Shown: positions 1-21,825 of the stretch, one piece after another | Layout: each line of letters begins with the position of its first letter | How positions within the stretch are numbered: the first letter of the stretch is position 1 | Source of the DNA: a virus | Virus record (IMG/VR): IMGVR_UViG_3300047375_001143 | Location: 1 to 21,825 of that record | DNA length: 21,825 bases | Strand: one strand, 5' to 3' | Made by a program: the position numbers and the translations under genes | Notes under the pieces: generated by a model | The model's database searches: none | What the model was told of the DNA's origin: nothing | The model's input: the letters and a program-made list of their open reading frames with translations, nothing else

Positions 1-3000
1 TATAAGTAGATTTCGGAGGAACACTTAATTTAGTCTCTACTACCTCTAAAGTTCCAGGTACATTAACTGTAGTATCTCCATATTGGTATACTGAGATTAA
101 ATCTCCAGGTTCAATTGAAGTTTGGATTATATCTGAGAAATTGGTATTAGCTGATGGGATAGAATTTACATCATCTTTATTGCTACCTACTAATAACATA
201 CTGTTAATAGATAAACCACCTAATCCTAAAATTTCGGGAGTAGTACCACCTCCAAAGTTAGCATTATATACTACTGTATTTAGACTTTCTATAATAGGTT
301 GCCCTGAAGTATCAACTCCTAGGTTTTGGCCTGGTTGGCCTAATTGTATGTAAGAAGAGGCTGTAGTAGAGGTTGAATTAACTGCATCTTTAGTAATTCT
401 ACTACCTTTATAACGTGGTAACAAACTTCTATCAATATAGTAATTATAATCTTGAATTTCTGCAAATGTAGCAGAAGTAGCACCTTGTTGAGAAGATGAT
501 ATTAATACTTGTTGATTTACTGCTTGTATAATATTATTTGAATAATCTACGTCGTAGAATAATTTACTTTTAGTATCTGTAATAGCATTGTTAAGTAAAG
601 GTAAAGCCCCATCTTCAGCTACATTTTCACGAATGTTTACAGTTATATTAAAACCACTACCCGCAAAAAAGACGGGTGAGAATGTTAAATTAGGAGTTAA
701 TAAATCTTTACCATTTATTGTAAATTCTTCTATACTAATAACAGTATTAAAAGTATCTCCATCTGGGATTTGGGGGGAAGTAAATAATCTATATGAAGGG
801 TCTGTAGTATCTTCTATTTGAAAAGCAGCAGTACTAAATCCGGTATTATTAGTTGCAGATATTTCTAGTAAATAATTTTTATCATTATTAAATGAAAAGT
901 TTATAGGTTGGTCACCTTGATTACTACCTTGTTGGTTATGTATTAAAGTAGGAACAATACCATAATTTGTAAGGTCTCCATCTGTAATTTCTAATGTAGA
1001 ACCCCCAAATTCCCCATCTATAAGTTCACTAGAATCATCTTGAATAATTGTGGTTAAACCTAAAGGAGTAGGTATAGTTTCTTCAAAACTTTGAATTGAT
1101 TGAACTGGGGTAAATGTATAATCAAAATTAATAGAACTTACACTAGCTTGGGCTTCACCACCAGGTGTTCCTTGAATTTCAAGTTCAGGAAATGAGGTAT
1201 AATTTGAACCTCCATTATCTAGGGAAATTCCACTTATAACACCTGAGGATGTAGTATATGTAAGAGCGGTAGTTAAAGTAACTTTAATTGGGGTAGAAGA
1301 TGGGCTATTGATGTCGATTTGCATCCCCGCATCTATCCTAGTATTAACATCTAATGAGAATATAGCTCCATCAAAATCCTCTATAGGAGCTACTCCACTA
1401 CTATTAAGTTGAATACCAGTTGAAGCGTTGTAAGAATTACCAGCTACTGTTATACTAAAATCCATTAATATTCCCGTATTTGTAGAAATAGTAGTAAATC
1501 TATAAGTACCATTAACAAAACCAGAAATAGGCCCTGAGGTTCTACCAGTTGCTCTAGGGGCAAGACTTACTCCATAATCTATACTACTTATAGAACCAAC
1601 AAATCCAGAACCACCTCCACCACTAGCAATGATAGAGTAATTACTTAAAGGACCTGTATATTTTGAGCCTCCATTATCTAAAGAAATACTAGTAATAGGT
1701 CCTCCATTATTAGAAGCACTAATTGTAGTAGGTAAAGTACCAAATGCACCACCATCCGAACCCGTAATTGTCTCTACAGGGATAGATTCAAATTCTGTTG
1801 TATGTGTAAATTGACGAGCCCCATCTACTAAAGTAGGGGTAGAACCAATTGAGGCAGTATATTCTGGTTGGGTATATTCTGCTTGTGGGGTAGGATATTT
1901 TTGTCTTTCTAATAAATGTTGTTTTACTACAATACCTGTTGCAACACTTGTTCTTGCAGGAACAAAGTCCTTAACCATCTTAAATAAAGAGTTATCAAAG
2001 AATTTGATAAGTCTTATGTAATCGTAAACATCATAATTTGAAGAATACTTGTCAAAATAATGTTTAGATAAATCCTCTAAAGCAGGATATGTTTTAGCAC
2101 TTGAAGATACTAATCTAGGGTCACCTATATAATCTCCAATATTAAAGTATCCAAGTTGAGATATAATGTCATTATTTATCTCGTTTTGAGGAGAAAATGC
2201 TACCTCTAACAAGTTAACGTTAGGGGTATAATCTTGAGTTGTATAAGATTTTTGTTGTATTGAACCTATATTAGATAAAGTATCTCCTGAAGGTAATACT
2301 AGGTTTTGTTGTTTAATTTTATCGGAATTTCTATTACGCATTCCTGCAGGGAATTGATCGTAAAAGAAGGTTTCGCGATTTACAACAAAGTTACCACCTA
2401 CAATATTAAAATCACTAGTACTACCACTAAATGAATTTAGAGGATTAGAACCAGATACTCTAGGGTGTACAGATACTGATCCAGTATATAGTTCTCCTCC
2501 TAAAGGTGCTCTAAATGCTAACTGGTTGTATGAACCTGTAGTGTTAGTACCTTCAATTGAGGAAGGGTTCATTATGTAATCCTTAAAAGTAGCTTCACTT
2601 AAAGGTTCTGTATAATATCTAATTTCTTGATATGATCCTGTAAATGGAATAGTTTGACCAGGTATTTCATCTGGTCTAGTTGGTGGGAAATATGATGATG
2701 TTGAGTTTTGCCATCTACCAGAATTACCACCTGCTTGGGTAGAGGAAGTATAAAATCCAATTTGATACCCATCATTCCCATTATAAATTTTATTACCTGC
2801 ATGAAGAGTAAATTGGTTAGCACCATCGTCTCGAGTTACCATTACAGACCACCACCCATCATCTATAAAAGGAAGTGTTATACTTGAAGAAGCGGCATTA
2901 GTTGTATAAAACTTTAATTTAGCATAACTTCCAGTAGTGCTAGCAATAGAACCACTATAAGAACCTGATGTAAAATCAGCATCATATTCTAAAATAAGAC

Positions 3001-4951
3001 GAGTTATATCACTTGATCCAATAGGATGATCTAAACTCCATAAAGACTGAGTTGTTTCAGTAGTGAATGAGGAAGAAGGTAATGCTTTAAATCTAAATAA
3101 TACTGTTTCGGGATGGTTATCTTGGGAATCCCAAGAGGAACTTAATTCCCATAATGTATCTACATGACCACTACTTCCACTATTTGAAAAAGCATAATTA
3201 TATTTTTCTTGCCATAAATCCCAATCGTTAGAATTATTTTTATCTTTACCTCCAAATTCATTTATCTGTAAGATAGTATCAGGGATACCATAGATATTTG
3301 TTAAAGTACGCAGACCTTCAACGGTACCTTTTGATTTCAGTAGGTATGGTAGGTTATGATAGATACGCTTGTATATGCGCTTATTTATGTCGTCTAACGG
3401 TACAGCATCGTTGGATGATGATATAAAGTTTGAGATATATTCATATCCCTCAGGAGCAGGAAGTGAACCTGTCATATAAGGATAAGGGAATAAACTTCCA
3501 GAATCTGTAAATCCTAAGAATGAAGAATATAAATCTCCTACACTATAATTGTTTTGATATATTTTAACACCTAAATCTCTAAGTACTTGGGCAACCAAGT
3601 CTTTTGAAATACCGGCATTAATACGGTTATCAGCGTTCCATTTGTTTGTAGTATCCTTTATGTAGAGCCAAATATTATTGTCTACAAAATGACCTACCAT
3701 ATTAACAAATGTTAAGTATTGAGAGTTTGCAGGGTCATCTCTTAAGTATTCTGGGATAGAATATTTTAACCAATTTTGGTTTAATTCATCATACAATGAT
3801 GCAGATTGGAATAAAGACGAAGACCAAGCTATAGCAGCCGCACTTCCTGTAGATACATTTGTATAGGGGGCAGTGCTGTTAGATTTTGGATAATTAGTAG
3901 AACCAGACTCAAAGTAAAGGAAATATTCGTAACTATCAAAATTTTCAATAGCACTATCTATGACACCTTGTATAGTTGCTTTACTAGCTGATACAGCTGA
4001 GGTATTTGTTATACCTGATAAGGCATTTATTTGGTTACTTGAAGATTCTATTAGGCTTACCTTATCTAAAAAGTTTGAAAGTCGAGCTTCAACAGAGGAA
4101 AAGTTTACAAAATTCTCAAATTCAGAATAATCTACATTAATTTGAATACTTGGATCCTCAAAATATGAATTTAATTGAGCTGAGGATTGAGTATTAGGTG
4201 AAGTAAAATCACTTGTAGAGACTGCTTCGGAAGAATTATTTAACTGATCTTGTAAAGCAAGATTAAAGTTAGGTCCTTTTAAAGAATTAAATTGTGGTCT
4301 AAATACTTGTGTATCTTCAAATTCTACTCTATATGCATTACCATTAGATACTTTTTCTACAACCCAAAGTGAAGTTTTTACCTCTATATTAGATGGAAGT
4401 GGTTCGTATAATTTAATTAAAATTGTACCATCTTCTTCTAACTTAATATTGTTAGCTATAAATAAAAGATTAGAACCAAAGTTAATATAAAAATCTGGGA
4501 ATGTTTCGTCTTCCTCTCTATATGAGATAAATTCGGTAGTTGAAGAGATAATATCTTCTCTATCTATAATATTTGAGTCTAACCTAATCTCAGTACGATT
4601 AGAAGAAATCTCAGAAATATAATAGGTTGATTGTGGAGAAGACGATAAACGTTTTCTATAAAAATTGTATAAAGTATTTACTATACCAATATCAATCCCA
4701 ACACGTTCCAAATCTACTACAGGGTCAATATAGATTTCATTATCTAATAAAGAATAGTTTGAGAATGTAGCATCATTCCCTACAGGTGAAATCTTATTAC
4801 CATTTAAATCAAATACAAAAAATTCAGCATAATCTATATTAGGATCAAACTGGTTGGTTTCTATATTTGAGGTAATTAAAGACTCATCTGATGTAGAGTA
4901 TACTTCAGATGTGAAATTATTGGGGTCTAATGGTATAATATTATTGGCCAT
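1..4951 (-). CDS. Giant tail/baseplate structural protein, C-terminus beyond window
   Basis: An uninterrupted frame runs from an ATG at 4951 to the left edge, 1650 codons with no stop; I spot-checked the frame near 3315, 1815 and 1-60. The N-terminus begins MANNIIPLDPNNFTSEVY. Residues about 610-800 look like a concanavalin/LamG-type jelly roll (aromatic WWSVMVTRDD strand, then FTGSYQEIRYYTEPLS near its end). Two copies of a Gly-rich repeat, SISLDNGGSxYT followed by a GGGG/GGEA stretch, lie near residues 1085 and 1245; this repeat is common in virion proteins of marine T4-like phages. The rest is rich in Ser, Thr, Asn and Gly, as in extended fibre or baseplate proteins. It overlaps the 113-aa gene by 11 nt and follows gp25 and gp6 homologues, the place where T4 carries gp7 and gp8. 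Structural role is secure; exact identity is not. Confidence 0.85.
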   Translation of the reverse strand, partial: MANNIIPLDPNNFTSEVYSTSDESLITSNIETNQFDPNIDYAEFFVFDLNGNKISPVGNDATFSNYSLLDNEIYIDPVVDLERVGIDIGIVNTLYNFYRKRLSSSPQSTYYISEISSNRTEIRLDSNIIDREDIISSTTEFISYREEDETFPDFYINFGSNLLFIANNIKLEEDGTILIKLYEPLPSNIEVKTSLWVVEKVSNGNAYRVEFEDTQVFRPQFNSLKGPNFNLALQDQLNNSSEAVSTSDFTSPNTQSSAQLNSYFEDPSIQINVDYSEFENFVNFSSVEARLSNFLDKVSLIESSSNQINALSGITNTSAVSASKATIQGVIDSAIENFDSYEYFLYFESGSTNYPKSNSTAPYTNVSTGSAAAIAWSSSLFQSASLYDELNQNWLKYSIPEYLRDDPANSQYLTFVNMVGHFVDNNIWLYIKDTTNKWNADNRINAGISKDLVAQVLRDLGVKIYQNNYSVGDLYSSFLGFTDSGSLFPYPYMTGSLPAPEGYEYISNFISSSNDAVPLDDINKRIYKRIYHNLPYLLKSKGTVEGLRTLTNIYGIPDTILQINEFGGKDKNNSNDWDLWQEKYNYAFSNSGSSGHVDTLWELSSSWDSQDNHPETVLFRFKALPSSSFTTETTQSLWSLDHPIGSSDITRLILEYDADFTSGSYSGSIASTTGSYAKLKFYTTNAASSSITLPFIDDGWWSVMVTRDDGANQFTLHAGNKIYNGNDGYQIGFYTSSTQAGGNSGRWQNSTSSYFPPTRPDEIPGQTIPFTGSYQEIRYYTEPLSEATFKDYIMNPSSIEGTNTTGSYNQLAFRAPLGGELYTGSVSVHPRVSGSNPLNSFSGSTSDFNIVGGNFVVNRETFFYDQFPAGMRNRNSDKIKQQNLVLPSGDTLSNIGSIQQKSYTTQDYTPNVNLLEVAFSPQNEINNDIISQLGYFNIGDYIGDPRLVSSSAKTYPALEDLSKHYFDKYSSNYDVYDYIRLIKFFDNSLFKMVKDFVPARTSVATGIVVKQHLLERQKYPTPQAEYTQPEYTASIGSTPTLVDGARQFTHTTEFESIPVETITGSDGGAFGTLPTTISASNNGGPITSISLDNGGSKYTGPLSNYSIIASGGGGSGFVGSISSIDYGVSLAPRATGRTSGPISGFVNGTYRFTTISTNTGILMDFSITVAGNSYNASTGIQLNSSGVAPIEDFDGAIFSLDVNTRIDAGMQIDINSPSSTPIKVTLTTALTYTTSSGVISGISLDNGGSNYTSFPELEIQGTPGGEAQASVSSINFDYTFTPVQSIQSFEETIPTPLGLTTIIQDDSSELIDGEFGGSTLEITDGDLTNYGIVPTLIHNQQGSNQGDQPINFSFNNDKNYLLEISATNNTGFSTAAFQIEDTTDPSYRLFTSPQIPDGDTFNTVISIEEFTINGKDLLTPNLTFSPVFFAGSGFNITVNIRENVAEDGALPLLNNAITDTKSKLFYDVDYSNNIIQAVNQQVLISSSQQGATSATFAEIQDYNYYIDRSLLPRYKGSRITKDAVNSTSTTASSYIQLGQPGQNLGVDTSGQPIIESLNTVVYNANFGGGTTPEILGLGGLSINSMLLVGSNKDDVNSIPSANTNFSDIIQTSIEPGDLISVYQYGDTTVNVPGTLEVVETKLSVPPKSTY

Positions 4952-5282
4952 TTGCTAAGTCAGCTAATTGTTGTCTTGCTTCTAAAAGTTGTTCTCTAAG
5001 TGATGTAATTTCTTCAGTTAGAGCTGTAATTTCTTCATTTACAGGGGAGTAATTTATATATTCTGTGCTTTGTATTATCAAAGTTTCATGAGAATTTTCT
5101 CCAGTTTTAGGAATTTCAAAAAATAAAGTATTATAATCTTGAAAAAATTCTTCAACTGTAGGGATTTCTGCTGTTACTTCTTCTAAAGTAGGGTCAACAA
5201 GTTGTGAAAAAGAAGTATCAATTACTTTTTCGTATTGCCCTTTGTTATAAACTTCTTTATTTAGCTCTATTCTTTGTTGCAT
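4941..5282 (-). CDS. Small virion-operon protein with C-terminal coiled coil
   Basis: 113 aa, not recognised by family. The N-terminal two thirds are acidic and mixed. Residues about 80-112 (NEEITALTEEITSLREQLLEARQQL) have heptad-like spacing of Leu and Ile and should form a coiled coil ending in LANGQ. The start overlaps the stop of the upstream 380-aa gene as TAATG, and its own end overlaps the start of the giant structural gene by 11 nt. It is therefore translated as part of the baseplate/tail operon. A trimerisation, chaperone or linker role for the neighbouring large proteins would fit but is only inferred. Confidence 0.8.
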   Translation of the reverse strand: MQQRIELNKEVYNKGQYEKVIDTSFSQLVDPTLEEVTAEIPTVEEFFQDYNTLFFEIPKTGENSHETLIIQSTEYINYSPVNEEITALTEEITSLREQLLEARQQLADLANGQ

Positions 5283-6424
5283 TACCCATTAACTATTTTA
5301 AAATAATAGTTGTCATCATAAATTGTAGTACTACCTCCTGATGTTACTTGGACTAAAATCTTGTAATATCTTTCAGGCTCTAACCCATTCATATAAATAT
5401 CAAAATAACTAGAAGTTCCGTCAGCACTTATTTGAGTATAAGTTGAATCAAAATCTACTACAAATTCGTCTGTATCTAAATCTTTAATAGCATACATTGA
5501 GGATCCAGATGGGAGATAATTCTGTTTGGTATATAATGAAGAAGTTTGGAATACCCTAGCTGGATATTTGGCTCTTGCGTTTATTCTAAATCTATTTACA
5601 CTTCCTGAATAGAAAATGCCAGGATTATCTTCTAATGATATAAAAGCATTAGGTTGAGTTAATACTGGTATAGCAGAAGATGTGGACCAAGAAAAATCAT
5701 CCCATTTAATTTCTAATTGAGGAGGGTAAATTGTATTAGTATCAACACTATAATATTTTAATATTGGTTGAGTATCTTTACTAGTATTAAACTCTAAAGA
5801 ATTATCCCATTTTATAATAAACCCAGTATTCCCTCTTGAACCACTATACCAATCATGTATAGCTTCAGTAGTTTTAACATTTAAATCTTTATCACTTCTT
5901 GCCCCAAATTGTTGGGTATATGGGTATATAACTTGTGATGGGGATGAAGTTGCGGATGATGTTAAGTACCAAACTCCACCACCTTGGGGTGAGTATGAAG
6001 AGTTATAAGAACTTGTAGTAGTAGTTCCGTCTCCAGTATTCCAAGATATCCCAGCTCCATCATATAAAGGAGTACTCCAACTACAACCATTTTTAGTAGT
6101 AGGGCTATCTAAGAATTGACCAGTACCATTATTCCAAGATTGAGCTAATGGGAATACCTCTAAAGTTGAAGTTTGGGTTATACCTTGAGCTGTGGCTATA
6201 TATGATTTTAAATGAGCATCCCAATTTCCTGTTACTTTATTATCAATAACACTAACTATCTCATCATTATCAAATTGGATCAAACTCCTAGCTACACTAG
6301 GATAGGTATCCAAAGCAGTATTTAGATTAGATACTTGATTTATAGCATCTAACCCAGTGTTTTGGGTAGGTGTTAAAGAATATAAAGTACTATCTTGTAT
6401 TGGAAAAATTTTATATACTGCCAT
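5282..6424 (-). CDS. Virion protein with DNRLRE/CBM96-like N-terminal domain
   Basis: 380 aa. The N-terminus (KIFPIQDSTLYSLTP, N-T-G-L-D, then S-L-I-Q-F-D near residue 48, then TSTLEVFPLAQSWNNGTG near residue 84) follows the pattern of the DNRLRE/CBM96-like beta-sandwich family: a DSTLY strand, an sL-x-F-D strand and a tL.v.p....W strand. The C-terminal 130 residues (YPARVFQTSSLYT..., ISADGTSSYFDIYMNGLEPERYYKILVQ) look like another beta-rich module with a fibronectin-like last strand. It lies between the gp6-type wedge gene and the giant structural gene, 4 nt from the former, so a baseplate-periphery or tail-fibre role is likely. Family assignment rests on pattern recognition only. Confidence 0.8.
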   Translation of the reverse strand: MAVYKIFPIQDSTLYSLTPTQNTGLDAINQVSNLNTALDTYPSVARSLIQFDNDEIVSVIDNKVTGNWDAHLKSYIATAQGITQTSTLEVFPLAQSWNNGTGQFLDSPTTKNGCSWSTPLYDGAGISWNTGDGTTTTSSYNSSYSPQGGGVWYLTSSATSSPSQVIYPYTQQFGARSDKDLNVKTTEAIHDWYSGSRGNTGFIIKWDNSLEFNTSKDTQPILKYYSVDTNTIYPPQLEIKWDDFSWSTSSAIPVLTQPNAFISLEDNPGIFYSGSVNRFRINARAKYPARVFQTSSLYTKQNYLPSGSSMYAIKDLDTDEFVVDFDSTYTQISADGTSSYFDIYMNGLEPERYYKILVQVTSGGSTTIYDDNYYFKIVNG

Positions 6425-6428
6425 AATG

Positions 6429-8279
6429 TTATAAATTTACTACTTTACCTTTTATGTCTGTATTAGGGAATCTTACTTCAAAAATCATAGGGTCAATTGA
6501 AGGGTAAATCACATCATTTAATGTAGCCCCACTTAAATCATAGGCATATTGAGAATAGCTTCCACCTACTTTATTATCAAATTCTACATTTTTAACAGTT
6601 TGGACACCTTGTACTTTATCTAAAAGTAAGAATATTTCTTTTTTCTGGATTGGTTCATTGATTTGCCATTTATCCAAATTAAAGTATGATTGTACTTCTG
6701 TTAAACATCTACGTAATACATCGTTATTATTAAAATTAGGTCTAACTGTTATTTCAAATGTTATTCCAACATTAACAAAAAATGCATTTTTAATATTAAT
6801 CGAATCTCCAATTACTCTATAGGTCGAAAGATAAGATTGTAAGTTTTGTTTTAAAGCCGTGGAAGCATTTGTAAGATTACCATTCGCATTTTGACTTAAA
6901 ACGTATAAATCTAATGTTGAAGGTATATTCCCGGGTTGAGTGTTTTGTAATTTTGTTTTTTCAATATAAGCTTTAGCAACTACACCATATCTTGAGGGCA
7001 TTGAAAGTGCTCTAACTAGATAATCATCTGATGTTACGCTACGTAATTGGGTTTGGAATTGGGAAATAGAATTTTGTCTAATTTCTTCAGTTGAATCTCC
7101 ATCACTACCTCCTGTAGCTGCTTCAAGATTGTTTACAGCTAAGGAATTAAATATAATATTAGCTGTAGAATCAGTTAGTCCCGTACTTTGAAAATTAATT
7201 GTACTATTACTTAAAGTAGTTAATTGTCCTGAATTGACGTTAGCTGTTGCTCCACCTCCTGTTAAATATCTTACTGTTAAAGTAGTTTGAGAAGGAGCAA
7301 TACCGTAGGTATTTGTAAAGATAAAGTTTTGGGGAGAATATGCTGCAGTTAATTTATTTTTCTCAAATGGTAAACCTAAACCTACATTATTTGGGTTTGG
7401 GGTTACTTCTTCATCAGCATCACTAGTTTTACCAGCACCAAATTGTATTTGGATTTGATTTTCTGAAATAATTCTAGAGGCAAATCTGCGTTGTACTCTT
7501 TTATTTTTAAGTAAATAGGGAGTATCTCCATCAGAAGATAAATTAGGATCATTTGTATTAGTATTTTTAATAGAATCAAATACCATTTCTTGTCCTAAAT
7601 GATCTACTTCATACCAAATATTCCCATCACTATCTACTATATCTAAAATGCCAATTAAATTATCAGCTGTAATAGTACGAGTGGAAAATTCTTCAGGGGT
7701 TGTAAAACTAAATGTTGTAGAATTGATAGTTGCTGAGATTGCTCTTCTACTTTTCTTTAATAAGAAAAATTGAACATCTGTACCATCTTGTTGATATATT
7801 GAAATTGTAGTAGGATCTTCTGAGGAAGAAACACTAAAATCAACTGGGTCTTCTACTAAAAATTTAATATTAGAATTAGTAGTTGAAGTAATTTGTGAAT
7901 TTTCTCCGATTAATAAAGCATAATCATAATCAGGAGATTGATTTGCTGATGATGATAAAGATGGTATTTGTTGGTAAAAGTCAATAGTAGCTTCGGCTAC
8001 ACCTGTTACTTTAGGTTTGTACCCCATCATATAAGCTAAATCGTATAAATTATTAGCTTCACGAGCATATTGTAAGAATGTTTCTTGGAATTGATTATCT
8101 TGATAAAATGATAAAACGTCACCTATATAGGCAGACATTTCCATAAACATAATACCCGGGGAAGATGGGCTAAAATCATTATAAGTAGTAGGGAAATATG
8201 TTTTAGAAAAGTCAACTAAACTTGTTCTAAGATTATTAAAATCCCTATTAATATATTTTATATCTCTATCTACAGCCAT
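6429..8279 (-). CDS. Baseplate wedge protein, gp6/baseplate J-like
   Basis: 616 aa, close to the 660 residues of T4 gp6. Residues about 5-90 contain the conserved start of the family: YINRDFNNLRTSLVDFSK, P-S-S-P-G-I-M-F-M-E-M-xAYIGDVLSFYQDNQFQET and ANNLYDLAYMMGYKP. Near residues 415-435 the hallmark VTSDDYLVRALSMPSRYG, then VAKAYIEK, is present. A C-terminal part (NFNNNDVLRRCLTEVQSYFNLDKWQINEPI) matches the baseplate J core that contacts neighbouring wedges. In T4, gp6 dimers form the continuous inner ring of the baseplate. The start overlaps the gp25 stop as TAATG, and gp25-gp6 adjacency is conserved in many T4-like phages. Confidence 0.93.
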   Translation of the reverse strand: MAVDRDIKYINRDFNNLRTSLVDFSKTYFPTTYNDFSPSSPGIMFMEMSAYIGDVLSFYQDNQFQETFLQYAREANNLYDLAYMMGYKPKVTGVAEATIDFYQQIPSLSSSANQSPDYDYALLIGENSQITSTTNSNIKFLVEDPVDFSVSSSEDPTTISIYQQDGTDVQFFLLKKSRRAISATINSTTFSFTTPEEFSTRTITADNLIGILDIVDSDGNIWYEVDHLGQEMVFDSIKNTNTNDPNLSSDGDTPYLLKNKRVQRRFASRIISENQIQIQFGAGKTSDADEEVTPNPNNVGLGLPFEKNKLTAAYSPQNFIFTNTYGIAPSQTTLTVRYLTGGGATANVNSGQLTTLSNSTINFQSTGLTDSTANIIFNSLAVNNLEAATGGSDGDSTEEIRQNSISQFQTQLRSVTSDDYLVRALSMPSRYGVVAKAYIEKTKLQNTQPGNIPSTLDLYVLSQNANGNLTNASTALKQNLQSYLSTYRVIGDSINIKNAFFVNVGITFEITVRPNFNNNDVLRRCLTEVQSYFNLDKWQINEPIQKKEIFLLLDKVQGVQTVKNVEFDNKVGGSYSQYAYDLSGATLNDVIYPSIDPMIFEVRFPNTDIKGKVVNL

Positions 8280-8686
8280 TAGTCAAATGTTATATTTAAG
8301 GTATCAGTTATACCTGTATTTTGTATTCTATATTTTAAAATAACGTCTATAATTTGTTCGTCTCCTCGACTTAAAACATCTAGACTTTCAATTATAACTG
8401 TAGGGAAATATGTTCCTAATTGGTTTTGGATATCTTCTTTTAAAAAATCTAAAGTATCATCGGCTAATTGTTGGAATATAAATCTACGTAAATTACCCCC
8501 AAATTCAGGATTTAATGGTCTTTCACCTTGATTAGTTAAAAACCAATTTACTAAATTAGCTTTAACTGCTTCTTGTGTAGTAAAAGTAGTATTAAATACT
8601 GCTTCTCCACTAAAAGGGATACTAACTCCAACCCCAGTAGAGGGTTTAAAGTCAATAGGTGCTATTTTACGAGCATTATAGGCCAT
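8279..8686 (-). CDS. Baseplate wedge protein, gp25-like (GPW/gp25 family)
   Basis: 135 aa, the normal length for this lysozyme-like fold family. Residues about 35-72 carry the diagnostic block: TTQEAVKANLVNWFLTNQGE, then RPLNPEFGGNLRRFIF, including the E-R-P-L-x-P-x-F-G-x-L motif. T4 gp25 and its type VI secretion homologue TssE sit in the inner baseplate and help trigger sheath assembly. Both the start (with the upstream 123-aa gene) and the stop (with gp6) are TAATG overlaps, indicating coupled translation in proportion with gp6. Confidence 0.95.
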   Translation of the reverse strand: MAYNARKIAPIDFKPSTGVGVSIPFSGEAVFNTTFTTQEAVKANLVNWFLTNQGERPLNPEFGGNLRRFIFQQLADDTLDFLKEDIQNQLGTYFPTVIIESLDVLSRGDEQIIDVILKYRIQNTGITDTLNITFD

Positions 8687-9057
8687 TATTTACCTTTCAT
8701 TAATCCCATAATTTGATCTAAACCTACATTCCCTCCAGGTAAGGCTGAACCCTCTGAGGCTGTATTTCCTCCTGATGGGTTAAATGTATTAACATCAGCT
8801 GAGGTTAGGTTCATGTTACCATTCCCAGCCATCATTTTATTCATAATACCTATTCTAGCATCTTTTTGCTCTTGCAAATTAGATGTTGGCCCTGTTGGAG
8901 GCATATAAGAGGCTCCACTTTGAATTTGAGGTGGTTCTGGGGTAGAAATTACGGATTTAGGAGATTTAACTGCCTCAAGGAGAATATCTTTTAATTCTTC
9001 TTGGATAGCGGCTTTTACCTCTTCTCTAATAATCTTTCTAAGTTCGTTTAATTTCAT
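8686..9057 (-). CDS. Small virion-operon protein with N-terminal amphipathic helix
   Basis: 123 aa. It opens with MKLNELRKIIREEVKAAIQ, a charged amphipathic helix seen at the N-terminus of assorted T4-like marine phage proteins. This is followed by a low-complexity Pro/Gly/Asn/Ser-rich middle and a Gly/Met-rich tail (GGNVGLDQIMGLMKGK). No enzymatic motif is visible. The ATG is preceded directly by AATATTTATAACC with no Shine-Dalgarno; the stop forms TAATG with gp25. A baseplate or assembly role is inferred only from position. Confidence 0.8.
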   Translation of the reverse strand: MKLNELRKIIREEVKAAIQEELKDILLEAVKSPKSVISTPEPPQIQSGASYMPPTGPTSNLQEQKDARIGIMNKMMAGNGNMNLTSADVNTFNPSGGNTASEGSALPGGNVGLDQIMGLMKGK

Positions 9058-9073
9058 GGTTATAAATATTAGT

Positions 9074-10063
9074 TTAATATGCTTTTAAATCGTCTCGGTC
9101 AATTATAAATTTAATTTCTTCTATTAACACGTTTGGATCCGAAGCAAATGAATATTCTGTAGTTAAGAGTATTATATTTGATTTATTTTTAGCAACTGCC
9201 CTACTTTGGTTTACTGTATCGGTATATGCTTTGGTTTCTATTTCTAATATAAAACCTTTGTAAGTAGTTTCGTTTACTGAATTTTCTGCTATAAGTTCGT
9301 TATTAGCAGTATCTTGGATTGATTTAGATGTATTTGTTAAACTAGAATTAGGATCACATAAAGTTATTAGTAAATCTACTTGTTCTAATAAAGTTACTAC
9401 TTTTAACACAATTGATTGCACTGCTGAAATCGAGGGTGAAACTGCAGATGCTATAATAGTTAAAGGTGGTATACGTGGGGTGCCATCTTTTTTGAATGTT
9501 AAATCATCAGCTTTATCTCCGGCAACATCAATTGCAGATGTGGCTGCTCCAGGAGCTACAGGTATAAAACTTAAAGCTATTTGTGCTAAAGTTTTACCTT
9601 GTCTTAAACCACTTATAACTCCTTGAAGTAAACTTGCTATACCAGCTCCAAAATTAACGGTTGTTGATAATCTATCTAAAGTAGTACCTACTCCATTTAA
9701 ATAATCTACTAAGTTATTTCTTTGAAGAATTAATTTATCTAATTCTGGTTTTGTAGGGCAATATTCTGATTTTAAAGATTCTAAATCTACCCCTTCCCCA
9801 TTAATTTGATTTTCTAAGTCAGTAATACCAAATTTAGTAATAATATCATCTAAAGAAGGAACTATTTTACTTAATAATTTATTTCCTTGATCTAAGAATA
9901 AAGAAGATAGTTTTTGTTGACCTTGTACTTTTAGGTTACCAGGAACAGAGTTTAAAATAGCATTAGAATTAAAAGAAGAAAGACTAAGCTTACCACTTAA
10001 TGATTTACGTCTTTTAGCTATTTGAGCTCTTGTTTTTTCTATTTTATTAGGAGTTAAAGCCAT
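9074..10063 (-). CDS. Conserved baseplate-cluster structural protein
   Basis: 329 aa, no named domain recognised. The N-terminus is basic (KIEKTRAQIAKRRKSLSGK). The middle holds a hydrophobic, Gly/Ala-rich helical stretch (about residues 135-180, FGAGIASLLQGVISGL and IALSFIPVAPGAA). The C-terminus reads AVAKNKSNIILLTTEYSFAS and then VLIEEIKFIIDRDDLKAY, an ending I associate with virion proteins of marine T4-like phages. It starts with TAATG after the spike-like gene and ends 16 nt before the next ATG. A hub or tail-tube-associated role is possible; a tape-measure role is unlikely given the length. Confidence 0.8.
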   Translation of the reverse strand: MALTPNKIEKTRAQIAKRRKSLSGKLSLSSFNSNAILNSVPGNLKVQGQQKLSSLFLDQGNKLLSKIVPSLDDIITKFGITDLENQINGEGVDLESLKSEYCPTKPELDKLILQRNNLVDYLNGVGTTLDRLSTTVNFGAGIASLLQGVISGLRQGKTLAQIALSFIPVAPGAATSAIDVAGDKADDLTFKKDGTPRIPPLTIIASAVSPSISAVQSIVLKVVTLLEQVDLLITLCDPNSSLTNTSKSIQDTANNELIAENSVNETTYKGFILEIETKAYTDTVNQSRAVAKNKSNIILLTTEYSFASDPNVLIEEIKFIIDRDDLKAY

Positions 10064-11259
10064 TATACAGTTTTAGTAGTTTGAGATAATGAATTTTTTA
10101 ACCTTTGTTTATATCCAGGTACTTTTAAAGCAATAGTTTGAGCTACTAAGTTTGTTGGAGCTAAAGGAGTACCAGCAGGAACACCTATTTGATTTTGGAT
10201 AGATTTTGTTAAAGTAGATAAATCATCCAAAACATCAGTTAATAGTGAAACTAATTCATTACCTAAAACTACAGGTTGTGATTCTTTAGTTCCTCCTAAA
10301 TATACTCTATTAGATTGAAATACTGTATCTCCAATAGTGTCAGTATAAATACCTTCTATAGCATTTAAATTAATACTTTTTTGAGAAGATAACATTATAT
10401 GATCTTGAGTAGAATTAAATAATAATCTACCAGAGTTTAGTATTACTTGTGCTCCAGAATATTCTTTAGGTTCTACAGGTTTATTATTAACATAAGATAA
10501 ATAATCGTTTTGAGAAGATACTTCAATAGGAATTTTTTGTGTTGAAGTAAAATATATAGAAGATAAATCTCTATTTATATCTTCTTCAGTTGTACTTTGG
10601 GCTGGGCCTGATAATTCGGGGTTTTGACCATTTCTAACTATTAAGATTGGATCACCCGCTTGTCCTACAGTTGACCAAGTATTTAAATTAGGGAATGTAG
10701 ACCCAAATCTAATACTTTGACCCCATCTACCTTCGTAGATTATATCACCCTCAAAAGGGTATAAAGGATATATGTTAGATTTCTCTTCAAAATAATTCCC
10801 AGGTTTAAATTCATTAGTATCCTGTTTTCCAGATTTATTAGAAGAACCTGCTTCAACATCAGCTATACTTTTATTTTGTGAATCTGGTTTTAGATTTTGG
10901 AATGGGTTTGGGGTTGGGTTAACATGAACATTATTCCAAATATTTAAAGTACTTAAGTAATAATATTTAATATTACCTGTATTAGAAGAATAATCTCCTG
11001 AGGGTGCTGTAAGTAAAAATACTACTTCATTAACTAATGGGTAAGTTTTAATATTAGAGAATAAAGGGGTAGCTTGTAGTTGGGTTTGGTTGGGGCGAGT
11101 AGCTAAAGGACTTAAAATTTCAGCAACAATTTCTCCATTAGATAAAGATGTGGATTGATCTATAGAGATAACCCTAGCTGGGAGGAATTGGGAGAATCCC
11201 TTTGATATTAAATCTCTTAAATCTCCAGTAGAAACATTACCAGTACCAAACCACCCCAT
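10063..11259 (-). CDS. Baseplate central spike protein, gp5/VgrG-like
   Basis: 398 aa. Residues about 25-85 (FLPARVISIDQSTSLSNGEI, then YPLVNEVVFLLTAPSGD) resemble the OB-fold that opens T4 gp5 and VgrG spikes. A central segment has EGDIIYEGRWGQSIRFGST, typical of these proteins in marine phages. Residues about 275-345 (ILNSGRLLFNSTQDHIMLSS, SINLNAIEGIYTDTIGD, then PVVLGNELVSLLTDVL) resemble the gp5/VgrG beta-helix end, including the VVLG-x-E motif. There is no lysozyme domain, unlike T4 gp5. Its neighbours (gp25, gp6) support a baseplate hub location. It overlaps genes on both sides by TAATG. Confidence 0.82.
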   Translation of the reverse strand: MGWFGTGNVSTGDLRDLISKGFSQFLPARVISIDQSTSLSNGEIVAEILSPLATRPNQTQLQATPLFSNIKTYPLVNEVVFLLTAPSGDYSSNTGNIKYYYLSTLNIWNNVHVNPTPNPFQNLKPDSQNKSIADVEAGSSNKSGKQDTNEFKPGNYFEEKSNIYPLYPFEGDIIYEGRWGQSIRFGSTFPNLNTWSTVGQAGDPILIVRNGQNPELSGPAQSTTEEDINRDLSSIYFTSTQKIPIEVSSQNDYLSYVNNKPVEPKEYSGAQVILNSGRLLFNSTQDHIMLSSQKSINLNAIEGIYTDTIGDTVFQSNRVYLGGTKESQPVVLGNELVSLLTDVLDDLSTLTKSIQNQIGVPAGTPLAPTNLVAQTIALKVPGYKQRLKNSLSQTTKTV

Positions 11260-11597
11260 TACTTATCGCCTTGTAATTTTTCCATTTCCTCAAGTAATTG
11301 AGCTTTTTCCTCATCACTAATACCCAAACCACCATCTTCATTAGATGAATTTAAAGCACGTTGTACTAACGTAGCCATTTTAATTAAGGCATCATCATTT
11401 TTAACACCAATCTCCATGTACTCTTTGATAAGGGGTACAATTAATGTAGCATCACCAATATCGGAAACCATGGGTTTTAATTCGGATATAAGCGCAGTTA
11501 CTTGTGCTTCGCGGCGCTTTTGGTTATTATAAATTTCCTCGAGTAAATCCGCGAATTTCTTTTTACCAAATATAGTTTTTTCAAATTGAGCACTCAT
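11259..11597 (-). CDS. Conserved phage protein, helical, start of baseplate operon
   Basis: 112 aa, predicted mostly helical, function not recognised. The N-terminus is basic (FEKTIFGKKKFADLLEEIYNN) and the C-terminus acidic (GISDEEKAQLLEEMEKLQG). It is the first gene after the sigma factor gene, separated by 31 nt that hold TATATTTATAACC, a possible late promoter box. Its stop is fused as TAATG to the spike-like gene. No Shine-Dalgarno precedes the ATG, which follows an A/T-only stretch (AATAATATAAAT). Confidence 0.8.
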   Translation of the reverse strand: MSAQFEKTIFGKKKFADLLEEIYNNQKRREAQVTALISELKPMVSDIGDATLIVPLIKEYMEIGVKNDDALIKMATLVQRALNSSNEDGGLGISDEEKAQLLEEMEKLQGDK

Positions 11598-11599
11598 AT

Positions 11600-11628
11600 T
11601 TATATTATTTATTGGTTATAAATATAGA
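11600..11628 (-). promoter_or_regulatory. Possible late promoter box (TATATTTATAACC)
   Basis: The 31-nt gap between the sigma factor stop and the next ATG contains TATATTTATAACC on the minus strand. Closely similar strings precede the genes starting at 9057 (AATATTTATAACC) and 14331 (TATATTTATACCC). There is no -33 TTTG at a suitable distance, so a short box read by the phage sigma factor, in the manner of T4 late promoters, is a hypothesis. An A/T-rich translation leader would look much the same. Confidence 0.3.
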
Positions 11629-12333
11629 CTATTCAAATTCTACATATCCATTATCTAAATAAAATATGTAGTTATTCTTAAATACACCGTATAAACGATT
11701 AGCTATTTTAGTAATTTTAGGGGTTTTAACATCAACCATTTCACGGATATAGATATAAAGTGCCTTTTTATTAAAAATATCTATATCTGAACGTTTTCTG
11801 AATAGTTCTAGTATAGCGTCAGCTACTTCAGCATCGTGTTTTTTAGGGAATAATTCAAATATATTTTCAGTAACATATTCTACGAATTGATCTATGTATT
11901 CTGAAAGAGGGTCTTCATTAGGATGATCATTTATATTGTAAGAATGATTATCATCTTTGTATAAATCCTCTACTGGGGCTTTCTCTATTCGTTTCTTGTA
12001 ATTTTTCTGGTTTGATAGAATCAAATATCGTTTTGCTATAGTTCCAAAGTAGGAATAAGCCTTAGCACCTTTAGATGGGTCAAATAAATGGATTTTTGAA
12101 AGTAAAAAAACAATTACTTCGTGTTGTAAATGTTCTATATCATCTACTTCAGTATAATAAAATTTAAAGGTATGTATTATATTTTCCGTTAATTTAAAAA
12201 ACGGATAATGGATACGAGAATCATAAATTCTACTTCTTTGTTTAGGATCAGAAATGCTATTGTAAAGCACAATAGCATCCTCTGTATCCTGAGTAAAATA
12301 ATTTTTACTTTTAGGTCTTCTTTTTCGGGGCAT
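11629..12333 (-). CDS. RNA polymerase sigma factor for late transcription, gp55-like
   Basis: 234 aa. Residues about 40-115 fit sigma-70 region 2: YPFFKLTENIIHTFKFYYT, a Glu/Asp-rich helix (EVDDIEHLQHEVIVFLLSKI), then HLFDPSKGAKAYSYFGTIAK and RYLILSNQKNYKKR. The F-D-x-x-K-G-x-K-A-x-S-Y-F-x-x-I-A-K-x-Y pattern is what T4 gp55 and its marine-phage relatives share. A highly acidic linker follows, and the C-terminus (VKTPKITKIANRLYGVFKNN) looks like a helix-turn-helix-type end. In T4, gp55 with gp33 and the sliding clamp directs transcription of virion genes. Its position immediately before the baseplate operon fits that role. The start overlaps the upstream membrane-protein gene by 23 nt. Confidence 0.85.
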   Translation of the reverse strand: MPRKRRPKSKNYFTQDTEDAIVLYNSISDPKQRSRIYDSRIHYPFFKLTENIIHTFKFYYTEVDDIEHLQHEVIVFLLSKIHLFDPSKGAKAYSYFGTIAKRYLILSNQKNYKKRIEKAPVEDLYKDDNHSYNINDHPNEDPLSEYIDQFVEYVTENIFELFPKKHDAEVADAILELFRKRSDIDIFNKKALYIYIREMVDVKTPKITKIANRLYGVFKNNYIFYLDNGYVEFE

Positions 12334-12616
12334 AATCTATATTGACTTCCTTTAGTTGGAATTCGTTTAAGATATCTTGTAACCCTTTAATTTGTTGGAA
12401 GAAAAAACCTACCTCATCATCAGATTTAAATGTGCCTTTAGCATCAATCTGCTTGAGTTTTGCATCCGAAACCTCTATTACTCGCGAAATTTTATCTAGG
12501 TAATCTAGGTAACCTGCGAGGATATCTTCTTGTTTTTCAAATTTACGAAGAAGGTTAAAGGTTGTATACCCTAGGGCAACAACCAAAATTGATAAAATAA
12601 CAATAGTAATAATCAT
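12311..12616 (-). CDS. Small membrane-anchored protein upstream of sigma factor
   Basis: 101 aa. Residues 1-23 (MIITIVILSILVVALGYTTF) form one transmembrane helix or uncleaved signal anchor. The rest is helical and charged, ends in PKKKT, and would probably face the cytoplasm. No domain is recognised. The start overlaps the HD-domain gene stop as ATGA and the end overlaps the sigma factor start by 23 nt, so all three genes are translationally linked. Confidence 0.8.
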   Translation of the reverse strand: MIITIVILSILVVALGYTTFNLLRKFEKQEDILAGYLDYLDKISRVIEVSDAKLKQIDAKGTFKSDDEVGFFFQQIKGLQDILNEFQLKEVNIDYAPKKKT

Positions 12617-13389
12617 AAATTATCTAATAAATTTTTTAAACCTTCACTTTTCATTGAACCCAAAGCCTTTTGCTGTTTGTTAGCACTCTTGGGTTTGTCG
12701 TTCAATGTAAAATTCTTTTTTTCAACAGGCACGGGATTTTGAAGTTTTGTTAACCATTCCCTTTCAAACTCAATACGTGCCGCCATTAAATCTGCTTGGT
12801 GGAGAATAAATGGTAGAGAGGTACGTGGTTTTTGTTCTGGCATATATGATTTAAGATATTTCTCATTAGCGGCATCGTATAAACCATCGTGAGTTTGAAT
12901 AGCTACCATCTCATTAAAAGTATACCTAATACCATGAGATTGAAGCATGTATAACCCTCTATCTGGGACTGAGGCAAAAGGGACTTTAGTGTTGAATTTA
13001 TAATCTTCACCTAGTTTATCTCTTCTCCATTTATCATCCTGAGGGATATATGAATCTTGTTCTTCATCTCCCATTTTACCTAGATCATGGTTTATAGCAG
13101 AGAATACAAGCTCTTCAATAGTAAAAGTAGACATATCTGCTCCTTCTTCTTCCCATAGCTGAGATTGTTTAAGGGCACAACGTACTACACGATTTACATG
13201 CTCAATATATCCACCTGGGAAGGCATTATGGTATTCTTTTTTATGAGCAGCAGGCATTAACATTAAACGATCTTGATACTTGTTATAAAAATCAAGCATA
13301 GCCTGCTTCCTCTCCCCAGTAATATAGGAATGGATATACCCAGTAAATATATCCCACTCGTGTTGGATTTGTTCTGCTGTTAATTTCAT
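12613..13389 (-). CDS. HD-domain metal-dependent phosphohydrolase
   Basis: 258 aa from the ATG at 13389. This start is preferred to the upstream one at 13440 because it follows the previous stop (13391) and has GGAAGATAAG just ahead of it. The HD pattern is visible: NAFPGGYIEHVNRVVR (His near residue 64), AINHDLGKMG (His-Asp near 101-102), IQTHDGLYDAANEKYL (His near 167) and LPFILHQADLMAARIEFER (final His and Asp near 197-200). These side chains would bind one or two metal ions and hydrolyse a nucleotide or other phosphoester; the substrate cannot be told. The C-terminal 40 residues are basic and probably disordered. Location between unknown late genes and the sigma factor is odd for a nucleotide-pool enzyme. 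Confidence 0.85.
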   Translation of the reverse strand: MKLTAEQIQHEWDIFTGYIHSYITGERKQAMLDFYNKYQDRLMLMPAAHKKEYHNAFPGGYIEHVNRVVRCALKQSQLWEEEGADMSTFTIEELVFSAINHDLGKMGDEEQDSYIPQDDKWRRDKLGEDYKFNTKVPFASVPDRGLYMLQSHGIRYTFNEMVAIQTHDGLYDAANEKYLKSYMPEQKPRTSLPFILHQADLMAARIEFEREWLTKLQNPVPVEKKNFTLNDKPKSANKQQKALGSMKSEGLKNLLDNL

Positions 13390-13390
13390 C

Positions 13391-13579
13391 TTATCTTCCG
13401 TAAACAGTTCCCATTCGCTCAACCATACTATTAAGATCACTTAATTCATCAGTAATAGATTCAAGAACATCATGGATATCTTGAACACTAGTACCTTGAC
13501 GTGTAGTCATAACTCTAAGGGTTTTAACTTTGCCGTCAATACGACCTAGTTTTTGTTGGAACAATTCTTTGTTTTTCAT
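13391..13579 (-). CDS. Small coiled-coil hypothetical protein
   Basis: 62 aa. It has a basic N-terminus (MKNKELFQQKLGRIDGKVK) and a helical second half with hydrophobics in heptads (VQDIHDVLESITDELSDLNSMVERM). It ends with a TAA at 13391-13393, leaving 1 nt before the HD-gene ATG. The start codon overlaps the stop of a possible 17-codon leader ORF as ATGA. No function is recognised. Confidence 0.7.
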   Translation of the reverse strand: MKNKELFQQKLGRIDGKVKTLRVMTTRQGTSVQDIHDVLESITDELSDLNSMVERMGTVYGR

Positions 13580-13629
13580 AATATATAATTTATTGTTTTC
13601 GTCTCGGGAGACGTTACGAGACGTTTCAT
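13576..13629 (-). CDS. Possible 17-codon leader peptide
   Basis: The ATG at 13629 follows a purine-only tract (GGGAGAGAGAGAGGGG directly abutting the ATG). It opens a short frame reading MKRLVTSPETKTINYIL with TGA, the stop overlapping the next gene's ATG as ATGA. The coding part contains CGTCTC-CC-GAGACG, a hairpin. Strong purine leader plus start/stop overlap suggest translation coupled to the 62-aa gene. At this length chance cannot be excluded. Confidence 0.35.
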   Translation of the reverse strand: MKRLVTSPETKTINYIL

Positions 13630-13630
13630 C

Positions 13631-13662
13631 CCCTCTCTCTCTCCCTCTCTTTCCTTTCCTCT
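13631..13662 (-). other. Homopurine/homopyrimidine tract
   Basis: About 30 consecutive purines on the minus strand (AGAGGAAAGG, then AGAGAGGGAGAGAGAGAGGG). They sit directly before the short leader ORF, in the gap between the 140-aa gene and the 62-aa gene. Could serve as an extended ribosome-binding region, or form triplex DNA; the sequence alone does not decide. Confidence 0.6.
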
Positions 13663-13687
13663 GTATCTCAAAAATAATAAGAAAAAT

Positions 13688-14110
13688 TTATGGGATCAAG
13701 TTATTTTTTAAAGAATCTTGAATTTTTTTGATATAGGCACATCTTTCATATTCTTCACGCTCTTCCCAAAACGAGATTGCCAAATCACATGCCGTTATAG
13801 TATATTGGTCTGAGAAAATTCTACATGCATCTTTACCTTGTTCTGAATTTAAATCGAAATCTTTAAGATAAGTCCAAGCTCTAGTATGAGTAACAAATTC
13901 ACCTGCATCACTATCAAAATTAATCTTTTCAGCTAATTCCGGCATCATTTCTATAAATTTATCCATTTTACCCTCTATAGTTTTTTGATTCCAAATAATT
14001 TTTTTAAACATACCTAGTTTAAAAGTTTGTGTTTTTTGGAAATCCATAAAAGGATCCACTTCCGGTTCCGGAAGAGAGAATGCACTGAATAATCTATCAG
14101 GATCTATCAT
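13688..14110 (-). CDS. Hypothetical phage protein with UVR-like C-terminal helix
   Basis: 140 aa, function unknown. The N-terminal third is acidic with Pro (LPEPEVDPFMDF), followed by a Lys-rich helix (FKLGMFKKIIWNQKTIEG). The last 30 residues (FWEEREEYERCAYIKKIQDS) resemble the E-x-Y-E-x-A-A-x-I-R-D-x-I helix of UvrB/UvrC-type UVR domains, which also appears as a short ending in unrelated phage proteins. The start overlaps the stop of the 74-aa gene as ATGA. Confidence 0.78.
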   Translation of the reverse strand: MIDPDRLFSAFSLPEPEVDPFMDFQKTQTFKLGMFKKIIWNQKTIEGKMDKFIEMMPELAEKINFDSDAGEFVTHTRAWTYLKDFDLNSEQGKDACRIFSDQYTITACDLAISFWEEREEYERCAYIKKIQDSLKNNLIP

Positions 14111-14331
14111 ATCTCAGTCTCAATATCTATTTTTCCATTTTTCCATATGGTCATTTTGGTTTTATACCAATCATCGGAATATGTGAATTCAATTCTACCT
14201 TTTAGCAATTTTACTACATCTAACCCATATTCGCTCATCCAATCATAAACTTCTTGTTTTGTTAAAGTTTTTTCTAAGTAATATAAATGGGCGATTGTAG
14301 CATACTCTTTAATTTGCTGTTGTGTTTTCAC
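14107..14331 (-). CDS. Hypothetical protein, GTG start
   Basis: 74 aa, starting at a GTG (14331) preceded by TATATTTATACCC. There is no in-frame ATG nearby that keeps the N-terminus MKTQQQIKEYATIAHLYYLE. The first half looks helical; the second half is beta-like with aromatic residues (FTYSDDWYKTKMTIWKNGKI). The product is unrecognised. It is joined to the following gene by an ATGA overlap. The 113 nt upstream hold one arm of an inverted repeat and no visible gene. Confidence 0.65.
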   Translation of the reverse strand: MKTQQQIKEYATIAHLYYLEKTLTKQEVYDWMSEYGLDVVKLLKGRIEFTYSDDWYKTKMTIWKNGKIDIETEI

Positions 14332-14411
14332 GGGTATAAATATATAAAATTTTTAAATCGCTACCTGCTGTAGTTGTATAATAATATTGCATAATATCGC
14401 GTAAAATATGG

Positions 14412-14433
14412 AAATAAATGGGGAGTTCTTGAC
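14412..14433. repeat. Inverted repeat, downstream arm
   Basis: On the plus strand this arm reads AAATAAATGGGGAGTTCT then TGAC. It is the reverse complement, apart from two single-base indels, of the arm at 14770-14791. The two arms bracket the 101-aa membrane-protein gene. Confidence 0.6.
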
Positions 14434-14444
14434 GGGTTATTTAA

Positions 14445-14750
14445 TTAGTATTGACGAGATTGTGTTCTCTTAATATCAAAATCAGAATAGATTTTACTTT
14501 CTAGTTTATCGACTCTAGAGTCGGCATGTCGAACAACATTCTGTTCAACAGTATTAATTCGAGAATGTAATTCATCTCGAATCCTATCATTATCTCTGTA
14601 GATATCAGCAAGTACTTTTTCAGTACTGCTTACGTAATTGTCAAAATCTCTTTTTAAAGTTTTGAACGCCATATAATTCACAGACGTAATCGCAATCATA
14701 GCTAATGCTATAACAGCAAGTACACCTAAAATAAATGATGTTATTTCCAT
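14445..14750 (-). CDS. Small membrane-anchored coiled-coil protein
   Basis: 101 aa. Residues about 5-27 (SFILGVLAVIALAMIAITSV) are a single transmembrane segment. The remainder is a long charged helix (VLADIYRDNDRIRDELHSRI, then NTVEQNVVRHADSRVDKLES) with coiled-coil character. The topology resembles that of the 101-aa membrane protein before the sigma factor, though the sequences are not alike. It is a stand-alone gene bracketed by a 21-22-nt inverted repeat and lies downstream of the RNA-cassette terminator, so it probably has its own promoter. Confidence 0.78.
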   Translation of the reverse strand: MEITSFILGVLAVIALAMIAITSVNYMAFKTLKRDFDNYVSSTEKVLADIYRDNDRIRDELHSRINTVEQNVVRHADSRVDKLESKIYSDFDIKRTQSRQY

Positions 14751-14769
14751 AATTTTTAAGTTTTAATAT

Positions 14770-14791
14770 GTCAAAGAACTCCCCTTTATTT
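14770..14791. repeat. Inverted repeat, upstream arm
   Basis: On the minus strand this arm reads AAATAAAGGGGAGTTCT then TTGAC, ahead of the membrane-protein ATG. It matches the plus strand of 14412-14433 apart from two single-base indels. The TTTGAC within it also resembles a promoter upstream element, so it could double as a regulatory site. Confidence 0.6.
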
Positions 14792-14805
14792 AATAATATA
14801 AATAC

Positions 14806-14833
14806 AAAAAGAGGAATAGCCAAGCTACTCCTC
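14806..14833 (-). terminator. Intrinsic terminator of tRNA/ncRNA unit
   Basis: Minus strand GAGGAGTAGC-TTG-GCTATTCCTC forms a 10-pair stem (one G-U) with a 3-nt loop, followed at once by TTTTT. It closes the non-coding cassette and separates it from the membrane-protein gene. Confidence 0.85.
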
Positions 14834-14841
14834 TATAAAAT

Positions 14842-14871
14842 GAGGGCAGGTATTTGCAACTACCTACCCTC
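14842..14871 (-). other. Strong 11-pair hairpin before the terminator
   Basis: GAGGGTAGGTA and TACCTGCCCTC pair over 11 positions with one G-U, around an 8-nt loop (GTTGCAAA). It is followed by ATTTTATAG, so it could act as a first, weaker terminator or as a 3' stability element of the RNA. Confidence 0.65.
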
Positions 14872-15028
14872 GTAAATACACACCTTGAGTGCCCTGAGTC
14901 AAGCTCGGAAGGGAGGTGTGTTATATTTGAGGGGCTTCACCTTTATAGCGCGCTTCCAGCATCAAGGTCCCTACCTAAGCAATCCGTCGATTGTAATCTT
15001 AGGGTTTTACGTTTTACTCCCCTCTTAG

Positions 15029-15100
15029 TAGCGGATGGTGGATTCGAACCACCGGCCTCAAGGTTATGAGCCTTGCGAGCTACCACTGCTCTAATCCGCG
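15029..15100 (-). tRNA. tRNA-Met(CAU), initiator type
   Basis: A full 72-nt cloverleaf on the minus strand: acceptor CGCGGAT/ATCCGCT, D-arm GAGC-AGTGGTA-GCTC, anticodon arm CAAGG-CTCATAA-CCTTG, variable AGGCC, T-arm GGTGG-TTCGAAT-CCACC, discriminator A. Initiator features are the unpaired first acceptor position (C1 opposite U72, where bacterial fMet tRNAs have C1/A72), the A11-U24 pair, and an anticodon arm like chloroplast/cyanobacterial initiator tRNAs. The usual three G-C pairs of the anticodon stem are reduced to two plus A29-U41. CCA is not encoded. A promoter lies about 20 nt upstream and the structured RNA follows immediately. Confidence 0.93.
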
Positions 15101-15116
15101 TTAATTTCTAATACTA

Positions 15117-15148
15117 TAAATATACGAAAGATATTTTGATATTCCAAA
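15117..15148 (-). promoter_or_regulatory. Bacteroidota-type promoter for tRNA/ncRNA unit
   Basis: TTTG (15148-15145), 20-nt spacer, TATATTTA (15124-15117), with TTTCG just before the -7 box. Transcription would start just ahead of the tRNA 5' end at 15100. It has the same geometry as the three promoters at 17.3, 18.0 and 19.6 kb. Confidence 0.7.
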
Positions 15149-15167
15149 TGTTTTTTAATATTTTTTT

Positions 15168-15347
15168 CTAATCTAGTTTCTCAATTTCTTCTTCTAAGTC
15201 TCGAATAATTTTTTGTAGTTCTAGTGTTTCTTGTAGAACATCTCTCCTTTCAGGATTATCAGGGTGAAATTCCCAAAGAGCTTGAATACGTTCATACATA
15301 AAACTTAATTCGTTTATTAGATCTTCTTTTTTATTTATATCACTCAT
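15168..15347 (-). CDS. Small helical hypothetical protein
   Basis: 59 aa from the ATG at 15347 to TAG: it begins MSDINKKEDLINELSFMYER, has WEFHPDNPERRDV in the middle and ends in an acidic helix (LEEEIEKLD). It is all-helical and probably a coiled coil; no family recognised. It is the last gene before the tRNA promoter and uses a different leader (AATAAACACTAATTTAAAAA) from most of its upstream neighbours. Confidence 0.72.
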   Translation of the reverse strand: MSDINKKEDLINELSFMYERIQALWEFHPDNPERRDVLQETLELQKIIRDLEEEIEKLD

Positions 15348-15382
15348 TTTATTTCTGTTTTTAAATTAGTGTTTATTAGTAG

Positions 15383-15586
15383 TTATCCTGCATTAAAAGA
15401 AGCGAGTACTTCACCTACTTTCTGTTTACTTGTCGCTGTTCCTATTAATTCGCAAGTCATCTTACCTTTATTAAAGTATTTTTCACAAAATTCTATTGCT
15501 TTCTTTGGTGTTTTTTCAATTACTACTGCAGAATCATATTCATCATAGTCGTAATCATCAGTTCTTGTTACTAAGTAAATTTTCAT
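15383..15586 (-). CDS. Small hypothetical protein (MKIYLVTRTD)
   Basis: 67 aa: MKIYLVTRTDDYDYDEYDSA, then VVIEKTPKKAIEFCEKYF, ending VGEVLASFNAG. The beta-strand start, the acidic Tyr/Asp cluster and the following helix resemble short phage or host proteins of the 'MKIYLVTRxDxxxYDEYDxxVV' kind, often annotated only as hypothetical. The function is unknown. It starts with the repeated leader. Confidence 0.78.
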   Translation of the reverse strand: MKIYLVTRTDDYDYDEYDSAVVIEKTPKKAIEFCEKYFNKGKMTCELIGTATSKQKVGEVLASFNAG

Positions 15587-15610
15587 CTCTCTTTGGTGTT
15601 AAAGGTTTCT
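15584..15610 (-). promoter_or_regulatory. Repeated translation leader, copy
   Basis: Nearly full-length copy, reading CCTTTAACACC in place of CCTTTAAAACC. Its TAA ends the upstream zinc-ribbon gene (YRNL*). Confidence 0.75.
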
Positions 15611-15817
15611 ATACCCAACATAATCACAAGAAGGACAATGTATATTCTTCTTTGGTGGATTGGATGTTAATGTCATCATAGGTTGACTATCCATTAGTTC
15701 TTCACCACAATTTGGACAAGCGATTCCATTTGGTTGTGGTGTGTTTGCGTATAGAGATGCATTCCAAGCAGTAGCAGTTGTATTATGCTCATCTAATGAT
15801 TTAAGATTCTTTTTCAT
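15599..15817 (-). CDS. Small zinc-ribbon protein
   Basis: 72 aa with two Cys pairs, IACPNCGEEL (residues about 33-42) and IHCPSCDYVGYRNL at the C-terminus, the classic CPxC...CPxC knuckles of a zinc ribbon. The N-terminal 30 residues are polar and variable. Such proteins bind nucleic acid or act as protein adaptors; which applies here is not visible. The last residues (RNL*) are specified by the leader of the next gene. Confidence 0.8.
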   Translation of the reverse strand: MKKNLKSLDEHNTTATAWNASLYANTPQPNGIACPNCGEELMDSQPMMTLTSNPPKKNIHCPSCDYVGYRNL

Positions 15818-15990
15818 CTCTCTTTGGTTTTAAATTTTACATATTCTAAATCTAACTTTGTATCACAATTAGTGCAATACAAATGATAGGTTACATCTTT
15901 GTAATCTTTTGGGTGTTCTTTATTGTCTTTCTCTGTACTATCAGAATAAACAACTAAGTCACTAAATTTATGTTTACATTTAAAAATCAT
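15814..15990 (-). CDS. Small zinc-binding-like protein
   Basis: 58 aa, below many gene-caller cut-offs. Potential metal ligands are Cys5/His7 (FKCKHKFSD) and Cys39/Cys42 (LYCTNCDTKL). The middle is charged (STEKDNKEHPKDYKDV). It ends in KFKTKER, encoded by the leader of the next gene with an ATGA overlap. It lies beside another zinc-ribbon gene, so the two may derive from related modules. Confidence 0.72.
   Translation of the reverse strand: MIFKCKHKFSDLVVYSDSTEKDNKEHPKDYKDVTYHLYCTNCDTKLDLEYVKFKTKER
15815..15834 (-). promoter_or_regulatory. Repeated translation leader, copy
   Basis: Core TTTAAAACC plus AAAGAGAGATG; read in the upstream frame as FKTKER and TGA. Confidence 0.75.
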
Positions 15991-16013
15991 CTATCTTTGG
16001 TGTTAAAGGTTAT
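15988..16013 (-). promoter_or_regulatory. Repeated translation leader, variant copy
   Basis: AACCTTTAACACC followed by AAAGATAGATG, one base different in the purine run. The TAA closes the upstream 119-aa gene (DNL*). Confidence 0.7.
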
Positions 16014-16362
16014 CTATAATATCTCTCATCTTAATAAGAAAGTCTACATCCTCACTTTCACCATACACATTCACAATTCTATCGTGAATCCATCTTAAAT
16101 GGGATTTACCCCTTATTTCTCGTACTGCTGCTTCAAACTTTTCTTTTTCGTTTTGTTTTGCTATAATTCGTGCTTTAAATGATTGATAATTTTTAGGAAT
16201 ACCAAAACCAAATCCTAGAAAAAAACTTGCATACCCCCAACAAATACCTAAACCAATAACTTTTATTTTTTTACCAATCACTTTTACACCAAACAAGTAA
16301 GGTGTTATTGCAAAATCTTCATTATTACTTTTAGTATTCATATATCTTCTAATCATTTTCAT
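16003..16362 (-). CDS. Hypothetical protein with hydrophobic central segment
   Basis: 119 aa. A basic N-terminus is followed by a Gly/Ile/Phe-rich hydrophobic stretch at about residues 35-57 (VIGLGICWGYASFFLGFGFG) that could be a membrane hairpin or a single helix. A charged helical C-terminal half follows (KARIIAKQNEKEKFEAAVRE, ending DIIDNL). Not recognised. Starts with the repeated leader. Confidence 0.75.
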   Translation of the reverse strand: MKMIRRYMNTKSNNEDFAITPYLFGVKVIGKKIKVIGLGICWGYASFFLGFGFGIPKNYQSFKARIIAKQNEKEKFEAAVREIRGKSHLRWIHDRIVNVYGESEDVDFLIKMRDIIDNL

Positions 16363-16490
16363 CTCTCTTTGGTTTTAAAAGTTTCGTCATAAAGACCTAA
16401 ATCTTCATCTCCCTTTATTATTTCAATTAGTAACCGCTTTCGTCTTTTAGGAAATACCCAATTCAAAAACTTGTTGTAATGCTTTTTCAT
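16359..16490 (-). CDS. Very small basic protein ending ETFKTKER
   Basis: 43 aa: MKKHYNKFLNWVFPKRRKRL, then LIEIIKGDEDLGLYD and the leader-encoded ETFKTKER. A basic N-terminal half precedes an acidic segment. The ATG carries the repeated leader and the stop forms ATGA with the next gene, which is the main reason to call it. Function unknown. Confidence 0.65.
   Translation of the reverse strand: MKKHYNKFLNWVFPKRRKRLLIEIIKGDEDLGLYDETFKTKER
16360..16386 (-). promoter_or_regulatory. Repeated translation leader, copy
   Basis: GAAACTTTTAAAACC then AAAGAGAGATG; encodes ETFKTKER of the upstream gene. Confidence 0.75.
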
Positions 16491-16505
16491 CTCTCTTTGG
16501 TGTTA
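16488..16505 (-). promoter_or_regulatory. Repeated translation leader, short copy
   Basis: TAACACC plus AAAGAGAGATG, fused upstream to an AATAAACACCATA element that recurs at 20.9 and 21.2 kb. Confidence 0.65.
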
Positions 16506-16537
16506 CTTTATGGTGTTTATTGAGTGGTTATAAAACA

Positions 16538-16672
16538 TTAACAACCTATTTCTTCTCTAATCTTTTTAATTTTCGCTAATGCTTTTTCTAAATCATTTCT
16601 ATCCATTAAATGATAAAGTCTTTTTACAATTTCTTGTAGTTCTTCAAATTCTTTTTCTATATCCATAATCAT
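16538..16672 (-). CDS. Very small coiled-coil protein
   Basis: 44 aa: MIMDIEKEFEELQEIVKRLY, then HLMDRNDLEKALAKIKKIRE and EIGC. It is an all-helical, heptad-rich peptide of unknown function. The start has the purine-rich AAAGAGAG leader; a second ATG two codons in is an alternative. Downstream of the possible promoter at 16.7 kb. Confidence 0.65.
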   Translation of the reverse strand: MIMDIEKEFEELQEIVKRLYHLMDRNDLEKALAKIKKIREEIGC

Positions 16673-16690
16673 CTCTCTTTTGTTTTAAAA
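16670..16690 (-). promoter_or_regulatory. Repeated translation leader, copy
   Basis: TTTTAAAACAAAAGAGAG before the ATG at 16672; this copy lacks the CC of the core. Confidence 0.65.
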
Positions 16691-16709
16691 AACGTTCTTA
16701 TTTACTGTG

Positions 16710-16741
16710 TAAATATACAAAAAATATTTTACTTATCCCAC
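16710..16741 (-). promoter_or_regulatory. Weak Bacteroidota-like promoter
   Basis: TATATTTAC (16717-16710 plus next base) preceded by TTTTTTG matches the -7 region of the four good promoters. The -33 position reads TGGG/GTGG rather than TTTG. It overlaps the end of the 55-aa gene and precedes the gene at 16672. Confidence 0.4.
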
Positions 16742-16896
16742 CCTTCTATTGCAATCTCCAAAGCAAGTCTTGGATAAGAATATGGCCGTTCTTGCATTGT
16801 TTTAAGAGCCTCAAAAATGATTTCTACCCTCATATCAGATTCAAAAACCATTTCTACAACTCTTGCAAATTCTTCATCTATTTTATTATAACCCAT
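16729..16896 (-). CDS. Small acidic helical hypothetical protein
   Basis: 55 aa: MGYNKIDEEFARVVEMVFES, then DMRVEIIFEALKTMQERPYS and YPRLALEIAIEGWDK. The pattern looks like a compact helical bundle; the family is not recognised. It starts 4 nt after the preceding gene's stop, with AATTTAAAATT before the ATG instead of the repeated leader. Confidence 0.72.
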   Translation of the reverse strand: MGYNKIDEEFARVVEMVFESDMRVEIIFEALKTMQERPYSYPRLALEIAIEGWDK

Positions 16897-16900
16897 AATT

Positions 16901-17098
16901 TTAATTTAAATGAATTTTATTTATATTTTCCATAAACTCGCTATATTCCGCGTTAAAATCTTCAAGCATATCACTTAGTGCAGCGTTGTATCCTCGCATG
17001 TATACGCGCTCATCTTCCGTGTATTCCCGCGATTCCATCAGCATCTCTATGCGGTTATCTTCGAGTGTTTCCTGAAGAAGTTTTTTAAAATTAACCAT
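16901..17098 (-). CDS. Small acidic helical hypothetical protein
   Basis: 65 aa from the ATG at 17098 (MVNFKKLLQETLEDNRIEML); six codons further upstream there is another ATG, but AAAGAAAGACAAA just before 17098 is the better ribosome site. The protein is Glu/Met-rich (ESREYTEDERVYMRGYNAAL, SDMLEDFNAEYSEFMENINK) and probably entirely helical. It overlaps the end of the 53-aa membrane-protein gene by a few bases. No function recognised. Confidence 0.72.
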   Translation of the reverse strand: MVNFKKLLQETLEDNRIEMLMESREYTEDERVYMRGYNAALSDMLEDFNAEYSEFMENINKIHLN

Positions 17099-17252
17099 TT
17101 TGTCTTTCTTTATCATTTAAACGAAGTTGCTCTAAACATAGACTAAATACTACAGCATAAAATAAACATGCTGGCCCACCCGTAATAAGAGTAAGAATAA
17201 GTGTACCAATAGCTGTAATGTGTAAAAATGGGTTTTTAAATCTGATTTTCAT
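17091..17252 (-). CDS. Small single-pass membrane protein
   Basis: 53 aa. It begins MKIRFKNPFLHITAIGTLIL and continues TLITGGPACLFYAVVFSLCL, giving one or two hydrophobic segments around a Gly-Gly-Pro turn, then the charged end EQLRLNDKERQNG. Preceded by a clear TTTG-N20-TATATTTA promoter inside the duplicated module. The C-terminal KER is again contributed by the purine-rich ribosome site of the following gene. Function unknown. Confidence 0.7.
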   Translation of the reverse strand: MKIRFKNPFLHITAIGTLILTLITGGPACLFYAVVFSLCLEQLRLNDKERQNG

Positions 17253-17326
17253 AACCTTTATTTCTTTAATACCTAAATATACAAAATATTTTTTAGGGAG
17301 CCAAATTTTTACTTAAATATTACTGA
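17250..17326. repeat. 77-bp promoter module, copy 1
   Basis: Matches 17954-18030 at 73 of 77 positions in direct orientation. It spans the ATG of the membrane-protein gene, the promoter, the stop and the last codons (VIFK) of the lipoprotein gene. Confidence 0.85.
17274..17305 (-). promoter_or_regulatory. Bacteroidota-type promoter, copy in duplicated module
   Basis: TTTG (17305-17302), 20-nt spacer ending in TTTTG, TATATTTA (17281-17274). It would start transcription shortly before the 53-aa membrane-protein ATG. Confidence 0.75.
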
Positions 17327-17956
17327 AATTTGTTGTTCTCTAACTTCTCTAAAACCAATATCATTGTTAAAGAGTACTTTCATAAAAATAGTAGCAGTAT
17401 CTCCTACCATCTCATCATCCAAAAATATTTGTTTTCTAGGTTGATAAGTGTGTTTACTATAGGTTCCTAGCAAAGTAGGGGCATACGGGCAATCCCAACA
17501 AAAGAACTTAGGAATTTGGTACCCTACAATATTAAGTGGTGGGTGGATATTAGCGATATCTTCCAAAGTATACGTGAGATTACCAACAGCAATCGGTTGG
17601 GTATAGGATTGATCGCTAAACCAACTTAACACCGAATACATTGGTGAAGTCCATTGTAAAGTATCAAATACAACCCAATAATCGCTATCAAATTGTGTTT
17701 CAATGAGAGGGACTTTATTTATTACGTATTGAGGATCAAGTTCATCTAGTTGACCTTGAATTGTAAAATAAGTCAAACCACTATACTTTACCCTCCAATA
17801 ACCATCAATAGAATCAAAATATGAACCCGGTGATACTAGTGTATCAATAAAAAATTGGGCATCACAAAAACCATCTAAACATGGGTATGGCTTTGAAGGT
17901 GATGTCTCACAAGAAACCAATAAAACAATACTAAAAAATAAAACTAATTTTTTCAT
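17309..17956 (-). CDS. Phage-encoded lipoprotein
   Basis: 215 aa. Signal peptide MKKLVLFFSIVLLVSC with a lipobox (L13-V14-S15-C16) marks a lipoprotein to be lipidated at Cys16 and placed in the inner or outer membrane. The mature part is rich in aromatic residues and beta-like (GYWRVKYSGLTYFTIQGQLD, ETQFDSDYWVVFDTLQW) with a C-W-D-C pair near residue 155. No family is recognised. It has its own promoter in a 77-bp module that is repeated directly after its end. Lipoproteins made from early phage genes often block superinfection; this role is inference here. Confidence 0.82.
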   Translation of the reverse strand: MKKLVLFFSIVLLVSCETSPSKPYPCLDGFCDAQFFIDTLVSPGSYFDSIDGYWRVKYSGLTYFTIQGQLDELDPQYVINKVPLIETQFDSDYWVVFDTLQWTSPMYSVLSWFSDQSYTQPIAVGNLTYTLEDIANIHPPLNIVGYQIPKFFCWDCPYAPTLLGTYSKHTYQPRKQIFLDDEMVGDTATIFMKVLFNNDIGFREVREQQISVIFK

Positions 17957-18030
17957 AACCTTTACTTCTTTAATACTTAAATATACAAAATATTTTTTAG
18001 GGAACCAAATTTTTACTCAAATATTACTGA
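17954..18030. repeat. 77-bp promoter module, copy 2
   Basis: Counterpart of 17250-17326. Here the module lies between the lipoprotein ATG and the stop of the SprT-like gene, so the part that codes VIFK in copy 1 is non-coding in copy 2. Confidence 0.85.
17978..18009 (-). promoter_or_regulatory. Bacteroidota-type promoter for the lipoprotein gene
   Basis: TTTG (18009-18006), 20-nt spacer, TATATTTA (17985-17978); predicted leader of roughly 15 nt to the ATG at 17956. Confidence 0.75.
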
Positions 18031-18031
18031 G

Positions 18032-18640
18032 TTAAGCTACCTGTGGGTTATTTTGTAAGTAGTTTTCTTCTTCTTCTCTCATTTTTGCTCTAAATGGAAA
18101 ACCTTGTTCTTCAGCTACTTCAGCATACCACATAAAAATATGTAAATATATCTGTTCTGTATTAGAGTGTTTAAATGGTTTTCCTTTACTATCTGTAACT
18201 TTATAATCTTCCTTATTTATTTGTTGGATAATTGCCTTTTTCTCCCCTTCATATTCTATAATAAAAGTATTAGTATTAAAATCGGCATCAATAAATAATT
18301 CCCATACATTTTTAATATATATTGGACGTTCAATTAAATTATGTTGAAATATTTTGTTAGCTATTTCTTTAAAATTATGACCATGAGGATTTTCCTCAGG
18401 GAAATATTCATTAACATAGGCATGAGTTACTTCATGTTCTATTACATATTGTTCAAATGGGGTATTTACTACAAATTCCGATAATTTAATTCGAATAGTC
18501 CCATCTTTCAAATAACTACACATTCCATAATCAGATTTACACCTTTTAGAAACCCAAAAATCTAATTTTAGTTTAGGTAATTTTAAGACTTTTGAAAGTA
18601 ATTTACTAGCTTCTTCAACTTTAATTTCTTGTTTTTTCAT
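18032..18640 (-). CDS. SprT-like zinc metalloprotease
   Basis: 202 aa from the ATG at 18640 (MKKQEIKVEEASKLLSKVLK). A longer frame starts from a GTG at 18712 but would add an unlikely hydrophobic N-terminus. The zinc motif H-E-V-T-H occurs at residues about 69-73 in YVIEHEVTHAYVNEYF, followed by NPHGHNFKEIANKI (H-G-H-x-F), as in SprT/Spartan-like proteases, where the third ligand comes from this segment. Cys residues (KRCKSDYGMCSYL) lie before the active site. The C-terminal half is unlike SprT and may bind DNA or protein. Such phage proteases may act on DNA-bound proteins; the target is unknown. Confidence 0.82.
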   Translation of the reverse strand: MKKQEIKVEEASKLLSKVLKLPKLKLDFWVSKRCKSDYGMCSYLKDGTIRIKLSEFVVNTPFEQYVIEHEVTHAYVNEYFPEENPHGHNFKEIANKIFQHNLIERPIYIKNVWELFIDADFNTNTFIIEYEGEKKAIIQQINKEDYKVTDSKGKPFKHSNTEQIYLHIFMWYAEVAEEQGFPFRAKMREEEENYLQNNPQVA

Positions 18641-18690
18641 AACCCGAGAACTTAATCCTTTAAATATTAAAACCTCAATAAATACGTATA

Positions 18691-18711
18691 TACACCCCAC
18701 AAGGGGGTACA
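18691..18711 (-). other. Hairpin between DUF932 and SprT-like genes
   Basis: TGTACCCC-CTTGT-GGGGTGTA forms an 8-pair stem including two G-U pairs. No T-tract follows, so it may be a processing or stability element rather than a terminator. Confidence 0.5.
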
Positions 18712-18717
18712 CTCCCC

Positions 18718-19533
18718 TTAGGAAGCGTACTCAAGTGCTAATTTGTATAGATCTTGGTTAATCTTTGTATCTTGCTTGAAATTCTTGATCTTACGTGCCT
18801 TACGTGGCTTACCCGCAACCCCAAACGTTTCGAACATTCCGTGAATTAGTTTTTCCTGAACTACGTTATACACGCTCCACATATCGTTGCCTTGATCTTC
18901 ATTGCGGGTAGGATTTAATAATTCCTGGATATTATCGATATCGTAGGTAGAAATATGTTCTTTAGGAAGTCTTGTACGTAATGCTTCTTTAGCAAACTCT
19001 ACTTTCTCCTTTTCACTTAATTGCTTGGCTTTGAGCTTATTCATACACTCGATAGTGAGCGGGAGCTTTTCAACCATTTCGGAAATTACGGTTTTTAACT
19101 CTTCCAAATCATATCCCATGTGACGGATCTTCATATTGGCAAATTCGGCATCTGCTACTACCAATCCATTGGAGCATACTAGGCGGTAAAGACCTGCTTG
19201 AAAACGGAATGCGTTCTTTCCATCGTGCGAATTCGTCATTAACACTCTGGGCATCACGGTATCGCCATCTTTTCCTTCGATTTGCAAATTATCATTCCCG
19301 AAAATAATCATGTGTTGTTGGTAACCTTGATTTTTACGGGCTTTGACTTGCTTTGCATCTACTACTCCCCAACCCATAGAAGCCATATCATCAATTACGG
19401 TTTCGGTTGGAATATGCACGTAGTGCTTTGAAGTTGTTGTTTTATCTGCATTTTGAGTAAAAACAGATGGAGCGATTTTACGAATTTGATCCTTTGTCAA
19501 AAACTCGTTGGTGTTGTCGTTTGAATACATCAT
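18718..19533 (-). CDS. DUF932-family phage/plasmid protein
   Basis: 271 aa, a usual length for DUF932. Characteristic blocks are present: ETVIDDMASMGWGVVDAKQV near the N-terminus, the central PRVLMTNSHDGKNAFRFQAG and LYRLVCSNGLVVA, and a C-terminal DMWSVYNVVQEKLIHG. These proteins are widespread on phages and plasmids; their activity is not established. A second ATG follows the first directly and either could start. It has its own promoter and is less AT-biased than its neighbours, with more G+C at third positions by eye, which may reflect separate acquisition. Confidence 0.87.
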   Translation of the reverse strand: MMYSNDNTNEFLTKDQIRKIAPSVFTQNADKTTTSKHYVHIPTETVIDDMASMGWGVVDAKQVKARKNQGYQQHMIIFGNDNLQIEGKDGDTVMPRVLMTNSHDGKNAFRFQAGLYRLVCSNGLVVADAEFANMKIRHMGYDLEELKTVISEMVEKLPLTIECMNKLKAKQLSEKEKVEFAKEALRTRLPKEHISTYDIDNIQELLNPTRNEDQGNDMWSVYNVVQEKLIHGMFETFGVAGKPRKARKIKNFKQDTKINQDLYKLALEYAS

Positions 19534-19574
19534 AACTCTAATTAATTTAATGGGCTCTGCCCTTATTTACCCTG

Positions 19575-19606
19575 TAAATATACGAAACATTTCCTGGGGA
19601 GCCAAA
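19575..19606 (-). promoter_or_regulatory. Bacteroidota-type promoter for DUF932 gene
   Basis: TTTG (19606-19603), 20-nt spacer ending TTTCG, TATATTTA (19582-19575). It shares TTTGGCTCCC with the copy at 17.3 kb. It lies just past the end of the PID-CTERM-like gene. Confidence 0.75.
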
Positions 19607-19608
19607 TT

Positions 19609-19833
19609 TTACTGCGCAGGAAGTGTATTTTTTTCTTTATTTTGGGAGAACCCTATTAAAATTCCAGCTAATAATAAGAATAATATTAACTGCCAATTAT
19701 CCATAGGGACAGGTGGGTTATTACACCAAGGTGGTGGGTTAGGACCAAAACAAGCAGGATTTGGAGGACCATTTGGGCCTCCTTGAGCAAATCCTTTAAA
19801 ACTTAATATTATTAAGATTAGAATTTTTTTCAT
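19609..19833 (-). CDS. Small secreted/membrane protein with PID-CTERM-like end
   Basis: 74 aa. A signal peptide (MKKILILIILSFKGFAQ, cleavage after FAQ likely) is followed by a Gly/Pro/Asn segment (GGPNGPPNPACFGPNPPPWC) with two Cys. A PVPMDNW motif then leads into a hydrophobic helix (LILFLLLAGILIGF) and a short charged tail (SQNKEKN). The order signal peptide, Pro-rich spacer, P-[IM]-D, helix with LLxAG, basic tail is that of Bacteroidota PID-CTERM proteins. This phage copy has PMD rather than PID. It starts 2 nt after the upstream gene. Function unknown. Confidence 0.78.
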   Translation of the reverse strand: MKKILILIILSFKGFAQGGPNGPPNPACFGPNPPPWCNNPPVPMDNWQLILFLLLAGILIGFSQNKEKNTLPAQ

Positions 19834-19834
19834 T

Positions 19835-19963
19835 TTAAGTTAAGTATATATTAGGATGAACATACATATATGCTATGGCTAAAAAACTTAACCCCAAACA
19901 TACTAATGTAAATGTCCCTATTTGAAATAAAATACGTCTTTCTTTGGTACTTAATGTTGTCAT
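19835..19963 (-). CDS. Very small membrane protein
   Basis: 42 aa: MTTLSTKERRILFQIGTFTL, then VCLGLSFLAIAYMYVHPNIY and LT. A charged N-terminus precedes a single transmembrane helix. It starts in an ATGA overlap with the 50-aa gene's stop and ends just before the PID-CTERM-like gene, so these two membrane products are made from one message. No family recognised. Confidence 0.68.
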   Translation of the reverse strand: MTTLSTKERRILFQIGTFTLVCLGLSFLAIAYMYVHPNIYLT

Positions 19964-20112
19964 CTCTCTTTGGTTTTATAGTGTTGTAAAATATCTGCAA
20001 TTGATACTTTCTTACCTTCAGCATTGGCATAATACATCACATACTTGTTAGATGTAGGTTCGGTGCTATAGTGCTTGATAAACCATTCAAGGAATAATTC
20101 TAATTCACTCAT
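19960..20112 (-). CDS. Very small protein ending HYKTKER
   Basis: 50 aa: MSELELFLEWFIKHYSTEPT, then SNKYVMYYANAEGKKVSIAD and ILQHYKTKER. A helical start precedes a short beta-like core. The last six residues and the stop are encoded by the leader of the following gene. Unknown function. Confidence 0.68.
   Translation of the reverse strand: MSELELFLEWFIKHYSTEPTSNKYVMYYANAEGKKVSIADILQHYKTKER
19961..19978 (-). promoter_or_regulatory. Repeated translation leader, copy
   Basis: TATAAAACC then AAAGAGAGATG; read upstream as YKTKER and TGA. Confidence 0.72.
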
Positions 20113-20135
20113 CTCCAATTAGTGTTAAAGGTTTA
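20110..20135 (-). promoter_or_regulatory. Repeated translation leader, divergent copy
   Basis: AAACCTTTAACACTAATT followed by GGAGATG: the 5' half is conserved, while the purine run is replaced by a conventional GGAG. Confidence 0.6.
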
Positions 20136-20244
20136 AAATAGAGTAAGGTGTGAGGACTTTCTTTATTCCAAACAATGGGTGGTTCTCCTCAAGCGTTTGC
20201 AACCGCTCTTTACATATCATACCAACAAGTTTTGCCTTACTCAT
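20125..20244 (-). CDS. Very small basic hypothetical protein
   Basis: 39 aa: MSKAKLVGMICKERLQTLEE, then NHPLFGIKKVLTPYSILNL. It starts inside the last codons of the upstream 68-aa gene with a leader copy in front, and its TAA lies in the next leader (LNL*). Size and lack of homology make this a weaker call, but leader context and spacing match its neighbours. Confidence 0.55.
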   Translation of the reverse strand: MSKAKLVGMICKERLQTLEENHPLFGIKKVLTPYSILNL

Positions 20245-20443
20245 CTCTCTTTTGTATTAGTGCCTCTTCATTATCAGGATAAATACCAAACACCTCATTA
20301 ATTGTTTCTTTGGTATATCCATCAAGTTCTAATGCTAACTTCATTGCATCTCTAATGGCGTAAGGATAATGACACGTTTTAGTATCTATTGTTACTATTG
20401 GAGATTGATTTTCGCTTTGATTTCTTTCAATAATTATTTTCAT
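20237..20443 (-). CDS. Small hypothetical protein
   Basis: 68 aa: MKIIIERNQSENQSPIVTID, then TKTCHYPYAIRDAMKLALEL and DGYTKETINEVFGIYPDNEE. A beta hairpin followed by two helices is suggested. It reads through the next gene's leader in the third frame, ending QKRDE with TAA just past the next ATG. Family unknown. Confidence 0.75.
   Translation of the reverse strand: MKIIIERNQSENQSPIVTIDTKTCHYPYAIRDAMKLALELDGYTKETINEVFGIYPDNEEALIQKRDE
20242..20260 (-). promoter_or_regulatory. Repeated translation leader, copy
   Basis: CTAATACAAAAGAGAGATG; this copy is coding in the third frame (LIQKRDE). Confidence 0.65.
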
Positions 20444-20467
20444 CTCTCTTTGGTTTTAAAGGTTTCT
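20441..20467 (-). promoter_or_regulatory. Repeated translation leader, full copy
   Basis: AGAAACCTTTAAAACC followed by AAAGAGAGATG; overlaps the upstream stop (TAG) by 2 nt but is otherwise non-coding here. Confidence 0.78.
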
Positions 20468-20753
20468 ATTCACCGATATATTGCGTGTCAAAATCATCTC
20501 CATCATTAACCCTTTTTAATTTCTCTTCATCAAGATTAATTAAATCTCTTAAGTTCTTTAATTTAGGTGAGTTTAATTCGGATTTGTGAATTTCAACATC
20601 TATATGACCTGAACCATCACCATCAATTCTTATGGGTAATAATCTATTTGCTCCAATATCCCCACCATACTGAATTTTTCTTAGTGCGATTAGGAAGTCT
20701 TTTAAGTCTTCATCTGAAATTGCAGTTATTCTTAAGTCTATAAATTTTCTCAT
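20466..20753 (-). CDS. Hypothetical phage protein with DGDGSG loop
   Basis: 95 aa. MRKFIDLRITAISDEDLKDF opens a beta-alpha unit; IRIDGDGSGHIDVEIHKSEL lies in the middle, and the C-terminus is acidic (DGDDFDTQYIGE). The D-G-D-G-S-G loop looks like an EF-hand calcium loop but has Glu one position early and no flanking helix. A turn between strands, as in other small phage proteins with a 'DGDG' loop, is more likely. Function unknown. Confidence 0.75.
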   Translation of the reverse strand: MRKFIDLRITAISDEDLKDFLIALRKIQYGGDIGANRLLPIRIDGDGSGHIDVEIHKSELNSPKLKNLRDLINLDEEKLKRVNDGDDFDTQYIGE

Positions 20754-20770
20754 CTCTCTTTGGTTTTAAA
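20751..20770 (-). promoter_or_regulatory. Repeated translation leader, copy
   Basis: TTTAAAACC then AAAGAGAGATG, placed right after the AACCCCCAATAA end of the upstream 45-aa gene. Confidence 0.75.
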
Positions 20771-20773
20771 TTG

Positions 20774-20911
20774 TTATTGGGGGTTATGTGCATCATAAAT
20801 CACAACCTTATCAAATTTTAATCCACCCCAATACCTTATTGTTACTGCTTTATTTTTGTAGCAAAATTCTACGCTTGGATACTTGTTTTTAAAATCTAAG
20901 TTTATTTTCAT
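20774..20911 (-). CDS. Very small hypothetical protein
   Basis: 45 aa: MKINLDFKNKYPSVEFCYKN, then KAVTIRYWGGLKFDKVVIYD and AHNPQ. Alternating hydrophobic residues suggest a small beta-sheet. Starts after a second conserved leader type (see 20921-20957). The stop lies inside a CCCCAATAA string that recurs after other genes. Confidence 0.65.
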   Translation of the reverse strand: MKINLDFKNKYPSVEFCYKNKAVTIRYWGGLKFDKVVIYDAHNPQ

Positions 20912-20920
20912 ATCCGTATT

Positions 20921-20957
20921 TTTATCTCAAACTTATTGTATGGTGTTTATTGGGGGT
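20921..20957 (-). repeat. Second intergenic repeat, copy 1
   Basis: On the minus strand: CCCCCAATAAACACCATACA, then ATAAGTTTGAGATAAA. It closely matches 21158-21194. It lies between the 65-aa gene and the 45-aa gene; parts recur near 16.5 and 15.4 kb. Confidence 0.75.
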
Positions 20958-21154
20958 TACCACCCATAAGAGTTATACATTTTTATTATATCCTCTTCGG
21001 TTATAGTTGGGCCTTCCATAAATCCACCGTAACCAAACATTTTGTGTTCATAGTGAAATTTTTGGGATTTAGATAATTTATCCCACCACTTAATAGCTTT
21101 ATTACGTGTGGTAACACCACCTAAATTTAATTTATTCTCTTCTCTCATAAACAT
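20957..21154 (-). CDS. Small hypothetical protein rich in aromatic residues
   Basis: 65 aa: MFMREENKLNLGGVTTRNKA, then IKWWDKLSKSQKFHYEHKMF and GYGGFMEGPTITEEDIIKMY. A WWDKLSKSQK helix, a Gly-rich turn and an ITEEDIIKMY helix ending NSYGW give the look of a short DNA- or protein-binding phage protein; 'WWxxLSxxQK...ITEEDIIKMY' is a pattern I associate with small Bacteroidota phage proteins. A second ATG two codons in is an alternative start. Confidence 0.75.
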   Translation of the reverse strand: MFMREENKLNLGGVTTRNKAIKWWDKLSKSQKFHYEHKMFGYGGFMEGPTITEEDIIKMYNSYGW

Positions 21155-21157
21155 AAT

Positions 21158-21194
21158 TTTATCTTAAACTAATTGTAGGGTGTTTATTGGGGTT
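21158..21194 (-). repeat. Second intergenic repeat, copy 2
   Basis: CAACCCCAATAAACACCCTA followed by CAATTAGTTTAAGATAAA on the minus strand, directly before the 65-aa gene. Confidence 0.75.
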
Positions 21195-21202
21195 GTAGGC
21201 AA

Positions 21203-21511
21203 TTAATACAAGCACTCCGAATAAAGTTCAGTTCCGTTTCCAAAACTTGCAATCACTTGTCCTTGTACTCTTGCTATTTTCATCGCTTCTTTTCTATCTA
21301 CAAATCTATTTTTTGTTGTTAAAAACCCTTGTTTTGCATTTTGCAAACACTTTACTCTCCATTCATCACTATCTCCAACTAATGTCCTTATACGACTAAT
21401 TTGAAAGAAGCAATCTCCATGTCTTAATCCTAAATAAATACCGTTGTAAACATCGTTTACATTAGTTATCTCTATTGCGCTACATACTATCTTTTCTTCT
21501 CTTTCACTCAT
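21203..21511 (-). CDS. Conserved phage hypothetical protein (GFxTxxxRFVDRxEA family)
   Basis: 102 aa. The C-terminal half contains QGFLTTKNRFVDRKEAMKIA and GQVIASF, then ELYSECLY. This is a pattern found in many phage hypothetical proteins, where GF-x-T-x-x-x-R-F-V-x-R-x-E-A is followed some 20 residues later by LxSExLY/W. The N-terminus (IVCSAIEITNVNDVYNGIYL, GLRHGDCFFQISRI) also fits that family, which usually has an H-x-D/C element there. Biochemical role unknown. Starts with a full leader copy and overlaps the upstream gene by ATGA. Confidence 0.82.
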   Translation of the reverse strand: MSEREEKIVCSAIEITNVNDVYNGIYLGLRHGDCFFQISRIRTLVGDSDEWRVKCLQNAKQGFLTTKNRFVDRKEAMKIARVQGQVIASFGNGTELYSECLY

Positions 21512-21798
21512 CTCTCTTTGGTTTTAAAGGTTTCTAATATATGTAGAGCAAAGTCCGCCATCATATCATAATGGTAATCAGCAAAGATTTGTCCTTCACC
21601 ACGATTAGACTGAACAAACTCATCAGTCATAGATAGAATCTTATCGTGTGTCATTGCCTCTTTCTCAAGCATTGATTGTGCTTTTGCTAAGTCAACAATA
21701 TACTCAACTGCCAACGATTCAAGCAATCTTCCTTCTTCGGAAAGTTCTCTTGAGCGTTGAATTGCTTGGTCAATTAACTCTTGCATTGGTGTTTTCAT
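21508..21798 (-). CDS. Hypothetical protein ending ETFKTKER
   Basis: 96 aa, helical and acidic: MKTPMQELIDQAIQRSRELS, then EEGRLLESLAVEYIVDLAKA and FADYHYDMMADFALHILETF. 'MKTPMQELIDxA' and a late 'FxxxYY/YHY' are seen in small helical phage proteins of Bacteroidota, always without function. The last eight residues and stop come from the next gene's leader. It is the first gene inside the window; its own promoter is not visible. Confidence 0.78.
   Translation of the reverse strand: MKTPMQELIDQAIQRSRELSEEGRLLESLAVEYIVDLAKAQSMLEKEAMTHDKILSMTDEFVQSNRGEGQIFADYHYDMMADFALHILETFKTKER
21509..21535 (-). promoter_or_regulatory. Repeated translation leader, full copy
   Basis: Identical over its full length to the copy at 20441-20467. 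It encodes ETFKTKER and the TGA of the upstream gene. Confidence 0.78.
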
Positions 21799-21813
21799 CT
21801 CTCTTTACCTTTA
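21796..21813 (-). promoter_or_regulatory. Repeated translation leader, divergent copy
   Basis: TAAAGGTAAAGAGAGATG: the purine run is conserved, the 5' half is not. Confidence 0.6.
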
Positions 21814-21825
21814 TTATTACCCTAT

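Follow-up and report, generated by a model that had tools for sequence, protein, structure and literature searches.

RNA-A, a putative small non-coding RNA carried as a module in the tRNA arrays of tailed phages

Layout of the locus downstream of tRNA-Met

The window analyzed here is a stretch of 21,825 nucleotides from a 21.8-kb virus record (IMG/VR record IMGVR_UViG_3300047375_001143), for which the nearest cultured relative found is Flavobacterium phage immuto, at approximately 50% protein identity. On the minus strand of the window, a tRNA-Met gene with a CAT anticodon (15028..15100; ARAGORN, and Rfam tRNA model with 65.6 bits) reads from 15100 to 15028 and is followed by 232 nt that extend up to an intrinsic terminator (14805..14834, minus strand; hairpin 14834-14810), an 11-bp stem with a subsequent T run that is predicted to close the tRNA/RNA transcript. 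A first-pass annotation, based on the letters of the sequence, had read this stretch as a single structured RNA of about 220 nt, encoded together with the tRNA and itself neither a tRNA nor a tmRNA. The elements it described (a domain enclosed by GAGGGG/CCCCTC with two arms, a second stem, and two strong hairpins) were all located on the minus strand, and ARAGORN and Rfam gave tRNA-Met only. The 232-nt stretch has a folding energy of -84.3 kcal/mol (z = -5.8), a value as low as which was reached by 0 of 200 shuffles. Its 86-nt tail alone has a z-score of -4.9 and the first domain alone one of -2.2; much of the score of the whole stretch is thus due to the tail, and it is covariation rather than folding energy that establishes the first domain.

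To delimit the RNA, the 232 nt were aligned to 80 related loci obtained by a protein-anchored scan. Of the 232 nt, these loci share only the first ~105 and the terminator; in the relatives, this first part is located within tRNA arrays, and hairpins similar to the terminator of the window are found at the array ends. The second stem (14879..14920, minus strand), for which the first-pass annotation had noted a possible loop-to-flank pseudoknot, has an nhmmer match only in the near-identical contig L003, and the strong hairpin that follows it (14842..14871, minus strand), which precedes an ATTTTAT sequence and resembles a terminator, has only two weak matches. We take both as lineage-specific and terminator material lying outside the conserved RNA, so that the proposed 220-nt RNA is reduced to a conserved unit comprising its first ~100 nt. 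This unit, named RNA-A, lies directly 3' of tRNA-Met at 14924..15026 on the minus strand (103 nt as aligned; RNA position i corresponds to coordinate 15027 - i). The covariance model R1 matches it in cmsearch with 125.6 bits (E = 5.6e-28), a score that is not independent because the window sequence is in the seed through L001 and L003.

Fold and covariation of RNA-A

The type-1 form of RNA-A, to which the window copy belongs, comprises 48 distinct sequences in IMG/VR, all from metagenome assemblies, which fall into 20 clusters at a 90% identity threshold; the most distant pairs are 62% identical, and the lengths are 94, 100, 103, 104, and 109 nt. The family was enlarged by scanning IMG/VR with DNA patterns, and only a minority of these scans demanded the palindromic loop described below. 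RNA-A is present in a single copy per record, including records of 167-175 kb; two of its carriers (G785 and G786; 170-175 kb) have no detectable homologue of the baseplate protein of the window.

All type-1 copies share a predicted three-way junction of ~95 nt, formed by P1, by P2-P2b with a GACG tetraloop cap, and by P3 (window coordinates are given on the minus strand). In P1, GAGGGG (15019..15024) pairs with CCCCTC (14929..14934), and five of the six pairs show compensatory changes. The A-rich joining strand J1/2 (15004..15018; consensus AGNNAAACGUAAWAY) is unpaired in the consensus and has several invariant columns. P2 (CCUAAG/CUUAGG) and the inner P2b (CAAUC/GAUUG) occupy 14974..15003; covariation is found at two of five nested pairs and at pair 29-48 in P2, and at four of five pairs in P2b, which is capped by the GACG tetraloop (14985-14988), nearly invariant in the alignment columns. 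An invariant GGG (14969..14971), which could compete for the CC of P2 in a register that is less well kept, separates P2 from P3 (ACCUU/AAGGU; 14939..14968), an arm with a variable apical part in which four of five pairs covary.

The fold was derived from A1, a MAFFT alignment built without structure, on which RNAalifold proposes P1, P2, P2b, and P3. In A1, 13 of 25 pairs have compensatory changes and 95.8% of the cells are paired, as compared with 26-54% for slid partners. The covariation check in diverged homologues that the first-pass annotation had proposed came out in its favor: in a larger model-fitted alignment, which is biased towards the structure, 16 of 22 pairs are changed on both sides and 97.4% of the cells are paired (slid partners, at most 52.8%; none of 500 shuffles reached the observed level for any of the measures), although these statistics ignore kinship and the effective sequence number is ~23. 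A structure-blind mutual-information scan of all column pairs ranked the helix pairs at the top and added pairs 67-77 and 68-76 in the P3 arm. These covarying helices in diverged homologues indicate that RNA-A is a conserved structured RNA.

Two alternative pairings were considered. The minimum-energy register of the first arm (CCCUA/UAGGG) differs by just 1.4 kcal/mol from CCUAAG/CUUAGG in the sequence of the window, and it is kept in 89.5% of the cells versus 100% for the latter (97% at its last pair); it is probably not the conserved register. A pseudoknot between the GACG loop and the CGU of J1/2 was rejected, since variants with CAU retain the ACG of the loop and there is no covariation.

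The P3 arm also harbors the palindrome GCGCGC (14948..14953, minus strand). Hexamer counts at this position were 39 for GCGCGC, five for GCCGGC, which replaces it in one clade, and one each for GCGCGU and GCUGGC, single-base variants that are still self-complementary through G-U pairs. In the short variants, the hexamer lies within a 7-nt loop atop a 7-bp stem, which is the geometry seen in kissing-loop dimers, for example at the dimerization site of HIV-1. RNA-A might on this basis be a miniature homodimerizing phage RNA, two copies of which would dock through the P3 palindrome, a reading that we consider doubtful. Positions 76 and 77 (14951 and 14950) covary inside the arm with positions 68 and 67 (14959 and 14960), which weakens the palindrome as proof of dimerization: in the long variants, local pairing with positions 67-68 accounts for its changes equally well, as it does for much of the support for a dimer. 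The resemblance of the loop to a dimerization site is a weak lead.

Genomic context, related RNAs, and database searches

Type-1 RNA-A is encoded on the same strand as the adjoining tRNA, with its 3' end 0-4 nt ahead of a tRNA in 38 of 45 copies and its 5' end at most 2 nt after an upstream tRNA in 16 of them. The adjoining tRNAs vary (Leu, Arg, Gly, Met, and Ser), and RNA-A is found before tRNA-Leu as the first element past a protein gene, between Leu and Arg, Thr and Gly, or Arg and Met, and, in the window, as the last element. One copy (L150) lies on a 4.6-kb locus with no detected tRNA and has a strong terminator 31 nt downstream. Among 42 distinct Leu-Arg junctions, where spacers can be as short as 5-8 nt, 19 hold RNA-A (two of them together with RNA-C, described below), two hold a type-2 RNA, ten hold only RNA-C, and the other 11 lack all of these RNAs. 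The varied neighbors, the L150 copy, the filled and empty junctions, and the single copy per record suggest a modular RNA gene rather than the leader of one particular tRNA. Given that some relatives and the cultured phage immuto lack RNA-A, it is not essential.

With regard to transcription signals, a boxA-like TTCTTTGA is located between tRNA-Leu and the RNA, ~20 nt before the latter, in L015, L035, L043, L028, and L400, and this repeated position is suggestive of Nus antitermination. In the window, TTCTTTGA occurs at 14771-14778 (minus strand), past the terminator and upstream of the next gene, and its whole-window count is at chance level. The frequency of GTATNTTTATANTATTA, sought as a shared phage promoter motif, was no higher than chance.

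Type-2 RNAs are likely to be divergent relatives of RNA-A, as suggested by their position and by weak model scores. Three of them (L028, L050, and L400) match R1 at E-values of 0.0002-0.0013 and lie directly before tRNA-Arg, in L028 and L400 between tRNA-Leu and tRNA-Arg; a fourth, L394, shares the type-2 core, has no match to R1, and precedes another tRNA. As in RNA-A, there is a P1, an A-rich strand ending in GUAAAAYCC, and hairpin capping by GACG; unlike RNA-A, type-2 RNAs have two GACG hairpins and a conserved UUUGGCCGUAACUG in place of the GCGCGC arm.

A second structured RNA absent from Rfam, RNA-C, was observed in the same tRNA arrays. It has a P1 (GAGAGG/CCUCUC), an invariant GAAAGACCC, and an apparent pseudoknot pairing GGGUUU with AAACCC, which covaries (GGGUUA/UAACCC, AGGUUU/AAACCU, and GGCAUU/AAUGCC). 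Copies were located at L088:544-666, L109:993-1081, L111:4929-5052, L115:5360-5449, L120:1091-1186, L149:477-601, L154:220-308, and L220:8884-9001, and at L122:5498-5620, L145:3474-3587, L152:4168-4285, and L166:1581-1698 (minus strand). Blastn matched RNA-C to 28 records with weak E-values, and isolated phages of distant hosts have unannotated RNA-C-like sequences, among them Erwinia phage Hena1 (L417:527-633, between tRNA-Gly and tRNA-Glu) and Klebsiella phage RaK2 (L416:539-632, after a tRNA). Part of the motif is also present, unannotated, in Bacillus phage Eldridge (L418). No Rfam family covers the RNA-C-like sequences of isolated phages, and RNA-C is possibly a widespread phage RNA. Separately, Cellulophaga phage phi14:2 has a tmRNA match just below the curated score (L419:393-864; 46 versus 47 bits, E = 6.9e-16) that includes a pseudoknot-like stretch resembling RNA-C, and RNA-C might be linked to a tmRNA pseudoknot domain. 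A third compact structured element of ~54 nt (GCCGGGAGTTAYCC...ACCCGGY) lies between RNA-A and tRNA-Arg at L035:1500-1553 and L115:5222-5275.

Searches against known families returned no match to RNA-A. At the curated scores of Rfam 15, as the first-pass annotation had suggested checking, only tRNA matches were obtained in the window and in 11 relatives; the best sub-threshold match overlapping RNA-A by E-value was IS009, with 18.8 bits versus the 117 required. ARAGORN and the Rfam tRNA model found no tRNA (a cloverleaf with T-loop) within 15026-14924, tmRNA was detected neither by ARAGORN nor by Rfam at E-values up to 10, and self-cleaving ribozymes (hatchet, pistol, twister-sister, and hammerhead) gave no Rfam match up to E = 10. 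Blastn of RNA-A alone against 50,697 phage records returned chance fragments or nothing, with no cultured phage matched, and a query including the tRNA returned tRNA matches only. A model search with stricter filters detected no RNA-A in ~790 Bacteroidota genomes, 397 from a single family and 395 from a single class; the same model recovers RNA-A in 15 of 16 virus records. Pattern-scan matches in cellular contigs were rejected as chance matches of too loose a pattern after a context check, and the model found no RNA-A in two whole genomes taken from that scan. The open papers searched contain no prior description of RNA-A, and an earlier mention elsewhere is possible. The family appears to be new.

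Proposed role and comparison with known phage RNAs

We propose, with a probability of roughly 0.6, that RNA-A is a gene by which tailed phages encode a small non-coding RNA; it would form an exchangeable module of their tRNA arrays, and its transcript would be released by tRNA processing and act in trans during infection. RNA-A would be co-transcribed with the tRNAs. As the spacing suggests, its 5' end would be freed by 3'-end maturation of the upstream tRNA; the 3' end, going by spacing only, would be freed by the RNase P cut at the downstream tRNA. For the window copy, with no tRNA downstream, the 3' end would instead be produced by trimming that starts at the terminator and stops at P1. Action of the mature RNA in trans is the least certain step; the GACG loop, the A-rich J1/2, and the P3 loop would most likely be presented to a host or phage protein or RNA, with RNA-A serving as a decoy or regulator.

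Alternatively, RNA-A could be a cis-acting element of the tRNA operon: its fold would direct how the tRNA transcript is processed, stabilized, or antiterminated, and it would have no function after being cut off. Its position almost always directly upstream of a tRNA and the boxA-like sequence ahead of it in some loci would fit such an element; however, the window copy has no tRNA downstream, the L150 copy retains the fold and its own terminator with no tRNA at all, RNA-A precedes differing tRNAs while many Leu-Arg junctions lack it, and the conservation of the loop residues exceeds the needs of pairing. We consider this reading rather unlikely. It is less probable still that RNA-A mimics a tRNA or tmRNA domain and titrates a factor that handles tRNAs, for example RNase P or SmpB. 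P1 is acceptor-like and begins with GGGG, RNA-A is located in tRNA arrays, and the UCGACGG of P2b resembles the conserved UCGACGGG near the 5' end of tmRNA, a similarity that is a lead only. However, no tRNA or tmRNA covariance match lies within RNA-A at E-values up to 10, the T-loop GGUUCRA is absent, and UCGACGG is part of a tetraloop closed by five pairs, four of which covary.

Even lower is the probability that RNA-A is a selfish or neutral insertion that is carried along in tRNA arrays and does not benefit the phage: its presence or absence at one junction and the use of the same spot by unrelated modules are what such an insertion would leave, but purifying selection has acted on the fold and loops over 20 clusters at 90% identity, and there is one copy per record, with no encoded protein or target repeats seen. 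Finally, that the stretch is GC-rich terminator DNA folding by chance, or that it codes for protein, as the terminator-like tail hairpins and a 71-aa plus-strand ORF spanning the region might suggest, is refuted for the first domain by covariation and by length changes not divisible by three that break frames; the ORF runs antisense through the tRNA, and a conserved reading frame, sought across the 48 members, was not found (each frame is open in at most 23).

Phage tRNA arrays are customarily read as an aid to translation. In the present case, tRNAs and at least two structured RNAs that Rfam lacks are interchangeable occupants of the same array positions, and the arrays of these phages look like cassettes for non-coding RNA genes. 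What the RNAs of phage tRNA clusters do is an old question, and it becomes accessible to experiment here: the fold of RNA-A can be tested, its ends are defined, and variants of it exist in nature, and blastn matches to RNA-C occur in isolated phages, in one case flanked by annotated tRNAs. These sequence comparisons suggest that phages infecting marine bacteria have a functional RNA that has yet to be named.

Like RNA-A, the manA and wcaG motifs of marine phages are structured RNAs linked to phage tRNAs. The first-pass annotation had considered RNA-A a possible divergent member of these motifs, an assignment that is not borne out, as the Rfam matches up to E = 10 include neither of them. RNAs C and D of phage T4 (species 1 and 2) are small RNAs annotated at the tRNA-cluster end of a T-even phage, and RNA-A likewise lies in a tRNA cluster; these two stable RNAs have no known function. 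RNA-A has no model match to either, the best hit anywhere in an unfiltered R1 search of T4 69500-73500 (L415) having an E-value of 0.68. Structured orphan RNAs within the tRNA clusters of phages are already known as a kind, the examples being T4 RNAs C and D together with GOLLD and ROOL, phage or prophage RNAs of unknown function that are frequently near tRNA islands (PMC12286853). GOLLD is often larger than 800 nt, and GOLLD and ROOL form large multimeric cages, whereas RNA-A measures ~95 nt and is matched by no Rfam family; if RNA-A did dimerize, it would be a small counterpart of these multimeric RNAs.

Follow-up and report, generated by a model that had tools for sequence, protein, structure and literature searches.

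In Cluster K mycobacteriophages, Start-Associated Sequences (SAS), found in 11-19 copies per genome and of unproven function, form a short repeat at the start codons of numerous non-structural genes that are unrelated to one another. The repeat keeps nearly always to one orientation, is practically absent from the host and sometimes holds the upstream gene's stop codon (PMC3203893). SAS have the sequence GGGATAGGAGCCC, which contains a Shine-Dalgarno (SD) core (AGGAG), and usually sit 3-7 bp ahead of the start codon (PMC3203893). Short conserved boundary sequences, cited in PMC3029335, have been proposed for phage mosaicism, as short homology at gene joints that would guide homologous recombination; most mosaic joints have no boundary sequence (PMC3029335). 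Genes of the lambdoid nin region are tightly packed, with ATGA overlaps (PMC8022706). Finally, initiation regions of the Bacteroidota work without SD pairing: in Flavobacterium johnsoniae the -14 to -11 stretch, placed next to ribosomal protein S1, drives initiation, and A is favoured at -3, where A-3G lowered one reporter by 70% (Baez et al., PMC6847099).

The cassette described here resembles SAS combined with lambdoid boundary sequences and matches neither in sequence. Like SAS it is a repeat immediately upstream of the start codons of many genes, in one orientation; unlike SAS it abuts the ATG, belongs to another host group, marks sites of gene exchange, and its consensus, AAACCTTTAA[A/C]ACCAAAGAGAG followed directly by ATGA, contains neither GGGATAGGAGCCC nor an AGGAG core. 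As proposed for boundary sequences, homology between phages begins and ends at the repeat and the neighbours differ across it, and the stop/start overlaps recall the nin genes, but here a single sequence, which takes in the entire start region, serves many joints in many phages. With the F. johnsoniae regions the cassette shares an A-run at -14 to -11, A-6, the missing SD and the ATG, differing in its fixed 22-nt sequence, in having G rather than A at -3, and in its rarity (one occurrence of the exact 21-mer among collected genomes from 84,980 prokaryote species). Inspection of the leader revealed no inverted repeat of the kind found in integron attC sites, and a tRNA is the only known RNA family that Rfam identifies in the window, that is, the whole 21,825-nt stretch of viral DNA that was analysed. 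We found no description of the element in the open-access literature.

In the window, 13 minus-strand genes start directly after the leader, arranged in two arrays:

19835..21820, minus strand: gene array 1, with the cassette heading 7 of 9 genes
21795..21820, minus strand: start cassette, hybrid leader (AATAATAAAGGT + AAAGAGAG, then ATGA); gene 21508-21798, 96 aa, chimaeric member of the MKTPMQEL family
21508..21533, minus strand: start cassette, full consensus; gene 21203-21511; upstream gene stops inside (ETFKTKER, then TGA overlapping ATG)
20750..20775, minus strand: start cassette; gene 20466-20753
20440..20465, minus strand: start cassette, full consensus; gene 20237-20443; cassette-bearing homologue in locus L242
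20241..20266, minus strand: start cassette conserved in its 3' half only; gene 20125-20244; protein 100% identical in loci L011 and L250
20109..20134, minus strand: variant start cassette (AAACCTTTAACACTAATTGGAG, then ATGA); gene 19960-20112; upstream gene stops at the cassette's TAA
19960..19985, minus strand: start cassette; gene 19835-19963, a small protein; upstream gene stops inside (KTKER, stop)
15383..16694, minus strand: gene array 2, six cassette-headed genes in a row
16669..16694, minus strand: start cassette; gene 16538-16672
16487..16512, minus strand: start cassette, TAACACC form, with the repeat AATAAACACCATAAA just before; gene 16359-16490
16359..16384, minus strand: start cassette; gene 16003-16362; upstream gene stops inside (ETFKTKER, stop)
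15987..16012, minus strand: start cassette, AAAGATAG variant; gene 15814-15990; upstream gene stops at the cassette TAA (-15)
15814..15839, minus strand: start cassette; gene 15599-15817, weak zinc-ribbon similarity; upstream gene stops inside (KFKTKER, stop)
15583..15608, minus strand: start cassette; gene 15383-15586; upstream gene stops at the cassette TAA (RNL, stop)

Eleven of the leaders are exact AAAGAGAGATG (ATG at 15586, 15817, 16362, 16490, 16672, 19963, 20244, 20443, 20753, 21511 and 21798, all on the minus strand) and two are variants, AAAGATAGATG at 15990 and ACTAATTGGAGATG at 20112. The sequence AAAGAGAG is absent from the plus strand and occurs 12 times on the minus strand, 11 of them followed by ATG. 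A 26-position matrix trained on copies from outside the window finds 12 sites here and none in 30 Markov-shuffled windows; the thirteenth, at 21798 near the window end, has the hybrid leader AATAATAAAGGTAAAGAGAG. The 13 copies before small genes that the initial annotation had counted are thus confirmed, as is its view of the genes as unrelated: no two of the downstream proteins fall into one BLASTP family. The full 27-mer AGAAACCTTTAAAACCAAAGAGAGATG is exact at 20443 and 21511 only and differs by one base at 15586; the remaining sites have mainly about -16 to -1 in common. None of the small proteins reached the curated Pfam cut-off, and their PHROGs matches were all of unknown function. Gene 19835-19963, the last of array 1, belongs to a family present in more than 20 contigs and adjoins the conserved backbone (DUF932 gene 18718-19533).

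Contigs retrieved by the exact motif, all of them metagenome assemblies, yielded 384 non-redundant copies in 155 loci (about 150 virus fragments besides this one). ATG follows directly in 382 of the 384, and the base after it, which the first description had not included, is fixed as well (A at +4 in 379); conservation ends at -22. No locus carries cassettes on both strands among the 89 with at least two copies. High matrix scores are frequent in the actual loci, whereas reversed sequence gives none, and across 223 loci 186 of 191 occurrences of ACCAAAGAGAG run directly into ATG. The closest isolates to the backbone are Flavobacterium phages, and a search for an isolate phage with the cassette found none. 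That every carrier is a metagenome contig is what one would expect if short repeats had made false joins during assembly. Ordered arrays nevertheless stand on long contigs (20 copies on 63.6 kb, 11 on 166.6 kb), the genes are intact, the same gene order recurs in contigs from separate samples, and a repeat of 22-26 nt is shorter than the final k-mers that assemblers usually employ; we regard such an artefact as hardly credible.

How the cassette might be read is suggested by its position and composition. Its best pairing with the 16S tail reaches -4.5 kcal/mol, where shuffles give -2.3 +- 1.6 and a genuine SD gives -13.4, and the leader bases able to pair abut the ATG. Pairing energy and geometry together rule out a Shine-Dalgarno site, in agreement with the initial annotation. 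Because the A-run at -14 to -11 (with A or C at -12) and A-6 match the determinants measured in Flavobacterium, the cassette is putatively an SD-independent translation start signal of the Bacteroidota type. In 1,099 non-cassette genes of the same contigs A likewise peaks at -14 to -11, and SD words are rarer than in shuffles (4.7% vs 7.4%). The Bacteroidota preference for A-3, which is not a strict rule, is not followed, -3 being G in practically all copies; this observation counts against the explanation that we favour below. S1 binding, one of the roles initially suggested, is plausible for the AA[A/C]A run since it sits in the initiation stretch placed next to S1 in F. johnsoniae, and the run may be regarded as a candidate site. 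A special RNA structure was also considered and rejected: mean folding at cassette starts is only slightly weaker than at the window's other starts (-3.2 vs -4.6 kcal/mol).

A transcription signal, with a promoter giving each gene a leaderless or very short-leader transcript, could draw on TTTAAA as a weak -10-like box and on the repeated promoter-like element TTCGTATATTTA that the same phage group has before other genes. It fits poorly with an ATG spacing fixed to the base, with conservation of -8 to -1 and +4 and none upstream of -22, and with the overlap of most copies with the upstream gene, and we think it very unlikely.

That overlap takes more than one form. An upstream ORF could be identified for 143 copies; 63 of these ORFs stop at the TGA that overlaps the start codon within ATGA, 41 at the internal TAA at -15, and about 27 before the cassette. 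Most of the first class end in a tail of the type ETF[K/N]TKER, and the MKTPMQEL family often ends in YYNKTFNTKER, a possible origin of the sequence, as though a C-terminal tag on the upstream protein were conserved and the start signal incidental. The frame usage of the upstream ORFs largely refutes such a tag as the cause of conservation, and its probability is practically negligible: in the TAA class the same nucleotides are conserved in another frame (A at +4 still fixed in 39 of 41), and the third class stops before them.

The same joints are where the phages differ. Alignments between phages end at cassettes far more often than expected, on the left in 569 of 1776 cases (48 +- 7 expected) and on the right in 205 of 1766 (40 +- 6 expected). 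Compared by gene family (up to 100 aa), 77% of pairs have different upstream neighbours at cassette joints and 45% at other joints close by (p=1e-4); for downstream neighbours the figures are 94% and 44% (p=4e-8). Three window segments have both ends at cassettes: 20259-20122 (98% to L011 and L250), 16012-15842 (97% to L225; gene 15814-15990 from its own leader to the next) and 16505-16356 (88% to L227). Gene and leader are frequently inherited together. Homologues of six cassette-headed genes of the window occur in other phages, and among the matches listed the cassette is present wherever the start aligns; for the short 19963 family, 11 of 12 have it within 3-6 nt of the start as extrapolated. 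The linkage is not strict: 58 families are found in at least two loci and have a cassette copy, and 29 of them also have non-cassette copies. Close backbone relatives mostly lack both the cassette and the cassette-headed genes. On the refuting case named in the initial annotation, a motif missing from close relatives that keep the same genes, the outcome was that those without the motif lack the cassette-headed genes too. The earlier suggestion of a recombination seam is in this way strongly supported by comparative data, which point to the cassette as a joint for single-gene exchange between phages. The synteny breaks could also reflect a hypervariable region together with selection against broken genes. 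A copy resembles the other copies of its own genome no more closely than those of other genomes. This agrees with a shared pool and shows no within-genome homogenisation; gene conversion within genomes was rejected on this ground.

Could the leader be kept for ribosome entry only, with the genes shuffling for other reasons and the seam a by-product? Function alone would explain the fixed ATG spacing, the A at +4, the Bacteroidota-type register and the missing homogenisation, and we treat this as an unlikely but serious alternative. Against it, neighbour changes and alignment ends concentrate at cassettes even when compared with non-cassette joints of the same islands, and the majority of the remaining genes in these phages have different leaders; the exact 22-mer is therefore not generally needed for translation.

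The explanation we consider probable is that the cassette is a fixed, SD-independent start module of Bacteroidota-type phages, carried by individual small genes of the arrays and, at the same time, their exchange joint. Each gene would receive its own ribosome entry signal (the A-run at -14 to -11, A-6 and weakly structured purines up to the ATG), which ribosomes presumably use efficiently, and the cassette accommodates the stop codon of the gene before it in two of the three frames, by the TAA at -15 and the TGA of ATGA. Genes so equipped could therefore be joined to many others without losing expression. Because the same 22-26 bases stand at many joints in many phages, these would be the places where a gene together with its leader is acquired, lost or traded singly, homologous recombination over the common sequence being the most likely route. 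Recombination probably acts on the cassette itself, rather than selection merely sparing such joints.

A more elaborate version, which we find doubtful, has the dual-frame stop and start read by a phage-specific initiation factor or an altered ribosome, so that any gene bearing the cassette would join a common phage regulon and could pass between unrelated phages ready to be expressed. Improbable, too, is a simpler form in which a phage-altered ribosome, for example with phage-encoded bS21, reads the cassette as an mRNA signature favouring phage over host messages. Three cassette contigs, G006, G018 and G037, encode bS21, whereas no examined backbone relative without the cassette does, and the bS21 of G006 and G018 matches 7jil, which we take to be the F. 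johnsoniae ribosome. The three are among about 40 cassette contigs, and several contigs of 50-104 kb encode none, although in fragments such absence is weak evidence; no exact cassette stands at the bS21 genes themselves. The phage factor that the initial annotation had offered as a reader is, as far as bS21 is concerned, not general, and we rejected bS21 in that role. Chen et al. propose that phage bS21 redirects ribosomes, the portion of their paper considered here naming no mRNA signature (PMC9723584).

The probable union of start module and exchange joint bears on an old argument over the origin of phage mosaics, with recombination at short boundary sequences on one side and random joining followed by selection on the other: one defined sequence at many joints across many phages makes the question testable. 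The cassette is, moreover, a start signal that occurs naturally and is strictly conserved, in phages whose bacterial host group manages without Shine-Dalgarno pairing, and may therefore serve as a probe for how such ribosomes choose their start codons.

The cassette is a repeat of about 22 nt abutting the ATG of many small phage genes. The window, a linear 21.8-kb fragment of an uncultured phage (a virus record), carries all of the relevant genes on its minus strand, and its region of small genes, tRNA-Met and DUF932 gene share it with two baseplate genes:

6429-8279, gp6-like baseplate gene
8279-8686, gp25-like baseplate gene

The thirteen cassette starts proposed in the initial annotation are borne out, eleven with the exact AAAGAGAGATG and two as variants, all on the minus strand. 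Trained only with copies from elsewhere than the window, a matrix recovers twelve sites within it and none in 30 randomised windows, while the thirteenth start, at 21798, has a hybrid leader. The genes behind these starts are also as unrelated as had been claimed, BLASTP placing no two of the window's downstream proteins in one family.

Scanning 323 loci gave 384 non-redundant copies in 155 of them, with the consensus AAACCTTTAA[A/C]ACCAAAGAGAG followed directly by ATGA. The evidence as a whole comes from metagenome contigs with genes called by a simple script rather than a trained gene finder, and every contig retrieved by exact motif adds at least one biased copy. From -16 to +4 the sequence is very highly conserved (-9 to +3 being fixed by the search itself); conservation weakens towards -22 and is absent further upstream; the start codon is ATG in 382/384 copies and +4 is A in 379/384. 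None of the 89 loci with at least two copies has them on both strands, and the reversed sequence gave no match to the matrix at equal score. When the core was searched without the start codon, ATG followed directly in 186 of 191 cases; the spacing is therefore fixed. Variant cores ending in GAGAA before the ATG, e.g., ACACCAAAGAGAA with 25 copies, occur in loci L250, L288, L289, and L314 (contig records G071, G075, G064, and G066) and suggest lineage-specific drift of the same cassette.

The leader holds a TAA at -15 in the ATG frame, and its next frame reads ETF[K/N]TKER, ending at a TGA that overlaps the ATG (ATGA). An upstream ORF could be identified for 143 copies: 63 of these ORFs stop at the overlapping TGA, 41 at the TAA, and about 27 before the leader, and a few run past it in the third frame. 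Within the window, four upstream genes end at TGA-type joints (21511, 19963, 16362, and 15817) and three at TAA-type joints (20112, 15990, and 15586). A conserved protein tail is ruled out as the constraint: the same nucleotides are kept whichever upstream frame is in use, and A+4 stays fixed where the upstream gene uses TAA (39/41), so the constraint is on the nucleotide sequence.

Start regions of the non-cassette genes of these contigs (n = 1,099) have fewer Shine-Dalgarno (SD) words than shuffles and a peak of A at -14 to -11, the signature described for Bacteroidota. In F. johnsoniae, initiation is raised by A-12, A-13, A-6, and A-3, and the stretch -14 to -11 lies near ribosomal protein S1 (Baez et al., PMC6847099). 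At -14, -13, and -11 the cassette carries A (99%); -12 is A or C and -6 is A, but -3 is G instead of A. It pairs weakly with the 16S tail, and at the wrong place, in agreement with the initial annotation that it is not a spaced SD; the simplest reading is a fixed, SD-less start region. Phage bS21, proposed to redirect Bacteroidota ribosomes (PMC9723584, PMC9976891), is encoded by three cassette contigs (L245, L246, and L247; records G037, G018, and G006) but absent from most; the examined backbone relatives that lack the cassette do not encode it either. The bS21 gene of G018 and G006 adjoins DnaJ-like and PhoH-like genes, named from reading the sequences.

Other repeats accompany small genes. 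Outside the window, a mini-ORF of 8-9 conserved codons (ATGAGTCGTTGCACTCCTCACCG.., MSRCTPHR[K]*) occurs in 30 copies (loci L017, L031, L279, L287, L288, L293, L296, L313, L323, L009, and further IMG/VR loci L353-L371), headed by a leader usually of cassette type, AAAGAGAG or AAAGAGAA, and followed by a hairpin in compensatory forms (GCAAA-TAAA-TTTGC, GATAAA-TAAA-TTTATC, and GATAAA-CAAG-TTTATC) and then by the TTATG of various genes; mini-ORF and hairpin may form a leader-peptide or RNA control element. A second start leader, AAATAAAGGTT directly before ATG, lies at 17246-17310 and 17945-18014 of the window and in L144, L146-L154, L191, and L352, often with a promoter-like TTCGTATATTTA element and a TTTGGCT[C/A]CC box ahead of it; a related repeat, TATATTTAGGTATCAATAATTAAAAC, precedes many small genes of Flavobacterium phage immuto. 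A third repeat, AATAAACACC[A/C]TACAAT[A/T]AGTTT[A/G]AGATAAAA (20905-20962 and 21146-21205; also L228 and L229), sits before two array genes without the cassette, and its first part also before some cassettes, e.g., at 16490.

The exact 20-mer occurs in 55 IMG/VR stretches and the exact 21-mer in at least 120; the contigs are 4 to 212 kb long and carry up to 20 copies each. The prokaryote genome collection gave a single match, in a MAG contig of 3.8 kb, so the cassette is not a host feature; a search for an isolate phage carrying it found none. Since the gp6 of the window is without a match in most of the cassette contigs examined, the carriers appear diverse, though many contigs are fragments. 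The closest isolate to the window backbone is immuto (gp6 47.5% identical), which shares the window's order of DUF932, phosphohydrolase, and baseplate genes; the cassette is absent from its 41.8 kb examined, where many small genes are preceded by a promoter-like repeat instead.

Gene exchange at the cassette, and with it the recombination seam suggested initially, is supported by four comparisons that share part of their data. First, DNA similarity between contigs ends at cassettes more often than expected, about 12-fold for left ends and 5-fold for right ends. Second, the upstream neighbour of a cassette-headed gene that two contigs share differs at 86% of boundaries, versus 40% at other joints of the same islands; counted by family, for gene families of up to 100 aa, the upstream neighbour differs in 77% versus 45% (p = 1e-4) and the downstream in 94% versus 44% (p = 4e-8). 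The family of gene 19835-19963, which closes array 1 (the small-gene run at 19835-21820), has 22 different upstream neighbour families. Third, DNA identity of 97-98% with other phages runs from one leader to the next: window 20259-20122 is shared in this way with L011 and L250, and 16012-15842 with L225. Fourth, orthologues of the backbone genes in close relatives (nearest 70-94% protein identity) have ordinary leaders, in contrast to six cassette-headed genes (21798, 20443, 20244, 19963, 16490, and 15990) with homologues in other phages, where among the matches listed the cassette is present wherever the start aligns. The gene-leader linkage is not absolute, with non-cassette copies in 29 of 58 families. 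The breakpoint enrichment marks where homology changes, which does not by itself prove use of the repeat by recombination enzymes.

Also within the third comparison, gene 21508-21798 appears chimaeric, with two sources: its part before 21658 is 95-97% identical to one contig set, and its part after 21651 up to 93% identical to a second. Its family (MKTPMQEL...LEKEKEV...YYNKTFNTKER; 24 homologous genes in other contigs) consists of chimaeric proteins whose N- and C-terminal parts are exchangeable and meet near GAGAAAGAG, a purine-rich stretch similar to the cassette core.

Among named elements, the nearest is the Start-Associated Sequence of Cluster K mycobacteriophages (PMC3203893). Its role is unproven, and unlike the present cassette it has an SD core. 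For exchange, the closest ideas are the boundary sequences put forward to explain phage mosaicism (PMC3029335) and the ATGA-linked nin genes (PMC8022706). The cassette works like the Start-Associated Sequence and boundary sequences, and by sequence belongs to neither.
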